From NCBI RefSeq assembly GCF_002277955.1, contig NZ_CP018477.1, positions 1,922,001 to 1,986,000 of the forward strand: a stretch of 64,000 nucleotides of DNA, read 5' to 3'. Below, piece after piece: positions 1 to 64,000 of the stretch. Source of the DNA: Thermogutta terrifontis. Its GTDB lineage: Bacteria; Planctomycetota; Planctomycetia; Pirellulales; Thermoguttaceae. Both the position numbers and the translations under genes were made by a program. The notes under the pieces are model-generated. The model was given only the letters and a program-made list of their open reading frames with translations, searched no databases and had not been told where the DNA came from. The stretch's first letter is position 1, and every line of letters starts with the position of its first letter.

Positions 1-1024
1 GGATGTATCCCGTCGCGAGTGGCTTGCCGCCGCGGGGGTGAGCGGCATGCTTGGGCTGGTCGGTGTTCTGGGCTGCCAACCTGCTAAGGTTGTGGAGGAG
101 GCTCAAAAAGGCCGCCGTTTGCGAGCCGCGTTTTCGAATGCCGGACTGGCCGGGACATGGAACAAATTGGGTTACGACGCGGCGAAACTCTGGGGTGATT
201 TACTCAACGTGGAAGTCGTCTGGTTCGATGGCGAGTTTAACGGTCAAAGGCAGAGAGAGAAAATCGAATTGGCTGCCGCGGAGGACTGGGATTTCTGTGC
301 CTTTCAGGCCCATCAGATCGACATCCTTGCGGAGCCGTGTCGGCGGCTTAAGGCTCGGGGCATCCCCATCATTGGAATGGACACTCTCATCGTCCCGGAG
401 AACCAGCTCTTTGAAACAGGGGTCCTCGTCTATGTGACCCCTGACCACGTGAAAATGGCCGAACAAAGCACGCAGTACATGGTGGATAAAATTGGTGGTA
501 AGGGAAAGGTTATTCACATCGGCGGCCAAAGTGAGCACAGCGGAGCGCAAGACCGTGCCCGAGGATTTCAGAACGTCATCAGCAAATACCCGGAAATCGA
601 AGTGGTCGGTGGGGGAGTCCGCTGGTGCGACTGGCAAACAGAAAAAGCTCGAAATACGTTCGAGGTGCTCCTGGAACAAACCCAAGACCGGATTGCCGGG
701 GCGTTTTTCCATAACGATGACATGGCGCTGGCCTGCGTGCCGTCTCTCAAGGGAACACGCCATGAGGGGATGGTCGTCACGGGCGTGGATGGTCAACGTC
801 CCGGATTGCTGGGTGTTCGCGACGGTTTGCTGGCAGCCACCAGCGTCAATCCCGCCGCGATGATCCACATGTATGCGCTGGTGATCGGACAATTTATTGT
901 GCGAAACCAGGAAAAATTCGACCGGCTTCTGAAGATTGTGCTCCCCTGCCCTCTCGTGTCCAAGGAATCGGGCAATCTGGACGCGATGCTCTACCTTTCA
1001 GACCCGAAGCACTGCTTAGTGTGA
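1..1024 (+). CDS. Tat-exported lipoprotein, periplasmic sugar-binding protein (5' end missing)
   Basis: The frame is open from base 2, so the true start lies outside the window. The first visible codons read SRREWL, a twin-arginine motif (codons 11-16 are RR). A hydrophobic stretch and a lipobox VLGC follow, with the Cys codon at 74. A Tat-exported lipoprotein is therefore the best reading, and the internal GTG at 38 and ATG at 47 are not starts. The mature part resembles periplasmic-binding-protein family 4 (RbsB-like): repeated Rossmann-like halves, the motif GIPIIGMDT near the domain crossover, FFHNDDMALA, and VVTGVDGQ near the end. It would bind a sugar and hand it to an ABC importer or a sensor. 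No permease or ATPase gene is visible; they may lie upstream. A secreted glycosidase-like gene follows on the same strand. The ligand cannot be told from sequence. Confidence 0.85.
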   Translation, partial: DVSRREWLAAAGVSGMLGLVGVLGCQPAKVVEEAQKGRRLRAAFSNAGLAGTWNKLGYDAAKLWGDLLNVEVVWFDGEFNGQRQREKIELAAAEDWDFCAFQAHQIDILAEPCRRLKARGIPIIGMDTLIVPENQLFETGVLVYVTPDHVKMAEQSTQYMVDKIGGKGKVIHIGGQSEHSGAQDRARGFQNVISKYPEIEVVGGGVRWCDWQTEKARNTFEVLLEQTQDRIAGAFFHNDDMALACVPSLKGTRHEGMVVTGVDGQRPGLLGVRDGLLAATSVNPAAMIHMYALVIGQFIVRNQEKFDRLLKIVLPCPLVSKESGNLDAMLYLSDPKHCLV

Positions 1025-1155
1025 ACAAAAATAGAGAATAAAATCGTTGTAAAAACCATATTTGGTTTGCGGTACGAGGAAGAGCGACTAAGTCGGGAAA
1101 GTCTGCTGAAGAAGCTCACTGACTCGCTGAGTCTTTGCTGTGGGAGGCCGGTGCT

Positions 1156-2562
1156 ATGGACCGATCGCTCCGCCAAATGAGCGCTCTGTCGTGGCCTCTA
1201 ATCCTTTTTCTGATTGGCATCGCGCATGGCGGTGAAGTTTCCAACAGTATTCGCCCGTGGTCACAGAACCCGCGCTATTGGGAATACAAAGGGAAACCGG
1301 TAATGCTTATTGGGGGCAGTAAAGACGACAACCTCTTTCAAATCCCGGATTTAAGAGAGCATTTGGATGAGATGGTCCAGGTGGGGGCCAATTACATTCG
1401 CAATACCATGAGCGACCGCCCCGATAAAGGATTCGAAGTTTATCCGTTTAAAAAGCTGTCCAATGGGAAGTATGACCTGAACCAGTGGAACGAGGAATAC
1501 TGGAACCGGTTTGAAAATATGCTCAGATGGACTGCCGAACGTGATATTATTGTCCAGATTGAGGTATGGGACCGCTTCGACTATTCGCGGGACAACTGGG
1601 AGGTTCATCCCTACAATTCCAAGAACAACGTGAATTATTCGTACGAAGAATCCGGGTTCGCCGAGCACTATCCGGAGCATCCCGGTGCGAATAAACAACC
1701 ATTTTTCTTTACAACCCCTTATCAGCGAAATAACAGGGTCGTTTTTCCTTATCAGCAGCGATTTGTGGATAAACTCCTCTCTTATTCATTGCAGTACGGT
1801 CATGTGTTGTACTGTATTGATAATGAGACGTCGGGCGAGGAAGCTTGGGCACGGTTCTGGGCGGAGTATATTCAGAAATGCGCGAATGAGTTGGGAAAAA
1901 CAGTTTGCATTACGGAAATGTGGGATGACCGGGACCTAACCGCGCCACGGCACCGGCGAACCCTGGACCATCCCGAGCTTTACGCATTCGCTGAAGTGTC
2001 GCAAAACAACCATCAAAAAGGAGAAACTCACTGGAAAAATTTCCTGTGGGTTCGTGATTATGTGGCCAATCAACCCAGACCGCTGAACAGTGTGAAAATC
2101 TATGGTGCGGACACCGGCCGATATGGAACAGATCAAGACGGTGTGGAACGCTTCTGGCGGCTTTTGCTAGGCGGGGCGGCGGCTGTCCGGTTCCATCGTC
2201 CGGATTCGGGGCTCGGGCTGTCAGAGAAGGCCAAGGCTTCCATTCGGGCAGCACGCAAGGTCGAGAGCGTTCTGCCCTGGTGGGAGCTTGAGCCCAACCT
2301 GGCGATTCTCCGCGACCGAGAACCGAACGAGGCGTATGCGGCACTGTCACCTGGGAAGGGGTGTGTTGTGTTCTTCACAAACGGCGGCAGCGTCGAAGTG
2401 GACGTGTCCAATCTTCCCAAAACCCTGGCGGTGCGATGGATTAATGTGAGCACGGGCGAATGGGCCAGCAGGGACTCGCTGCCTACAACCAGCAGAGTGA
2501 TATTAAAAGCACCAGCAGCTGGTCCGTGGGTAGCGGTTATCACGGGAGAACAGAAGAATTGA
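1156..2562 (+). CDS. secreted glycoside-hydrolase-like TIM-barrel protein
   Basis: The start is placed at ATG 1156 because GGGAGG sits just upstream; an in-frame TTG at 1135 lacks one. The N-terminus (RPLS-type: basic, then [11 protein letters not shown]) is a cleavable signal peptide. The body has the features of a putative (beta/alpha)8 glycosidase of the type often annotated as DUF4038/collagenase-like: an N-terminal [13 protein letters not shown] strand, a [11 protein letters not shown] strand and [11 protein letters not shown], where the paired acids could be catalytic. A small beta domain ends the protein (about the last 90 residues), as in related proteins. It would act in the periplasm or at the surface on a polysaccharide. 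A weak hairpin (GCACA/TGTGC at 2582-2597) follows the stop. Substrate and exact CAZy family cannot be assigned by eye. Confidence 0.75.
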
Positions 2563-2817
2563 AGAGGCAGACACCGCCGTGGCACAATCACTGTGCTGCT
2601 TCTCTTTGTGAGAAAAAACATTATGCTGAAAAGTGAAGCCTACGGAGGCGCCAAGCCTTTACCAACACGTTCGGCGCGTCCGGTAGTCGTGACAGCTTTC
2701 GCGGGAAAACGCTTACGGTTTTTCTAACTCCCTGTCAGAGATTACCGATGTAGTCGCTTCGTAGATTCACCCGCCAAACTGGTCTTTCGGCACCGGTGTT
2801 GTGAAGGACATTTCCCG

Positions 2818-3837
2818 ATGCGACCAAGAATCGTGCTGTGTTTTCCCCATGAGGAGCGTCATCGTCAGGCCATTGCGGCTGCTGCTCCGTGGGGGAATGT
2901 TGTCTCCGTGCCCCAGGAACAGATTGCAGAAGAGTTGATGGAGGCAGATATTTTTTGCGGGCACGCGAAAGTCCCGGTGGATTGGGACGCCGTGGTCAAA
3001 CGTGGTCGTCTGGTCTGGATTCAATCGTCGGCAGCCGGGATGGATCACTGCCTGGTCCCCTCCGTCATTGCCTCCAACATCGTGGTGACAAGTGCTTCTG
3101 GTGTCCTGGCGGATCAGGTAGCGGAGCACACAGTGGCCCTGATGACGGCATGGCTGCGCAGCCTTCCCACGTTCTTTTGGGCTCAGCAGCGGGAAGAGTT
3201 TATCAGACGCCCCACACGGGATTTGCATCGGAGCCGCATCCTGATTGTGGGTTTCGGGGGTGTCGGGCGTCGCCTCGCCCAGGTGCTCCATGTTTTCAAA
3301 ACGCACATCTGGGCCACGGATCTTTTCCCTGTGGATAAACCCGCGTACGTGGAAAAATTGTGCCCCCCTGAATCTCTTGAAGAATTTTTGCCCGAAGCGG
3401 ACATCACGATTCTGGCATTGCCGCTCAACGATAAGACTCGGGGGATGTTTGGCCAAGACCAGTTCGCGCGGATGAAACCGGGATCGCTATTTGTGAACGT
3501 CGCCCGGGGTCCCATCGTGCGAACCGACGCCCTTATTGAGGCCCTTCAAAAAGGCCCCATCGCGGGGGCTGTGCTCGATGTGACTGACCCGGAGCCGTTG
3601 CCTCCCGGACATCCTTTGTGGAAACTCTCCAACGTAATCATTACCCCTCATGTGGGTGGGCAGTCGGCAACCCGGGCAGACGATATTACCCGACTCATTT
3701 GTGAAAACCTTCGGCGGTGGCACACGGGGCAACCCCTCATCAATCTGGTGAGCGATAAAACGGCCGGTTTTCCATTCCGGGATGGCTCAACGCCGCTTTG
3801 GATTGATGTCTGTGACTCGATCCCGGCTGATTTTTGA
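2818..3837 (+). CDS. D-2-hydroxyacid dehydrogenase (NAD-binding)
   Basis: The 339-residue protein has the two-domain layout of D-isomer-specific 2-hydroxyacid dehydrogenases. The NAD-binding motif GFGGVG is at residues 145-150. The catalytic triad is present: Arg230 in NVARG, Glu259 in DPEPLP and His278 in TPHVGG. It would interconvert a 2-oxoacid and a D-2-hydroxyacid in the cytoplasm. The substrate is not evident: the sequence lacks features that would single out phosphoglycerate, glyoxylate or D-lactate. GAAGGA lies nine bases before the ATG. The 255 bp before it holds no gene. The position between a glycosidase and manA suggests a role in carbohydrate metabolism, but that is inference. 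Confidence 0.92.
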   Translation: MRPRIVLCFPHEERHRQAIAAAAPWGNVVSVPQEQIAEELMEADIFCGHAKVPVDWDAVVKRGRLVWIQSSAAGMDHCLVPSVIASNIVVTSASGVLADQVAEHTVALMTAWLRSLPTFFWAQQREEFIRRPTRDLHRSRILIVGFGGVGRRLAQVLHVFKTHIWATDLFPVDKPAYVEKLCPPESLEEFLPEADITILALPLNDKTRGMFGQDQFARMKPGSLFVNVARGPIVRTDALIEALQKGPIAGAVLDVTDPEPLPPGHPLWKLSNVIITPHVGGQSATRADDITRLICENLRRWHTGQPLINLVSDKTAGFPFRDGSTPLWIDVCDSIPADF

Positions 3838-3962
3838 GTGTCTCCGCGGAACCGCAGTGACGCTTGGGTCTCCCGCGCGCGGGTCGGCCCGATTCTGTCG
3901 GTTGGTGGATGCAGCGCAGCGCCGCAACTGCTTTTTTCACAGTCAAGTTTTTGCGGGCGATT

Positions 3963-3974
3963 CTGTGCTATGAT
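3963..3974 (+). promoter_or_regulatory. putative extended -10 promoter of manA
   Basis: TGCTATGAT at 3966-3974 fits an extended -10 element (TGn before TATGAT). No convincing -35 hexamer lies 16-18 bases upstream. Transcription would start about 30 bases before the manA ATG at 4011. This is a motif match only. Confidence 0.35.
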
Positions 3975-4010
3975 GTTTAAAAAATTGAGGCCATTCGGCG
4001 GGACGAGACT

Positions 4011-4994
4011 ATGGAGCCGCTTTTTTTTGAACCGTTTTTACGGGAACAGATTTGGGGGGGCCGACAGCTCGGGTCGGTGTTGGGGAAGCCTCTTCCGAAT
4101 GAGGGTTGGTATGGAGAGTCGTGGGAGATAAGCGCCCATCCGTTTCACGTCAGTCAGGTTAAGGGAGGCCGTTTTGAAGGTTGGTCCCTCACCGAGCTTT
4201 GGTCAGCCTTCAAGAGGGAATTGTGGGGTGAGGGACGCGAACCACCGGAGGAGTTTCCCTGGCTCATCAAGTTTTTGGATTGCCGGGATTATCTTTCCGT
4301 TCAGGTCCATCCCGACGATGCCCTTGCCGGGATTCTGTGCCCGCCTGAGAAAGGTAAGTTTGAGGTGTGGACCGTCGTGGAGGCGGAGCCAGGGGCGAAG
4401 ATCTTTGCCGGTCTTAAGGCGGGTGTGAATCCCGACGAGCTTCGTGACGCCCTTCAACGAAAAGAACCAGAGACGTGCCTCCACGAATTGACACCCCGCG
4501 TGGGTGATGTGGTCGTCATGCCCCCGGGAACCGTCCATTCCGCTGGGGGCGGGGTCCTGGTGGCAGAGGTGCAGACGCCCAGTGACGCAACATTTCGGCT
4601 CTATGATTGGAACAGGACGGACCGAAATGGGCTTCCAAGACCCCTTCACATTGAAGAGGCTCTTCGCGCGATCAACTGGGATCAGGGCCCCTGCTCCGTT
4701 GTGAAACCGCGGGAAATCTATCGCGATACGGGTGCGGTGGGAGAACTCCTCGTCGAAGGCCCTACATTTGTTTTGCGGCGATGGATCCTTTCGCCGGGGG
4801 CCGGTCTTTTGATCAGCCGCCATATGCTGGCGGTCTGGCTGGTGCTGCTTGGCAGCGGCGAACTTCTCGTGGGTGACTCGGCATTCCCAATGAATCGGGG
4901 TGACAGCGTTTTGATTCCCGGGAGTTGTCCCCATGCCCGCTGGAAATCGACCTCTCCCGGACGGGCAATCTTGCTTTCGTGTCATCCCGTGTGA
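4011..4994 (+). CDS. manA: class I mannose-6-phosphate isomerase
   Basis: This is a cupin-fold zinc isomerase that interconverts mannose-6-phosphate and fructose-6-phosphate. The 327-residue length fits the short class I form (Bacillus ManA-like) rather than the roughly 390-residue enterobacterial form. Expected zinc-site residues are visible: Gln98 and His100 in VQVHPDD, Glu118 in KFEVW, and His176 in PPGTVHSAGGG. The N-terminal EPFLREQIWGG motif is also typical. A C-terminal cupin-like region (from about residue 245) completes the family architecture. The stop lies 148 bp before the mfd start, so the two may be cotranscribed. It probably feeds mannose from glycan breakdown into glycolysis, or supplies mannose for cell-surface sugars. 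Confidence 0.93.
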   Translation: MEPLFFEPFLREQIWGGRQLGSVLGKPLPNEGWYGESWEISAHPFHVSQVKGGRFEGWSLTELWSAFKRELWGEGREPPEEFPWLIKFLDCRDYLSVQVHPDDALAGILCPPEKGKFEVWTVVEAEPGAKIFAGLKAGVNPDELRDALQRKEPETCLHELTPRVGDVVVMPPGTVHSAGGGVLVAEVQTPSDATFRLYDWNRTDRNGLPRPLHIEEALRAINWDQGPCSVVKPREIYRDTGAVGELLVEGPTFVLRRWILSPGAGLLISRHMLAVWLVLLGSGELLVGDSAFPMNRGDSVLIPGSCPHARWKSTSPGRAILLSCHPV

Positions 4995-5142
4995 TCCGTA
5001 CCACCGGGGGCGAGGGACCTGGCACTTACCCCGGTCTGAAAAGTCTACAATTGAAGCGCAACACACCAACCGGGAAAAACTAGCCCGGACGCATCTGGGC
5101 ACGACCGTCACTTTGCGCGGTTCACTCAGTCGCCGCCCCCAA

Positions 5143-8100
5143 ATGGTCTTATCATTCCCGAAACTCATTTCTAAAATTGAGGGCATGGAAATTGTTCAGC
5201 CGGGCACGGAGGCGATCGCGACGAATTTGGGCTTTCTCGTCGACCTCGTCCGTGCCCGCGATGACTTCGCTCGGTTGCTCGCGTCGCTCCGCTTCGGTCA
5301 AAGTGTGGTAGCTGACGAAGCGGCCGGGTCAGGGTCTGCGCTGTTGGTGGCCAGCCTTGTCGCGGCATGCCCGGGCGTTGTGCTCGTGGTCGCGCCTGAC
5401 GAGCAGCTCGCCGATGCGATTCTGGAGGACCTCAAGCTTTTCGGAATTGATGAGGTTGTTCTTTTCCCCGCGCTGACGTCGCCCACCGAAGCTCCCCGTC
5501 CGGACGACGAGACGTTGGGCCAGCGGTTAAGGATTCTGTTACGTCTGGTTCGCGCTGAGTTCCCACGGGTGATTGTCGCCTCCGGGGAGTCCCTTCTCCA
5601 GGCCGTTCCCCCCGTCCATGTGCTCAAAGAAAGACTGTGGACGTTGAAAGCCGGTGAGAACCTGGACGTTGCGGCATTTTTAAGGGCCATCGGGGAACAT
5701 GGCTACCGGAGCGTCCCGACGGTCGCAATGCCGGGCGAGTTCTCATTGCGGGGCGGAATTCTCGATGTATTTGCTCCCGAGTGGACGGCTCCTCTCCGCA
5801 TCGAACTTTTCGACGAGCGTATCGAATCGCTCCGGCATTTCGATGTTTCGTCCCAGCGAAGTGTGGAGCGGGTGGAGGAAATCACGCTTAGCCTTTGTGC
5901 CCTCACCGAACAGCCGGCAGGATCGTTGCTCGATTATCTGCCGCCCGAAACCTGGACGGTCTGGATTGATCCCCAGGGCATTGAGTCCTCTTCACGGAGT
6001 TACCTCGCGCGGTTGGAGAAGACCGCATTTCATCACACCTGGGAAACGGTGGTTCGCGATTCCCAGAAGTTCGCGCGTCTGGAAATATGGGATATCGCGC
6101 CGGAAGCCGAAAGCGATGTTTTCCACGGGCAGATGGAATCAGTGGAGCGGTTTTCCGGGGATGTCGAGCGGGTGCGGGACGAGCTGGACGCGGTGGCCGG
6201 TGACTCCCGCGTGTACCTGGTATGCACCGCGTCTGCCGAGATTGAGCGACTCCGCGAGCTTTTTGCCAGCACGCAAATTGCCAGCTCCGGAAATCTCCAT
6301 TTTGTGGTTGGACGCCTCTCGCGGGGATTTCGACTTCGGCCTGAGAAGATCGTTCTCATCAGCGTCAATCAGCTTTTCCAGCGAACCGAACTCCGCATCC
6401 CCGCACGACGGCCAGAGTCTCGCCCCATCGAAGATTTTTTGGATCTGAAAGAGGGAGACCTGGTGGTTCACGTGGCACACGGCATTGCCCGGTATCGTGG
6501 ATTGAAGCTCCTTCAGAAGGGTGATCAGCTCGAGGAGCATCTGCTGCTCGAATTTGCCGAGGGCACCAAGCTCTACGTGCCGACCTCCAAGATTGGTCTG
6601 GTTCAGAAATACATCGGCGGTGCCCGGGCCCGGCCGAAATTGTCCAAGCTTGGCGGACGAACCTGGACCAGGCAAAAGCAGGCGGTGGCGGCGGCAGTTT
6701 TTGATCTGGCGGCGGAAATGCTCGAGATGCAAGCCATCCGGCAGACCCGTCCCGGCATCGCCTTTCCTCCCGATACCATTTGGCAGCAGGAGTTCGATGC
6801 CTCCTTCCCATTTGAAGAAACGCCGGACCAGTTGGAGGCCATGGCCGCCATCAAACGCGACATGATGAGTCCGCGGCCCATGGACCGACTCCTCTGTGGG
6901 GACGTTGGCTTTGGCAAAACGGAACTGGCGATGCGGGCGGCTTTTAAGGCAGTGGATGCTGGCTACCAGGTTGCGATGCTGGTTCCGACGACGATCCTGG
7001 CCGAACAGCACGTGAGGACTTTCCGAGAAAGGATGGCGGAGTTCCCCATCCGGATCGAGTGCCTATCCCGTTTTTGTACGCCCCGGGAAGAAACTGAGAT
7101 CCTTCAAGGGCTTGCCGAAGGGGCGATCGATATTGTCATCGGAACGCACCGACTGGTCCAACCGGATGTTCGCTTTCACAACCTGGGATTGGTGATCATC
7201 GACGAAGAACAGCGATTCGGCGTGGAAATCAAAGAGCGTCTGAAATCGTTCCGGCAAACCGTGGACGTGCTCACCATGACGGCCACGCCCATTCCCCGCA
7301 CGCTTCACATGGCGCTGGTCGGACTGCGTGATATCAGTACGCTCAGGACACCTCCTCAGGATCGCTTTGCTGTTGAGACACACGTGTGCCGATTTGATCC
7401 CCATTTGATTCGACAGGCTGTGTTGCGGGAGTTGAACCGCCACGGCCAGATCTACTTTGTTCACAATCGAGTCAAGGATATCGACGCGGTTTACCGCATT
7501 CTCTGCCAAATCGTTCCTGAGGCACGTATCCGGGTAGCCCACGCGCAAATGCCCGATCATCAGCTCGAAGAGATCATGCTAGCGTTTGTGCGTCATGAAT
7601 TTGATCTTCTTCTGACCACAACGATTATTGAGAGTGGGTTGGACATCCCATCGGCAAATACGATTTTCATTGACATGGCGGAACGCTTCGGTCTGGCCGA
7701 TTTGCACCAGCTTCGGGGTCGGGTCGGCCGTTACAAGCACCGGGCCTACTGCTATTTGCTGATCCATCCTCATCAGCGGCTCAATCCCAATGCCCGGCGG
7801 CGGTTGCAGGCGATTGAGGAATACAGCGAGCTCGGTGCGGGGTTTGCGCTGGCCATGCGAGACCTGGAAATCCGTGGGGCGGGCAATATTCTGGGGACCG
7901 AACAGAGTGGCCACATCGCGGCGGTGGGATATGAGCTGTACTGCGAACTTCTCGAGCAGGCCGTCCGCCGTCTCAAGAAGTTACCGCCAGCAACTTCCAT
8001 TGACGTGGACGTGGACCTGCCGTGCCAGGCTTATCTCCCCGATTCATACATTCCGGATATTCGCACGAAGATTGATCTTTATCGGAAGCTGGCTCGTCTT

Positions 8101-8448
8101 ACCGAAGTTGCTCAGCTAACCGATTTCGCCCAGGAATTGCGAGATCGCTTTGGTCCCCTACCCCCACCCGTGGAACGGCTGTTAGAGCTGCACGAATTGC
8201 GGATCCATGCTCACTGGTGGCGGATTCGTAACATCCATCAGGAAGCGACCTTTGTCGTCTTCCAGTATGTCTCCCGCAGAAAAATGGAAAATTTACAGAA
8301 ACTGGCGAAAGGACGTCTCCGAATCGTGGACCACGAGTCTGCTTATCTGGTTGCCGACGATTGGGTGGGCGATATCGACCAGCTTCTCTCCGCGCTCAAA
8401 TCGCTGTTGCAGCAGCGTCCCGAGGATCCTTATAATCCGCGGGCTTGA
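5143..8448 (+). CDS. mfd: transcription-repair coupling factor Mfd
   Basis: Mfd is an ATP-driven translocase that removes RNA polymerase stalled at DNA lesions and recruits UvrA. The open frame begins at 4933 inside manA, but that stretch is not Mfd-like. I place the start at ATG 5143; ATG 5185 is an alternative, and neither has a clear ribosome-binding site. Domains in order: a UvrB-like N-terminal module; a CarD/RNAP-interaction domain near residue 438 (EGDLVVHVAHGIARYRG); superfamily 2 helicase motifs with Walker A GDVGFGKTE near residue 584, box DEEQRFG near 686 and TATPIPRTL; a translocation module with GRVGR; and a C-terminal UvrA-binding-like domain from about 950. The length of about 1,100 residues fits the family. 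A PpiC-type foldase gene follows at once. Confidence 0.97.
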   Translation: MVLSFPKLISKIEGMEIVQPGTEAIATNLGFLVDLVRARDDFARLLASLRFGQSVVADEAAGSGSALLVASLVAACPGVVLVVAPDEQLADAILEDLKLFGIDEVVLFPALTSPTEAPRPDDETLGQRLRILLRLVRAEFPRVIVASGESLLQAVPPVHVLKERLWTLKAGENLDVAAFLRAIGEHGYRSVPTVAMPGEFSLRGGILDVFAPEWTAPLRIELFDERIESLRHFDVSSQRSVERVEEITLSLCALTEQPAGSLLDYLPPETWTVWIDPQGIESSSRSYLARLEKTAFHHTWETVVRDSQKFARLEIWDIAPEAESDVFHGQMESVERFSGDVERVRDELDAVAGDSRVYLVCTASAEIERLRELFASTQIASSGNLHFVVGRLSRGFRLRPEKIVLISVNQLFQRTELRIPARRPESRPIEDFLDLKEGDLVVHVAHGIARYRGLKLLQKGDQLEEHLLLEFAEGTKLYVPTSKIGLVQKYIGGARARPKLSKLGGRTWTRQKQAVAAAVFDLAAEMLEMQAIRQTRPGIAFPPDTIWQQEFDASFPFEETPDQLEAMAAIKRDMMSPRPMDRLLCGDVGFGKTELAMRAAFKAVDAGYQVAMLVPTTILAEQHVRTFRERMAEFPIRIECLSRFCTPREETEILQGLAEGAIDIVIGTHRLVQPDVRFHNLGLVIIDEEQRFGVEIKERLKSFRQTVDVLTMTATPIPRTLHMALVGLRDISTLRTPPQDRFAVETHVCRFDPHLIRQAVLRELNRHGQIYFVHNRVKDIDAVYRILCQIVPEARIRVAHAQMPDHQLEEIMLAFVRHEFDLLLTTTIIESGLDIPSANTIFIDMAERFGLADLHQLRGRVGRYKHRAYCYLLIHPHQRLNPNARRRLQAIEEYSELGAGFALAMRDLEIRGAGNILGTEQSGHIAAVGYELYCELLEQAVRRLKKLPPATSIDVDVDLPCQAYLPDSYIPDIRTKIDLYRKLARLTEVAQLTDFAQELRDRFGPLPPPVERLLELHELRIHAHWWRIRNIHQEATFVVFQYVSRRKMENLQKLAKGRLRIVDHESAYLVADDWVGDIDQLLSALKSLLQQRPEDPYNPRA

Positions 8449-8503
8449 TTCGGCGATTGAGAACTGGAAGGCAGATAAAGCCGGTCTCTATTCGAGCCTT
8501 ACC

Positions 8504-10354
8504 GTGACGGGCAAACATCTCGGAACGATCATCCTCGGCTTATGTCTGACACTCGGGTTGATTCTGTGTTGCGCACCCGAGGAAGGTTCTCATTTTTTGC
8601 GATTCTTGTGGCAATTGGGAGGCGAGTTGGGGCACACCCTGGTCAATCGGGTTAAAGCTTCGGAGTCCCAGGTGTCAAGCCCCGATTCACCCGGCGAGGG
8701 TATTTTCAGCGAGGGCAAAGGATTCGGCGGGGTGCCGATCGGGCCCCATCTCAAGCGGCCCGCATGGCCTCCTCGCTTTGAAGACGCGCCGGACTCCGAC
8801 AGCACGCAGAGCGAGGAGAAGCCAGCGCAAGAGAATAATCTTCAATTCCCGGTGCTCCCGAAAACGCTTGTGCCATCCCAGCGCACTGATGTGGCGGGCT
8901 CTTCAGTTTCGCTACCCGAGCAGCTGGGAAATGATCCCCAGGTCTACCCGGCCACTTCTCGGCCCGTGGCCAGTTGGGAGGCTTCACAAATCCGGCCTGT
9001 CTTTGATCCGATGGAAGCTCAGGTTGTCCGGTTGCCGGGTGTTGCCGGTCTTGGCGGCTCACGGGTTTCCAACGCGACTGCCGCAGATAACGATTTCCGA
9101 CAGCTGGCGCCGGGGAGCACGAACGTTACGGATGCCGGCGAGTGGTCGTTGCCGAGCGGGAGGCCAGTGATGCCTCAGGCCGCACCGCCGCAGTTTTCCG
9201 CAGACTCCGCGGCGCGACCTGCGAATTTTGTGGCACCCGCGGAGGTGACGGTATCGGATCAGGATAGCTTAGGAGATGACCGTTCCTCTCTTTCCGAATG
9301 GGCCAGGACAGCGGCTTCCCTCCAAACTGATCGCGTGGGCGATTTTCGGCAGGAAATCAACGAGCAAACTCGGGTGCTGGCACGCGTGGGATCTGAGGTG
9401 ATTCTCGCTGGTGAAATCCTTGGTGCCGTCAACGAAATCTTGCTGCCCTATCAGGATAAAGTACCCGTCGTCGTGTACGAGCAATACAAGCAGCAACTGA
9501 TGCGGCAACTTTTGAATAAACGGATCGAAATGAAACTTGTCTACGAAGACATCAAACGCAAAATCCCCCGGGAAAATCTTCAGCGAATCGAGCAGGAAAT
9601 TGCCAAGTTTTTTGAGGAAAAGGAGATTCCGGCACGGCTTCGCAAAATGGGCCTTCAGTCTGCGAAGGAGTGGGATGAACGCCTCCGTCGTGTGGGGAGT
9701 TCCTTGGAGCATGAAAAACGGGCGTTCATTGAGGGAACCCTCGCTCGTGACTGGATCAAACAGCAAATGGCATCGGCCGGCTCGACGGCGAAGACCGTAT
9801 CGCCGGAAGTTCTCTGGGAGTACTACCGAACCCATTTACATGAGTTTGAGCAACCCGCCGAGGTCCGTTGGCAACAGCTCATGGTGAAAAAACGGCCGGA
9901 CCGCTCGGATGCAGAGGCCTATGCGAAGCTTGCTGAATTGGGCAACCGAGTTCTGCGGGGCGAGCCGTTCGAAGAGGTTGCCCGTTCTGGATCGGAAGGC
10001 CCCACCGCCTCCGAAGGGGGCATGAGAGAACCGGTGCAGCCTGGGAGTTTGCGGTCCCGCATCCTCGAGGAAGCCCTATTCTCTCTGCCCGTCGGCCAGC
10101 TCAGCCCCATCCTGGAAGACGACCAAGGATTCCACATCGTCCGTGTCCTGGAGCGCCGCGAGGCCAGCCGGATCCCGTTCACCGAGGCCCAGGTGAAAAT
10201 TCGGGAACGTCTGGCAGAGGAAGAGAAACAAAAGCAGTTGAATGAGTATCTTGCGAAGCTCCGCGAGGAAATTCCTGTGTGGAATGTCTTCGAGGCCACG
10301 CGAGAAGATTCCGGTGTGCTTCCCACGGCCACAAAAGGCGGCACAGCGCCGTGA
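8504..10354 (+). CDS. membrane-anchored PpiC-type peptidyl-prolyl isomerase
   Basis: The frame opens at 8207 inside mfd, but the earlier part is a shadow. GTG 8504 is chosen because a hydrophobic export or anchor segment (LGTIILGLCLTLGLIL) follows directly. The start remains uncertain, since GGAAGG at 8466 is too far away. A long Pro/Ser-rich, probably disordered linker of about 250 residues comes next. A SurA-N-like region follows (RVGSEVILAGEIL near residue 292), with helical chaperone-like sequence. A parvulin/PpiC rotamase domain covers about residues 450-570 (EVRWQQLMV, FEEVARSGSEGP, GGMREPVQPG, GQLSPILEDDQGFHIVRVLE). It probably helps folding of exported proteins outside the cytoplasmic membrane. 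An inverted repeat ATCCTGCA/TGCAGGAT (10369-10399) lies after the stop but lacks a T-run. Confidence 0.85.
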   Translation: MTGKHLGTIILGLCLTLGLILCCAPEEGSHFLRFLWQLGGELGHTLVNRVKASESQVSSPDSPGEGIFSEGKGFGGVPIGPHLKRPAWPPRFEDAPDSDSTQSEEKPAQENNLQFPVLPKTLVPSQRTDVAGSSVSLPEQLGNDPQVYPATSRPVASWEASQIRPVFDPMEAQVVRLPGVAGLGGSRVSNATAADNDFRQLAPGSTNVTDAGEWSLPSGRPVMPQAAPPQFSADSAARPANFVAPAEVTVSDQDSLGDDRSSLSEWARTAASLQTDRVGDFRQEINEQTRVLARVGSEVILAGEILGAVNEILLPYQDKVPVVVYEQYKQQLMRQLLNKRIEMKLVYEDIKRKIPRENLQRIEQEIAKFFEEKEIPARLRKMGLQSAKEWDERLRRVGSSLEHEKRAFIEGTLARDWIKQQMASAGSTAKTVSPEVLWEYYRTHLHEFEQPAEVRWQQLMVKKRPDRSDAEAYAKLAELGNRVLRGEPFEEVARSGSEGPTASEGGMREPVQPGSLRSRILEEALFSLPVGQLSPILEDDQGFHIVRVLERREASRIPFTEAQVKIRERLAEEEKQKQLNEYLAKLREEIPVWNVFEATREDSGVLPTATKGGTAP

Positions 10355-10467
10355 TCATTTTGTCGAAAATCCTGCAATCCAGCTCTCGGAATGCAGGATC
10401 ATGCGACTGGCAAATCGGCAACGCACGGGATGTTGCTTTCGATTCGATCCCGTGGTTCGGATGAGTG

Positions 10468-10491
10468 AAAACGAGCTCTCGTCAGAGCTCG
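10468..10491 (-). terminator. intrinsic terminator of citrate synthase gene
   Basis: On the minus strand the arms CGAGCTCT and AGAGCTCG pair perfectly over 8 bp around a 4-base loop (10472-10491), and TTTT follows (10468-10471). The hairpin overlaps the gltA stop codon at 10482-10484. Confidence 0.8.
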
Positions 10492-11843
10492 AATTCGCCA
10501 CCGGGGAACGGACCTCCCACCGGCCGTTTGATGGAGACTTCCTGCGTGGGCTTGGGCGAACGTTTGATCAGGGGCACAAAGGGGCGCTCGGGATAACCAA
10601 TGTAAAGTTGCCGCGGACGGTGAATACGCTTGTTGGGTGTGAGGTGCATTTCACGCCAGTGGGCAATCCAGCCGGGAAGCCGTCCCAGTGCGAACAGCAC
10701 CGTAAACATGTTCTTGGGGATACCCATGGCGCGATAAATAATGCCTGAATAAAAATCGACATTGGGATAGAGCTTGCGCTCCACGAAGTACGGATCTTTC
10801 AGTGCGATTTCTTCGAGTTCCTTGGCCAACTCGAACAGTGGATCAGTGCCGATCTTCTTGGCGATCAGACGGTCGGCCACGCTCTTAATAATCTTCGCGC
10901 GAGGATCGTAGTTCTTGTAAATTCGGTGTCCGAAACCCATCAACCGGAACGGATCATTGGGATCCTTCGCCTTATCGATGTATTTCCCTATGTTGCGGTT
11001 GTCTGCGAGAATCTGCTCCAGCATGTTGATGCAGGCTTCGTTCGCCCCGCCGTGAAGTTGTCCCCAGAGGGCGCAGATTCCCGCCGAGATGGCAGAGAAA
11101 AGATTCACGTTGCTGGAACCCACCATCCGCACGGCGGACGTGCTGCAGTTCTGACCGTGATCAGCATGCAGGATCAGCAGAAGATTGAGGGCCTCCACAT
11201 AATCCGGGTCCATCCGGTAGCGTTCGCTGGGGACTGCAAACAGCATGTAGAGGAAATTCTGACAGTACGTCAGGTGATTCTGCGGGTAAACAAACGGCTG
11301 GCCGATCGACTGCTTGTAGCCAAACGCCGCGATGGTCGGCATCTTCGCCATCAGACGGTAAATGGAGAGCTGGCGCTGGGCTTCATCGAGGGGATCCAGC
11401 GAATCCTTGCAATAGATGGCCAGAGCCCCCACCACTGAACTGAGGATGGCCATGGGGTGTGCATCGGGCGGAAAACCCGCGAAGAGCTGCTTCATTCCCT
11501 CGTGGAGGAGCGTGTGCCGGCGGATGTTGTCGCGAAATTCCTCCAGTTGGTCGGCAGTGGGCAATTCTCCGTAAATGAGCAGGTACGCCACTTCGAGAAA
11601 ATCGCAACGCTCGGCAAGCTCTTCGATCCGGTAACCGCGATAGCGAAGAATCCCCTTTTCACCATCGATATACGTGATGCTGCTGGTCGTACCGCCGGTG
11701 TTGGCAAAGCCGTCATCCAGCGTGATGTAACCAGTCATCTGATAGAGCTTGGATATATCAATGACTCGGTTACCCTCCGTACCCACGCGGATAGGCAGTT
11801 CGTACTCTTTGCCGTCCAGAATCAGCTTTGCGACCTCTCCCAT
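10482..11843 (-). CDS. gltA: citrate synthase (type II)
   Basis: This enzyme condenses acetyl-CoA with oxaloacetate to start the TCA cycle. The ATG at 11843 is preferred over the in-frame TTG at 11855 because GGGAG lies five bases before the ATG. The 453-residue protein shows the family's catalytic residues: His in GQLHGGANEA, His in GFGHRIYKNYDPR and Asp in NVDFYSGIIY. The N-terminal beta domain (from about residue 5, LILDGKEYELPIRVGTEG) is that of the larger, hexameric Gram-negative type. The gene is monocistronic on this strand, with a strong terminator overlapping its stop and a gene-free 547 bp upstream. Confidence 0.97.
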   Translation of the reverse strand: MGEVAKLILDGKEYELPIRVGTEGNRVIDISKLYQMTGYITLDDGFANTGGTTSSITYIDGEKGILRYRGYRIEELAERCDFLEVAYLLIYGELPTADQLEEFRDNIRRHTLLHEGMKQLFAGFPPDAHPMAILSSVVGALAIYCKDSLDPLDEAQRQLSIYRLMAKMPTIAAFGYKQSIGQPFVYPQNHLTYCQNFLYMLFAVPSERYRMDPDYVEALNLLLILHADHGQNCSTSAVRMVGSSNVNLFSAISAGICALWGQLHGGANEACINMLEQILADNRNIGKYIDKAKDPNDPFRLMGFGHRIYKNYDPRAKIIKSVADRLIAKKIGTDPLFELAKELEEIALKDPYFVERKLYPNVDFYSGIIYRAMGIPKNMFTVLFALGRLPGWIAHWREMHLTPNKRIHRPRQLYIGYPERPFVPLIKRSPKPTQEVSIKRPVGGPFPGGEFEL

Positions 11844-12390
11844 AGACGCTCCCAATCATTCGGTGAGAGAAAATAGCGTAAACGGTTTGCAGACCTTCCC
11901 CCCTCCCTGCGACCAACACTTTGCTCCAAAAAACAGCATTTTACGGCGCAATAACCCCTGCGACCAGATACCGCTTTGCCAGGTTGCCCGACTGATTGCC
12001 GAAAATCCCGACAAAAGCCCGACGGAATCGGCAAGCTTGCCGATTTGACACGGGCCAGATCTAAACTATCATGATAAAACAAGTCATAATGATGTGCAAC
12101 TAGTGGCTGTAACAATTGCCATTCTCCGGCCGTTGAGAATTCTCTCCCAAGGGGAGCGTCGAACCCGCCGAGACCGGTTCGTGCTGCGTAGGCCCATCAA
12201 AAACCGGCGCCCTTGGCACACATGGTCTATCAATGAACACGACACACAAAACGGAGGAGCCGCTCCCAGTCACTCCCCCTGGCAGCATGATGCGATAAGG
12301 CACACTGGCACTTCTGTGCGGCTATCTGTTCAAAAGAAAAGAAGAGTTGTTGAAGGCGAAATCGCCACAAAATTGTGTGGCCCAGGAGTG
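11844..12390. other. gene-free stretch upstream of gltA
   Basis: No open frame here has a plausible start, ribosome-binding site or protein-like composition. It should hold the gltA promoter (minus strand) and the end of the transcript from the SH3-like gene. I could not pick a convincing -35/-10 pair. An AT-rich patch around 12060-12095 contains the short palindrome TATCATGATA. Confidence 0.5.
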
Positions 12391-14022
12391 CTACGGGGCT
12401 GACCGCTGGGCCAGAATTGAGTTTTCCCGTCTCTTCTCCGGTGGATCCAGGAGTTGCACCGACTCTGCCACGAGGAGAGGGCCGCGCCCATCGGCGGACC
12501 GGACTTTTCGGCCGACGATTCCGACCTGGTGGCCAATGTAGGTGCGGAGCAGCGTCCCCGGAGCAGGACGGACATAGGCTTCGATCTCCCCCCGCTCGTT
12601 GATGACCTGATAAGGTGGGTCGGACGGACGTCTCACCTGTGCTCGAACGAGGCGTCCCACCGCGTCGAAGCGCTGGCGGCGCAGTTCGTTCAACTCCTGG
12701 GCAATCTCCTCTCTGGTCGGGATAGGCCGGTCTGCCTGCCCCATTTCGGGAGCGACCTGCGCCTGGTGCTGGGCGAGCGGCTGAATTGCATTGGTCGCGT
12801 TGCTCAGCGGTTGCGTGACAAACGACGCCTGCGCCACTTCGGGAGCGGCCGGGGGAGACTCCGGTGCGAACGGCAGGCGGGGAACCGCGGGGCCGGCCAC
12901 GGTCTGGAAAGACGTGGCCAGAGTTGGAGGAGCAGCAGGGATCACGACCCGGGTGGCGGGTGGGGGTATCTCCGTCAAAGTCGGTGGACCTGAAAACACG
13001 GTCGCCGAAGTATCAGGAGTTGGTGGTATCGTGGGCGATCGCATACCCGGGAAACCCGCGGAAACGACGCCAGAAGATAACGTGGCTTTGGCGGCCTGGG
13101 CGATGTGCCTGGCTTCGGCAGTACGCTCGGCGAGGGCCTTCAAACGGGTCACCTGGGAGGGGGACAGCGGTTGCGCGGCCAGATTAGCCAGAGCGTCTTC
13201 AAGGGGCTTCAGATCCCATGTTGTTGGGTCCTGTGTCAGCATTCTTGTGAATTGGGCCTCGATTTGATCCAGACGTGCGTCCACAGATACCCGCCCCAGT
13301 GCATCGAAGCTCGTACCGCCCGCGGTTGCGGATCTCAGGGAGCGGTTCTCGGAACCTCCGCCGGGTTGGGCGTGAGGGTTTGAGAGGACACTGGAGCGAG
13401 CTGAGGCGTTTCCCGCTGGTCGCCACCCGTCGCCCTGCCCTGCCCCGCCCATCATGCCGGGCAAGAGAAACGACGCTGGCTCGACGGTACTGGTGTTTTC
13501 CGTAGCGTCGTTTCCTCGACGGGAGGAGGGGTCCCGCGATGGTTTTCCACCCTGGTTTGACGATCCTGACGGGGCGGAAGTAGGCACGGTGAGTTCTTTT
13601 AACTGGGACGTCGTTATCCATACGGTTTGGCCGTCAGCCAATCGGACGGCCGACCAACCGCCGGGATCGTCCACAATCCACTCAACGACGTCCCCGGCAC
13701 CAATCGTCGCGGCGAAAGGGTAAGTTTCGCTGGGACCAGTTCGCCCTGGGATGGATATTCCCGGCATGGCAGGGTTGACCTCTCGCCACACCTGGTCGGG
13801 AGGCACCTCGCCGCGGCATAGCAGCGAGGCAAAAAGAACGACAGAGCCAGCCAGCAGTGCCAGCCTCACAAGTCCGGCGAGGTTTTTGCGCCATCCGCGC
13901 TGAGCTGGCCAGTTAAAGCCGGGTTGCTTCGTGGGAAAATCGGCAGCCTGCGGGAGAAAGGCCGCTACAACCGCGCTTCGATGTTGCCGGTTGACGAAAG
14001 GTCGGTTTGGGGACCCTTCCAT
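12391..14022 (-). CDS. single-span envelope protein with SH3-like domains, function unknown
   Basis: ATG 14022 follows AGGA at suitable distance; an in-frame TTG at 14040 is less likely. The 543-residue protein has a basic N-terminus, then one hydrophobic segment near residues 50-70 (LVRLALLAGSVVLFASLLC), serving as a membrane anchor or signal peptide. A bacterial-SH3-like region at about 80-150 follows (AGDVVEWIVDDPGGWSAVRLADGQTVWI). A long Pro/Ala/Thr-rich middle follows, with a short helical patch near 260-330. The C-terminus is a second compact SH3-like patch (INERGEIEAYVRPAPG, GHQVGIVGRKV). Such layouts are common in planctomycete envelope proteins of unknown role. No operon partner is evident: gltA lies 547 bp downstream and a divergent gene starts 375 bp upstream. 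Confidence 0.7.
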   Translation of the reverse strand: MEGSPNRPFVNRQHRSAVVAAFLPQAADFPTKQPGFNWPAQRGWRKNLAGLVRLALLAGSVVLFASLLCRGEVPPDQVWREVNPAMPGISIPGRTGPSETYPFAATIGAGDVVEWIVDDPGGWSAVRLADGQTVWITTSQLKELTVPTSAPSGSSNQGGKPSRDPSSRRGNDATENTSTVEPASFLLPGMMGGAGQGDGWRPAGNASARSSVLSNPHAQPGGGSENRSLRSATAGGTSFDALGRVSVDARLDQIEAQFTRMLTQDPTTWDLKPLEDALANLAAQPLSPSQVTRLKALAERTAEARHIAQAAKATLSSGVVSAGFPGMRSPTIPPTPDTSATVFSGPPTLTEIPPPATRVVIPAAPPTLATSFQTVAGPAVPRLPFAPESPPAAPEVAQASFVTQPLSNATNAIQPLAQHQAQVAPEMGQADRPIPTREEIAQELNELRRQRFDAVGRLVRAQVRRPSDPPYQVINERGEIEAYVRPAPGTLLRTYIGHQVGIVGRKVRSADGRGPLLVAESVQLLDPPEKRRENSILAQRSAP

Positions 14023-14397
14023 GGGACGGTTTCCTGACAACTGAGGATGTTAGCTCAACTGAGAAGACAATGGCTCGTGGGGCTTATAACAAATAAAGCA
14101 ATGTCGGGGCAAGATCGCCGTGGAAAACGTGAGTTACAAAAGAATAAAAAGGTTAGGACGAGAAATCCGCGTAAAGTAGAGAACAAGATCACGAGAGTTT
14201 AAAGTTGGGCGACCGGCCAACCTGTTGAAGGAATCGTCCCCGAAGATCAGCCGGGTGTGTGACGACATATTGCCATCCGGAGACTTGTCCGCGCCACTGG
14301 CAAACGGCCGCTGAGGGCAGTATCCTAACGGCGGGCTGGTCACAGGTCGTGAAAGACCGACAGGTCGTTGGGCCTTCGTTATTTGGAGGGAATCGCC
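14023..14397. other. divergent intergenic region
   Basis: This 375 bp lies between the SH3-like gene (minus) and the ceramidase-like gene (plus), so it must carry both promoters. It is AT-rich at 14090-14180. I see no tRNA, small gene or clear hexamer pair. Confidence 0.5.
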
Positions 14398-15861
14398 GTG
14401 ATAGGCACTCGCACTATGGTGACTTTTGTCTCAGGGTTTCTTTGCTGGATGGCAGTGGTGAAGACCTTGGCCTGGGAGTCGGAAGCAGCCAATGTCCCAG
14501 AATCTAAGGTTCTCAAAGCGGGTGCAGCTGCAAGCAACATCACACCCTGGCTCGATGAGCCGATCGTGGGTGGATGGTCGTCACCCCCGGGAAAATACAT
14601 CCACGATGAGCTATTTGCGCGTGCCCTTGTGCTGGATGATGGAACGACGAAGGTGGCGATCGTCGTGGTGGATAATCTCGGACTGGCCCGGGAGGTATGC
14701 GATCTGGCCAAAAGGTGGATTCGGGAACAGACGGATATTCCGGAAGATCATATTTTGATCGCAGCAACACACACGCACTCTTCGATCAGTGCAAGGCCGG
14801 CGAGCGTTCTCAAGCCAGATCCTCAAATGTCCGACTACGCGACATTTGTGGCGCGGAGAATATCAGATGGAGTTCGCTGCGCAGTGGCCCGTCTGGAACC
14901 GGCTCGCATCGCCTGGGCCACCTTGGACGTTCCCGAGCACCTCAACAATCGCCGATGGTTCATGAAACCTGGTGTTCGGTTAGTGAACCCGTTTGGTGGG
15001 GAGGACAAAGTCCGCATGAATCCGCCAGCGGGCAGTCCGGACCTGGTGGAGCCTGCTGGTCCGGTGGATCCCCAACTTGCCTTCATTTCTGTGCAGTCCC
15101 GTGACGGTCGGCCGATTGCTCTGTTGGCAAACTACTCGTTGCACTATGTGGGAGGAGTTGGCTCCAACCACATTTCTGCGGACTACTTTGGCGTTTTTGC
15201 TGATCGGATCCAGCAACTTCTTGGTGCGGACCGTCTCGATCCCCCCTTTGTTGGAATGCTTTCCAACGGAGCGAGTGGGGACGTCAACAACATCTCGTTC
15301 CGACAGCCGCGGCCTCCGAAAAAGCCGTACGAGCAGATGCGTTACGTCGCTTATGACCTGGCCCAGAAAGTCTTCGACGCTCATCAGTCGCTTCAATGGC
15401 ATAATTGGGTGCCCCTGGGGATGCGACAGCGAGAACTCGTGTTGAAAGTGCGCAAACCAACACCTGAGCAACTGAAGCGGGCACAGGAAATTCTCGCCGG
15501 GGCGCCCCCACTTCCGGAGCGGCCGCATGAAGAAATTTACGCCCATCGCGTCATTCAGCAACAGGAGGCCCCTGAAACCATTTCCGTCCCCTTGCAGGCC
15601 GTTCGCATCGGAGATCTCGGCATCGCCGCAATTCCGTTCGAAGTCTTCGCCGAGATCGGACTGGAAATCCGGGAAAAAAGTCCATTTCGCCCGACGTTCA
15701 CCATTTCCCACGCAAACGGCTCATACGGTTATCTGCCCACTCCTCGCCAGCACGAACTGGGCGGCTACGAAACCTGGCTGGGCACGTGCAAAGTCGAGGA
15801 ACAGGCCTCGGTCAAGATAACCGAGGCGATCTTGGAGATGTTCCAGGAGCTTCGGCCTTAG
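14398..15861 (+). CDS. secreted neutral/alkaline ceramidase-like hydrolase
   Basis: The GTG at 14398 is chosen because GGAGGG stands eight bases upstream and a signal peptide follows (TMVTFVSGFLCWMAVVKTLA). The 487-residue protein matches the N-terminal catalytic region of neutral/alkaline non-lysosomal ceramidases. Evidence is the strand KAGAAASNITPW, the metal-site-like ATHTHSS, the second histidine motif NYSLHYVGG, and SNGASGDVNN. A C-terminal strand FTISHANGSYGYLPT also fits. Classical ceramidases hydrolyse ceramide amides, but this family is large in planctomycetes and most members are uncharacterised, so the substrate is open. An extended stem-loop (GGCCAA/TTGGCC near 15862-15898) in the 68 bp before the convergent gene may end both transcripts. 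Confidence 0.85.
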   Translation: MIGTRTMVTFVSGFLCWMAVVKTLAWESEAANVPESKVLKAGAAASNITPWLDEPIVGGWSSPPGKYIHDELFARALVLDDGTTKVAIVVVDNLGLAREVCDLAKRWIREQTDIPEDHILIAATHTHSSISARPASVLKPDPQMSDYATFVARRISDGVRCAVARLEPARIAWATLDVPEHLNNRRWFMKPGVRLVNPFGGEDKVRMNPPAGSPDLVEPAGPVDPQLAFISVQSRDGRPIALLANYSLHYVGGVGSNHISADYFGVFADRIQQLLGADRLDPPFVGMLSNGASGDVNNISFRQPRPPKKPYEQMRYVAYDLAQKVFDAHQSLQWHNWVPLGMRQRELVLKVRKPTPEQLKRAQEILAGAPPLPERPHEEIYAHRVIQQQEAPETISVPLQAVRIGDLGIAAIPFEVFAEIGLEIREKSPFRPTFTISHANGSYGYLPTPRQHELGGYETWLGTCKVEEQASVKITEAILEMFQELRP

Positions 15862-15929
15862 TGGCCAAATTGGCCGTGGGCCGATCCCCACTTGGCCAGT
15901 TTGTCTGGCTGTCATTCAGTCCGATGCGC

Positions 15930-18833
15930 TCACGGTTGGAGGGGCTCGCCAAAGGCGATGACCGTCACCTTCGCCCGATGATGGACCTGCGGGGGAGTCT
16001 CCGCAGCGCAACTAAAGTGAATTGTGTTGACGCCATTTTGCAGCTCGGGAATCTCTCCTTCTATCTGCGCGGTTTGAGTGAGGGTTCCTCGGGCGTCGTA
16101 CACGCGCACGTCCCCCGAGCCGTCAAATTCCAGGTAATCCCCGCTGGCAAGCGGTACCGGGAAAGTGATGCGCCGCCCGTTCAGCTCCAGTGCTGGGCGG
16201 GTCAATTTTATTGAAACAATGGGCATAACGCGGACGGGGCTGATGAGGCATGTCGTACTTCCCTGCACTGGCACATTGTTGAGGTAGATGTTGAGCTCAC
16301 TCACATGGTCCCGGATGAGCGGAGATCGGTAAACGACGGCATAATAGCTTCCATATGGCCACACGTAGCGGTGGAATTCGTCGGCGTCGCGTTCCCGCAA
16401 AAGCAGCTCAAAATATCTCCAACCTTGGAAGTCGAGATGAACGTAGTGCTCGTCGCATGTGGGCCAGTAATGGAGGGGATTGCTTAACTGGAGATTTAAT
16501 ACTGCCCCACTTCCGTCCCCCCGCACCCATACTCCCAGCGCCGCTCGGTCCTCGAAATTAATTGGGGGCTCAAAGGCCTTTGTGACCTTCGCCCAGGCAC
16601 CTCTTGGCGAATTGCCCGAGTTGCGCACAAAAAACTTTCCACTTTGCTTTCCAGCCTTGACGTCGTCCTGAACAAGTTCAAACTGTGCTGTGACGTTCGC
16701 TGCCTGAGCCGCCTGACCAAGTTCGTCCGCCGACTTCAAAGAGAGAATTTCCAGAGCACGCGGACCCTCGTAGGGTTCTACGCCATAGAGGGCCTGGATC
16801 CGGACACGCAGCGGCTGGGCCGAATAACGATTGGTCACCTGCCATGTGTCACTCTCCGGAATGGCCGCCGTGATCTTGTGGGACATGTAATCCACGGGGT
16901 AAAACCTCCAGGAACCGTCTGCCCGAACCTCCAAATGGAAATCCTGGCCCTCTTCTTTAAGTCGATCACGGATAGTCTGAGGAACCTGCTGGGAAAGCCG
17001 CAACCGCTCGTAGTGGGCAAGCATTTTCAGGTATTCTGGCTGCCGGGCACAGGGAGGATTAGGACCGGGAGCGATTCCCTGAAATGAAAGCGGCATTCCG
17101 TAGGCAAGGGCTTTGGCACACAGATATTCAAACTCGTCGGGGAGTTCGGCGTCGTGATCCTGGGTGGGGCCGAGGATCGCCCACCAACCAAGCTGCGCCG
17201 GCAGTAAAGTACTTCGCCGGTGCTCTTCATTGGATCGGCAATGCCAGTCCACAAACGGTTTCAGACCCCAATTGGGATGATCCCACGCCCCCAGGCGAGA
17301 ATGGAAAGCCCAGGAATGGTAGTCCCAGCAACTGGCCTCAACCAGTGCCGGACGCTTGAGTCGCCGGAAAATAGCCTCGCGCATCCGACTGATCCCGTAC
17401 CATCCACCGGGCATGCCTTCGGCCCCATCCATGTAGATCATGTCAAATCCACAGGTGTTGTACACATCGGCGATGGCCTGGGCAATTTCGTCGACAAGCG
17501 TGGACTTTTCGTCGGGCAAAAAGCAGCCATAACGCACGAAGAGGTGATCAACCGAACTCCCAGGCGCGTGACTCTGAGGCTTTGTTCCGAACGCTCCCCG
17601 CTTACACCCAGTGAAGCCGTAGGGAGGTTCCTGGGCCAGGCCACTGTACTGAATGAGCTCATCCCCAATCCGAAGGACATTTCCTCGACTGCCGTAAGCC
17701 CAGACCGTATCCAGGTCACCCGGCTTTTCCTGAACGATGATCCGATCGGCATTCTCATCGAGCGCCGCTGCAAGGGTGAATCGGGCGTCCACCGCCAACC
17801 GAGGATCGGGGTGTGGCGTGACCCAGGGATCGGCTGGCGAAATACAGCCCGTGAGCGTGTGCATGCCGGCCTTCAAGCCTGCTGCATGGATTTTTTCCAC
17901 CACCTGGCGCAATCCCTCGATTCCGTGAGGAAAAAGATTTTTTCGCGGTTGGTAATGTCCGAGGGTCTGCTCCCACCCGATCATATGGATTTCGGCAATG
18001 CCCGCGTTCCTGGCGAGTTCGATCCAGTCATCCGCATTCTCTTCGGAGACGGTCGCAAAAACGTAGGAGCCCTGGGTTTCCGGGGCATCCGAAGCCCAAG
18101 GGCCGCCGAGTGGCGAGCGAATGGCCTCCTCTGCTTCCAGCATTTCCCGAAGCGCGTCTCGAAGGCCTGGCGTTGGACATCCGACGAGGGCCACCGCCGC
18201 CCCGCCAAAGCCGTGTTCACGGTAGGCCACGGCAGAGATACTCGCGGCTTGCGAAGGTTCCTGCGAACTCCCTGGTTGGCCGCCGGAAGACTGACCGGTT
18301 GTCAGCCGCACACTGTGGACCTGGCCGAGCACGAGTAAGTTGAGCGATCGCACGGCTACGGCGAAGTTATCGTCCTGCGCAATTCCCGAAATGCTGCTTG
18401 TCAACTGTGACGGCTTGACGAGCAAGTTGAGCAGGCGAATTTCATCTGCGTCACCTTCGACTGACTTAATGCCAAACGTAAAATGATGCCGCCGGGACGT
18501 AACTTCCAGCACGACGCGCCCATTTTCGAATTCCACAGTGAGTGTGTCACCGTTTTTCGTGCATCGCCGAGGAACAAACGTTTTCCCCGCCTGGCGGTAC
18601 GTCACGATGTACCCGGTTTGAGTCGTGATGAGTTGTTCGCCCTGGCCGACTTTGTCCGTTAAGCTCAGATTTCGACCATCGGGGCCGACGACATACCGGA
18701 CGAATTCGTTCTCCAGGACGATTTCCTGGCTGAGACAGGGTGCACGCAGGCCGGTCCAGAGAGCGACGACGATGACCAGGAGACCGCCCTGGTGCACCGG
18801 TAACACTGACCGGGAGTTTCGCAATGACCGCAT
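15930..18833 (-). CDS. large secreted glycoside-hydrolase-like protein (967 aa)
   Basis: The ATG at 18833 has AAGGAG seven bases upstream and opens a signal peptide (GGLLVIVVALWTGLRAPCLS); the longer open frame to 19022 is a shadow. An N-terminal beta region (about 35-260) is followed by a probable TIM barrel (about 270-720) with GYEQTLGHYQ-like, GMHTLTGCISPADPW and FDMIYMDGAEGMPGG strands. Asp in YMDGAEG sits where retaining glycosidases of the alpha-galactosidase type have their nucleophile. A C-terminal jelly-roll-like region (about 760-967) may bind carbohydrate. I do not recognise a named family. It would act outside the cytoplasm on a glycan. It converges on the ceramidase-like gene with a 68 bp gap. 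Confidence 0.75.
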   Translation of the reverse strand: MRSLRNSRSVLPVHQGGLLVIVVALWTGLRAPCLSQEIVLENEFVRYVVGPDGRNLSLTDKVGQGEQLITTQTGYIVTYRQAGKTFVPRRCTKNGDTLTVEFENGRVVLEVTSRRHHFTFGIKSVEGDADEIRLLNLLVKPSQLTSSISGIAQDDNFAVAVRSLNLLVLGQVHSVRLTTGQSSGGQPGSSQEPSQAASISAVAYREHGFGGAAVALVGCPTPGLRDALREMLEAEEAIRSPLGGPWASDAPETQGSYVFATVSEENADDWIELARNAGIAEIHMIGWEQTLGHYQPRKNLFPHGIEGLRQVVEKIHAAGLKAGMHTLTGCISPADPWVTPHPDPRLAVDARFTLAAALDENADRIIVQEKPGDLDTVWAYGSRGNVLRIGDELIQYSGLAQEPPYGFTGCKRGAFGTKPQSHAPGSSVDHLFVRYGCFLPDEKSTLVDEIAQAIADVYNTCGFDMIYMDGAEGMPGGWYGISRMREAIFRRLKRPALVEASCWDYHSWAFHSRLGAWDHPNWGLKPFVDWHCRSNEEHRRSTLLPAQLGWWAILGPTQDHDAELPDEFEYLCAKALAYGMPLSFQGIAPGPNPPCARQPEYLKMLAHYERLRLSQQVPQTIRDRLKEEGQDFHLEVRADGSWRFYPVDYMSHKITAAIPESDTWQVTNRYSAQPLRVRIQALYGVEPYEGPRALEILSLKSADELGQAAQAANVTAQFELVQDDVKAGKQSGKFFVRNSGNSPRGAWAKVTKAFEPPINFEDRAALGVWVRGDGSGAVLNLQLSNPLHYWPTCDEHYVHLDFQGWRYFELLLRERDADEFHRYVWPYGSYYAVVYRSPLIRDHVSELNIYLNNVPVQGSTTCLISPVRVMPIVSIKLTRPALELNGRRITFPVPLASGDYLEFDGSGDVRVYDARGTLTQTAQIEGEIPELQNGVNTIHFSCAAETPPQVHHRAKVTVIAFGEPLQP

Positions 18834-19259
18834 GGTTGAACTCCTTCGGAAAAACGAAATGGTTGACCGCCAGAGGTCCTTGCACCGTAGCAGACCTCTT
18901 CGAGAATGGGAAAACGTGCCACGATTCCGCCGCGTTGGATTATGACACTTCCCGCCCGTGGCGGAAAGATCCACACGGGAATGGCCCTGAGCCATCCCCA
19001 TTTTTGCAAAAACCCATGACACGCCACGAGCGCAAAGCGCCGCAGGGGCAATTCATGAATTGCCCCCACCAGTGCGTGGCCCGGGTGCAACCGGGCGCTC
19101 CGGTCGCTCGCATGGTTCGGGTGCGACCGGGATGCTCGGTCGGCGTGGAAGCCGGACCTGTTAAAAGGACGCCTTTCACGGCGTCCATCCAACTCTCATG
19201 GGAATGGCTTGGTCTAACACTTTTTGACGAAAGCGTATCGTGAAAGGACATCGCGAGCT
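18834..19259. other. divergent intergenic region carrying repeat copy A
   Basis: Apart from the dispersed repeat at 19001-19175, this stretch must hold the promoters of the minus-strand glycosidase-like gene and the plus-strand nuclease gene. No small gene or clear promoter hexamers were identified. Confidence 0.5.
19001..19175 (+). repeat. dispersed intergenic palindromic repeat, copy A
   Basis: The left edge reads TTTTTGCAAAAAC (19001-19013), then ACGAGCGCAAAGCG, then a perfect 22 bp palindrome at 19045-19066 with core AATTCATGAATT between GGGGC and GCCCC. The left flank matches copies B and C. The right flank diverges, except for CGGACCTG near 19157. Confidence 0.85.
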
Positions 19260-20213
19260 ATGAAACTGCCGGACGATCCAAGACAACTGATGGAGATGGA
19301 GGCTGCCACGCTGCGAAGCCTGCAACTGGTGGAGGCAGAGCGTTCTCAAATCAAGCGGCAGATCGACACATTACGTTCATCGCTTGCAGGCTTGAAACGC
19401 GAGAGGTTTTGGGCGGAGCTCAGGCTGCGTTATGTGCGCTGCGCGGGCGCCATTCGGAAATGGTTGACGCTGCCCGAGTGGATGCGATTTCTCGTGTGGC
19501 TGAGTGCGGGAATCACGCTGGCCGTGGGGCTGGCAATCACAGTAGGCCCCAAAGTAGCCGTTGGCGCGCTCCTTGCAGGGTGCGTTGTCGCATTGTTATC
19601 TGCTTTCCCCAGTGACACCACCCTGGAGGCTCTCAGACAAAGATTAATGGATCATTTACCCCGGCTGCTGGAATCGCATACGCAGCTTCTGGCTGAGTTG
19701 GCCCAAAAAAAGGAGGAATTATTGCAAACCGAACGGCAGGTGGCGACGATTCGCGGCACTTTGGAGGAGATACGCCGATCCCGGCTCCACCGTCTCGCCG
19801 TTCTGGCCTCGGCCGATTGGCGGTCGTTCCGGGGTGAAATGTTCGAGCGATTTCTCGTGCAGGTTCTCAACGAACTGGGCTACCGGGTCCATCATACGGG
19901 GAAAAGCGGAGATCAGGGCGCGGATATCATCTGCGAGCGGGACGGCTACAGAGTGGCTGTGCAGGTGAAGGGATACACCCATAGTGTGGGCAATGACGCT
20001 GTGCAGGAGGCGTACTCCGGCAAGGCCTTTTACCAGTGCCACGGATGTGCGGTGATCACCAATAGTGTTTTCACATCCGGTGCCCGCGAGTTAGCGCAAA
20101 GAGTCGGTTGTGTACTTATCGACCAGACGATGATACCGGACTTAATCTTCGGGAGAATTAACCTGATCCAATTGTCATGCCAAACGCGAGTCCAGTCTCA
20201 GGGAGTCGCATGA
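19260..20213 (+). CDS. membrane-anchored Mrr-type restriction endonuclease-like protein
   Basis: ATG 19260 is the first start in the protein-like frame, giving 317 residues. Layout: a coiled coil (about 8-50), two hydrophobic spans (75-95 and 97-117), a second coiled coil (about 120-175), then a PD-(D/E)xK nuclease of the Mrr_cat type (190-290). Catalytic-looking residues are Glu196, Asp222 in GDQGADI and Gln235-Lys237 in VQVKGY. NDAVQEAYSGK and AVITNSVFT are also typical of Mrr-like domains. Known relatives cut modified or foreign DNA. Here two membrane spans would tether the nuclease to the inner membrane. No methyltransferase or specificity subunit is nearby. Its last 16 bp overlap the convergent receiver gene. 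Confidence 0.85.
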   Translation: MKLPDDPRQLMEMEAATLRSLQLVEAERSQIKRQIDTLRSSLAGLKRERFWAELRLRYVRCAGAIRKWLTLPEWMRFLVWLSAGITLAVGLAITVGPKVAVGALLAGCVVALLSAFPSDTTLEALRQRLMDHLPRLLESHTQLLAELAQKKEELLQTERQVATIRGTLEEIRRSRLHRLAVLASADWRSFRGEMFERFLVQVLNELGYRVHHTGKSGDQGADIICERDGYRVAVQVKGYTHSVGNDAVQEAYSGKAFYQCHGCAVITNSVFTSGARELAQRVGCVLIDQTMIPDLIFGRINLIQLSCQTRVQSQGVA

Positions 20214-20626
20214 TCGGGCCGGCGGCAAGAAACGTTCATGGGTGAGCGTGCAGCTTCCAGAGCGTCATGGATCGTCATCACAAGATCCCAGTCGCTGCAC
20301 GGCTTTGTGAGAAAGCGAAAAACCTGCCCGCGGTTGATCGCGTCGACAGCGGTTTTCAGGTCCGGCTGTCCTGTCAGGATGATTCGCACCGTACGAGGAC
20401 AATGTTCCGCGATCCATGCGAGTAGTTCCGTGCCGCGTGTTCCCGGCATATGCTGGTCACAGATGACGACATCGACCGGCCACCGTTTGAGGATTTCGCG
20501 GGCTTCTTCGCCGCTTCGAGCGGTCAAAAGTTGAAAGGTTTGATGCCGGAGAACGCGCGTCAATCCCCGCAAGAGATTCACGTCGTCGTCCACAACCAAA
20601 ACCAGTGCGTCGCGTTCGGTGCTCAT
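20198..20626 (-). CDS. stand-alone response-regulator receiver domain
   Basis: The 142-residue protein is a single REC domain. The acidic pocket is VVDDD (residues 11-15), the phospho-acceptor is Asp57 in VVICDQHMPG, and the switch residues are Thr85 and Lys108 in FLTKPC. No output domain follows; about 20 extra residues end the protein. It lies 46 bp downstream of a split sensor-kinase gene on the same strand and is presumably its phosphorylation partner. The receiver closely resembles those of the three response regulators downstream on the other strand (shared pattern RIILTG, AINRG, FRFLTKPC), so these regulators probably share ancestry. Its 3' end overlaps the nuclease gene convergently. 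Confidence 0.92.
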   Translation of the reverse strand: MSTERDALVLVVDDDVNLLRGLTRVLRHQTFQLLTARSGEEAREILKRWPVDVVICDQHMPGTRGTELLAWIAEHCPRTVRIILTGQPDLKTAVDAINRGQVFRFLTKPCSDWDLVMTIHDALEAARSPMNVSCRRPDHATP

Positions 20627-20672
20627 ATCGTCCGCCCAGGTGATTCTTCAGAGCGACGGAGACGTCAATACT

Positions 20673-22280
20673 TTATTTGCCATAGCTTAATCGTGAGATG
20701 TCCCCGTTCAAAAAAGTCGTTGTGTCTGGCGAGGCGGCGGCCTGCTCGCTGGCGATGATAGGAGTCAGGTGGGAGCCGTGCGCCTTTGCCTTCTCTAGAT
20801 CTTGCGTCGGAAGCCGAATGACAATCCGCGTGCCTGTGTTTTCTTCGCTTTCCACATTGATGCTTCCTTGGTGTCCTTCCACGATCACTCTGTAAAGATG
20901 AACCAGGGAGCGGCGGGATGTAACGGATGCTGGCTGGTGGGCAAAGTACGGTTCGAGGAAATTCTTCCGTTCCTGGGAATCCATTGCAACGCCGTTGTCA
21001 GAGACTTCTATTTCCACCCAATCTGTATCCAGGCGACGCGTACGGATCACGATGAGGCCCTTTTCATCCCCTGAGTTTTGCTGCTTTTCGATGGCTTCCA
21101 CGGCGCCCAGAAGAAGATTGGACACGGCCTGGCTGAAGGCCCCCGCCATCAGTGGGACATGCGGGAGGGTGCTGTCGAATTCTGTAATGACGTCGGCGAC
21201 CTTAGACACACGGGAGTGCATCACATCCACCGCGGGCTGAATAACAGCATTGAGGTCCTGAACCGTCTTTTCTGTTTCATCCGGATAGGCGAAAGTCCGA
21301 AGGGCTTTCACTATTTTCGCAAGGCGCTGGACCCCTGTGAGGGTTTCTTCCAGTGCATCCGGGAATTCCCGAGTGAGCAGTTCATCGTCCAGCATATTTC
21401 CCTGAGACCCTGTGGAAAATCCTTCTTTTTGCAGTACCAGTCCTTGCGGGTTTTGGCTGATCTCGCGCCAGGTTTCCCGCAGGAAATGGAGATTATGTTC
21501 CAGGTACTGAAGCGGGGAATTCATCTCGTGGGAGAGGATCTCGGCCAGGTGACCGATGGCTGCGAGTCGCTCGGCCTGCACCAAACGGTCTTCCCAGCGC
21601 TTCCGATCGGTGAGGTCCACCGTGATTTCGCTGATGTACCACTTGGCGTCGGGTGCCAGGAAAGGGATCGCGGTGGTTTGCACTGGGCGATTGCCTTCGC
21701 GAGGCAGGATCCGTTCCTGTGTCACCCGCATTTTGGTTCGCAACGCCCTGGCAGTGGGGCAAGCCCAGCAGGGCTCGGTCGTTCCACAGAAATACTCGTG
21801 CGTGGTTTTGCCACGATAGTCGCCATAAACAGCCCGCCGCCAAAGGTCCACATAAACCAAGCGACATTCTTGGTCCACGATGCTCAGTCCCGTGCGTGTG
21901 ACCTCCAGAACCAGTTCTGTTTGCCGTCGGAAAGCGTGGATTTCCTCTTCCACTTTTTTGCGCGTCAACACGGTGCTCAAACGTTCCGCCAGTTCGTTGA
22001 CAAACATGCGATAGACGGAGAAGCCTTCGTCATCAAGAAGCTCCTTGGGGCAGCATATTTCCACGGCGCCCACGTAATCATCTCCTAGAAAGATGGCGGC
22101 ACTCAGTTTGTGCTCTGTTTCTTCGTACGAGTCAGCTTGGTAAACCTGCCCCCGAAAATGATCCGCGAATAGACATTTGGAAGGTCCTGGAATATCCCAG
22201 CCAGGAGATGGCTGGTCAGCTCGACCATCTCTTCGATGGAGGCACCACGTTCCGCCAGATCGCTCAGCCCGGCTAGGCAT
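20673..22280 (-). CDS. sensor histidine kinase, C-terminal part (frameshifted gene)
   Basis: This frame carries the later part of a kinase whose beginning is in the neighbouring frame (22103-22975). Meaningful sequence starts near 22150 with GQVYQADSYEETEHKLSA, the second half of a GAF-like domain. Upstream residues to 22280 are noise. A PAS-like domain follows, with TGLSIVDQECRLVYVD and a CPTAR motif containing the paired Cys of the EPCWACPT patch. Then come a HisKA domain with phospho-acceptor His in EILSHEMNSPLQYL and an HATPase_c domain with N-box-like SNLLLGAVEAIE and VSDNGVAMD. The kinase would autophosphorylate and pass phosphate to the receiver 46 bp downstream. The usual G-box looks weak (FLEPYFAHQPASV), so ATP binding may be altered. 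Confidence 0.85.
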   Translation of the reverse strand: MPSRAERSGGTWCLHRRDGRADQPSPGWDIPGPSKCLFADHFRGQVYQADSYEETEHKLSAAIFLGDDYVGAVEICCPKELLDDEGFSVYRMFVNELAERLSTVLTRKKVEEEIHAFRRQTELVLEVTRTGLSIVDQECRLVYVDLWRRAVYGDYRGKTTHEYFCGTTEPCWACPTARALRTKMRVTQERILPREGNRPVQTTAIPFLAPDAKWYISEITVDLTDRKRWEDRLVQAERLAAIGHLAEILSHEMNSPLQYLEHNLHFLRETWREISQNPQGLVLQKEGFSTGSQGNMLDDELLTREFPDALEETLTGVQRLAKIVKALRTFAYPDETEKTVQDLNAVIQPAVDVMHSRVSKVADVITEFDSTLPHVPLMAGAFSQAVSNLLLGAVEAIEKQQNSGDEKGLIVIRTRRLDTDWVEIEVSDNGVAMDSQERKNFLEPYFAHQPASVTSRRSLVHLYRVIVEGHQGSINVESEENTGTRIVIRLPTQDLEKAKAHGSHLTPIIASEQAAASPDTTTFLNGDISRLSYGK

Positions 22281-22975
22281 TCGAGCTGACGATTGCGCCG
22301 CTTTAACTGCTGTGTTTGGATGGCTAGTCTTTTTTCGTACTCAACTCGCTTTTCCTTTTCCTGCTCCTCCCGAATATGGGCATCGACGATGGGGGCCAGA
22401 AATCGGGCGATCATTTCGAGGGTACGCACATCCTCCTGTGTGTAATCGCTAGATTTATTGGCCAAAAAGATTGCCGCCACCAACCGATCCTGGACGATGA
22501 GAGGCACACCCAGAAACCGGGTGATGGGCACGTGCCCAGGGGGAGTCGCAACCGGTTGATTGACGCACACGGTGAGTTGCTGCTTGAGGACCTGCGCGAG
22601 GACACCGCCCAGTTCGTCCAACTCAAACACAATTTTCTTGTCTGCCATCTGGCAGCGATTCCACACGTGGCGCGTCAGGCTGGGACAAACAAGGCGGCCA
22701 GAGCGATCGATGTAGCCGATGATGCCATACTCACTCTTGAGAGCTTTGAGGATTTCATCAAGAACTTCAGAGTATACGTCGTCGCTGGAAAGTCGCAGGA
22801 AGCATTCGTTGATCCGAGTCAGTGTCTCAACGAGGGAGGCCGCCGAGGCGTCCGCGCAGGGTTGTGTATCCAAGGATTTGTTGGCCGCACCCATTCGAGC
22901 GGAATCCTCTATGACTGCAAAGCCGAGTGGCGGGGCCGGGGTGACAGGTTTCACCGTTTCATTCTGCTCGTTCAT
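22103..22975 (-). CDS. sensor histidine kinase, N-terminal part with GAF domain (frameshifted gene)
   Basis: The ATG at 22975 has GGAGG six bases upstream. The first 45 residues are unstructured. A GAF domain spans about 50-195 (YGIIGYIDRSGRLVCPS, PITRFLGVPLIVQDRLVAAIFLAN, YTQEDVRTLEMIARFLAP). A coiled linker with IREEQEKEKRVEYEKRLA and a second GAF-like domain follow. That domain breaks at IIFGGRF: adding one base to the five-C run (plus strand 22149-22153) would give IIFGGQVYQADSYEET and join it to the downstream frame. The gene was therefore once a single kinase of about 770 residues, GAF-GAF-PAS-HisKA-HATPase. Whether the break is real or a sequencing error cannot be told here. Confidence 0.85.
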   Translation of the reverse strand: MNEQNETVKPVTPAPPLGFAVIEDSARMGAANKSLDTQPCADASAASLVETLTRINECFLRLSSDDVYSEVLDEILKALKSEYGIIGYIDRSGRLVCPSLTRHVWNRCQMADKKIVFELDELGGVLAQVLKQQLTVCVNQPVATPPGHVPITRFLGVPLIVQDRLVAAIFLANKSSDYTQEDVRTLEMIARFLAPIVDAHIREEQEKEKRVEYEKRLAIQTQQLKRRNRQLECLAGLSDLAERGASIEEMVELTSHLLAGIFQDLPNVYSRIIFGGRFTKLTRTKKQSTN

Positions 22976-23667
22976 GAGCAACCTCCGCGGCCTGCTTCAA
23001 AGGGACAGACCCTTCAATGTTAATGACTCGGCATCGACGTTCGCGATTTTTCGTGCCCAGCGGTGCTGTGCGGAACTTCCGACCATCTTCCAGACAGGAA
23101 AATGCAAGGGCTGCCACTGCTAGGGAGCGGTTCTGGCCATTACTAGGAAAATTGAGGCCTCCTGGCTTTTGCCTTTTGTTAAAACAATAGGTCACAAATG
23201 CGGCGTGTCGGGACGTGTTCGTTCGGCGGGCATCTTCAGTGAGCGACGTTCGGGGAACCTTTCACCGCGGGCTGGGGAGGGGTAGCAGTACAGAAGTAGG
23301 TCCTCGTGCGATGGCGAGAATTGCTCAGGTGGCAGGTCCCCGCGCCTCACGGGCTGCGTTTTTGTTACGCCGTTCGAACCGGTGGAAGCTCCGTCGGCAT
23401 TTTTCGAATATCCCACCGAATCTCCACACGCGGAACAAACGGAATCGAACACTGGTATGGCCCTGAAGACGCCGAAGAAACGCCGTTGGTAGGAAACGAG
23501 TGGCCAGGAAAGGCTTTGGAACTACTTGTGCACGTGGGATCGAGAGCTAAGAACCTGCTCTCGCCGTCCCCAGCTGTTCCACCACGTGACCTATACTTTT
23601 TATGGCCCGTAGTATCGATTCCCGATTTCCCATTCGTTTCTGAGCGTTAATAAGGGGGGTTCTGGAG
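22976..23667. other. long divergent intergenic region of the signalling island
   Basis: This 692 bp separates the minus-strand kinase from the plus-strand HDOD gene. The open frames in it lack ribosome-binding sites and look non-coding. The only recognisable signal is the promoter-like motif at 23584-23600. Confidence 0.5.
23584..23600 (+). promoter_or_regulatory. promoter-like motif upstream of HDOD gene
   Basis: CGTGACCTATACTTTT contains a -10-like TATACT at 23591-23596, about 70 bp before the HDOD ATG. The near-identical CGTGAGCTATACTTTT stands 79 bp before the second HDOD gene (56324-56339). Neither has a sigma-70-like -35, so another sigma factor or an activator may be involved. Confidence 0.4.
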
Positions 23668-24534
23668 ATGGCTGCCGTTTCTGCGTCAACCGGCTCCGCG
23701 CTGGAGAATGTGGTCCGTCGCGTGCACGATATTTCCAGCATTCCGCAAGTTGCCCTGCGGGTACTTGAAGTGGCGAACGATCCCGATTCAAGTGCCAGTG
23801 ACCTTAAAGAGGTTATGGAAACAGACGCTGCCCTAAGTGCACGAGTCTTGCGGTACGTTAATTCGTCTGCCTACGCGGTGCGAACCCGCATCACCAATCT
23901 ACAGCAAGCGATTGCCTATCTTGGAATGAAACAGATCCGCAATATTGCGCTAACGGCCAGCGTGGCGGAAATGTTTCGAAATGACATGGGGGTGGAGCCG
24001 TACCGGCGCTCCAGTCTCTGGAAACATCTCGTTTCGGTCGGGATCTGCGCGCGGTTGATCGCCATGCGGTGCAAAATCGCGGCATTCGAGGACGTTTTTC
24101 TGGCCGGCCTTTTGCACGATATTGGCATCATCCTTGAAGATCAGTATGTGCACCCCAAGTTTCGTCAAATGATTATGGCGCTGACTCCGGAAAAGTCGCT
24201 CTGCGAATGGGAACGGCAGTTCCTGGGCTTTGACCACGCAGAGTTGGGCGAGGCGGTCGCCCGAGCATGGGGATTCCCCGAAAATGTGCGGACTTCCATT
24301 GCCTTTCATCACAATGCGGCCCTTTATCGCGGCGAGCAGATTAACATCATTCGCTGCGTCGCCGTGGCCAACCTCATCTGTACTTTGAAAGGCATGCCTT
24401 CTGTGGGAATCAACCTCGTCCGCGTACCCACTTGGGCCCTCCAGGGATTGAATCTCACAAAGGCAGATATTGCTGTGCTGGCTGAAGACCTGGATCGGGA
24501 AATAGCCCAAAACGCGATGTTGTATGAACTTTGA
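23668..24534 (+). CDS. HDOD-domain signalling protein
   Basis: AAGGGGGG lies eight to ten bases before the ATG. The 288 residues are almost entirely one HDOD domain: SSIPQVALRVLEVANDPDSS, ALSARVLRYVNSSAY, LQQAIAYLGMKQIRNIALT, and an HD-like LAGLLHDIGIILEDQY. It also has FDHAELGEAVARAWGFP and IAFHHNAALY. HDOD domains are related to HD phosphohydrolases but generally lack enzyme activity and act in bacterial signalling. Here an HD pair (LLHDIG) is retained, so a metal site cannot be excluded. The gene opens a run of co-directional signalling genes ending at the terminator near 30640. Confidence 0.92.
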   Translation: MAAVSASTGSALENVVRRVHDISSIPQVALRVLEVANDPDSSASDLKEVMETDAALSARVLRYVNSSAYAVRTRITNLQQAIAYLGMKQIRNIALTASVAEMFRNDMGVEPYRRSSLWKHLVSVGICARLIAMRCKIAAFEDVFLAGLLHDIGIILEDQYVHPKFRQMIMALTPEKSLCEWERQFLGFDHAELGEAVARAWGFPENVRTSIAFHHNAALYRGEQINIIRCVAVANLICTLKGMPSVGINLVRVPTWALQGLNLTKADIAVLAEDLDREIAQNAMLYEL

Positions 24535-24635
24535 CGGACGGGGAACGAATCGGTTGTGTGAAGCGTGAAGACCGCGGCGGAATAGATCGCGCAAATGTGG
24601 CCGAGGGGCAAAGACAGCCGAAAGCGAGGTGACAA

Positions 24636-26315
24636 ATGGATGGCATCGTCCCCGAAAACCTGACTGAGTTTTTAGAAAAGTGGCAGGATCCCGAGGTGGG
24701 AAATTTCTCCCAGCCTTTCAGAGCATCTGGTTCGGGGTTCCTCGCACGGTGCAAAGCCCTGTGGGTTCAGTCACTCGGTTGCCCGGGGGATGGACCGACG
24801 GCCTCAACCACACTTATCAACACACTCGCCCCGGCTGTTTGGGACAAATTGGTTGACCTGGTGAAACATGTGGACCCCACAGTCGGAGCGCACCGCCTGG
24901 CGGTTCCCAACGAGCCCTCCTCATTCCTTCTTGTCTGGCCGCTACGGGGGACATTGCCCCCTCAAGTCTTGGCTGCTGTTCTTGAGAACGACTGGTTGAA
25001 AGAAGATGCTGAGGATGGCTGGCGAGATTGGTACGAAGACGACTCGGCCATGCCGGCCGCGGAGATTCTCACGATGTTGCTCTTGGAGTTGGAATGGCAA
25101 CAGAAGGAGAAACTTCTCCAGGCCGAAAAGCATGTGGAGCAGCTCCTTAACGAACGGATCACGTTGAAGACCTCGCATGCCGAGGCGGTAGCTAGTGTGG
25201 TGGCTGAGCGCGAGCAGCGGCTTCGGGAGCAGGAGGAGCACTACCATCAAATTCAAACCATCATGCGCAAGGCGGCCGACGCCATTGTGACGCTTAACGA
25301 ATCGGGAACGATTCAGTCGATCAATGAGGCGGCGGAAGAAATCTTTGGTTTTCGCGAGAATGAACTTGTTGGCCAACCGGTGGATGTGCTTCTGGGGTGT
25401 GACCATCGGGAGGCGTCCTCTTTAGAGGTTCTCTGCCAGGCCCTCAAGAGTGAACGACAGGTGTGCGAAATTCAGGGGCAGCGGAAAGACGGAACGGCCA
25501 TCGAGCTCGAGCTCTCGGTAAGCGAGGTGTCCCTCGGGCAGGAACGCAGGTACATCGTCATTTTTCGCGATATCACCATTCGCAAGCGATTGGAAGAGCA
25601 GCAACGCCGTCTCCATCTGATGAACCAGATGATTCTGAATGCGGCCGGGGATGGCATCGTCGGCGTCGATCATGAAGGACGCATCACGTTTGTCAATCCG
25701 GCTGCATCGCGGATGCTGGGTTGGGAATGCGACGAACTCTTGGGGCGGTCGTTTCGGGAGACTGTGCATCAGCCTGTGGCGCAGGCCGGAAACCACGGAA
25801 TGAGAGATTTCTTCCCGGTCAAGGGCTTGCCACATTCGGCCACGCCTGCACTGACGCAGACCGTATTTCGGCGGCGCGACGGAAGCACGTTTCCTGTGGA
25901 ATGCAGCAGCCAGCCGATCCGGGAGGATGAGAGGATTACCGGTCAGGTCATTACATTTCGCGATATTTCAGAACGGCAAATGCTGGAAGCCAAGCTGCGC
26001 CAGGCTCAGAAGATGGAATCGATCGGCCAGTTGGCGGCCGGAATCGCCCACGAGATCAATACCCCACCCAATACATTGGGGACAATATTTGTTTCGTCCT
26101 GGAAGCATGGAAGGAACTGGATCCCATCTTTCAGGGTTGTCTCGAAATTCGCAGGCGGTTGCTCAGTGAAGAGGCGATCCAGGAAGAACACCTGGCGGCT
26201 CTCTACGATGCAATCCGCGAGGTTGACCTGGACTACCTGTATGAGGATGTTCCACGCGCTCTCAATGAAGCAATGGAAGGCGTGCGCGGGGTGGCCAAGA
26301 TTGTCCGTTCGATGA
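24636..26315 (+). CDS. PAS-PAS sensor histidine kinase, N-terminal part (frameshifted gene)
   Basis: GAGGTGACAA precedes the ATG. Residues 1-150 are a unique region without membrane spans. A coiled coil covers about 150-205 (EKLLQAEKHVEQLLNERI). PAS domain 1 is at about 208-320 (ADAIVTLNESGTIQSINEAAEEIFG, ending FRDITIRKRLEE) and PAS 2 at about 330-455 (GDGIVGVDHEGRITFVNPAASRMLG). A HisKA domain then begins (MESIGQLAAGIAHEINTP), with the phospho-acceptor His just before the break. After about 26069 the frame is noise to its stop at 26315. Adding one C to the CCC at 26067-26069 restores HEINTPPQYIGDN and joins the frame to the ATPase part. The kinase is cytoplasmic and would sense an internal signal. 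Confidence 0.88.
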   Translation: MDGIVPENLTEFLEKWQDPEVGNFSQPFRASGSGFLARCKALWVQSLGCPGDGPTASTTLINTLAPAVWDKLVDLVKHVDPTVGAHRLAVPNEPSSFLLVWPLRGTLPPQVLAAVLENDWLKEDAEDGWRDWYEDDSAMPAAEILTMLLLELEWQQKEKLLQAEKHVEQLLNERITLKTSHAEAVASVVAEREQRLREQEEHYHQIQTIMRKAADAIVTLNESGTIQSINEAAEEIFGFRENELVGQPVDVLLGCDHREASSLEVLCQALKSERQVCEIQGQRKDGTAIELELSVSEVSLGQERRYIVIFRDITIRKRLEEQQRRLHLMNQMILNAAGDGIVGVDHEGRITFVNPAASRMLGWECDELLGRSFRETVHQPVAQAGNHGMRDFFPVKGLPHSATPALTQTVFRRRDGSTFPVECSSQPIREDERITGQVITFRDISERQMLEAKLRQAQKMESIGQLAAGIAHEINTPPNTLGTIFVSSWKHGRNWIPSFRVVSKFAGGCSVKRRSRKNTWRLSTMQSARLTWTTCMRMFHALSMKQWKACAGWPRLSVR

Positions 26316-26878
26316 AAGAATTCTCGCACCCAGCGGCGCAGGCGAAGCAGGTGGTGGATTTCAACCGCTGTGTGGAGAGCACGGTGACAGTGTGCCGAAA
26401 CGAGTGGAAATATGTGGCGGATGTGGAGCTCGATTTAGACCCGCGACTTCCACCTGTGTATTGTTCGCCTGGTGAAATGAATCAGGTGTTACTCAATCTG
26501 ATTGTGAATGCAGCCCATGCCATTGGGGACAAACTGGGAGGGGTCACAAATGAACGGGGAAAAATTACGATTTCGACGCGCTGCCAGGGGGATTGGCTGG
26601 AGATCCGCGTCAGTGATACGGGAACCGGTATTCCAGAGGCCATCCGCGACCGCATCTTCGATCCCTTCTTTACAACCAAACCCGTGGGTAAGGGAACCGG
26701 ACAGGGCCTGGCGATCACGCATTCGATCGTGGTGGAAAAGCACCATGGCACGATCGATGTTGAAACGACCCCAGGAAAAGGGACGACCTTTATCGTGCGC
26801 ATTCCTATTCACGATCAGGAAGAGGAAAAGAATGCTTCCGATTTGCCTGGCGGGTCTCCCGAGTCCGTGATCGCATGA
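26159..26878 (+). CDS. sensor histidine kinase, C-terminal ATPase part (frameshifted gene)
   Basis: This frame continues the kinase of 24636. Kinase-like sequence actually extends back to about 26069 (QYIGDN, FVLEAWKELDPIFQGC). The open frame with a possible start begins at 26159. It holds the end of the dimerisation region (MEGVRGVAKIVRSMKEFSHP) and a complete HATPase_c domain: N-box LNLIVNAAHAIGD, G1 VSDTGTGIP, F-box RIFDPFFTTKP and G2 GKGTGQGLAIT. All ATP-binding boxes look intact, so the original kinase was active. A ribosome-binding site for an independent start is not evident. A response regulator follows 73 bp downstream and would be the phosphate acceptor. Confidence 0.85.
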   Translation: MLSEEAIQEEHLAALYDAIREVDLDYLYEDVPRALNEAMEGVRGVAKIVRSMKEFSHPAAQAKQVVDFNRCVESTVTVCRNEWKYVADVELDLDPRLPPVYCSPGEMNQVLLNLIVNAAHAIGDKLGGVTNERGKITISTRCQGDWLEIRVSDTGTGIPEAIRDRIFDPFFTTKPVGKGTGQGLAITHSIVVEKHHGTIDVETTPGKGTTFIVRIPIHDQEEEKNASDLPGGSPESVIA

Positions 26879-26951
26879 CAGGTACAAGGCCTTTGGCCAG
26901 GTTTGCGCGACATCAACCGTGCCCATTCCCGTTAATAGGAGTGAACAGACT

Positions 26952-28181
26952 GTGGAGATTTTAAGATCCGTGCTCCTGGAGAACAGAAAAAAGCGGATTC
27001 TCTTGCTCGATGACGAACCGGCCGTGGTCCGTTCCCTGGCCAGGATCATCAACCAGTTCCACCGTGATTGGGAACTTGAGGCCGTCACCGATCCGGAAGA
27101 AGCCTGGCTGCGCTTGCAGCGTGACCGATTTGATGTCCTGGTGACGGATGTGCGGATGCCCAAAGTCACAGGTTTGACCCTTTTGGAACGGATGCAGATG
27201 GACCCGCGCACGGCCTGTATTCCTGTGGTGGTTGTCACGGGATGGGGGGATTACGAAACCAAGCTGCGTGCCCTTGAATTGGGGGCGATGGATCTGCTGG
27301 AAAAACCCGTGGAACCGCGGCACCTGGTCACCCGATTGCAGCAGGTCCTGCGATGGAAAGAGGGGCAGGACATCCTCGCCGCACTCAACGTGCGTTTGCG
27401 TCGGATTCTGGACCGACACTTGCGAGAGCTTGCTTCTGAGCGAATGGGAACCATCTTGCGGCTGCTGATTGTGATCCAGCAGCGCAATCCTGATTTAGCT
27501 TTCCACAGCATGCGGGTTGCTGTGTATTCCAAAGTGCTCGCGCAATTGCTGAAGCTGGAGGACAGTCAGTGTCGCGAGATCTTTTGGGCGGGAATGCTCC
27601 ACGACGTGGGCAAGATCGCTTTGCCCGATGCTCTCCTTGTGCGGGCAGGCATGTTCAGTCCTGGGGAGATAACCATCTGGCAAAAGCATTGCCAGTATGG
27701 CGAGCAGATTTTGCGGGGGCGCACGCCCTGGTCAGGCATGCTGCCAACCGGCGAAGACAGCGATTCCGGGACATCATCGATCGTCAAGACGGCTGCCCAG
27801 GTTGCGATTAGTCATCACGAGCGATGGGACGGCACGGGGTTCCCGTACGGGTTGGAAGGCGGAGCGATACCCCTCCCGGGACGGATCGTCGCCATTGCTG
27901 ATGCCATCGACCATGCAACCCGCCCGGTGGCTTGGGCACATCTCTCTTCTCTCGTGGTATTGCCAGCGTCGGAAGAGGCGCACAAGGCGTTTGATCCGCG
28001 GATGGTTGAAGTGTTCCGCTGCCATGAGGAGGTCTTTCGCAAGCTCAGCGATCGGTTTCGAAGAATTCCTGCGGACAATGAAGGGTGGCTGGCGAGTGTG
28101 GACACCCAGTTATGCGGGGAATGGCAAGACGCTGCCAGTTCCGATTCGGACGAATCGAGTGCGCGGTGTTTATCGGAGTAA
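26952..28181 (+). CDS. response regulator with intact HD-GYP-type output domain
   Basis: The GTG at 26952 has AGGAG ten bases upstream; an in-frame GTG at 26919 has none and is less likely. A REC domain covers about residues 12-125, with LLLDDEP, phospho-acceptor Asp in VLVTDVRMP and Lys in LLEKPVEPR. A linker helix leads to an HD-GYP-type domain: HSMRVAVYSKVLA, HDVGKIALPDALL, HCQYGEQIL, and HHERWDGTGFPYGLEGGAIPLPGRIVAIADAID. The HD pair, the later histidines and the GFP variant of the GYP motif are all present. Such domains hydrolyse cyclic di-GMP, so this regulator could lower that messenger when phosphorylated. The tail (about 60 residues) is not recognisable. The next regulator starts 3 bp after its stop. 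Confidence 0.92.
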   Translation: MEILRSVLLENRKKRILLLDDEPAVVRSLARIINQFHRDWELEAVTDPEEAWLRLQRDRFDVLVTDVRMPKVTGLTLLERMQMDPRTACIPVVVVTGWGDYETKLRALELGAMDLLEKPVEPRHLVTRLQQVLRWKEGQDILAALNVRLRRILDRHLRELASERMGTILRLLIVIQQRNPDLAFHSMRVAVYSKVLAQLLKLEDSQCREIFWAGMLHDVGKIALPDALLVRAGMFSPGEITIWQKHCQYGEQILRGRTPWSGMLPTGEDSDSGTSSIVKTAAQVAISHHERWDGTGFPYGLEGGAIPLPGRIVAIADAIDHATRPVAWAHLSSLVVLPASEEAHKAFDPRMVEVFRCHEEVFRKLSDRFRRIPADNEGWLASVDTQLCGEWQDAASSDSDESSARCLSE

Positions 28182-28184
28182 GCA

Positions 28185-29447
28185 ATGAAGCGGATCATTT
28201 TCGTGGATGACGACACGAGAGTCCTGGAAGGTCTTCGGCGGTTGATGCGGGGATTCCGCTCCCAGTGGCAGATGGAATTTTTTGACAACCCCCTCAAGGC
28301 CCTCGAGCAAATCGAGAAGCAGCCACCAGACGTCGTCGTGAGCGACATTCGGATGCCTGTTATGGACGGTGCCGAGCTTTTGACGCAGGTTCAGGAGCGC
28401 GCACCGGCCACCATCCGAATCGCGCTGAGTGGGCAGTGCGATCGGGCGGCCGTCATGCGGGCTATCAGGCCCACCCATCAATTTCTTGCCAAACCATGTG
28501 AGCCGGAGACATTGCGGAAAACCCTCACCCGATTGAGCGAACTGAGGGACCGCGTCATCAACGAGGAGGTTCGGGCAGAGATTTCACGGATAGCGGCACT
28601 CCCGGTCGTGCCAGAAGCACTGACCCAGTTGCGGCGTGTTCTGACGCAGGATGATGTGAGTATCAGAACCGTGGCCAAGCTAATGGCTTCTGACGTTGGT
28701 ATGTGCGCCAAGGTGATGCAGCTTGTCAGTTCCAATTTTTTTGGAACGCAGCGCAGCGCGTGTCTGCCGGAGGAAGCAGTGCGAGTACTCGGGATGGATG
28801 TCATTCGGCCGCTGGTGCTGTCGCAGGACCTGTTTACGCCCATCCCGCTCGAGGAAGATCTCAGTCATTTGGGGAGATTTTACAATCGTCTTTGCTGCAC
28901 AGTGGCACGGGCCGCGCAGCGAATCGCTCAGATGGAAAACGCGGGGGAACCCTTTTGCACGTACAGCTATCTGGGCGGACTTTTCGCTAAAGTGGGTGTG
29001 GTTATTTATGCAGCGCTGGATATCACCAAATATCACCAGATCTTCAGACTCGCTGTGGAGGGGCACGGATCGCTCAGGCAACTGGAAACTCAGGTCTACG
29101 GCGTTGCTCGGACCCAGGCGGGCGCATATCTCTTTGCACTCTGGGGCCTGCCGGAACCCGTGGTGGACGCCGTGATGTATGCGGATCGGCCATCTGCGTC
29201 CCCGGTAGGGGGATTTACTCCGACCACAGCGGTTCATGTAGCGGAGGTACTGGTCCAGCGGCTGGTGGGAAGCATCGGTGGGGGTCAACCGTTCCTGAAC
29301 CAGGATTATCTTCGCACGATCGGTCTGGAGGACCGCCTAAAAAGCTGGGAGAAAGAAGTGGAGCAAGTGGTCGAAGAGACATTCCGGGACGAGGAACGTG
29401 AGGGAAATGTGAGCGAGCCGGTCCTTCAAGAGACAGCAACAGAGTGA
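28185..29447 (+). CDS. response regulator with HDOD output domain
   Basis: GGAG stands six bases before the ATG, and the gene starts 3 bp after the previous stop, indicating translational coupling. REC domain (1-120): IFVDDD, phospho-acceptor Asp54 in VVSDIRMPVMDG, Lys103 in FLAKPCEP. An HDOD domain follows (about 130-340): ISRIAALPVVPEALTQLRRVL, DVGMCAKVMQLVSSNFFG, PEEAVRVLGMDVIRPLVLS, and QAGAYLFALWGLPEPVVDAV. No HD pair is retained where HD phosphohydrolases have it (SYLGGLFAKVGVVIY), so it is probably a binding or scaffold output rather than an enzyme. REC-HDOD proteins are known as regulators, but their partners are poorly defined. The last 60 residues are acidic. Confidence 0.9.
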   Translation: MKRIIFVDDDTRVLEGLRRLMRGFRSQWQMEFFDNPLKALEQIEKQPPDVVVSDIRMPVMDGAELLTQVQERAPATIRIALSGQCDRAAVMRAIRPTHQFLAKPCEPETLRKTLTRLSELRDRVINEEVRAEISRIAALPVVPEALTQLRRVLTQDDVSIRTVAKLMASDVGMCAKVMQLVSSNFFGTQRSACLPEEAVRVLGMDVIRPLVLSQDLFTPIPLEEDLSHLGRFYNRLCCTVARAAQRIAQMENAGEPFCTYSYLGGLFAKVGVVIYAALDITKYHQIFRLAVEGHGSLRQLETQVYGVARTQAGAYLFALWGLPEPVVDAVMYADRPSASPVGGFTPTTAVHVAEVLVQRLVGSIGGGQPFLNQDYLRTIGLEDRLKSWEKEVEQVVEETFRDEEREGNVSEPVLQETATE

Positions 29448-29454
29448 GAAAGAT

Positions 29455-30639
29455 ATGAGTGACAAGATTCTTTTTGTGGACGACGACGTGCATATCCTTC
29501 AAGCATTCCAGAGAACGCTTCGCCGCAAGTTCAATCTTGAGACGGCGCTGGGACCCGAGGAAGGACTGCGCTGTGTCAGAGAAAGGGGGCCGTTTGCGGT
29601 GGTCGTCTCGGATATGCGGATGCCGAACATGAATGGAGTGGAATTCCTACGGCAAGTCCGCGAGATCAATCCCGACACGGTGAGGATGATTTTAACCGGC
29701 AATGCCGATCAACAGACGGCTATTGACGCGGTCAATGAGGGATACATCTTCCGGTTCCTGACCAAACCATGTCCGCCGGAAGTCCTGGCGCGTGCGCTGG
29801 AAGCGGGACTGGAACAGTACCGTCTGATCACGGCAGAGCGCGAGCTTCTCTCCAAAACCTTGGCTGGCTGCATCCGCGTGCTCACAGACATCCTGAGCCT
29901 GGTGGCCCCCGAAGCCTTTGGGCGAGCGCTCCGCGTGCGCGAAATTGCGGCCCGTTTGTGTCGGGAACTCAATGTTCGCGATTCCTGGCAGATCGAGATT
30001 GCAGCGATGCTCGCACCAATCGGATGTATTGCCATGCCGGACGAGATCGTGCGGAAGGTGTTTCGGGGCGAGGCCCTCAAAGATCACGAGCAGTTGACCT
30101 ATCAGACGCATCCCAGAATCGCCTACGATTTGTTGAGCAAAATTCCCCGGCTTGAACAGGTGGCTCTCATCGTGGCCTATCAAGAAAAGCTTTTTGACGG
30201 CCGTGGATTTCCGGCCGATCTGATCGCTGAGGAGGCGATTCCACTGGGATCCCGGATATTGAAACTGGCGATGGATTGGGATGACCTTTTGCAGGCGGGG
30301 ATTTCTCCGGAGATGGCATTGGCCGAAATCATGGATCGTCGCGGCTGGTATGATCCGGCTGTGGTGGCAGCACTGCGGCGGACGCTCAACCTGAATCGCG
30401 TGTGCGTGGTACGAGAAATGAAAGTTTCCGACCTGGTGGACGGCTTGATCCTGGCCGATAACGTGTATTCCGTCAGTGGAACGCTTCTTTGCAGCAAAGG
30501 TCAGGAAATCACCCCGGCGATTCGCTTTCGCTTGCGCAATTACGCAGTGAACGTGGGGATCGCCCGGCCTATTCGCGTTTTCGTACCCACCAATACCGAC
30601 CAGGAAAACCTGGAAAACCAACTCATTCCCGACCAATGA
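29455..30639 (+). CDS. response regulator with degenerate HD-GYP-like output domain
   Basis: The gene lies 7 bp after the previous stop. REC domain (1-120): LFVDDD, phospho-acceptor Asp53 in VVSDMRMPNMNG, Lys104 in FRFLTKPC. The next region (about 130-290) aligns with the HD-GYP domain of the regulator at 26952 but has lost the metal ligands. HDVGK is replaced by APIGC (residues 187-191), and HHERWDGTGFP by AYQEKLFDGRGFP (241-253). His219 in QTHPRIAYDLL remains. Catalysis is therefore unlikely. The last about 85 residues (VVREMKVSDLVDGLILADNVYS, GTLLCSKGQEIT) form a beta-rich tail also found behind REC-HD proteins. It may dock with the active HD-GYP protein. The operon ends here at a strong terminator. 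Confidence 0.9.
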   Translation: MSDKILFVDDDVHILQAFQRTLRRKFNLETALGPEEGLRCVRERGPFAVVVSDMRMPNMNGVEFLRQVREINPDTVRMILTGNADQQTAIDAVNEGYIFRFLTKPCPPEVLARALEAGLEQYRLITAERELLSKTLAGCIRVLTDILSLVAPEAFGRALRVREIAARLCRELNVRDSWQIEIAAMLAPIGCIAMPDEIVRKVFRGEALKDHEQLTYQTHPRIAYDLLSKIPRLEQVALIVAYQEKLFDGRGFPADLIAEEAIPLGSRILKLAMDWDDLLQAGISPEMALAEIMDRRGWYDPAVVAALRRTLNLNRVCVVREMKVSDLVDGLILADNVYSVSGTLLCSKGQEITPAIRFRLRNYAVNVGIARPIRVFVPTNTDQENLENQLIPDQ

Positions 30640-30667
30640 ACTACTGAACACCTGTCAGTGGTTTTTT
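30640..30667 (+). terminator. intrinsic terminator of the response-regulator operon
   Basis: ACTACTGA (30640-30647) and TCAGTGGT (30655-30662) pair over 8 bp with one G-T wobble round a 7-base loop, followed by TTTTT. It starts directly after the stop codon. Confidence 0.8.
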
Positions 30668-30712
30668 GCCAGAAAACGTGGAGAATGATAAGTAAGTCCC
30701 GAAAAACGTTTG

Positions 30713-30761
30713 GTTGCCTGGGAAGTGCTTATTGTTGATCTCTACACAAGGCAACTTTTTT
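30713..30761 (+). terminator. second terminator-like hairpin
   Basis: GTTGCCT (30713-30719) and AGGCAAC (30749-30755) are complementary and followed by six T. The 29-base loop is long. It lies upstream of the kinase promoter and could be a back-up terminator. Confidence 0.4.
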
Positions 30762-30802
30762 CGTCTGTTCGTTTTTTCGGTTGGTGCATGTCCATGCGAG
30801 AT

Positions 30803-30811
30803 TGGTATAAT
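30803..30811 (+). promoter_or_regulatory. extended -10 promoter of the Ser/Thr kinase gene
   Basis: TGGTATAAT at 30803-30811 is a perfect extended -10 element. Only a poor -35 (TTGGTG at 30781) precedes it, as is usual for extended -10 promoters. It gives a leader of about 50 bases before ATG 30871. Confidence 0.5.
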
Positions 30812-30870
30812 TAATGGAGAGCGAACTGGATGTGAAGTTCTTATAAGCCAACATCGGCGGGGGCGCCATC

Positions 30871-32979
30871 ATGATCATCCGCTGTCCGGATTGTTCGGGC
30901 ACGCTGGAAGTGGGGGACGGTCAATTACCCGACGATGTGGTCTGCCCACACTGCGGTCGACACAATCCTTTTGAAACAGCGACTCTCTCGATCCATCCCA
31001 AAGATCTCATCGCCCTTGGCCATTTTCAGCTCCTCGAACACATAGGAACTGGAAGATTCGGGGAAGTCTTCAAAGCGCGGGATATCAGGTTGAACCGCAT
31101 TGTGGCTCTCAAGATCCCCCGCACGGAGATGATGGACGAGGGAACAAGGCGGTGGTTTTTACGAGAGGCCCGGGCTGCTGCCAAACTCCGCCATCCGAAC
31201 ATTGTGGCCATTCATGAGGTGGGTGTCGCGGACGGCCGGATCTACATTGCAAGTGACTATATCGAAGGGTGCACACTTGCCAATTATTTGGCAGCGACCC
31301 GGCCGACATTATGCGAGATTGTGAACATTTGTATCCAGGTCGCGGATGCCCTTCATTATGTCCATCAGGAGGGGGTAATCCATCGTGACCTGAAACCAAG
31401 CAATATTCTTTTGGATGCCCAGCGACGGGCCTATGTGACCGATTTTGGACTGGCAAAAGAGCTGACCACTGACTCCACCGTGACAGCCGAAGGGCTCGTC
31501 TTGGGCACGCCATCGTACATGTCACCGGAACAAGCCAAAGGAGGGGCATGCCACGCCGATGCCCGTAGCGACGTGTTTTCGCTGGGGGTCATCCTGTACG
31601 AGATGCTGGCTGGCAAGCTGCCTTTCAGTGCAGACAGTGTTCATGGGTTGCTGGACCAGATCCGATATGTGGATCCGACTCCTCCCCGCCGTTTTAACAG
31701 GCAAGTTTCCAGGGACCTGGAAACAATCTGCTTGAAAGCCCTTGCCAAGGACCCCGCGGCTCGCTACCAGAGTGCACTTGAGTTTGCCGAGGATCTTCGG
31801 CGGTTCCGTGCGGGATTGCCCATTCGCGCAAGACGGGTGGGCTGGGTGGGGCGGACAGCACGCTGGATTGAGAGGAACCGCCCGCTCGCGATCACCTTAT
31901 GCGGTTTGGTGTTTTTGGCGTTACTCGTGACAACACTGGTTGCTACCCAAGTGTACCGGCACTGGTCGCAGTTCCGACAGGTTGTGATCGATACCATTCC
32001 CTCGGGGGCCAATGTGGTTTTTATTCCAATCGATCAGGAATCAGGCGAGCCAGTTCCAGAAAACGCCACCGTACCCAAGAAAAGTCCTGTACTTCAGAGT
32101 CTTCTTTCCGGCGATTATCTGGTGGTGGCTTACCTACCTGATGGACGGTTCCACGAGGTTTATCGGCATGTGCCACGTGACCAGCAAGAAGTTCCCACGA
32201 TCTATCCTCACCGTTCGTGGGAATGGAACGGCAAGAAAGTCACGCTGCCCGTGGTCAAAATTCCTGATCACTTTGTGGCTCGCGACATGGCACTCATCCC
32301 CGGGGGTGAGGTCACGACCGTTCCTCCAAGGGTACCCTCTGTCTCAGGAAACGTAGTTCCCACACCCCATCGGCAGTTTGTGCCCAGCTTTTTCCTCGAC
32401 ACTGAGGAGATTACCTGCAAAAAGTATCGCGGCAACGAAGGTGAGCTACCAGATTCTACAAGCTGCTTGACAGAAAAGCCCGACGACAGCGATGCCCTCA
32501 CATGCATATCGCTCGATCAAGCCATTGCTTTCGCGGAAGTTGTTGGCAAACGGATTCCCACGGAAGCGGAGTTCCTGCTGGCGGCAACGCATTTAGAACG
32601 TGAACGATCCAGGGCTGGTGCAAAGAGAGTGAATTTGACGTTCAGTGCGGCTTCTGAGGATAAAGGGGATTTCCTCCTTGTGGACCCGCAACGCCCGGTT
32701 AGGGGACTTTTCTCCAACGTGGCTGAGTGGACGATCACGGTAGCCCTGTTACCCGACCTGAGCGGTTCTCCGAGCAGGACCATCCGCGGTCGTGTCGTAT
32801 GGGGCGCAACGCTCTCCATTCTGGATCGCAAGCCGGAAGCACTCGAAATCGCAGGGATTAGCACTCCTCGGCTGGTCCTTCATGAGGGCACCAAGAAGCC
32901 CGGCCTCGGGTTCCGGTGCGCGCGAAGCGTTAAACCCAGGATCGCCCCGGAAGACTTTATACGCTCCGTTGAGCGATAG
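30871..32979 (+). CDS. zinc-ribbon / Ser-Thr protein kinase / PEGA-like / FGE-like fusion
   Basis: The 702 residues divide into five parts. Residues 1-35 are a zinc ribbon (CPDC at 5-8, CPHC at 25-28). Residues 50-315 are a Hanks-type kinase with Gly loop GTGRFGEV, Lys81 in VALKI, Glu99, catalytic Asp173 in HRDLKPSN, Asp191 in DFGLAK, and GTPSYMSPEQ. One membrane span lies at 339-361. A PEGA-like beta domain follows (about 372-440: IPSGANVVFIP). The tail (470-700) resembles formylglycine-generating-enzyme/sulfatase-modifying folds (MALIPGGEV, FFLDTEEIT, RIPTEAEFLLAA, FSNVAEWT, GLGFRCAR). The catalytic Cys pair of true FGEs is not recognisable, so this extracytoplasmic domain may sense rather than catalyse. 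All kinase catalytic residues are present. Confidence 0.92.
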   Translation: MIIRCPDCSGTLEVGDGQLPDDVVCPHCGRHNPFETATLSIHPKDLIALGHFQLLEHIGTGRFGEVFKARDIRLNRIVALKIPRTEMMDEGTRRWFLREARAAAKLRHPNIVAIHEVGVADGRIYIASDYIEGCTLANYLAATRPTLCEIVNICIQVADALHYVHQEGVIHRDLKPSNILLDAQRRAYVTDFGLAKELTTDSTVTAEGLVLGTPSYMSPEQAKGGACHADARSDVFSLGVILYEMLAGKLPFSADSVHGLLDQIRYVDPTPPRRFNRQVSRDLETICLKALAKDPAARYQSALEFAEDLRRFRAGLPIRARRVGWVGRTARWIERNRPLAITLCGLVFLALLVTTLVATQVYRHWSQFRQVVIDTIPSGANVVFIPIDQESGEPVPENATVPKKSPVLQSLLSGDYLVVAYLPDGRFHEVYRHVPRDQQEVPTIYPHRSWEWNGKKVTLPVVKIPDHFVARDMALIPGGEVTTVPPRVPSVSGNVVPTPHRQFVPSFFLDTEEITCKKYRGNEGELPDSTSCLTEKPDDSDALTCISLDQAIAFAEVVGKRIPTEAEFLLAATHLERERSRAGAKRVNLTFSAASEDKGDFLLVDPQRPVRGLFSNVAEWTITVALLPDLSGSPSRTIRGRVVWGATLSILDRKPEALEIAGISTPRLVLHEGTKKPGLGFRCARSVKPRIAPEDFIRSVER

Positions 32980-33076
32980 AATCCACCGGTTGGGGGTGAC
33001 GATCGTGACCACGGAAAACGGCGAAAAGACGGACGCCGTTGGCTTTCCTGGAGCCCTGCTCAAATTCGAGTCTGGT

Positions 33077-33922
33077 TTACAGGTTAGCCGCCTTTGTAGG
33101 TGTGCACTCCACGGGCTCCCCGAGAAGCACGATGTAAATTGTGCCCTCGTACTCCACCAGCACCACGCACGAGGTTGACGTTTCAGAATCCGAGGAGGGA
33201 CAGTGAATTTTATCCCGCGGGATATCCACGATTTGACCTTCCGGTTTCCCGACAACCTCAACACCGTGCCCGATCGTAGTTTCGCCTTTTATGCTTTCTG
33301 GCAATCCCTCTGCCGAAGCGACCATGCGGATTTTTTGAAGTTTCACGATCGCAGACTTTCCTTTCAGGAAATAGAGCTTGGCAAACCACGGATCGCCTTC
33401 AGGTTTCGCAGAGAAACCCGGTGGCACGTGCGGAGAAAGAAAGATCGGAGGAGCTTGTGGTGGAATTTTTGGATAGCACTTTTTGGTTACCCCTGGAGGT
33501 ACGATCACGTACGGTGGGCGGGGTGTCACCTCATGCGCTAGGTGAATGAGTCGCCCATTGGGCTTGAAACAGTTACCGTCAGAACAACTGGGAGGATCCG
33601 GACAGGCCGACGGGCTGGAGCAATGACAGGAACCTACGGTGCGGCGGATGGCGTCGGAATACACGACCGTCCCTGGATTCCCCTCAACCGGGCAGGCCAT
33701 GCCGTAGTAATAGTAAATCGGGCTCGACGGGGGCGGCGGCACATAAAGGCAGTACTCATAAAAAAGGCAAACGCACGGTCCTCTTGTTTCGGTTGCTGTG
33801 TTGGTTGGCCCGCATTGGCAGCCGTCACCGCCCTGCGCCACATTCCCGAAACACACCACCACAAACGCCAGCGTTACGATTCCCAGCACGACTGCTGGAG
33901 CCCACTTGGCCGACCGAGCCAT
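33077..33922 (-). CDS. secreted Cys/Pro-rich protein, function unknown
   Basis: The ATG at 33922 has GAGGAGG eight bases upstream and opens a signal peptide (WAPAVVLGIVTLAFVVVCFGNVAQGG); the frame to 33967 is longer but lacks support. The mature 250 residues hold many Cys in the first half (CQCGP, CVCLFYEYC, CHCSSPSACPDPPSC) and Pro clusters (PPPPSSP, PRPPYVIVPPGV). The second half is a beta-rich patch without Cys clusters. I recognise no family. The Cys pairs suggest disulphides or metal binding outside the cytoplasm. It converges on the kinase gene with a 97 bp gap. The upstream gene, ilvB, lies 235 bp away and is unrelated. Confidence 0.75.
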   Translation of the reverse strand: MARSAKWAPAVVLGIVTLAFVVVCFGNVAQGGDGCQCGPTNTATETRGPCVCLFYEYCLYVPPPPSSPIYYYYGMACPVEGNPGTVVYSDAIRRTVGSCHCSSPSACPDPPSCSDGNCFKPNGRLIHLAHEVTPRPPYVIVPPGVTKKCYPKIPPQAPPIFLSPHVPPGFSAKPEGDPWFAKLYFLKGKSAIVKLQKIRMVASAEGLPESIKGETTIGHGVEVVGKPEGQIVDIPRDKIHCPSSDSETSTSCVVLVEYEGTIYIVLLGEPVECTPTKAANL

Positions 33923-34157
33923 GGCTCGAACCTCCTCATTGAAAAGACCCTGGTTATTACACCCCACGCCTACTGCGTGTTTGCGCTCATCGGGAGTAGG
34001 AGAGAATAAAGTTAAGAATCGACTCTGTTTTCTATCCCAACGCGCAGAGGTTTGTCAATCCCCTCATATTGACTAAATCGGCCAGTCCTAATGAGTGGAT
34101 TGGCTCCGGCGTGGTAACCAGTGATAGTGTTTGTGTCCCGCTCATCCTACGGCAATG

Positions 34158-35951
34158 TCACTCGCGGATGAGTTCGCGAATGGTCATTCCCGCGGGAATC
34201 ATTGGCAACACGTGTTCCTGATAGGGGACAAGAACATCCAGGAGGAAGGGGCCCTCACTGTCGATCAGCTCTTTGAGGCCATCCAGGAGTTCTGATTTGT
34301 GCCGAATATGCCGAGCCTTCCAATTGAAGCCTTTGGCGATGGTCACAAAATCGGGATAGTGATACCGCGGAGCAAGCCCCTGCCCCTGTCCGACGGCCTC
34401 TGGCTCGTCGATTGGGCCGAGATAGGTATGCGCCCGGTTCCGGGCATGAAAGCGGTCTTCCCATTGGACCACCATGCCCAGGTGCTGATTATTGAGAAGC
34501 AGTACTTTAACCGGCACCTTCTCGCAGTAGCAGGTGGCCATCTCCTGAATATTCATGAGGAAACTACCGTCGCCATCGATATCGATGACAAGTTTATCCG
34601 GATGGGCAATCTTGGCACCGATGGCCGCGGGCAGCCCAAATCCCATTGTTCCCAGACCGAGGCTTGATAGCCACGTCCGCGGCTTGCGGAATTTGTAAAA
34701 CTGTGCCGCCCACATCTGATGCTGGCCGACGCCGGTGGTGATGATCGTGTCACGGTCTTTGGTCAGTTTCCAAAGCTCGTAAATCGCCTGTTGGGGAAGA
34801 ATCGCCTCGGGATGCTCCCGATACCGGAAAGGTTCCGTCTCCTTCCAGTGTTTAATCTTGGCATGCCACTCAGAAATGTCCTCAGGCGGCTCAATGATCT
34901 TATTCAATTCCTCAAGGGCGTATTTCAGGTCGCTCACAATGCCAATGTGGGCGTGCTTCACCTTATTAAGTTCGGAGGGGTCGATGTCGATGTGGACAAT
35001 GGTAGCATATTTTGCGAATTCGCTGACTTTGCCCGTGACACGATCGTCGAATCGCACACCAAACGCAAGGAGCAGGTCGCACTCGGCCACCGCGTAATTG
35101 GCATAAATGCTGCCATGCATGCCCAGCATATCAAGCGAGAGCGGGTGGTCACCCGGAAATCCACCCAGGCCCATCGCAGTCATGGCCACAGGGATGGATG
35201 TCTTCTCCGCAAACTCACGGAGGGCGTCAGCCGCACCCGAAGTGATGACGCCACCTCCCGCGTAAATAACTGGACGCCGTGACTTTTTCACCACCCGCGC
35301 CACTTCACGCAGTTCTTCCGGTCGCGCCAGACGGGGTACCGGCTTGTAGCCGGGCAGATCCATCGGCACGTCGTAATCGGGCACGGTTTGGGCGATTTGC
35401 ACATTTTTAGGAATGTCGATCAAAACTGGGCCGGGGCGTCCCGTGCTGGCTACGTAGAAGGCCTCTTTGAACACACGGGCGAGATCATTGACGTCCGTCA
35501 CCAGATAGTGGTGCTTTGTGATACTCCGGCTGACCTCAACGGTGGGCGTCTCCTGGAAAGCATCCGTTCCGATGACGGATGTCCCCACCTGCCCCGTAAT
35601 TGCGATGATCGGGACACTGTCCAATTTGGCGTCGGCCAAGGGAGTGATGGCGTTCGTTGCCCCCGGACCGCTCGTCGTCATGAACACGCCAACTTTACCT
35701 GTAGACCGGGCATACCCCTGAGCGGCGAAACCGCCGCCCTGCTCATGTCGCGGAAGCACAACGCGAATCTTATCCCGATATCGCGTGAGGGCCTGATGAA
35801 TGGGCATACTGGCCCCCCCGGGGTAAGCAAAGACGACCTCAACCCCGTGATTCACGAGCGACTGCACGACGATTTCAGCGCCGCTGACCGGTTCACGCTT
35901 CACTTCGATCTGAGGGCTTCGAGTTTGAGGCGCCTTTGTTGCCGTGCTCAC
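34158..35951 (-). CDS. ilvB: acetolactate synthase, catalytic subunit
   Basis: This thiamine-diphosphate enzyme condenses two pyruvates (or pyruvate and 2-oxobutyrate) at the start of branched-chain amino-acid synthesis. GTG 35951 follows AAGGAG with good spacing. The 597 residues show the three family domains: an N-terminal pyrimidine-binding domain with catalytic Glu70 in RHEQGGGFAAQGYAR; a central FAD-binding-like domain (GMHGSIYANYAVAECDLL, GVRFDDRVTG); and a C-terminal diphosphate domain with GDGSFLMNIQEM and NNQHLGMVVQWE. The WEDRFH patch is typical of acetolactate synthases rather than other ThDP enzymes. No regulatory subunit (ilvN/ilvH) lies next to it. A hairpin in its leader is listed separately. 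Confidence 0.97.
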   Translation of the reverse strand: MSTATKAPQTRSPQIEVKREPVSGAEIVVQSLVNHGVEVVFAYPGGASMPIHQALTRYRDKIRVVLPRHEQGGGFAAQGYARSTGKVGVFMTTSGPGATNAITPLADAKLDSVPIIAITGQVGTSVIGTDAFQETPTVEVSRSITKHHYLVTDVNDLARVFKEAFYVASTGRPGPVLIDIPKNVQIAQTVPDYDVPMDLPGYKPVPRLARPEELREVARVVKKSRRPVIYAGGGVITSGAADALREFAEKTSIPVAMTAMGLGGFPGDHPLSLDMLGMHGSIYANYAVAECDLLLAFGVRFDDRVTGKVSEFAKYATIVHIDIDPSELNKVKHAHIGIVSDLKYALEELNKIIEPPEDISEWHAKIKHWKETEPFRYREHPEAILPQQAIYELWKLTKDRDTIITTGVGQHQMWAAQFYKFRKPRTWLSSLGLGTMGFGLPAAIGAKIAHPDKLVIDIDGDGSFLMNIQEMATCYCEKVPVKVLLLNNQHLGMVVQWEDRFHARNRAHTYLGPIDEPEAVGQGQGLAPRYHYPDFVTIAKGFNWKARHIRHKSELLDGLKELIDSEGPFLLDVLVPYQEHVLPMIPAGMTIRELIRE

Positions 35952-36262
35952 TGGTTTTCACTCCTTTTTTTCAGCTCTGGTCGTGGTTTTTCCCCAAATC
36001 AGATAGGCCGCCTCGCCCGCTCCGCAGGCGTAAGGGCGAGTTCAGCACAAATTGCAATAATCTTCACCAATTCAGTGTCGAATACCGCTTTGTCTTATCT
36101 CCCTGCATTGATCAAAGATACGGCGTCGCCGGGCCCTTTTCAATGATTACTCGGCCAGAAAATAATGCCCCGACGGCAGGACGCGGCTGCACCAGATGCG
36201 ATAACACTCTCACGCCTGGTCCAATAGGACAGCCTTTCCCGAGTCAATGGTTCGCGCGATTC
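35952..36262. other. leader region upstream of ilvB
   Basis: This gap of 311 bp lies between the HTH-EIIA gene and ilvB, both on the minus strand. It probably contains the ilvB promoter and 5' leader, including the hairpin at 36012-36040. No leader peptide rich in Leu, Ile or Val codons was noticed. Confidence 0.45.
36012..36040 (-). promoter_or_regulatory. hairpin in the ilvB leader
   Basis: CTCGCCC (36012-36018) and GGGCGAG (36034-36040) form a 7 bp GC-rich stem with a 15-base loop about 60 bp upstream of ilvB. It lacks a T-run. It could affect ilvB leader folding or end the upstream transcript; its role is unknown. Confidence 0.3.
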
Positions 36263-36970
36263 TTAAAGCCCCGACTCCGTTTCCGCGATGAGACGCCGGA
36301 TCGCCTCAGGGTCGTCCAGTTCCCTCAGTTGGGGGAGAAAACCTGGCTGCGCAAGAATCCGGCTAAGTCGGGCAAGCGTCCGCAGGTGGCCGCGGTCGTC
36401 CACAGAGCATATCAAAAAGAAACAATCTGTCAGGGCTCCAGACTCACTTCCGAACGGGATACCGCTCGCTGTCCTCCCGAATGCGAGGAACGGCTGGCCG
36501 AGAATCCGGCTAAGGGGACGTCGCGGGTGCAACAGGGCGACACCGTTTTCCAACGCTGTGGGGTGCATTTCTTCCCGAGCGAGAACCGCCTCGGCCATCG
36601 CCTCAGGATCCCAGAGCCATCCTGTTCGGGCGGCCACTTCCGCCATCCTTTGAATGACTGCGATCCGCGTCTTTGCCGCCAACGGGACTTCAATCGCTTC
36701 CGGTGGTAACATCTCGGCAATGGAGATTTCGCTTCCGGGGCTCGCTCTGCCACGGAGTTGCTGCTCCATTTCCGCCAGATCGTCATCCTCTGTGGCCAGC
36801 CCAATGCGGCGCTCCAGCCAGTGGTGGATTTCAGCGCGCGAAAATCGCCAGTGACCGGCGACTTTCCGCCCGGGAATTTTGCCTCGTTCAGCCAGCCGCT
36901 GCACTTGCTGAGGTGTGAGGTGCAGGTACGCGGCAAGGGAAGACAGATCAAAATCTTCTGTGTCCGACAT
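36263..36970 (-). CDS. excisionase-type HTH fused to PTS EIIA (fructose/nitrogen type)
   Basis: The 235 residues begin with an excisionase/MerR-like helix-turn-helix (about 8-55: SSLAAYLHLTPQQVQRLAERGKIPG, AGHWRFSRAEIHHWL). A linker of about 30 residues leads to a PTS EIIA domain of type 2 (85-230). The phospho-acceptor site is His148 in ALENGVALLHPR, in place of the usual nGvAiPH. No membrane EIIC/EIIB components or HPr are nearby. It is probably a regulator, like PtsN, in which phosphorylation of EIIA affects DNA binding or partner choice. That is inference; the fusion of DNA-binding and phospho-acceptor domains is seen directly. GGGGAT stands upstream of the ATG. The gene diverges from a Gfo/Idh/MocA gene. 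Confidence 0.88.
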   Translation of the reverse strand: MSDTEDFDLSSLAAYLHLTPQQVQRLAERGKIPGRKVAGHWRFSRAEIHHWLERRIGLATEDDDLAEMEQQLRGRASPGSEISIAEMLPPEAIEVPLAAKTRIAVIQRMAEVAARTGWLWDPEAMAEAVLAREEMHPTALENGVALLHPRRPLSRILGQPFLAFGRTASGIPFGSESGALTDCFFLICSVDDRGHLRTLARLSRILAQPGFLPQLRELDDPEAIRRLIAETESGL

Positions 36971-37367
36971 CTGGCCTATCCCCTGTGTTTATCCCCAGTC
37001 CTGGACTCTCTCACCTGGGCTTGGTTCTTCAGGCTGCGCAACGCTGAAAACACAATCTTGGAAAACTCCGCGCAATACGCCAACTCACGAGACCCGATGC
37101 CGATAACCTTGATTGTCCGCTACGATGGGGTGGTGGTCTATCCAGGGCAGCAGCGCCAGGCTTTTCGTCGAACGAATTGTTTGGGCGCCCGATACCAACC
37201 GGGTAAAGTTGGCAAACCAGGCTGATTCTGCCGAAGTGATGGGTTGTTGCTTGGCGGAACTGGTCTTCGGGCCTCTTGCAAAGTTGACAGAATAAGTTAT
37301 AACGGCGAACCAAAGGACTAATCGTATCGTGCAACACGGTGATTGTCGGCATATGGAGGAACAGCTT
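36971..37367. other. divergent intergenic region
   Basis: This 397 bp lies between the HTH-EIIA gene and the Gfo/Idh/MocA gene. A 60-codon frame at 37113-37295 lacks a ribosome-binding site and is not called. A promoter candidate is listed at 37276-37303. Confidence 0.5.
37276..37303 (+). promoter_or_regulatory. sigma-70-like promoter of Gfo/Idh/MocA gene
   Basis: TTGCAA (37276-37281) and TATAAC (37298-37303) are 16 bases apart and 65 bp before the start codon. The fit to consensus is 4/6 and 5/6. Confidence 0.35.
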
Positions 37368-38555
37368 ATGGACACCATCAATGTCGCGTTGATCGGTCAG
37401 GGGTTTATGGGGCGGTCCCACTCGAATGCGTGGGGTCAGGTGGCCAAGTTTTTCAAGCCGCCCATCAAGCCGATTATGCATACGTCTTTTGGTCAACCAG
37501 GGGTGGACCCCGACCCGGCGGGTTTCGCGGCGAATTGGGGCTGGAAAAATGTTTCCACCGATTGGGAATCAGTCGTGAAGAACCCCGAAATCGGTCTCGT
37601 GGACATTGTGACGCCCAACTACATGCACGCGCCGGTGGCCAAGGCCGCCATCGCTGCGGGCAAACACGTGGCCTGTGAAAAGCCGATTGCAGGGACGCTT
37701 GCCGATGCCCGCGAAATGGTGGAGGCGGCGAAGAAAGCGAATGTGAAGACGTTTGTGTGGTTCAACTATCGCCGATGCCCTGCCGTGGCACTCGCCCATC
37801 TGTTGGTCAAGCAGGGAAAGCTCGGTGAAATTCGGCACGTTCGTGCTGCGTATCTCCAGGATTGGGCTGACGAAAACGTACCCCTCGTTTGGCGATTCGA
37901 TAAGAATCTCGCGGGCTCCGGCGCCCACGGGGACCTGAACGCTCACATTGTGGACATGACACGTTTCGTCACCGGCTTGGAAATCACTGAAATTGCCGGC
38001 GCAATCGCAGAAACGTTTATCAAGAAGCGGAGACTGCCAAGTGCAGGCTCGACTGGTGCAATCGTTTCGGGTGGTGCCGGCAAGGAGGAGTGGGGCGACG
38101 TCACTGTGGATGACACGGTGCTCTTCCTGGCACGATTCTCCAATGGTGCCGTCGCCAGCTTCGAGGCGGCACGTCAGGCCACCGGCAATCAGAACCGCAA
38201 CATGTTCGAAATCAATGGCACAAAAGGTGCGCTCAAGTTTGATTTCGAGCGGATGAATGAACTGCTGTTCTATGATGCCACGCTGCCTCGCGCGGTCCAG
38301 GGTTGGACGAACATCATGGTCACACATGCTCCGGATCACCCGTATATCGCCAACTGGTGGCCGGACGCCCACATCATCGGTTACGAACACGGCTTTGTGA
38401 ACCAGGCGTATGATATCCTGCGAGTGATTGCCGGTCAGGAGCCTGTGGTGCCGATTCCGGACTTCGAGGACGCTTATCAAACGCAGCGGGTCTTGGAGGC
38501 CGCTTTGATTTCTGCCCGGGAGCGGCGCCCGGTGAAGCTCGAAGAGGTGTACTGA
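37368..38555 (+). CDS. Gfo/Idh/MocA-family dehydrogenase (cytoplasmic)
   Basis: The ATG at 37368 has GGAGG eight bases upstream, so the earlier in-frame start at 37329 is rejected. The 395-residue protein has the NAD(P) Rossmann motif GQGFMGRSHSNAW at its N-terminus and the family's catalytic-site signature CEKPIAG near residue 105. A mixed alpha/beta substrate domain follows (DLNAHIVDMTRFVTG, AGSTGAIV, FEINGTKGALKFDF). There is no export signal, unlike the two other Gfo/Idh/MocA proteins in this window. Such enzymes oxidise or epimerise sugars, inositols or related compounds; the substrate is unknown. It is transcribed alone and ends at a strong terminator. Confidence 0.93.
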   Translation: MDTINVALIGQGFMGRSHSNAWGQVAKFFKPPIKPIMHTSFGQPGVDPDPAGFAANWGWKNVSTDWESVVKNPEIGLVDIVTPNYMHAPVAKAAIAAGKHVACEKPIAGTLADAREMVEAAKKANVKTFVWFNYRRCPAVALAHLLVKQGKLGEIRHVRAAYLQDWADENVPLVWRFDKNLAGSGAHGDLNAHIVDMTRFVTGLEITEIAGAIAETFIKKRRLPSAGSTGAIVSGGAGKEEWGDVTVDDTVLFLARFSNGAVASFEAARQATGNQNRNMFEINGTKGALKFDFERMNELLFYDATLPRAVQGWTNIMVTHAPDHPYIANWWPDAHIIGYEHGFVNQAYDILRVIAGQEPVVPIPDFEDAYQTQRVLEAALISARERRPVKLEEVY

Positions 38556-38643
38556 ACTGACCTCGAGCCCGTCGCGTCGAGTAAATGGTGACGGGACGTT
38601 GGTCAACTGGAGATTGGTGAAACTTTCCGACAGGAGGTCACTC

Positions 38644-38688
38644 GGGGCGCTATGGACCGAGGAGCGGCTAGTCCAGAGCGCCCCTTTT
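38644..38688 (+). terminator. strong intrinsic terminator
   Basis: GGGGCGCT pairs with AGCGCCCC and, inside it, TGGAC pairs with GTCCA, giving 13 bp interrupted by one A/G mismatch. TTTT and a CT-rich run follow. It ends the 37368 transcript. Confidence 0.9.
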
Positions 38689-38786
38689 CTCTCTCATCAC
38701 GGCATTTGCCTGTGGGGATGATCTCCGTTTTCCTCAATGCCGGCTTCCGTTTGGTGATCGCCGAGTGATTACCTGTCCATCCGCGC

Positions 38787-39025
38787 TTTTGCAAAAACTA
38801 CGACACCTCGCGGGCGCAATGCGCGTTGCAGGGGGCAATTCATGAATTGCCCCTACCGTTTAGACGGCAACTGAACCGGAGACTCGGAGCCCGGCCAGTG
38901 AAATGGCCTGTGCAAGCTCCAAGAACGGACCTAACATGCAGGTCCTTCCGGGCTGAATCCCGCCCCGCCCGAAGCCATGCCGAGGTCCACGTCCCCGTCA
39001 GAAAGAATGAGGATGAGTCAGGAGT
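38787..39025 (+). repeat. dispersed intergenic palindromic repeat, copy B
   Basis: Left edge TTTTGCAAAAAC (38787-38798), then CGGGCGCAATGCGCG. A perfect 22 bp palindrome at 38832-38853 follows, then TACCGTTTAGACGG, GGAGCCCGG and CGGACCTAACATGCAGGTCC. It ends with GATGAGTCAGG near 39013-39023. Flanks on both sides align with copies C and E. Confidence 0.88.
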
Positions 39026-39027
39026 GT

Positions 39028-39720
39028 TTACCGGTCACGATCTCGGGCGGAAACCAACAACAGGTAATAGAGCAGAGTGAGGATCGCCTGGAGCGTGGCC
39101 GCCACGTAAGTCCAGGCCGCTGCATTGAGAACTCGATTCACATAAGTAAGTTCCTCAGGGGAGACGATGCCGCGTTCCACCAGGAGCTGCTTGGCCCGGC
39201 GGCTTGCGTTGAACTCGACGGGCAGATTGATGACTTGAAAGATGACCACCGCCGAGAACAGATAAACACCCACCCAGGCGAGCCAGGTGAGACCCATCCC
39301 TAAACCGATGAGAAGGGCGAGAAGACCCAGGCTGCTTCCGAAATTGGCAGCCGGATAGGCGATTTGGGTAATCATGAGGGGCGCATACCCGTGGGCATGC
39401 TGAAGGGCATGACCCACTTCATGAGCCGCAATTCCCACCGAGGCGAGGCTTCGGCCCCGATAGACGTCAGGGCTGAGGCGGATGACGCGCTCGCTTGGGG
39501 AATAATGGTCAGTTAATTCACCGGGGACCATATCCACGTCCACATCCGTGAGCCCGGCAGAGTTGAGAATTAACCGAGCTGCCTCTGCCCCACTCAGTCG
39601 CGCCGGGATTTGCCTTGCCTGCGCATAGGTGCTGCGCACCCGGAACTGGGCCCACAGAGCCAAAATGATCGCCGGACTAATGAAGATCAGGTAAAACGGA
39701 TCGAAGAAAAACATCGGCAC
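39028..39720 (-). CDS. YugP-type membrane zinc metallopeptidase
   Basis: The 230-residue protein has an N-terminal hydrophobic span (FYLIFISPAIILALWAQF), the zinc motif HEVGH at residues 100-104 and three further hydrophobic segments (about 125-160 and 205-225). AGLTDVDVDMVPGELTDHYSP and NLPVEFNASRRAKQLL match the neutral zinc metallopeptidase family 2 (YugP). Glu174 in PVEFNASRRA may be the third zinc ligand. GTG 39720 follows GAGGAGG with ten bases of spacing; ATG 39714 is an alternative. The active site probably faces the cytoplasm or the membrane. The function in the cell is unknown. Its stop lies at the edge of repeat copy B. Confidence 0.92.
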   Translation of the reverse strand: MPMFFFDPFYLIFISPAIILALWAQFRVRSTYAQARQIPARLSGAEAARLILNSAGLTDVDVDMVPGELTDHYSPSERVIRLSPDVYRGRSLASVGIAAHEVGHALQHAHGYAPLMITQIAYPAANFGSSLGLLALLIGLGMGLTWLAWVGVYLFSAVVIFQVINLPVEFNASRRAKQLLVERGIVSPEELTYVNRVLNAAAWTYVAATLQAILTLLYYLLLVSARDRDR

Positions 39721-40135
39721 GACGCGTTCACCTCCTCAAAAATTTATCCATTCCAGTGTTGACACCATCCCCGATGTGTTCACCGGGCAAACCCCTTGAA
39801 TGTCGGAAGATGCCCGTCGTGATGACAGGCTTCAACCCAATTTTACGTTGGGTTTTCAGATTGTGTAGATCGGATTCCTGTTGCAGAATCAGGCTTGCCG
39901 GTCTAACATGGTAGCGGCGAAGTGGAAGACAATCTGGGCACACTCGAAAGGAGCCGTCCTCCAACCGGGCCACGAAGGTGTCGCCCTGTGCAGAAAAGCT
40001 TGGCGGCGTCAATCCCTGGCTCTGGCTTCCCCCCAATCCGGACTGAATGCCCGGACGCTCAATTCGGGATCAAAGAATCAACTGCCGTGACTCGTGTTGG
40101 GTATTCCTTCAGACGCATTTCGGGAGGACTATGTT
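39721..40135. other. divergent intergenic region
   Basis: This 415 bp lies between the YugP-type gene and a Tat Gfo/Idh/MocA gene. A stem-loop with AACCCAA (39834-39840) and TTGGGTT (39848-39854), followed by TTC, stands in the middle. Its role is unclear because no upstream transcript on either strand obviously ends there. No gene was found. Confidence 0.5.
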
Positions 40136-41401
40136 ATGCAGCAGCCTCGTATCTCACGCAGACGCGCGTTGCAATCCCTTGTGGCCACGTCGCTGGCCAT
40201 TCCCTCATGCGTCAAGGCGACGGCCTTGGGGCTTGAAGGAGCCACACCGGCCAGTGAACGGGTGACGGTCGGACACATCGGAGTGGGAGGACGTGGACGG
40301 GATTTGCTTCGAGGTTTCATGACCTGTCCTGGCGCGCAACCCGTAGCGGTTGCCGACGCCTATCGCGACCGTCGCGAGGCGATGGCGGAAATGATTGAAG
40401 GAAAGGCCTACGGAGACTTTCGCGAACTGTTGGCCCGCGAGGATATCGATGCGGTGGTCATTGCCACTCCTGATCACTGGCACGTGCCCATCGCAATCAT
40501 GGCGGCCAAGGCCGGCAAACACGCTTACGTCGAGAAACCGCTCGGACTGACAGTGGAGCAGGACCTGCTGTGCCGCAAGGTTTTCCGCGAAACCGGCCGT
40601 GTGTTCCAGTATGGAACCCAGCAGCGGAGCATGGCCCACGGCCGATTTGGCTGCGAACTGGTTCGCAGCGGGAAAATCGGCGAACTGAAAAGGATCGAGG
40701 TGATTGCCCCTGATGGTGGAGCAGGTGGGTCCACTGAACCGGCTCCTGTGCCGCCTGAGCTGGATTACGAAATGTGGATCGGTCCAGCCCCCATGAAGCC
40801 GTACACGGTGAGCCGTTGCAATCCACCGGGGACTTACTGGATTTATGATTTTTCCATCGGATTCCTGGCCGGTTGGGGGGCCCATCCGCTGGATATCATG
40901 ATCTGGGGATGTGACGCAGATCTGGCAGGCCCGATGACCTTCGAGGGAACTGGTGAGATTCCGAAAGAGGGACTCTACGATACCGTGATCCACTGGGATG
41001 TGACCGTCCAGATGGGAAATGGGGTGGTGATGACCTTCAAGCCGGGCAGCGATTCAACGAAATTCATCGGCACAGAAGGCTGGGTGGACGTGCGCCGCGC
41101 AGGGATTGATGCCGAACCGAAGTCGCTCCTTAAGCTGGAGTTGGGTCCCAATGACGTGCACCTGACCCGCAGTCCGCGACACGACCAGAATTTCATCGAA
41201 GCCATCAAATCCGGTGGAAAGGCCATTGCCCCGATCGATGAGGCTGTGCGATCGGACATCATCAGCCATATGTGCGATATTGCCATCCGCACTGGCCGGA
41301 AAATCACGTGGGATCCCAAGAAAGAAGAAATCGTCGGCGATCCGGAGGCCGCCAAGATGCTATCCCGGCCAATGAGGCCGCCGTGGAAGCTGGAGGTCTG
41401 A
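40136..41401 (+). CDS. Tat-exported Gfo/Idh/MocA-family dehydrogenase
   Basis: The ATG at 40136 has GGGAGG eight bases upstream; an in-frame start at 40094 is rejected. The N-terminus shows a twin-arginine signal (ISRRRALQSLVATSLAIP), so the enzyme folds with its cofactor inside and is exported. The NAD-binding motif GHIGVGGRGRDLL and the signature VEKPLGLTVEQ follow, with TPDHWHVP typical of the exported planctomycete subfamily. Residues 200-421 form the substrate domain (DYEMWIGPAPMKPY, GWGAHPLDIMIWG). Export of these enzymes suggests tightly bound nucleotide, as in glucose-fructose oxidoreductase; that is established for the family, not shown here. The substrate is unknown. It converges on a large glycosidase-like gene. 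Confidence 0.93.
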   Translation: MQQPRISRRRALQSLVATSLAIPSCVKATALGLEGATPASERVTVGHIGVGGRGRDLLRGFMTCPGAQPVAVADAYRDRREAMAEMIEGKAYGDFRELLAREDIDAVVIATPDHWHVPIAIMAAKAGKHAYVEKPLGLTVEQDLLCRKVFRETGRVFQYGTQQRSMAHGRFGCELVRSGKIGELKRIEVIAPDGGAGGSTEPAPVPPELDYEMWIGPAPMKPYTVSRCNPPGTYWIYDFSIGFLAGWGAHPLDIMIWGCDADLAGPMTFEGTGEIPKEGLYDTVIHWDVTVQMGNGVVMTFKPGSDSTKFIGTEGWVDVRRAGIDAEPKSLLKLELGPNDVHLTRSPRHDQNFIEAIKSGGKAIAPIDEAVRSDIISHMCDIAIRTGRKITWDPKKEEIVGDPEAAKMLSRPMRPPWKLEV

Positions 41402-41580
41402 CCGACTGGTCCATTGGGAAAGCGGCGGGGATGGCTTCCACCAACTTTCCCAACCACCGTTCCGTGCACGATTCAGGCGGTAAGCGGTGAGATCGGGTGT
41501 ACAACGCCCGGCCGCTGCCGCGCTGTGTCCGAGCCGCCACCAACAAAGGTCAGGCGTCCGCCCGAGCTGTGCGGGAAGCG

Positions 41581-41605
41581 AAAAAACCAAGCTCATGTGT
41601 GAGCT
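41581..41605 (-). terminator. intrinsic terminator of the 1308-aa protein gene
   Basis: On the minus strand AGCTCA-CACA-TGAGCT (41590-41605) is followed by TGG and TTTTTT (41581-41586). A second 7 bp stem (GAGCGTT/AACGCTC, 41610-41626) overlaps the stop codon just before it. Confidence 0.75.
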
Positions 41606-41617
41606 CAGTGAGCGTTG

Positions 41618-44600
41618 TCAACGCTCGCCGGAGTTCTGGGAAGATTGAGGCGCTGTAGACACCGTGTAGGCCCACTGAGGCGCGCGGCTCTCAATGCGCA
41701 ACTCCGCCCAACATCCCCAATCGCCGACGGAGTTGCCCGCCGGTCCGACGTCTGCCACGAGTTTGAGCTTGATGGTCTTCCCTGCCCAGGGACTTAGATC
41801 GAGCTCCCAGGGATGCCAAGCGTGGTCGCGCTGGATGATTTCTCCAAGGAGCGTGTGCTGGCCGCCATCGTCCACCACATAAACCTGGTACAGGATGCCG
41901 TCTCCGGGGTCGCTTCCGTCGCCTTTGCCTACGGCACATCGCAAACAGGCAGGCACATTCGGCGGAAGATGAACTGGCTCGAGGACGGCCGCCACGTAGC
42001 CCACACCTCCGCGATAGGGCGGATGCATGAACAGAGATGCCTTCTCCACGCCCCCGCAGGAAGTTTTCCTTTTGTCCACGATCGCCCCTGTGGCCGAGTC
42101 CACAGGGGCCTCGTTGTGACCGCGCACGCATTGCATGGTGGATTCAATTTCAGGAAACGGCACAACTTCCACGAGTCGGCGGTCCACAGCGAGCCGCCAC
42201 ATTTGGCGAAGAGTGAAACCGTTTGCACTGAGTTCCACCGGCACATCGATGACGCCCTTCTTTTCCGGTGGTCGGAAGGGTAGAGAGACCACCGTCCAAC
42301 TCCGCGGAGCGAGTTTAACCTGTTGAGTGGCTTCCCCAACTTTAACCAGGAAAGGTTTTTCGTCCGGCAAATTGGCACGCAGTGACAGCGACCATTTTTG
42401 CTCAGCGGCGTTTACCTGGAGATCAACATCCGCCAGGGGAACCACGCGAAAATCCAACCAGTGTCCATTATGCGAGTGCCACACGAGACTTCCTGGTTTG
42501 GCGTCGAGGGGAACAATCCAGGACCCAGAAGGTTTCCCTTCGATCTTAACGGTCTCGCCGGGTACGACCGTTTCCCGATCGCAGTTCAGGCTGGTGGAAG
42601 GCGGCGGTTCAGGTATGAGTCGGTAGCTGAAAGATGGGTTCTGGGGAACCACGTGGACAAATCCCCGAGCAAACCTGACCTCAACCGGTTGGCCCTCCCT
42701 GCTCTCTTCATCAAGGCCGGTTGCCTTGGCTGACTGGCCATTCAACTTGACAGCCATGACGCTGCAATCGAGGGGAATTAGCTCAAAACTTCCGTCCGAT
42801 TTTGGCAGCAGGACCAATTGGCCATCACACAGCACACGCGGAAAACGTGTGATTTTTCCCCGCCCGTTGGCATAGATGTAAGCTGGGGATTCTACGTAGT
42901 CGCAACGGTGATTCTCTATGAGGGCCGAATACGCGAGCAGCTGACCGTCGGGAAACTCTCCCCGTGCACACCAACCGTTCGGCGGTAAAGTCAGGTCCAT
43001 TTCCGGAATATGCCATGAATCGTGGGAGTGGCCGTTCACCCACAGCTCAAGGCCGTTGGAGTACTTCACGTACACCTGTGACCGGCGGTACGCTCCTGTG
43101 AGGAGCGCTCGGCTGGTCGGTTCCAGGTGCCCTTCAGCATTCCAGTAACGGATATCCGCCACTGTGGCCTGGGCATATCGGGCGTGAATTTGTTGTACTG
43201 AGTAGTAGCTTCGGATGGCGTTGCCCATTCCGCCTTCCATGACAAGAAAGCCCGTGTGACCAAAGGCGAGTGTCGCTGCCAGAAACCGATCCAGTGCCTG
43301 CTCGTCGCTCAGGTGGGGGTGGCCCTGCGGATAAAACATCCCCAAATTTCCCATCCCGAAATTGCAGCACAGGGGGTGGAGTTTCCGCAGGTCAAAATCG
43401 ACCAGCCAGGGATTGATATCGAGCCGGGCGAGTTGGTCCTGACCGTAATTGCCATCCGTCAGACCGCAGTAGTACCAGTGGTTGTTCCCTTCGCTGTACA
43501 CCGGCCCATTCCAGGTGGCCTTCTGGTGAAGCATGATCTCGCCATAGGCATAGAATGTGGCGGCGAAGGTCCCTGCTCCTGGTACACGGGCATCAAAGTC
43601 GCAGTAATCCCACGGGCGGACGGCCGTGTGGACGTCGCAGTACGCGGTGCTCAGATGGAATTTCTCCTGAATGATGGGGGCCAGTTTAGCCTCGAATTCC
43701 ACCGCTCGGGCTGGTTTGAGGTTGTAACAGCGTGGCCACGCCCGGCGCCAGTTACCGTCCGATAACCGTGTGACGCAGTCCTCATTCCAGAACTCATTGA
43801 CTGGCGCGTAGTCCGTATAGTTGTTGTAGATGCCGTAGCGAAATCCCAGTTCCTGCATTTTTTGGGCATACCAGCGCTGCCCTTCATCACCCCCCTTCCC
43901 CGGTGCCGCACGGGTACGCAGCGTGAAACTTTCGCCACCATCTCGCCAACCTGTCTCGTGGTCGGTGACGACGATGTTCGTCATACCGTAGCGGGCGACG
44001 CGCTTCCACAGCTCATAATCACGCTGGCGATTCGACGCCCCGTGAGCCCGCCAAACTCGCTCTCCGGCCACGTGCATCCAGGGGGATTTTGGATTAGGAA
44101 TATTCGGCAATACCTCTTCAAACTGGGGTGAGACTGTCAGGAAGATGCGTTCAAAGCAGTCATTGAGTTGGCCGTCTGTTTTGGGCAGATAGCGGGCACC
44201 ACCGTTATACACGAGATGCTGAGGGGAAGGATCATTGATCGCGAAAAGGGCCGACGCGTTGGAACGGTAGTAATCCACAAGCCCCATCATGAACAGTGGC
44301 ATGTGATCATCCCCCGCCACAACGACGGCCGGTCGGTGGGCGTCGCAGGTCAGATACGGCAGCGTGATCAATCGTGGGGAAGGAATTCCCTCTGCGTATC
44401 CAAATTGCACTTCACCCACCACACCGCCGCGACACGCGACATCGATGACGAGGCTTTTCTGCCACAGTCGAAACGTGTAGGTCACCTCGGTGCTGAGACC
44501 GTCGGCCTCTGCCCGCCAACGGGAAACCACGCGCTGGTCCTCTTTGCGGCAGTCAAGGAGCGTGTATTTCGGCTCTACAAGCCGTCCGTCAGGGAGGCGA

Positions 44601-45544
44601 AGTCGAATCCCTCCGTTCACCATCGGCCGGAACGTCAGCCCATTTGACCAAACCACGGCGACATCACCCCAGTGTCCTTCCCGCGGCTGGTAGCGATAGG
44701 CGAACTGGCAGTCGGTTCCTTCGTAACGGAATTCAAACGCATCGCCCGTGTGGACAACTTCGGTCCGATATGGCTGCGTGAGCTGATCGGGAAGGATAGT
44801 TTCTTCCCGCGTGGGGAACGGAAGAACGCCAGGGCCGGTGTTTGTGCCGGTTGTTTGGCCTTCTGGGAGAGTAAGGGGACGCCTGGGTCGCGGCGCAAAA
44901 GCTAGGGGCGGCAACGCTTCCAGGTAGGGCGTCAGGTTGTCGAAATACAGAACACGGTCCTCCGCGTTTGTACCCCCGCTGATCTCGATACCTTCGACGA
45001 GCCCGCCCTGCTCCAGGGCCTTGGCATCTTCCGGACGAAGGCGAGTGTGGACGAGAAACCATTCCCGCCAGTTGACACGTCCCATATCGGCTCGAATAGA
45101 CCGGCCGTCGGGGGACTTCAGGAGGATGGTGATTTGCACCTGAGGTGTGCTTGGGTCTGGAACCCATGCCCAGTTATTGCCGTAGATCCACACGTTGACG
45201 CAGTCCACCGGCCCGGCAAACGGCACAGGCTGCGGCGGCCTGACAATGATTGCGGGATTCGGGCCAGTTCCTCGATAGGTGAGCTTGCCCACATACTTTC
45301 CCCAAATCTGTTGCTCGCGGGAGCGGATGAACTCGGCTACCGCATTTCTGGTTTCCACGGTCCATCCGTCAAGGTTTTCAAAGTCGATGAGAGGCGGCCG
45401 CGTATCCTCCGTGCGGCCGGCCCAGTCCATTTCGTACGGACGCTTTCCTACAACCTCCTCTGCCTCGCAAAGGAAAGAGTAGGACTGTATTCCAAGCAGA
45501 ATTCCCAAAAGCGTCAAGTACCTGAAATAGAGGGTGTGAAGCAT
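41618..45544 (-). CDS. very large secreted glycosidase-like protein (1308 aa)
   Basis: The ATG at 45544 has GAGGGAG upstream and opens a signal peptide (LYFRYLTLLGILLGIQSYSFLC); the frame to 45835 is longer but runs into the divergent gene. Residues 40-180 look like a carbohydrate-binding jelly roll (GTGPNPAIIVRPP, CVNVWIYGNNWAWVPD). A second beta region at about 230-440 is followed by a probable TIM barrel (about 480-790: GMTNIVVTDHETGW, LGFRYGIYNNYTDYAP, FHLSTAYCDVHTAV). Further beta-sandwich domains fill 850-1300. Asp in YCDVHTA and the acids in VTDHETG are possible catalytic residues. I cannot place it in a named family. It would act outside the cytoplasm on a complex glycan. It diverges from another glycosidase-like gene, 226 bp away. 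Confidence 0.75.
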   Translation of the reverse strand: MLHTLYFRYLTLLGILLGIQSYSFLCEAEEVVGKRPYEMDWAGRTEDTRPPLIDFENLDGWTVETRNAVAEFIRSREQQIWGKYVGKLTYRGTGPNPAIIVRPPQPVPFAGPVDCVNVWIYGNNWAWVPDPSTPQVQITILLKSPDGRSIRADMGRVNWREWFLVHTRLRPEDAKALEQGGLVEGIEISGGTNAEDRVLYFDNLTPYLEALPPLAFAPRPRRPLTLPEGQTTGTNTGPGVLPFPTREETILPDQLTQPYRTEVVHTGDAFEFRYEGTDCQFAYRYQPREGHWGDVAVVWSNGLTFRPMVNGGIRLRLPDGRLVEPKYTLLDCRKEDQRVVSRWRAEADGLSTEVTYTFRLWQKSLVIDVACRGGVVGEVQFGYAEGIPSPRLITLPYLTCDAHRPAVVVAGDDHMPLFMMGLVDYYRSNASALFAINDPSPQHLVYNGGARYLPKTDGQLNDCFERIFLTVSPQFEEVLPNIPNPKSPWMHVAGERVWRAHGASNRQRDYELWKRVARYGMTNIVVTDHETGWRDGGESFTLRTRAAPGKGGDEGQRWYAQKMQELGFRYGIYNNYTDYAPVNEFWNEDCVTRLSDGNWRRAWPRCYNLKPARAVEFEAKLAPIIQEKFHLSTAYCDVHTAVRPWDYCDFDARVPGAGTFAATFYAYGEIMLHQKATWNGPVYSEGNNHWYYCGLTDGNYGQDQLARLDINPWLVDFDLRKLHPLCCNFGMGNLGMFYPQGHPHLSDEQALDRFLAATLAFGHTGFLVMEGGMGNAIRSYYSVQQIHARYAQATVADIRYWNAEGHLEPTSRALLTGAYRRSQVYVKYSNGLELWVNGHSHDSWHIPEMDLTLPPNGWCARGEFPDGQLLAYSALIENHRCDYVESPAYIYANGRGKITRFPRVLCDGQLVLLPKSDGSFELIPLDCSVMAVKLNGQSAKATGLDEESREGQPVEVRFARGFVHVVPQNPSFSYRLIPEPPPSTSLNCDRETVVPGETVKIEGKPSGSWIVPLDAKPGSLVWHSHNGHWLDFRVVPLADVDLQVNAAEQKWSLSLRANLPDEKPFLVKVGEATQQVKLAPRSWTVVSLPFRPPEKKGVIDVPVELSANGFTLRQMWRLAVDRRLVEVVPFPEIESTMQCVRGHNEAPVDSATGAIVDKRKTSCGGVEKASLFMHPPYRGGVGYVAAVLEPVHLPPNVPACLRCAVGKGDGSDPGDGILYQVYVVDDGGQHTLLGEIIQRDHAWHPWELDLSPWAGKTIKLKLVADVGPAGNSVGDWGCWAELRIESRAPQWAYTVSTAPQSSQNSGER

Positions 45545-45770
45545 GGTCATCTCCCTCAACGAGTACAGTTTGATCGTCGTCCCGGCCTGCCCTTTGCGGG
45601 AAATCATAGGGAGGAAAGGGAACTTAGGGTGCTGAAAGGCGACGTACAAACGCACGGGGGCACTTGTGTGCTGCGTGCGAAGGAACGACAATTCTCGTCG
45701 GTCGAGCCCCATTATGTTCTGCCCTTTGGCGAAAAGCGAGAGGGTGTAGCTTTGCGAGGAGGAATCTGCC

Positions 45771-47471
45771 ATGCGGTCTGTGTTACGGCGCCATGTGGTT
45801 TTGTCGTTCCTAGTGATGTTGGGGAGCGTCAGCATCGTCTCTGTTAAACAGAAATTCGTGGCTGCAGAGGATGCCCGCTACCCCGACCGCTGGGTGTGGG
45901 TGTTCGGCTACGGTTTGGGACGAGATAGTGATGTGGCCGAAGTGATTAAACTGCTCGATCGAGCAGGCAAAAGTGGGTACACCGGTGCGGCGGTTTCTTT
46001 TGGACTGGACAGTCTCTGCAAACGGGATGAGACCTTCTTCAGACGGCTCGAAGAAGTCAAGGCGGCCTGCGCTCGGAATCATCTCGACATAGTCCCTTCC
46101 ATTTTCTCGGTGGGCTATGGGGGCGGTATTTTGGCCCACAATAAGTACTTGGCAGAAGGCCTGCCGGTCAAGGATGCCCTGTTCGAAGTCCGCGGCAACG
46201 AGGCGCGGCTCATCCCCGATCCGCCAGTCGAGATTCAAAATGGAGGGTTTGAAGAATTCTCGGGAAATCGCTTCACCGGTTGGCGCTTTCACGACCAGCC
46301 TGGAGAAGTGAGCTTTGTCGATACTGCCGTGAGGCACACTGGCCGGGCGTCGCTGCGAATGGAGAATTTTCGGGCAAATCCTCACGGCCACGGCCGAGTC
46401 ATGCAGGAAGTTCGGGTCCACCCCTATCGCTGCTACAAAATGACGTTGTGGGTCAAAACAGAGGAATTGCAGCCCACCAGCGCGTTCATGGTCCAGGTGC
46501 TGGCAGACAATCGGACACTGGCCCCCATTGAATTCAATCTGTCTCCCACCACCGACTGGACGAAGCTCGTGCTCATCTTCAACAGTCACAAATTTGATGT
46601 GGTCCGGGTGTATGCCGGGGTGTGGGGTGGTCGCAGTGGGCGGTTCTGGATTGATGACTGGACCATCGAAGAGATGGGGCCGATCAACGTCCTGCGCCGC
46701 CCGGGAACCCCCGTGACGGTCAAGAGCGAAGACGGCTCGATCGTCTACGAAGAAGGTCGCGATTATCAGCGATTGGAAGACCCGAATTACAGCCCCTTTC
46801 GGGTGGACCGCCCTGCTCCTCCGCTGCGGCTGATGCCGGGAAGCCGGATCAGAGATGGGCAGCGACTTAGAGTGAGCTGGTATCACTCCCAGAAAATCCA
46901 TGATTCGCAGGTCACAGTCTGCATGGCCGAGCCCGAGCTGTACGAGATTTTCGACCACGAGGCAGCTCTTCTCGCGAAATACGTCAATCCTAAAAAAGTG
47001 ATCCTCAGCATGGATGAGGTCCGCATGGGCGGTACGTGTGAAGCCTGCCGAGGTCGTGATATGGGCGAACTACTGGGCGAGTGTATCACGCGGCAGGTCC
47101 AGATTCTGCGGAAATATATGCCCGATGTGCAGGTCTATATCTGGTCAGATATGCTCGACCCCAATCACAACGCCCACGGGGATTATTACCTTGTGGAGGG
47201 CGATTTTACGGGAAGCTGGAAACATGTTCCTAAAGACCTTGTCATTGCGGTGTGGGGTGGAGCCCCGCGTCCCAAGAGCGTGCAGTTCTTTGCCGAGCAG
47301 GGATTCCCCATCCTCATTGCCTGCTATTATGACGCCCCCAACCTCGACGATGTGAAAGGATGGGCGAAGGTGGTGGAAGGTGTCCCGGGCGTCCGGGGGT
47401 TCATGTATACACCATGGACCAGGAAATACGATCTTTTGGAGGAATTTGCGAAAATCCTGTGGGGACGCTGA
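45771..47471 (+). CDS. secreted glycosidase-like protein with carbohydrate-binding insert
   Basis: GAGGAGG lies eight bases before the ATG. A signal peptide (VVLSFLVMLGSVSIVSV) opens the 566-residue protein. The first part (35-150) reads like the start of a TIM barrel (GYGLGRDSDVAEVIKLLDRAGKSGYTGA). A jelly-roll insert, probably carbohydrate-binding, follows at about 155-305 (QNGGFEEFSGNRFTGWRFHDQPGE, HTGRASLRMENF, WIDDWTIEEMG). The barrel resumes at 370-560 with SMDEVRMGGTCEACRGR and YIWSDMLDPNHNAHGDYY. That half recalls the GH20-type hexosaminidase barrel, with SMDE as the possible acid/base, but the match is weak. The palindrome at its stop (GCTGAGC/GCTCAGC, 47467-47485) has no T-run. Confidence 0.78.
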   Translation: MRSVLRRHVVLSFLVMLGSVSIVSVKQKFVAAEDARYPDRWVWVFGYGLGRDSDVAEVIKLLDRAGKSGYTGAAVSFGLDSLCKRDETFFRRLEEVKAACARNHLDIVPSIFSVGYGGGILAHNKYLAEGLPVKDALFEVRGNEARLIPDPPVEIQNGGFEEFSGNRFTGWRFHDQPGEVSFVDTAVRHTGRASLRMENFRANPHGHGRVMQEVRVHPYRCYKMTLWVKTEELQPTSAFMVQVLADNRTLAPIEFNLSPTTDWTKLVLIFNSHKFDVVRVYAGVWGGRSGRFWIDDWTIEEMGPINVLRRPGTPVTVKSEDGSIVYEEGRDYQRLEDPNYSPFRVDRPAPPLRLMPGSRIRDGQRLRVSWYHSQKIHDSQVTVCMAEPELYEIFDHEAALLAKYVNPKKVILSMDEVRMGGTCEACRGRDMGELLGECITRQVQILRKYMPDVQVYIWSDMLDPNHNAHGDYYLVEGDFTGSWKHVPKDLVIAVWGGAPRPKSVQFFAEQGFPILIACYYDAPNLDDVKGWAKVVEGVPGVRGFMYTPWTRKYDLLEEFAKILWGR

Positions 47472-47620
47472 GCGCGGAGCTCAGCCTGACGTGGCTCCGA
47501 TGCCATCATGTGCCCTGAACAGGCCTCCACCTGTCACTGGCCGGGGTTCACCGTGTGCCAGCGGCTAGCGGGAGCCGGTAAGGCAGGTATGGCCCGGGCG
47601 GCCTGGGTCACAGGACCACA

Positions 47621-48205
47621 TTACGCGGAGAAATACTCCGGCTCGTTGCCGGGTTTCCATTTGATATTGCAGCCGAGGCTGGGCTTTTGATCGGGCGGGA
47701 CTGGTCGGCCGGCGAGAACGGCTTCGATGGCTGCTCGCAGGTCTTTTCCCGTCACAGGGATTCCGTTTCCCGGACGGCTGTCGTCGTACTGCCCTCGGTA
47801 CACCAATCGACGCTCTTTGTCGAAGAGGAAAAAGTCAGGAGTGCAGGCCGCCCGGTACGCCTTGGCAACTTCCTGGGTCTCGTCGTATAAGTAGGGGAAT
47901 GTGTAGCCGCGAAGTTTGACCTCTTCCCGCATCTTTTCCGGAGAATCATCCGGGTAACTTGCTGCATCGTTGGAGTTGATTCCGACGATCGCGACCCCCT
48001 TAGCCTGAAATTCCTTAGTGAATTGTGCCAGGTGATCGGCAATATGTTTGACGTACGGACAGTGATTGCACATGAAGATGACCAGCAGCGCCGGGGCGCC
48101 GTCAAAATCGGAAAGGCGGACGATGCGACCCTCGGTGTCTGGCAGAGCGAAATCCGGCGCCTTGGCCCCAAGCGGGAGCATCATGGTACTGCCTGTGCGA
48201 ACCAT
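47621..48205 (-). CDS. thioredoxin-fold redoxin (AhpC/TSA type)
   Basis: AGGAGGAGG precedes the ATG at 48205. The 194 residues form one thioredoxin fold of the alkyl-hydroperoxide-reductase/TlpA-like type: GAKAPDFALPDTEGRIVRLSDF, and the active site FMCNHCPYVKHI with a CxxC. GVAIVGINSND and the cis-Pro region ACTPDFFLFDKERRLVYRGQYDD also fit. Proteins with the CNHCPYV motif are widespread and usually annotated as redoxin or thioredoxin family; the physiological partner is unknown. There is no signal peptide, so it is cytoplasmic. It converges on the glycosidase-like gene. The 565 bp upstream hold a repeat and no gene. Confidence 0.92.
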   Translation of the reverse strand: MVRTGSTMMLPLGAKAPDFALPDTEGRIVRLSDFDGAPALLVIFMCNHCPYVKHIADHLAQFTKEFQAKGVAIVGINSNDAASYPDDSPEKMREEVKLRGYTFPYLYDETQEVAKAYRAACTPDFFLFDKERRLVYRGQYDDSRPGNGIPVTGKDLRAAIEAVLAGRPVPPDQKPSLGCNIKWKPGNEPEYFSA

Positions 48206-48770
48206 CGAATTATCCTCCTCCTTTTCGTTTTCAAATAAGCGCGGGGAAAGGTTCCCCCATCGACTGACTCATCGTCATCATTTGAACTGCCTTTGGATAT
48301 TGTACGGTGCCAGAAAAGAAGTCCAGTCCACAGGCTAGGCGAAATGGTGAGTGAATCGCCAAACACATCCGCACTTTCTCCTTGCTTATGGGGCCGCGGA
48401 CGTTCACACCCCTTGGCGCGGCAGCCAGAGTCAACCCGGAGGGACCTGCTTGTCAGGTTGGCTTTTCAATGTTGGATAGTCCATTTTTATTCAGCGGGCA
48501 TAACAAGCGTGCCCCTCCAAAAGATTCTTCCTCGAAAGCCGCGTGTCAGGTCGCGTTCTAGCGTTCGGACAATCCACACCAGCCGGGCTCCAACTCTGCG
48601 GTTCCGTTGTCGGTCGAGCGGTAGAGGCAATTCATGAATTGTCCCTACCAACACATTGTGTTCGTGGGATGTGGTGCGTTCTCTGCAAAAGCGAAGATGA
48701 GTCAGGTGAATCACCCATCAGTTCTAGCCAAATTGGGAGACGGCTGGTGGGGTGGCCTGGACAAGAGTTC
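48206..48770. other. intergenic region with repeat copy C
   Basis: This 565 bp lies between two minus-strand genes. About half of it is the dispersed repeat at 48440-48693. The promoter of the redoxin gene must lie within 48206-48440. No gene was found. Confidence 0.5.
48440..48693 (-). repeat. dispersed intergenic palindromic repeat, copy C
   Basis: Read on the minus strand it starts CGCTTTTGCA and then has the palindrome (48621-48648, two symmetrical mismatches round the core AATTCATGAATT). GACCGACAACGGAACC, GTTGGAGCCCGGCTGGTGTG and GACCTGACACGCGGCTTTC follow. It ends with a hairpin (48496-48518, GGGCA/TGCCC arms) and GACCTGCTTGTCAGGT. The last 200 bp match copy D. Confidence 0.85.
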
Positions 48771-49313
48771 TCATCTTTGCAGTGAGCTTTTTCCAATCCT
48801 CTCCTGCAAAAGCCGACGAATCTCGCCCGTCTCCAGGGCCACCCTGAACGCATCCAGGCCTGAATAGATTCGGTGGCTGAGAAACTTGACGACCCAGTTG
48901 TGCCGCATGGGACTTATAGTGACCACCACCGCTCCATGGCGATAGGCTTCCCACATCTCGATGGCCGTCCCCATTGAAGCCTGAGGCAGATAAGCGATGA
49001 GAAGGTCCACGGTTCGACACATTTCATTGTGAAAGAAAAAGACTTCGCGACCGGTGCGCCGGTCATATTCCAGAGAATTTCTGTGATCGGCAAGGGGATC
49101 GTAAACGTCGGCCTCGGGAAGGTGTTGCCGCAGGAGGTGTTTGAGCTCTGCCCGATAATCCTGCGGCACCAGTCCCTTCTCGATCATGGATCCCTGCATC
49201 ACGCCTGCCAGGAAAACTTTCCACCGCATGGAAGTCGCTGGTGCTGATGGCTGTTTCCTCCCGACCGTTACTTTGCAGGGCGATTGCTCGGTTGGTGTGT
49301 GATCGTGAGCCAT
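48771..49313 (-). CDS. nucleoside 2-deoxyribosyltransferase-like protein
   Basis: The 180-residue protein has the outline of the nucleoside deoxyribosyltransferase fold: an N-terminal strand KVFLAGVMQGS after about 30 disordered residues, VYDPLADHRNS, and DLLIAYLPQASMGTAIEMWEAY, where the Asp and the ASxGTAxEM stretch are the usual family signature. VVVTISPM follows as the last strand. Members cleave or exchange N-glycosidic bonds of deoxynucleosides, but many relatives are uncharacterised. The long C-terminal helix (IYSGLDAFRVALETGEIRRLL) is conserved-looking. GAGATGATC precedes the ATG and is only a weak ribosome-binding site. No partner gene is adjacent. Confidence 0.72.
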   Translation of the reverse strand: MAHDHTPTEQSPCKVTVGRKQPSAPATSMRWKVFLAGVMQGSMIEKGLVPQDYRAELKHLLRQHLPEADVYDPLADHRNSLEYDRRTGREVFFFHNEMCRTVDLLIAYLPQASMGTAIEMWEAYRHGAVVVTISPMRHNWVVKFLSHRIYSGLDAFRVALETGEIRRLLQERIGKSSLQR

Positions 49314-49534
49314 GGCTGATCATCTCGTGGTTCTCGGTTTTCGCCTAGGCCGGTAAGTGCCACAAACTTTTCCCAGACGTCATCAACCGTTTGTCTTCAC
49401 GCCTGTGTGAGCCAAAAACAGGAATAAACAGGCATCGCAGGGGCTAACTAGCGGGTATGGTTGAATAGCCCCCCGTGCCTCGCGAAATCCCGCCTTGAAT
49501 ACACCCCCTTCTTAAGTGGGAGTCGAAAAAGGTG

Positions 49535-50506
49535 ATGCCGAAATTCTGGCTCCAAATCGCTCCGCTTGTCACCCTTTGCTCATTGATTGGGCTGGCTATT
49601 TATCGCTATCAAAACGTTAACGACCGCATATGGCAAATGGTACAGGCGCAAAAGCGCTCAGTCAAAGAGGGAATTGCGTCACGCGGACCCACTTCTGACC
49701 CATTGGGCTATCAGACCGAGACCACGAACACCGGTTCGGACACGGCCCCGGCGGCCTCCCTCCGCACGCCCTCAACCATGACGAGCCGGGAAACGATCAC
49801 CGGATCGGATAACGGGGATGCACCCATTTCTCCGACGGGGTGGACTAGTTTGGAAATCACACCTAGCGTGGCAGAAAGTCACGATGATTCCGGTGGAGAA
49901 CCGGCAAGTAACGGTTGTTCATCCCACACCGGACCCAACGGCGAGGCAGTACGTTCCCCGCAAATCACAACGGCGGTTCCCCCGCGGATGGCGATAACGG
50001 TTCCACCATCAGTGACGGAGATGTCTCACGCGAAAAAGAACGCCAGCCCGGCCGCGGCGGAGCCGGTACCAGCAGACCCCGTAGTAGGGACGCAACCATC
50101 AGCGGGGGAATCCAGTACGACTGCGGGTGATTCAGAAGTAGCGTCGCCCGAGGTGCCAAAGCCGCAAACAGGCCAGGAACCGATGGCCACAGCCGATGCC
50201 GGTGGCGACATGCCTCCGCTGGTGCCGATCGCAGGATTTCGCTCGAGGTCGAACGAGGGCTCGCCGAGGTCTGCGAAAGAGGAGTTTCAAACGCTAGATA
50301 CCCAACCGAGTGTGGCCCGCAAGATGGAACAATCGCCCGTTGTGGGAGCGGGCTTGCCACTTGTGACTATCGTCAAAAGCCCGTGGTTTCCCTCAGAGAA
50401 ACCACAACGGCTGCCACCTGTCGATCAAGCGTTGCCCAGTCCCCAGGCTGTGTCTCCTTCGGAATGGTTTCCCAGCGTCCCCTTGTATCCTTCCACGGGT
50501 CGATAA
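49535..50506 (+). CDS. single-span, mostly disordered protein of unknown function
   Basis: ATG 49535 (or GTG 49532) opens a hydrophobic span at about residues 4-24 (FWLQIAPLVTLCSLIGLAIY). A short helical patch (NVNDRIWQMVQAQKRSVKEG) and about 270 residues rich in Ser, Thr, Pro, Ala and Gly follow, with no recognisable domain. The C-terminus has a few bulky residues (VTIVKSPWFPSEKP, SEWFPSVPLYPS) that may be a docking peptide. Its coding nature rests on the membrane span, the length of the open frame and GC-rich third positions. The layout suggests an inner-membrane anchored protein with an extended periplasmic tail. It converges on hpnH with a 70 bp gap. Confidence 0.65.
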   Translation: MPKFWLQIAPLVTLCSLIGLAIYRYQNVNDRIWQMVQAQKRSVKEGIASRGPTSDPLGYQTETTNTGSDTAPAASLRTPSTMTSRETITGSDNGDAPISPTGWTSLEITPSVAESHDDSGGEPASNGCSSHTGPNGEAVRSPQITTAVPPRMAITVPPSVTEMSHAKKNASPAAAEPVPADPVVGTQPSAGESSTTAGDSEVASPEVPKPQTGQEPMATADAGGDMPPLVPIAGFRSRSNEGSPRSAKEEFQTLDTQPSVARKMEQSPVVGAGLPLVTIVKSPWFPSEKPQRLPPVDQALPSPQAVSPSEWFPSVPLYPSTGR

Positions 50507-50576
50507 CTGCGCCGGGCACCACCAAGCGCTGGCTTTTATCGATTCTTGCTTGCCACGGCGATCCCTGAACGTTCTT

Positions 50577-51716
50577 TTATCGGCCGAACTGCCAGATGGC
50601 CAGGCTCAGGCTATCGCGAAGGGATTTTTGGGCAGCGAAGACGGCCCCGGTTTCAAATCCATAATGGACAAGGCAATTCTCGCAGCGGGGATCACGACCC
50701 GGGCCCAGCCTCTGCCACGGGGTCTTTTCCTGCCATTCTCGAAACGTGGCGAAATGTCCATCAGTAATGAGGTAACAGGGCGACTTCCAGCCACACACAT
50801 TCCGTGTCGGTGAAGCCCACGCAGCACACGGCAAATCTCGCAAGCCCATGAGAAAGTCGAGATACAGGGGGGAATTGATCAACCGAAACCGCCGAAGTTC
50901 AGTTTTGATCGATTGGAATTTCTCGGCTACCTGGGAGCGCGTCAAAAAAAGTGACTGTTCCCGAGCAATCGCGGTATCCTTGGTCCTCTGTTCCACGGGG
51001 GCTAACGGTGTGGCACAATCATTTTCTTTAGCGGCGCAGCCTTCAGGGGTGAAAGGGACGGCTCCTGCCGCCGCTGGGAGGGATGTTGTAGCCGGCTGGA
51101 GGCATTCGTAGGAATAAGCCGGGGAAAGCAACATGCCGTCCACGCCCAATTCCGTCAAATACTCCATCAGTACGATAACTTCATGCATGTCCATGGAGGC
51201 GTAAATGGTGGTGTTGGTGGTTACCCGCATTCCCGCCTCTTTGGCCAGACGGATAGCCCGGGTCACTTCACGAAAAGTGCCAGGTCGACCGGTGATGGCG
51301 TCGTGAGTCGTTTCCATGCCGTCGAGATGGACATTCCAGACGAGCCTTTTCGTGCGTGGAAGCCGGTCCAGCCAGCGCGGAATAAGCAACCCGTTAGTAC
51401 ACAGATAGATGAATCGTTTTTGCAACAGCAAACCCGACACTAAACGATCAAGGTCCCGATACAGAAGCGGTTCTCCTCCGCACACGCTGACCACGGGTGC
51501 ATCACATTCCCGTGCCGCGTGCAGGCATTCCTCCAGAGGCATTTGGCGATGAGCCATCGCCGCGTACTCGCGGATGCGGCCACAACCTTCGCACGCCAGA
51601 TTACAGGCAAAAAGAGGTTCAAGCATCAGCACGAGGGGCGGTCGTGTTCGCCCGCACATTCGCGAGCGGAGCAGATGTAGGCTCATTGTTTTTACAAGTG
51701 ACCAGGGAAATCGCAC
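50577..51716 (-). CDS. hpnH: HpnH-type radical SAM enzyme of hopanoid side-chain synthesis
   Basis: Radical SAM enzymes of this type add an adenosyl group to diploptene on the way to C35 hopanoids. The [4Fe-4S]-binding CxxxCxxC is at residues 38-45 (CNLACEGC), within the family phrase LVLMLEPLFACNLACEGCG. VVSVCGGEPLLYRDL, IYLCTNGLL, WNVHLDGMETTHD and LGVDGMLLSPAYSYE follow the HpnH order. About 45 residues (PATTSLP to REQSLF, roughly 215-260) are inserted after YSYE where other HpnH proteins are short. The C-terminal Cys patch (CAAWASPTRNVCGW, CENCLVHYGFE) is also family-like. GTG 51716 has AAAGGA upstream. It starts 27 bp after the squalene-hopene cyclase stop, in the same operon. Confidence 0.93.
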   Translation of the reverse strand: MRFPWSLVKTMSLHLLRSRMCGRTRPPLVLMLEPLFACNLACEGCGRIREYAAMAHRQMPLEECLHAARECDAPVVSVCGGEPLLYRDLDRLVSGLLLQKRFIYLCTNGLLIPRWLDRLPRTKRLVWNVHLDGMETTHDAITGRPGTFREVTRAIRLAKEAGMRVTTNTTIYASMDMHEVIVLMEYLTELGVDGMLLSPAYSYECLQPATTSLPAAAGAVPFTPEGCAAKENDCATPLAPVEQRTKDTAIAREQSLFLTRSQVAEKFQSIKTELRRFRLINSPLYLDFLMGLRDLPCAAWASPTRNVCGWKSPCYLITDGHFATFREWQEKTPWQRLGPGRDPRCENCLVHYGFETGAVFAAQKSLRDSLSLAIWQFGR

Positions 51717-51743
51717 GAGATAGAGGTCCTTTCTTGAGGGCTT

Positions 51744-53948
51744 TTACGCACTTCGCGACTCTGAGGATAGGTGGTCCTGTTTGGGAACGAGCACACGCAG
51801 CTCGGGAAGGTCGAGTTCTTCAAGATAAGGTGCATTTACGGTGGCAAACCGCGCCAGGGCCATGAGCGGAAAATAGAGAGGGTAATGATGGTAGCGCAGG
51901 TAAAAGACGCGCGGGAAGCCCGTTCCGGTGAAGGCCTCTTCCGCCCATGTGCCGTCGCTCTGTTGGCGATCGAGCAGGTAGCGCACACCTCGCAGGACGG
52001 CAGGGTGTCGCGACTTGCCGGCGGCTAACAGCCCAAGGATTGCCCAGGCGGTTTGAGAAGGAGTGCTTGGGCCGGCTCCGCGCTTGGCAGGATTGTCGTA
52101 CGTTTCGGGCGTTTCCCCCCAGCCGCCGTCGGGGAGTTGGTGGCCGATGAGCCACGTCGCGCCGGCGAGTACACTGGGATCATGTTCGGGAATTCCTACG
52201 GCGTCCAACCCTGCAAGGGCCAGCCATGTACCGTAAATATAGCTGACTCCCCACCTTCCCAGCCAGCTTCCATCTGGCTCCTGAACTGCCCTGAGATAAC
52301 GCACAGCGCGATCGACCGCCGGATGACCCACGCGGTAACCGAGATTACCGAGAGCCTCCAGGACCCGCCCCGTCACATCCGGAGTGCTCGGGTCGATCAT
52401 GGCATTGTGATCGGCAAAGGGAACTTGGGTCAGAAGTTGACAGCAATTATTTCGATCGAAGGCGGCCCAGCCACCGTCATCGTTCTGCATGGCCAGCAAC
52501 CACTTGAGCCCGCGATCGATCGCTCTGGTTGCGTCGGCGAGAGCTTCCTCGCCGGACAACCTCTCCAGACGCCCATGGGATAGACGATCATCGCCTGGAT
52601 GATTGAGCCGACCCTCACATTTGTCTGGCGGGTTGACCAGCTCCCATTGGGGAGGGAACAAGCCGTCAGCAGGCGATTCAGTCTGGAATAGAGCTGCCAA
52701 TGCGAGCAGGACAGCAGCGGTGTCATCACAGTCCGGATAATGATCGTTGGCGTATTGGAAGCACCATCCCCCGGGCTGAGCCTGGGTGTGAAGGGCCCAG
52801 TCGCCGGGTTTGAGAATCTGTCGGCCCAGAAGCCAGTGGACGCCTCGCCGCAGAGCTGGATGGTCAATCCCCAAACCCGATTCTCTCAGGCAGCGGACGG
52901 CCAGTGTCGTGTCCCACACGGGGGACAGACAGGGTTGAACCCGGGCTGTATGATTGTTCTCGTCGGAGATGATAAGCTCTTCCACGTGCCGCCATCCGGT
53001 CCTCATCAGGGGACTTTCCTCGTCATAGCCGAGAGCCTTGAGAGCAATGAGGCTCCAAACCATGGCAGGATAAATGGCACCCAAACCATGGCTTCCCTCA
53101 AGATGTTGAAGAATCCAGGCTTCAGCGGCACGGAGGGCCTTTTGACGCAAAGGTACCAAACGATGACGATCACAAAGCTTATAGAGGCGATCCACGGCGG
53201 AAAAAAATCGGCTCCAGAACCACTCCAGCCGTGCGGACCGCGATCCCCTGGTCAGCGGCCAGTTCTCCGGACGAGTGAGAAATAGTTCCCGAATTCCCTT
53301 TTCGGGCGGAAGGGTGCGGACGGGCTTCAATGCCCAAATGATGGACAGCGGCACCACCATTGTGCGCGACCAAGCGCTTAGAGAATAAAGATTGATCGGA
53401 AACCACCGAGGCAGGAGCACAAGCTCCGGCGGAACAGCGGGGCACGCCGAGTACGGAATTTGCCCCAGAAAAGCCAGATAAAACCGGGTAAAACTGTTGA
53501 CCGACTGAGCACCGCCTCGCGCCAGAATGGCATCCCGTGCCCGGCGGATGGGCTCCTCATGGAGGTCGAATCCCGCGATTTTGAGGGCGAAATAGGCCTT
53601 TACGGTGGCACTTATATCCAGGGGACCGCCAGGATAAAGAGACCACCCGCCCTCCGCCGTCTGTGTTTCCAGGAGCCGTGAGGCCAGAAGCGAAACCAGT
53701 TCGCTCGATTCGCGGTGGAAAAACGCCAGAATGAGAATAGTCTCGCTTTGAAGGATGCTGTCACCTTCCAGTTCCGCCCGCCAATGGCCATCAGGATACT
53801 GGCGATTGAGCAGGCACCATCGTCCTCGAGAGACGCTCCGCCGGAGTTGAGATTCAAGCGTGGAGCGAGGTCGGGTGGTGTAGGCCAAGCGGAGGCGATT
53901 CTCACCTCTCGGCCTGAGACTGTCGCCTCCCTGCCAGGGCTCATCCAT
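51744..53948 (-). CDS. shc: squalene-hopene cyclase
   Basis: This membrane-associated enzyme cyclises squalene to hopene. The 734 residues carry the catalytic acid motif DCDDTA (Asp406, Asp408, Asp409), the variant of DxDDTA. Many QW repeats are visible: DGHWRAEL, AEGGWSLYPGGP, QNDDGGWAAF, QEPDGSWLGRWG, LPDGGWGE and QQSDGTWAEE. The alpha/alpha barrel length is normal. AGGAG precedes the ATG at 53948. The first 30 residues are extra and Arg-rich. Together with hpnH 27 bp downstream it forms a hopanoid operon; other hopanoid genes are not in the window. The upstream 488 bp hold a repeat copy and the promoter region. Confidence 0.97.
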   Translation of the reverse strand: MDEPWQGGDSLRPRGENRLRLAYTTRPRSTLESQLRRSVSRGRWCLLNRQYPDGHWRAELEGDSILQSETILILAFFHRESSELVSLLASRLLETQTAEGGWSLYPGGPLDISATVKAYFALKIAGFDLHEEPIRRARDAILARGGAQSVNSFTRFYLAFLGQIPYSACPAVPPELVLLPRWFPINLYSLSAWSRTMVVPLSIIWALKPVRTLPPEKGIRELFLTRPENWPLTRGSRSARLEWFWSRFFSAVDRLYKLCDRHRLVPLRQKALRAAEAWILQHLEGSHGLGAIYPAMVWSLIALKALGYDEESPLMRTGWRHVEELIISDENNHTARVQPCLSPVWDTTLAVRCLRESGLGIDHPALRRGVHWLLGRQILKPGDWALHTQAQPGGWCFQYANDHYPDCDDTAAVLLALAALFQTESPADGLFPPQWELVNPPDKCEGRLNHPGDDRLSHGRLERLSGEEALADATRAIDRGLKWLLAMQNDDGGWAAFDRNNCCQLLTQVPFADHNAMIDPSTPDVTGRVLEALGNLGYRVGHPAVDRAVRYLRAVQEPDGSWLGRWGVSYIYGTWLALAGLDAVGIPEHDPSVLAGATWLIGHQLPDGGWGETPETYDNPAKRGAGPSTPSQTAWAILGLLAAGKSRHPAVLRGVRYLLDRQQSDGTWAEEAFTGTGFPRVFYLRYHHYPLYFPLMALARFATVNAPYLEELDLPELRVLVPKQDHLSSESRSA

Positions 53949-54129
53949 GCGCGCATTCTCCTCACATCCTCAAGATTCGAAAAAGCAGTTAAACCTCCTC
54001 GCTCAACTAGCTTAAAGGGAAGGCGGGCGTTCTGCAACCCGGAATCCGTCCGATTCATCCCCACTTTTGCTTTACCGATGGGGAGGCAAACGTCCCCAGG
54101 GATACGCGCGAGAGCGCGGCCCCAGGGGA

Positions 54130-54345
54130 GCGGACTGTCAGGTCCGCTTTTCAACGTTAGGGCATGCATTGCGTTTCGCCGGGCACCACAAGCGTGCCCC
54201 TCCTAAGGACTCCTTCGAGAAAGCTGCTTGTGAGGTCCCATTACAACGTTTGAATTATCCAGCTCACCGACCCGAGGCCAACTGCTGGGTTCGGTTGCTG
54301 GTTAAACGGTAGGGGCCGTTCATGACTTGCCCCAAGAACACACGA
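54130..54345 (-). repeat. dispersed intergenic repeat, copy D
   Basis: On the minus strand a degenerate palindrome (54309-54332, core GTCATGAAC) is followed by TACCGTTTAACCAGC, GCAGTTGGCCTCGG, ACCTCACAAGCAGCTTTC and the GGGCA/TGCCC hairpin (54181-54203). It ends with GCGGACCTGACAG. It aligns with copy C over about 200 bp. Confidence 0.8.
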
Positions 54346-54366
54346 ACTGTCGCCGAATCGATCCCG

Positions 54367-54399
54367 AAAAAACACGCCCCCTGCTGAAATCAGGGGGCG
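54367..54399 (-). terminator. strong intrinsic terminator of the Tat Gfo/Idh/MocA gene
   Basis: On the minus strand CGCCCCCTG and CAGGGGGCG (54375-54399) pair perfectly over 9 bp round a 7-base loop, followed by TG and TTTTTT. Confidence 0.92.
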
Positions 54400-54436
54400 C
54401 AGCCTCATGGAGTCTCTTGATCTCGCCAGTTCCAAC

Positions 54437-55744
54437 TCAGATCGTGGGTAACTGCCAGGGATCCCGGCGAGGCTCTTTTCGAATCCCGTCCAGCCACTCA
54501 TTGGCCTCGGCGGGTTCTACAAATTTCCAATTTTGTGGATCCCATTTGAGACGCTTGCCCGTCCAGTAAGCGAGATTACCCAAGTGGCAAACCGTTACAG
54601 AGCGGGCCCCTACCTCCACCGGGCAAATGGGTTGACGATTTTCGCGGATGGCATTCAGCCAGTCGCGGTGGTGACCCGGGGACTCATACAGTCGAACTTT
54701 TTCACTATCTTTGAGTGGTTCCTTGACAACTTCATCGGGCCAACTTTGGAGCTTTCCACGATCGACGTACACCACTCCATCGGTCCCAACGAAATTGACT
54801 CCCCCGCGACCTTCGTATCCGCCATGAATGAGCTCGACGCCATTTGCGTAAATCCATCGAACCCCCTGGCCTTTTTCGGGGTCATCGGGAGGAATCACTT
54901 CCACCGGTCCCGAATCGTCCATGCCCAGACCCCATTGGGCAATATCGAAATGATGGGCACCCCAGTCGGTCATGCCACCGCCTGAGTATTCGCGATAGGC
55001 CCGCCAGTTCGGAAAGTGGTTATGAACCCCGCGAGGGCTGAGAACAGAGTTGTACGGCCGCATGGGGGCTTGACCCAACCACATGTTCCAATCGAGACCG
55101 GGCTCCATGGGTTCTTCCGGCAGGTCACAAAAGCGGCTCGGCCCTCCCACTGCCGCGTAGACCTGCTTGATCTTTCCGATCCGACCGTTTCGGACGGCCT
55201 CGCAGGCAATTCGGAACTCTCGGCTGGAACGCTGCTGGCTGCCCGTCTGAAAAACAACACCATACTTGTTGACAGCATCAATGCAGAGTTTCGCCTCCGC
55301 AATTGTCAACGTCAACGGTTTTTCGCAGTAAATATGTTTCTTGGCCTTGCAGGCATCCACAATGGGATGCGTGTGCCAGTGGTCCGGCGTGGCGATGACC
55401 ACGGCGTCAATATCCTTGCGAGCAATCAACTCACGATAATCGTTGTAACCTGCGCAGTCCGTGTTTTCATAGGCTTTGTTGACCTTTTCCACGGAGAAAT
55501 TTCTTCGCGTGGTGTCCACCTCGCAGACGGCCAGAACGTGCACGTCCTTCATGCGAAGGAACGCATCGAGATGATACTGATTCTGTTTTCCCATTCCGAT
55601 GAAACCGAGGGTCAAGCGTTCGCTGGGCGCTGGTTGCTCCGCTGAACCCAGCGCGGAACGGGCAATGATGGTAGGCAGAGCCATAGCGGCTGCCGACGCT
55701 TTTAACATGTCGCGACGAGAGAGTGATGCATTCCTCCGACTCAT
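54437..55744 (-). CDS. Tat-exported Gfo/Idh/MocA-family dehydrogenase
   Basis: The ATG at 55744 has GGAGG eight bases upstream; a longer in-frame start (55759) lacks one. The signal reads SLSRRDMLKASAAAMALPTI, a clear twin-arginine motif. The NAD motif GFIGMGKQNQYHL, the signature YCEKPLTLTIAEAK and TPDHWHTHP follow, then the substrate domain with DWNMWLGQAPMRPYN and GGGMTDWGAHHFDIAQWG. The 435 residues are usual for this exported group, which in planctomycetes is greatly expanded. The substrate is unknown. It closely resembles the protein at 40136 in layout and motifs. It is transcribed alone and ends at a strong terminator. Confidence 0.94.
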   Translation of the reverse strand: MSRRNASLSRRDMLKASAAAMALPTIIARSALGSAEQPAPSERLTLGFIGMGKQNQYHLDAFLRMKDVHVLAVCEVDTTRRNFSVEKVNKAYENTDCAGYNDYRELIARKDIDAVVIATPDHWHTHPIVDACKAKKHIYCEKPLTLTIAEAKLCIDAVNKYGVVFQTGSQQRSSREFRIACEAVRNGRIGKIKQVYAAVGGPSRFCDLPEEPMEPGLDWNMWLGQAPMRPYNSVLSPRGVHNHFPNWRAYREYSGGGMTDWGAHHFDIAQWGLGMDDSGPVEVIPPDDPEKGQGVRWIYANGVELIHGGYEGRGGVNFVGTDGVVYVDRGKLQSWPDEVVKEPLKDSEKVRLYESPGHHRDWLNAIRENRQPICPVEVGARSVTVCHLGNLAYWTGKRLKWDPQNWKFVEPAEANEWLDGIRKEPRRDPWQLPTI

Positions 55745-55971
55745 GGCGGTTTCCTCCATTCATTCGGGGGCCTAACGGCGGGATGCTACCAAACTGCACA
55801 GCGTTTACAGCAACTGCGTCCTGACACAGCCAGCCCCTGGGACGATTCGTTTTCAGGGCGGGCATGAACATCGCGATGGAAACTTTCATCACGATAATTC
55901 CTGCTCACAAGGAAAACAAGAGACCTGAATTCTGGGTACACTGCAACCTGCCTCGTCGCTGACCCATTCCC

Positions 55972-56250
55972 GCGTTTGCGATAGCCTATGAGATGTCACG
56001 GGCACACTGTGCTGTACGGGCGATCATGAATTGCCCCTACCGTCTAACCGACTGGACCGAAGAGTTGAAGCCCCGCTGGTGTGGATTCTCCAAGCGTGGA
56101 AAGCGGACGTGACAGGCACGTCCCGCCGAAAGCGGACCTGATTATCAGGTCTCGCCGGGTTGAATCTCGTTCCCATGCGAAGCCCCGGGGAGGTAAGTTT
56201 TCCGTCGGTGAAGAAACCGTGGGAATGAGTCAGGTCTCGTCGGCGCGTGA
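55972..56250 (+). repeat. dispersed intergenic palindromic repeat, copy E
   Basis: Left flank CGCGTTTGCGATAG, then half-degenerate palindrome (56016-56040, right arm GAATTGCCCCTAC intact). TACCGTCTAACCGAC, GAGTTGAAGCCCCGCTGG and GCGGACCTGATTATCAGGTC follow. It ends with AATGAGTCAGG near 56223-56234. The order of blocks equals copy B. Confidence 0.82.
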
Positions 56251-56323
56251 AAGGACCGCCGACGGGTTTTACGGTTCAGCATGATGCCTTTTGCGGCGAT
56301 CATGTGCCACTGCCGGGTGGGTC

Positions 56324-56339
56324 CGTGAGCTATACTTTT
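56324..56339 (+). promoter_or_regulatory. promoter-like motif upstream of second HDOD gene
   Basis: CGTGAGCTATACTTTT with -10-like TATACT at 56331-56336, 79 bp before ATG 56415. It matches the motif before the first HDOD gene at 15 of 16 bases. Confidence 0.4.
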
Positions 56340-56414
56340 AGCGAGGGACGTTTTGCCTCAATTCGCGTGACAGCGTTTCCGCCACGTCAATACCGCTATT
56401 AAAGGTGTGGCCAT

Positions 56415-57440
56415 ATGCGGGAATCGCAGATCTTCGCGGGTAGTACGGGTGATAGCACACAACAATCCCGAGGTTTCGCAGCGCAATCGGCCAGTCCGGA
56501 GCAGCTTGTGGAACGACTGGAGATCCCTCACTCTTCACCGGGGGTCGCGTGGCGAGTGGTTCAAATTCTGAAAGATCCCGAATACGATGTTCACGAAGTG
56601 GAGTCCATTCTAGAATCGGATCCCGGTTTGTGCGCGTCCATCCTAAAGCTGGTCAACTCGTCCGCGTTCGGGTTGCCCCGCAATGTCACCAATCTTCGGC
56701 AGGCGATCACCCTGCTTGGTGCCCGATCGCTCCGGTTGGCCGTGTTAAGTTTTGGGCTGGTCAACAGGCTGACGCAGGGAACGCCCAGGGAAGTATTCGA
56801 CGATTTTTGGAGACGGGCGCTAACGACGGCCGTCGTGGCCGGAAAACTCATCCGGCGAGAAAGGGCCGTCAATCCTGAAGACGCGTACTGTGCAGGGCTT
56901 CTTGCGGAAATCGGCGTTCTGGTGTTCTCTCAGGTTGACACGAGAAAATATCCCGGCTTGTACCTGAAACACCGCCATGGCAAAGATCTTCTGGCGGCAG
57001 AGGAAGAGCACTACGGATTCGATCACGCGACCCTGGGGGCGTGCCTGCTCGAGCGCTGGGGGCTACCCAGTCCTTTGCCTCTGGCGGCGGCTTGCCACCA
57101 CCAACCAAATCGATGCGATACCCCCCTGCTGCAGGCGGTTCACGCGGGAACCATGCTGAGTGATGTACTGTGGGTAGCCCGCTCGGCTCTTCTACCGACG
57201 GCCCGGCAATGGCTGGAAAGACACTTCGGGATGGATCTGGATGGCTTCATCGGTCTCGCCAACGAGTGCAAACAAGAGATCATGGATAGTGCCGAGTTTT
57301 TCTCGGTCAAATTGAAAGGTCGGATTGATGTCTCGGCACTGAAAAAGGAGGCCTTTGAAATCTTCAAAAAGGCCGCCCTGGAAACGGCGTTAGAATATGA
57401 CTCAATTACCGCTGTTCTCGAACAGCGTTACACAATGTGA
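56415..57440 (+). CDS. HDOD-domain signalling protein
   Basis: The 341 residues contain one HDOD domain at about 35-250: LEIPHSSPGVAWRVVQILKDPEYD, GLCASILKLVNSSAFGLPRNVTNLRQAITLLGARSLRL in pieces, and YCAGLLAEIGVLVFSQV, where the HD pair is replaced by AE. FDHATLGACLLERWGLP and AACHHQPN follow. Loss of HD means no metal catalysis is expected. The C-terminal 80 residues are helical (DLDGFIGLANECKQEIMDSAEFF). AAAGGTG precedes the ATG. It lies 26 kb from the signalling island but shares a promoter-like motif with the HDOD gene there, which suggests co-regulation. No operon partner is visible; a small minus-strand gene follows convergently. Confidence 0.9.
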   Translation: MRESQIFAGSTGDSTQQSRGFAAQSASPEQLVERLEIPHSSPGVAWRVVQILKDPEYDVHEVESILESDPGLCASILKLVNSSAFGLPRNVTNLRQAITLLGARSLRLAVLSFGLVNRLTQGTPREVFDDFWRRALTTAVVAGKLIRRERAVNPEDAYCAGLLAEIGVLVFSQVDTRKYPGLYLKHRHGKDLLAAEEEHYGFDHATLGACLLERWGLPSPLPLAAACHHQPNRCDTPLLQAVHAGTMLSDVLWVARSALLPTARQWLERHFGMDLDGFIGLANECKQEIMDSAEFFSVKLKGRIDVSALKKEAFEIFKKAALETALEYDSITAVLEQRYTM

Positions 57441-57532
57441 AGTTGCGTCCGGTGCCCACCCCGATGGGCCGGTCCCCGATGACGCAGGCGTGCCAGTTAT
57501 CGACAACGGCTTGCTACGAAGCAGGAGCGAGA

Positions 57533-57682
57533 TCAGCCCAGGTAAGGTGCGAGCGAGACGATTAAACTGAGTACCACGGCGGTCGCAAGGAAAAAGACCA
57601 TGGCGTAGTGAATCGCCAGTAGGCCAGCTCGCCCCCTTCGATCGAGTGCTCCTGCGAACGAAGCTCTGAATTTTCTCGTCAT
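57533..57682 (-). CDS. small single-span membrane protein (49 aa)
   Basis: An ATG at 57682 has AGGAG eight bases upstream. The 49 residues start basic (MTRKFRASFAGALDRRGR) and have one membrane span (about 25-44, AMVFFLATAVVLSLIVSL). The same frame is open further upstream, but that part reads through a repeat and looks non-coding. No family is recognised. The good ribosome-binding site and compact, signal-like design support a real gene; homologues would confirm it. Confidence 0.5.
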   Translation of the reverse strand: MTRKFRASFAGALDRRGRAGLLAIHYAMVFFLATAVVLSLIVSLAPYLG

Positions 57683-58121
57683 TCCGGGCTCTCCTGGGAT
57701 CACAACTATAACAAAAGAGCGGCACACATTTGGGCGTCTGCTCGGTACCTGAGCCGTTGGCCTGGCCGAGCGCGGAAAGGTGACTTCTCCCCTTGGAACT
57801 ATAGCATTCAGAAATTGCCATGACAGATGGAGATGATCCCCATCATATGAGGGATGCAAGGGGAGAATATTGCTCCGCCGGCCTGTCCGATCCCGGTGGC
57901 GTCTGGGACTGGGGACACCCTCCGTTGCGACAAGCAATCCGAACCAACTGGGGAGCGTAAAAACTGAAAGGCAAAGCGTTGGGTAGGGGCAATTCATGAA
58001 TTGCCCCTACAAACGCAGTGCATGGTGCTCCGAACACCGCACACACGATACCGATCTGGGCGATTCGTCAAACGAACTGTGCAGAGCTTCCAAATGATAA
58101 GTCGCCCCGGCCGTCAAAAAA
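57683..58121. other. intergenic region with repeat copy F
   Basis: This 439 bp holds the 28 bp palindrome at 57983-58010 and otherwise no recognised signal. It separates two small minus-strand genes. Confidence 0.5.
57983..58010. repeat. dispersed palindromic repeat, copy F (perfect 28 bp palindrome)
   Basis: A perfect palindrome with core AATTCATGAATT and outer arms GTAGGGGC and GCCCCTAC. The long mosaic flanks of copies B-E are not clearly present here, so this may be a minimal form. Confidence 0.85.
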
Positions 58122-58325
58122 TCAGACTTTTTTCTCCTGAATTAACCTTGCAAAGTGTTCAAACGATCGGTCGTAGGTCGCTTCCGCCGCAGGCGGGAAG
58201 CAGCAGCCGGGAAGCTGGCGTTTCTTCAGGTGGTATTGGAGACACTCGCAACAAAGTCCTTTCCGCGGACAGGGATCGTAGGTACACGTGCAAAACGAGA
58301 GATTCCGATCTTTCCGGCATTCCAT
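58122..58325 (-). CDS. small Cys-rich protein (DUF6485-like, 67 aa)
   Basis: An ATG at 58325 has GGGAGGAG four bases upstream, so the longer frame to 58454 is rejected. The 67 residues carry a dense Cys pattern: MEC, CTCTYDPC, GLCCECLQYH and PGCCFP, then TYDRSFEHFARLIQE. This order (CxCxYxPCxRxGxCCxCxxYH, PxCCFP, TYDRSFEHF) is that of a small family I recall as DUF6485, found in varied bacteria and archaea and probably metal-binding. The function is unknown. The family's length of about 65-70 residues agrees. Confidence 0.8.
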   Translation of the reverse strand: MECRKDRNLSFCTCTYDPCPRKGLCCECLQYHLKKRQLPGCCFPPAAEATYDRSFEHFARLIQEKKV

Positions 58326-58591
58326 GACGCTCCTCCCGGAATTTGAGAACAATCGATATTTACCACTTACCTCTATCGGTGAGGACACCCATGTCCGGTT
58401 CACCAGCGAAACGCGTCCCATACCGGGAAGCGGCGCGTGAACATCACGATGCAATCCATTATCTTTTTTGCGAAAATTTTGACCAGCCGATGAGGCCGGG
58501 CCGTTCTCCGCGGAGCTTGCCCGGGAGTAAAATGACCCCGAGAGACACGTCGAGCCGGGACGACCCCCAAGCGTATGACTCGGGGTGCTTT

Positions 58592-60067
58592 ATGCGCACA
58601 GAGAATATCAAGTTCGAAACCGGCGGTTTTCGGAGATCGTTTGTTTTCTTCGCGATCGCCCCAGTACTTGGCCTGGTGTTCTGTTCCGGTTGCGGGCAGG
58701 ACGAATCTTCTGATTCGCGCCATTCCACCTATTCCGTGCCAGTGGCGTCAGCCCGGCCGGAAAAACAAACTCCGAGCGCCACCGCGGCTGTGTGGGAACC
58801 AGCGCCATCCGACCAATCCGGTGAGTCGCAGGGGACCGTCCCGATCAAATGGCCTAAACTCCCTTCGCCCTTGACGGGCGACTGGATGAAGGAGCAGGGA
58901 CATCACGTCGCGGACGAGCTTGCGCAGAAATTTCCAAACGATGTGTATGCGCAACATGTTCACGCTCAGGTGTATCGTCTTTCTGGCGATACGGAGGAGG
59001 CATTGAAAATATGGCATCACTGTTTGGAGCTGAAAAAAGACTTTTTGCCGGCTTACGAGGAGATTGTCCAGATCCTCGTGCGGCGGGGAGATCACGCGCA
59101 GGCAGAGAAAATGGCACGGCAGGGGCTGGCCTTCCATCCCCGTGCCGTCTCGCTGCGGAATTTGTTGGCCAGCATCCTTCTGGAACAGGGGCGTCTGGAT
59201 GAGGTCATCACCACCGTCCTGGCAGGGCGCGCTCTCGGGACGGAGTCGCCTGAAGGTCTCTTTTTAGCTGCCCAGGCTTACCAGCGGAAGCAGCAGCACG
59301 ACCGTGCTCGAGAGGTCCTGGAAGAGGCCGTGCGACTGCGACCAGAGTTCACTCAGGCCCACTATGCGCTGGCTGTCAGTCTGGCAAGGCTTGGGGACCA
59401 GGCCGGGGCTCAGCGGCATCGCGAGATTTTTCAAAAACTGAAGGAGCGCGATCAGCAAGCGAATGCCGCTATCTTGCGGGTGGAGAGCGATGAATTCGTA
59501 CGCCGGACCGTGGCCGGTATTTTTCAGCAGGCGGGGGTCATTTTTTCGAATCACGGGCTTCCCGAGCGAGCCGAGGAATGTTGGTTGATGGGAGCCGCTC
59601 TTTCGCCGAAGGATGTGGTGTGCCGCCAAGCCCTGGTGGTTCTCTATCAGCAGCAGCGCCGGCCCGCCGCAGGCCTCGCAATCGTGGAGGAGCTCGTTGG
59701 ACTGGAACCTCGCAATCCCTCGCATCGCGTGGCGGAAGGGGTATTCTACTTACAAATACAAAACTTCGAGAAGGCCATCGACTCGTTCAAACAGGCACTT
59801 GCCCTGGACCCCAAGATGGATGCGGCATATGCTGGACTGGCTCAAGCGTATTTACAAAAAAAAGAAAACCTCGAGGAAGCCCGACGGCTCGCCGAAACCG
59901 CTGTGCAACTATCTCCCCAGCCGGATTACTTCGTGGTGCTGGCCGTCGCGTCTGCCGAACTCGGGGACTGGGAGCAGGCCAGACGAAATGTCGAAAAAGC
60001 CCTGGCGATCAATCCTTCTCACGACCTCGCCCGAAAACTAGCTCGGTTTCTGCAACATGGAATTTAA
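58592..60067 (+). CDS. TPR-repeat lipoprotein
   Basis: The frame is open from 58343, but ATG 58592 begins a lipoprotein-like signal (FVFFAIAPVLGLVFCSGC, cleavage before the second Cys), which I take as the start; ATG 58532 with GGGAG is an alternative. The mature part of about 450 residues is built of tetratricopeptide repeats: ALKIWHHCLELKKDFLPAY, ARQGLAFHPRAVSLRNLLA, AREVLEEAVRLRPEFTQAH, AIDSFKQALALDPKMDAAYAG and ARRLAETAVQLSPQ. Two repeats carry the WAxLxxxLGR-like and ALALDP signatures. It probably holds partner proteins at the membrane. Its 3' end overlaps the CRTAC1 gene by 11 bp, implying translational coupling and a shared job. Confidence 0.88.
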   Translation: MRTENIKFETGGFRRSFVFFAIAPVLGLVFCSGCGQDESSDSRHSTYSVPVASARPEKQTPSATAAVWEPAPSDQSGESQGTVPIKWPKLPSPLTGDWMKEQGHHVADELAQKFPNDVYAQHVHAQVYRLSGDTEEALKIWHHCLELKKDFLPAYEEIVQILVRRGDHAQAEKMARQGLAFHPRAVSLRNLLASILLEQGRLDEVITTVLAGRALGTESPEGLFLAAQAYQRKQQHDRAREVLEEAVRLRPEFTQAHYALAVSLARLGDQAGAQRHREIFQKLKERDQQANAAILRVESDEFVRRTVAGIFQQAGVIFSNHGLPERAEECWLMGAALSPKDVVCRQALVVLYQQQRRPAAGLAIVEELVGLEPRNPSHRVAEGVFYLQIQNFEKAIDSFKQALALDPKMDAAYAGLAQAYLQKKENLEEARRLAETAVQLSPQPDYFVVLAVASAELGDWEQARRNVEKALAINPSHDLARKLARFLQHGI

Positions 60068-61793
60068 CTGTCTATCCTTTGCCTCAATCGATATCTGTAG
60101 GCTCCGTTGGTTTAATGGGATCGCTATTGTCGGTGTCGTCTTTTGGTTTTTTGTCCTTGCGGAGGACTCGAAAGCTAAAGAGCCCGCCCGACTGGTTTTT
60201 CGGAACGTCACACAACAAAGTGGCGTTAACTTTCGACATACTCACGGCGGCTGTGGCAAATATTACATCGTGGAGACGGTGACAGCCGGCCTGTGTCTTT
60301 TCGACTACGACGGTGACGGGGATGACGATATTTACTTTCTCAACGGGGCTCCGCTTGTCGGTTGCCCACAAAAGGAAAAACCCACGAACAAATTATTTCG
60401 AAATGACGGCGGGCTTCACTTTACTGATGTGACAGCCCAGGCGGGTGTAGGTGATACCGGTTATGGGTTGGGGGTGGTTGCTGGGGATTACAACAACGAT
60501 GGTTTTCTTGATTTGTTTGTAAATAATTACGGCAGGAATGTTCTATACCGTAACAATAAAGACGGAACGTTTTCTGATGTAACCGTCGAAGCCGGGGTGG
60601 ACAACGGTTCACGGGTCGGAGCCGGCGCCCTTTTTCTGGACATTGATGCCGATGGATGGCTCGACCTGTACGTGGGTAATTATATTGTGTTCGATGAAAG
60701 CAAACACGTTTTCCATCAATTGACAGGTATTCCCGTGTATGGTAGTCCTGAGGAGTATCCCCCTGACAAAGATACCCTTTTTAAGAACAATGGGGACGGA
60801 ACGTTCCGAGATGTAACGGAGATTTCGGGGATTGGAAAAGTGGCAGGCACAAGCATGGGTATGGTGGCGGGGGATTTCGATAACGATGGCGATACCGATA
60901 TTTTTGTGGGGAACGATGTTCGAGCTAATTTTCTTTTTGTCAACGATGGTAAGGGGTATTTTATAGAATCGGCTCTGGAGAGGGGTGTTGCCTATAACGG
61001 TTACGGCGACGAGAACGCAAGCATGGGAGTTGATTGTGGAGACTATGATAATGATGGTTGGTTGGACCTGTTTATGTCGGACTATCAAAACGAGTGGCCT
61101 GTTCTTTATAAAAACACCGGGAACGGATTTTTCGAGGACGTAACATTCAGCACAGGGGCAGGCGGAAGGGCGTATCCGTATGTCAATTGGGGAGTTGGTC
61201 TGGTGGATTTTGATAATGATGGCGATAAAGATATCTTTATCGGAAACGGACATATTAATGATAGAATTGGTGAGATAGACGATACGACGGCTTATCGAGT
61301 GGCAAATGCTGTTCTCCGCAACGACGGTGGCAAATTTGTGGATGTGAGTGCGACCGCTGGAGATTTGCCGAATCTGGTGAAGTCAACGCGGGGCGTCGCT
61401 TTCGCGGACCTGGACCTGGACGGTCGTGTGGATGTCGTTATCCTCAACTCGCAGGATACCGCCGATGTTCTGCGAAATGTGACAGACACAGACAATCACT
61501 GGATCCAGATCGACCTCCGTCAAACGGGAAAAAATTGCTTCGGAGTCGGTAGCCGGGTGAAGGTCGTGGCGGGTGAACTTGTTCAGTATGATGAGGTTCA
61601 CGCTGGTCGGGGATATCAGAGCCACTGGGGGTTACGCCTGCATTTCGGATTGGGTAGCCACGACCGGGTGGATCGTCTCGAAGTCCATTGGCATGGCGGT
61701 GGTCACGACATTATCGAAAATATTCCTGCCGATCAGATTATCACCGTCAGTCCGGGCGGCAGATGGTCTCGCTCCCGTATACGGGGCCACTGA
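60057..61793 (+). CDS. CRTAC1-type secreted protein with FG-GAP/VCBS repeats and ASPIC/UnbV domain
   Basis: The ATG at 60057 lies inside the preceding TPR gene (11 bp overlap). A signal or anchor segment (GIAIVGVVFWFFVLAE) follows. The 578 residues hold seven Ca-binding DxDxDG-type loops of FG-GAP/VCBS repeats: DYDGDGDDD, DYNNDGFLD, DIDADGWLD, DFDNDGDTD, DYDNDGWLD, DFDNDGDKD and DLDLDGRVD. They form a beta propeller. The C-terminus (about 475-570: HWIQIDLRQTGKNCFGVGSRVKV, GYQSHWGLRLHFGLG) is an ASPIC/UnbV domain. Planctomycetes have many such proteins paired with TPR proteins, but their function is unknown. The gene has long AT-rich runs (60480-61300) unlike its neighbours. Confidence 0.93.
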   Translation: MEFNCLSFASIDICRLRWFNGIAIVGVVFWFFVLAEDSKAKEPARLVFRNVTQQSGVNFRHTHGGCGKYYIVETVTAGLCLFDYDGDGDDDIYFLNGAPLVGCPQKEKPTNKLFRNDGGLHFTDVTAQAGVGDTGYGLGVVAGDYNNDGFLDLFVNNYGRNVLYRNNKDGTFSDVTVEAGVDNGSRVGAGALFLDIDADGWLDLYVGNYIVFDESKHVFHQLTGIPVYGSPEEYPPDKDTLFKNNGDGTFRDVTEISGIGKVAGTSMGMVAGDFDNDGDTDIFVGNDVRANFLFVNDGKGYFIESALERGVAYNGYGDENASMGVDCGDYDNDGWLDLFMSDYQNEWPVLYKNTGNGFFEDVTFSTGAGGRAYPYVNWGVGLVDFDNDGDKDIFIGNGHINDRIGEIDDTTAYRVANAVLRNDGGKFVDVSATAGDLPNLVKSTRGVAFADLDLDGRVDVVILNSQDTADVLRNVTDTDNHWIQIDLRQTGKNCFGVGSRVKVVAGELVQYDEVHAGRGYQSHWGLRLHFGLGSHDRVDRLEVHWHGGGHDIIENIPADQIITVSPGGRWSRSRIRGH

Positions 61794-61917
61794 CTCGCCT
61801 GCACCTCTAGCCCAGGCGAAGAATCCGCTATAAACGCCAGCAAAATCTGTAACGTCCGGCGGCGTATAACCACCAGACTTATCGCAGCGCAGATCAGCAC
61901 AGGTCATGGAAAGAACC

Positions 61918-63948
61918 TTACTTTTGTTCCGCGGAGGAATTGGCTGTTGAAGCAGGTCCACCTTGCCGAGGTGTTTCGGACTGGCCTTGCTGTTGTGCCG
62001 GCTGAGACGGAGCCGCATCATTCCCCGTTTTTGCCGGTGTTTCCGGGGCCTGTTGCTGGTCAGGTTGGTTGCCACTGGCGGGCTGTTGTTCTCCTGTCTC
62101 AGGTTTGCTTGCGGATGGAGTTGCTGGACTTTGCGCGGGAGATTGCTCACCAGGCTTTTGGTCTGTTTCACTGGTCGCAGGTTGTTTCTCACCGGTCTGA
62201 TCGGACTTTTGTTCAGTCTGTTGCTCTTTCTTTTTGATGATATCGCTCAGACCGAGATGGATCTTGCGATAGACTTCGTCGGATATGATGTAGTACCAAT
62301 CTGCAAAACGAGCATTGAGTTCTGTGACTCTTTCCTGCCCCTTTTTAAGTTTTTCCTGATATTCGTCTTGCTTGCGTTTATTCTCTTTTTCGATCCGCTC
62401 CCGTTCAGCTTTGATGTCCTCCGGCTTTTTCTGAGGTTGGGCATCCTGTTGGCTACCTTGAGCCGAGGCATCGGACTTCACTTGATCAGGTGTGGGCTTC
62501 GTGGTCTCCTCTTTTGCCTCCTGGGCTGTTTTTTGGGCGTTTTCGGGGGACGTCTGAACGCTGTCTGCTGGTGCGGAGTGTTCCCCGGAATGACTGGTTA
62601 CACTCGACTTTTCGTTTGATTGTTCCGCCGTGATGGTGCTTTTTTGCTCGCTGCTGGAAGTAGACTGCTGTCCCGACGGTTGCGATGGACTGCCCGCATT
62701 ATCCGCGGGTAGTTCGGGAAGGGGCTGAAGCTCGGGTTTCGGAATCAATTCAGGGTCGAATTCCGCCACCACAAAGAGATAACGGTTGACTCCCGCCGAC
62801 CCCGTGCTTTCACCCTGCCCCTCAACAACGCGACCGAACCGGAGGAGATACCGCACACCATCCTTCATCCCGACGCGAACTTCTCCCTCGCTGGAAATCA
62901 CTTCCACATCGCCGGGTTTGATCTGTCGTTGGCCGACCATTGGGAAGATCTGATAGAATTGCTGCGCCGATGCAAGGAAGAATCCTGCTTCACTCAAGGA
63001 AGCGGCCGTCTCTTTATTCGCTTTGACTGATCCATCGGCGCTTAGGCTTGCGCTGATACCTTGCGGTTTGCGCCGCACGTCCACGATTTTCAGATCGTCC
63101 AGTGCTGTTCGCAATCCATCGAGCTTGGCTGTGTCGAGCTCTTCATCCTGGGCCAATTCGCGAGGTGTCCATGTGCCTTTGTCGAGGTCAAAAATCAAGC
63201 CGCGGACGAGTTTCCAACGGGGATTTCCTAAGTCGTCATAGGAAAGCACGACCTGCGATCGGGGGGTGATGCCAGCCGTCACCGGATCGAACGAGTAATC
63301 GTGCAATTGCACATCACGAATATCCCAGGGATTAAGTTGGAGGAGATCCTTTTCTATCCAGTCACCGAATTCGCTCGAGAACTTATCGTCCGATAGTTTA
63401 ACGACGTAAACTGGTTCTGCGCCCTTCACCCGCACATAACGCAGTTCCTCTCGGTCGGGTACCTTGTTACCGATAATCACATCGGCGAGCACTTTATCGC
63501 TGCTGTCACGAAAAATCACGCGTTTACCGACGCCCCGCGTGACGGTCTTAATCACGTCATTGGTCGGCTCAACGACGCCATACATGACAAGCTCATCCTG
63601 CGTGGGCGACTCACTGGCCACATCCAGAATCTTCAGACCGATAAGGGCAGTAGCCGCCTGGGCCAGATGCTCTTTCGCATCGGCAGGATAATTTTCGTGG
63701 CTGGGAATACACCAGCGGTTGTTGATCTGGGCAACCTTGAAATTCTTGATCCGCACTGCGTTGGGATCGTACTCGAAGATTTCCAGACTAGTGGCCGCGA
63801 GGGCGTCGGTGAGGTTCGGGCAAAGTAATTGTCCCCTCAACTCAGTTTTTATATTCGTTGTCGGAGTATAATGGCTCCACCATGCGATAACGAGAATGAG
63901 CGAGGACGCGCCAATAAAGGCCAGGGTTTTTTTAATTTCGTTATTCAT
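61918..63948 (-). CDS. DUF4340-like membrane protein with long low-complexity tail
   Basis: The ATG at 63948 has GGAG ten bases upstream. One N-terminal span (LAFIGASSLILVIAWW) is followed by a periplasmic domain. TSLEIFEYDPNAVRIKNFKVAQINNRW, YADAKEHLAQAATALIGLK-like, VMYGVVEP, YVRVKGAEPVYVVKLSDDKFSSEFGDWIEKDLLQL and KLVRGLIF look like the DUF4340 family (about residues 30-290). About 230 residues rich in Gln, Ser, Pro, Glu and Lys end the protein (from about 440), including a charged coiled coil (IKAERERIEKENKRKQDEY). DUF4340 proteins usually sit beside Gld-type ABC export genes; such a gene would be upstream, outside the window. It converges on the CRTAC1-type gene. Confidence 0.85.
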   Translation of the reverse strand: MNNEIKKTLAFIGASSLILVIAWWSHYTPTTNIKTELRGQLLCPNLTDALAATSLEIFEYDPNAVRIKNFKVAQINNRWCIPSHENYPADAKEHLAQAATALIGLKILDVASESPTQDELVMYGVVEPTNDVIKTVTRGVGKRVIFRDSSDKVLADVIIGNKVPDREELRYVRVKGAEPVYVVKLSDDKFSSEFGDWIEKDLLQLNPWDIRDVQLHDYSFDPVTAGITPRSQVVLSYDDLGNPRWKLVRGLIFDLDKGTWTPRELAQDEELDTAKLDGLRTALDDLKIVDVRRKPQGISASLSADGSVKANKETAASLSEAGFFLASAQQFYQIFPMVGQRQIKPGDVEVISSEGEVRVGMKDGVRYLLRFGRVVEGQGESTGSAGVNRYLFVVAEFDPELIPKPELQPLPELPADNAGSPSQPSGQQSTSSSEQKSTITAEQSNEKSSVTSHSGEHSAPADSVQTSPENAQKTAQEAKEETTKPTPDQVKSDASAQGSQQDAQPQKKPEDIKAERERIEKENKRKQDEYQEKLKKGQERVTELNARFADWYYIISDEVYRKIHLGLSDIIKKKEQQTEQKSDQTGEKQPATSETDQKPGEQSPAQSPATPSASKPETGEQQPASGNQPDQQQAPETPAKTGNDAAPSQPAQQQGQSETPRQGGPASTANSSAEQK

Positions 63949-64000
63949 TGCTGGCTATCTCCTCAACTCCCTTGCAGGAAATCGTTGTCAGGAATAAAAG

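Follow-up and report, generated by a model that had tools for sequence, protein, structure and literature searches.

Encoded in the window, the 64,000-nucleotide stretch of the Thermogutta terrifontis genome analysed here, is a predicted membrane-tethered Mrr-type nuclease of 317 amino acids, in which a long helix, a two-span membrane hairpin, a second long helix and an Mrr_cat nuclease domain follow one another within a single intact reading frame (Table 1). The explanation that we favour, while granting it slightly less than an even chance, is that of a stand-alone guard anchored in the membrane that would cut incoming, chiefly phage, DNA. The membrane-tethered layout agrees with the original prediction, which had set the nuclease behind two coiled coils and a double span; all of these elements are predicted here too, the coiled coils as long helices, but in the order helix, two spans, helix, nuclease.

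Table 1 Features of the nuclease gene and its product (aa, residues of the 317-aa protein; rows, sequences of the 13-row homologue alignment).
Feature	Window position	Strand	Basis
CDS, 317 aa: helix, two-span hairpin, helix, Mrr_cat nuclease	19260..20213	+	ORF, Pfam, AlphaFold2, dN/dS
AAAGGA, Shine-Dalgarno-like, 11 bases before ATG	19243..19248	+	Sequence reading
Long helix 1, aa 7-68, marginal heptad period	19278..19463	+	AlphaFold2/DSSP; periodicity test
Membrane span 1, aa 73-94	19476..19541	+	Hydrophobicity, AlphaFold2
Membrane span 2, aa 97-115	19548..19604	+	Hydrophobicity, AlphaFold2
Long helix 2, aa 119-184, strong heptad period, runs into nuclease	19614..19811	+	AlphaFold2, periodicity
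Mrr_cat nuclease domain, aa 189-292	19824..20135	+	Pfam; 1y88 superposition
Helix glutamate E196	19845..19847	+	11/13 rows
Catalytic D222	19923..19925	+	13/13 rows
QVK motif, Q235 and K237	19962..19970	+	Q 13/13, K 12/13 rows

The frame runs from an ATG at 19260 to a stop ending at 20213 on the forward strand, and the gene is present in single copy in the one-contig, 4.81-Mb genome. Closest to its product is a full-length relative, 80% identical, in a genome of the same genus (G001), where the upstream gene (91%) and the downstream kinase (86%) likewise have relatives at the same place. This full-length copy, the low dN/dS of the nuclease (below) and the conserved neighbours argue that the frame did not arise by chance. 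Divergent from the nuclease gene is an upstream gene without a Pfam match at E≤0.001; convergent with it, with an overlap of 16 bases, is a response-regulator gene, beyond which lie kinase, GAF, HDOD, PAS and HD ORFs. Among ten nearby ORFs, a Pfam scan found no methylase, helicase or specificity gene. Third-position G+C of the nuclease gene (0.64) is like that of the other ORFs of the window and thus offers no indication that the gene was recently transferred.

Separating the nuclease gene from its upstream neighbour is a dispersed repeat of ~211 bp (window 18986–19196), with 66 matching segments in its own genome (this one included, many of them partial) and 64 in G001, which lacks the repeat at the nuclease site; none was found in genomes G002 or G003. 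Further downstream, a GAF ORF overlaps an ORF for a histidine kinase that is in a different frame (window 20673–22981, reverse strand), and in G001 one open frame of 773 aa extends over the matching histidine kinase; the two ORFs would seem to be parts of a single gene broken by a frame change, whether genuine or due to a sequencing error. A PAS–PAS ORF that overlaps an ORF in another frame reading like the rest of a kinase (window 24636–26878, forward strand) is possibly a second split kinase gene.

The Mrr_cat domain (PF04471) is recognized at residues 189–292 with an E value of 3.2e-23 and 82.5 bits against a cut-off of 21, and its E...D...QxK active site is complete, with E196, D222, Q235 and K237 all present. 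This PD-QxK arrangement is the form of the site given for EcoKMrr and MspJI in the accessible text of a review (PMC12707154). Eleven Pfam families match the protein at E≤1, including weaker overlapping relatives of Mrr_cat, and no winged-helix or SRA reader domain is among them. The match to NA-iREase1, a family named as inactive, was taken as overlap with Mrr_cat, which outscores it, the catalytic residues being all in place. Two PDB entries alone, AF1548 (1y88) and MspJI, were matched by Foldseek at E≤0.001, and VIA-align superposed residues 191–299 on AF1548 with a Z-score of 12.7 and an r.m.s.d. of 3.0 Å over 109 residues.

Constraint on the protein is uneven. Compared with the G001 copy, the Nei–Gojobori dN/dS is 0.236 overall and 0.074 for residues 187–300, with 0.277 for helix 1, 0.253 for the spans and 0.329 for helix 2; for the last 17 residues it is 0.84, calculated from few sites. 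Mean identity over the 66 pairs formed by 12 sequences (the G001 copy being dropped) is 45% in the nuclease, 15% in helix 1, 19% in the spans and 18% in helix 2. By sequence comparison, the nuclease is strongly constrained, and the membrane part conserves its shape, not its sequence.

The catalytic residues were expected to be conserved in homologues, and they are (Table 1): all four are kept in the window's copy and in 10 of the other 12 rows of the alignment, the exceptions being L008, which has lost K237 and E196, and L006, which has lost E196. Elsewhere, L037 has a frame break inside the nuclease and L023 is without the membrane part. Two of the 13 copies therefore look catalytically degraded and one further copy frame-broken, which fits dispensability, not defence in particular. 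The losses in L008 and L006, and the Pfam score for NA-iREase1, are what might be seen if the protein were a catalytically idle DNA-binding tether, using the nuclease fold for binding alone; set against the four residues retained in most rows, the dN/dS of the nuclease and the higher score of Mrr_cat, this is a very improbable reading.

Preceding the nuclease core in the AlphaFold2 model (alignment of 13 homologues; mean pLDDT 89.7, pTM 0.66) are four helices, comprising residues 7–68, 73–94, 97–115 and 119–184. The middle two correspond to hydrophobic segments at residues 77–95 and 99–117 on the Kyte–Doolittle scale; span counts given here and below come from a Kyte–Doolittle window (19 residues, threshold 1.6) rather than from a topology predictor. 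The heptad-like period of helix 2 in the window's protein was equalled in none of 2,000 shuffles, and a period of 3.4–3.7 residues exceeded that of shuffled sequences (p<0.05) in 9 of 13 homologues. For helix 1 the heptad period gave p ~0.08 in the window's protein and p<0.05 in 4 of 13 homologues. Of the two coiled coils originally proposed, the second thus finds strong support in its periodicity, whereas for the first, where periodicity is marginal, the label rests on the model and not on the sequence.

Two spans were found in 12 of 13 homologues, joined by loops of 1–10 residues, so that both ends of the protein should lie on one side of the membrane. Lysine and arginine number 5 in 58 loop residues, 31 in the 180 residues before and 21 in the 180 after, counted over the homologues; this distribution favours a cytoplasmic location of both ends, the bias being modest, and weak after span 2. 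The proposal that the nuclease sits at the inner face of the membrane is in keeping with the short loops, the same-side ends and this modest charge bias. Two clade members, L006 and L015, carry an N-terminal CxxC...CxxC segment, resembling a zinc ribbon, ahead of the first helix, as would be expected of a cytoplasmic end. The SLATT two-span domain scored below its cut-off (11.7 bits versus 41), and no other named two-span domain reached its own.

VIA-align superposed the helical part on PspA (2.0 Å over 123 residues) and on the dynein stalk (2.0 Å over 130 residues), helical matches that are generic and imply no kinship, and for which a Z-score under ~13 may mean little. Both PspA and the dynein stalk are antiparallel hairpins, and the superpositions suggest an antiparallel stalk for the modelled protein. 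A family assignment from the VIA-align list was rejected, the entries being mostly generic hairpin or bundle helices.

These structural features bear on a different reading, that of a nuclease triggered by stress or modification in the manner of E. coli Mrr, which would be held inactive at the membrane, respond to envelope or methylation cues and cut the cell's own or modified DNA in a damage response or abortive infection. The nuclease family is the same, and EcoKMrr is described in the accessible text as switched by its oligomeric state, methylated DNA and high pressure (PMC12707154); the strong period of helix 2 makes control through oligomerization possible, and the helical part superposes on PspA. 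We nevertheless regard this reading as unlikely, given that Pfam found neither a winged-helix nor an SRA reader domain, that hairpin coiled coils are generic, and that no sensor domain was found, the short loops leaving next to nothing outside the membrane. Membrane-stress sensing, also raised by the original prediction, gained nothing beyond the generic hairpin resemblance to PspA.

For the membrane-anchored guard, the anatomy suggests the following course. The two-span hairpin would anchor the protein in the membrane, and the helices flanking it would pair into a stalk of roughly 9–10 nm (66 residues × 0.15 nm), at the tip of which the Mrr-type nuclease, if active, would be held on the cytoplasmic face; dimerization may proceed through helix 2. 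Foreign DNA, chiefly that of phages, would be cut while emerging into the cytoplasm, and the chromosome would lie mostly beyond the reach of the nuclease, self and non-self being told apart by location. As no known DNA-reading domain was found, specificity would most likely come from place. Owing to the near absence of an external part, the hairpin would make a poor sensor of external ligands and a good means of placing a nuclease.

Membrane-localized DNA-targeting systems named in the accessible part of a recent review are Zorya, Kiwa and SNIPE, and the word Mrr is absent from that part (PMC12904381). SNIPE, a nuclease bound to the membrane, cleaves the DNA of phages as it is being injected; its nuclease part is conserved and its N-terminal membrane region varies, one span being predicted in 59% of its homologues and two in 7%, according to the text available (Nature 2026; PMC13190303). 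As far as that text describes it, SNIPE resembles the window's protein, as predicted, in being the product of a single gene, membrane-anchored and elongated, with a C-terminal nuclease (its cytoplasmic side being favoured here by a modest charge bias), and in pairing a conserved nuclease with a variable N-terminal membrane region. SNIPE, however, is a GIY-YIG nuclease, a fold different from that of Mrr_cat; its DUF4041 is absent from the 11 Pfam families matching the window's protein at E≤1, and the latter has a long helix on either side of its hairpin. By sequence, the protein is not a member of SNIPE. The same principle nevertheless fits, judging by the anatomy, the pattern of conservation, the patchy spread and the phage-borne copy described below.

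Shield ShdA, in which, by the published text available to us, a transmembrane helix and a long coiled coil are joined to an RmuC-like nuclease (PMC11090510), is likewise a single defence protein made of these three parts, its nuclease being of the PD-(D/E)xK type, so this combination is not unique to SNIPE; ShdA differs in having one span, in being RmuC-like and not Mrr_cat, and in being found beside type I systems in Pseudomonas. EcoKMrr and MspJI share the Mrr_cat domain (PF04471) and D...QxK, but carry a winged-helix or SRA reader where the window's protein has a membrane stalk. In Zorya, a membrane-linked anti-phage system of a ZorAB motor and ZorCD, ZorD has an Mrr-like nuclease, and ZorD is the best PADLOC match of the window's protein (E 6e-15, nuclease end only); unlike Zorya, the 317-aa protein is one protein, without a helicase match, and none of ZorA, ZorB and ZorC was found among the ten scanned ORFs near its gene. 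The PADLOC candidate PDC-S02 also matched at the nuclease end, within residues 184–297 (E 2e-12).

To follow the spread of the architecture, genomes and contigs were searched for the helix, two spans, helix and Mrr domain. Among related genomes, its own included, 11 of 60 have a match and 7 have the full arrangement; across the phylum, again with its own included, 29 of 392 genomes match and at least 4 do so along the full profile, a count that may be low since at most five candidates per genome were scored. It was not found in two of the three other genomes of the genus (87% and 97% complete), and a search of genome contigs yielded at least 50 relatives. In a tree of 68 nuclease domains, which has few alignment columns and includes some near-copies, the 15 proteins with the architecture fall inside one 17-row clade (support 97/84), defined in this analysis and containing the window's protein. 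The other two rows, L020 and L023, are without the N-terminal module; as they are nested inside, in none of 200 bootstrap trees did a single branch separate exactly the rows with the architecture from the rest. Mapped on the tree, the architecture requires 3 changes versus a shuffled mean of 13.7, and none of 500 shuffles was as low. All rows of the clade have planctomycete titles or come from genomes of the window's phylum, and the search originally suggested thus puts these 15 proteins into one planctomycete clade.

Membrane anchorage extends beyond this clade. At least one N-terminal span is predicted in 32 of 49 assessed genome-contig relatives among the matches listed (50 fetched), or 23 of 40 without the clade; in 25 of 29 relatives from the phylum sample, or 21 of 25 without the clade; and in 6 of the 26 assessed among the best 30 Mrr_cat matches of the phylum, three sets that overlap in part (at least 4 loci occur twice) and include clade members. 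The original premise that Mrr nucleases are usually soluble therefore describes the canonical ones, to judge by the last of these sets, but not the relatives within the phylum, most of which have spans even outside the clade. The unnamed membrane-anchored Mrr_cat proteins, found in many phyla, on plasmids and on viral contigs, also have one or two N-terminal spans, mostly near the N terminus or behind a zinc ribbon; their profile matches start within the nuclease or shortly ahead of it and do not extend over the first long helix, and where included in the tree they occupy branches other than the window's clade. Membrane-anchored Mrr_cat as such is common in these predictions, and the distinctive part is the double stalk. 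In the open-licence literature searched, as far as its text was accessible, we found no description of the helix–two-span–helix–Mrr architecture, no study testing a membrane-anchored Mrr_cat protein and none of the span-bearing Mrr_cat class on viral contigs. For COG4741, a span-bearing nuclease family, the part of a 2005 paper available to us speculates about a membrane-associated guardian against foreign DNA (PMC1189080).

A housekeeping protein that processes DNA or links nucleoid and membrane, comparable to RmuC, would be expected to be less patchy than this. RmuC (PF02646), described in the accessible text as having an N-terminal span, coiled coils and a nuclease-like PD-(D/E)xK domain (PMC1189080), is the protein compared, and the window's gene is chromosomal, syntenic in two Thermogutta genomes and ordinary in composition. 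RmuC differs in its one N-terminal span and its other nuclease subfamily, and Pfam gave no RmuC match in the window's protein at E≤1. In view of the low full-profile count, the two genomes of the genus in which the gene was not found, the degraded copies and the copy on a phage contig, we consider a housekeeping function improbable.

That copy, L163, is a homologue on a 31-kb viral contig of a tailed phage (IMGVR_UViG_3300036985_003093), to be read as phage-borne with the proviso that IMG/VR contigs can contain host DNA. PHROG matches on the contig comprise terminase, portal, head protease, tail, DnaB-like helicase, RecE-like exonuclease and excisionase, and Pfam matches comprise YqaJ and phage integrase. 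The nuclease gene has the excisionase-like gene on one side and the integrase on the other, a position where genes that benefit the lysogen are frequently found in temperate phages. In the AlphaFold2 model of L163 (pLDDT 89.6, pTM 0.56), whose alignment overlaps largely with that of the window's protein, the elements follow one another in the same order. L163 is the single one of 68 viral loci with the full architecture, and a search for its close relatives recovered itself alone; a tblastn search of the window and of 19 chromosomal loci detected no integrase, recombinase or HTH protein like those of L163. Among 68 Mrr relatives on viral contigs (L197–L263 and L186; some are near-copies and one was not assessed for spans), an N-terminal span is predicted at least once in 47 and twice or more in 27; in an earlier scan of viral contigs the proportion with at least one was 13 of 28. 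On another viral contig, L167:2092–3627 encodes a protein of a different subgroup that follows the same general idea, with a zinc-ribbon-like start, two spans and Mrr_cat; its gene comes after gpA terminase and M15 peptidase genes and before a Fic gene. For incoming DNA as the target, L163 and the precedent of SNIPE, in the text available (PMC13190303), provide indirect support.

The anatomy would suit any DNA entering at the membrane, and the protein could be a barrier to, or a processor of, DNA from transformation or conjugation rather than from phage injection. On plasmids, the nuclease domain has many relatives (222 records), and one with a predicted N-terminal span lies two genes from a MobP2 relaxase; the three plasmid-borne relatives looked at, of which two have a predicted span, bear no annotation beyond 'restriction endonuclease'. 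The plasmid matches, however, cover at most 43% of the query, at the nuclease end (best 40 of 222 records), and neither an uptake gene nor a relaxase gene was found among the ten scanned ORFs of the window, so that we rate this reading a rather poor prospect. At a query coverage of 80%, none of the 222 plasmid and none of the 8 phage records with a match in the annotated collections remained. Neither this coverage nor the ordinary G+C of the gene supports a plasmid or phage origin for the copy in the window.

Neighbouring genes were compared between loci and, for 14 loci, 105 of 106 ORFs of at least 120 aa within 5 kb were scanned as one set (one long L110 ORF was omitted). Among families matched in at least two other loci, none extends beyond three compared loci and, besides the nuclease, few reach three; with the ten ORFs scanned in the window, this leaves plausible the earlier suggestion that the nuclease, having no methylase or helper gene nearby, may act alone. 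A DUF1501-type protein recurs in L015, L113 and L022, and an adjacent gene is 79.5% identical between the sister members L015 and L113 (the partner is also given as L006), which looks like vertical inheritance. PADLOC matches of the neighbours, in the 25 of 54 families listed, are mainly to PD-T4-6, with mad6, kinase C3a189 and MkoA in addition. The listed families have two or three members each, two neighbour ORFs match Pfam Pkinase (25 of 142 Pfam families listed), and most of the PADLOC matches are read as kinase matches, for the set and not protein by protein. A defence-island reading was not adopted, no clear defence gene appearing for the 105 neighbour ORFs among the 25 of 54 PADLOC families listed.

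In an empty-site comparison, G002 and G003 hold just distant (26–40%) relatives of two flanking genes. For two g62 copies, the right-flank protein has an orthologue (98%) in the partner genome G402 alone, with 52–56% elsewhere and 36–57% for further copies; the left-flank protein finds large-family relatives at 36–73% among the stronger matches, partner G402 included.

More broadly, the protein may represent an independently evolved form of location-based immunity, in which an Mrr nuclease on a coiled-coil stalk rooted in the membrane would recognize foreign DNA by its place of entry and not by sequence or modification; it would have spread among planctomycetes and, at least once, been taken up by a temperate phage as superinfection immunity, and the wider class of membrane-anchored Mrr_cat proteins may act alike. 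We put this wider proposal forward as a possibility that is more doubtful than the guard function itself. To our knowledge, few defence systems of the Planctomycetota have been studied. SNIPE, in the portion of the 2026 report available, established that place can serve a membrane-bound nuclease as the cue separating self from non-self. If the proposal is true, an unrelated nuclease on an unrelated stalk acts by place as SNIPE does, which would make the strategy convergent and, as Mrr_cat proteins with predicted N-terminal spans turn up often among the relatives surveyed in bacteria and on viral contigs, probably widespread.
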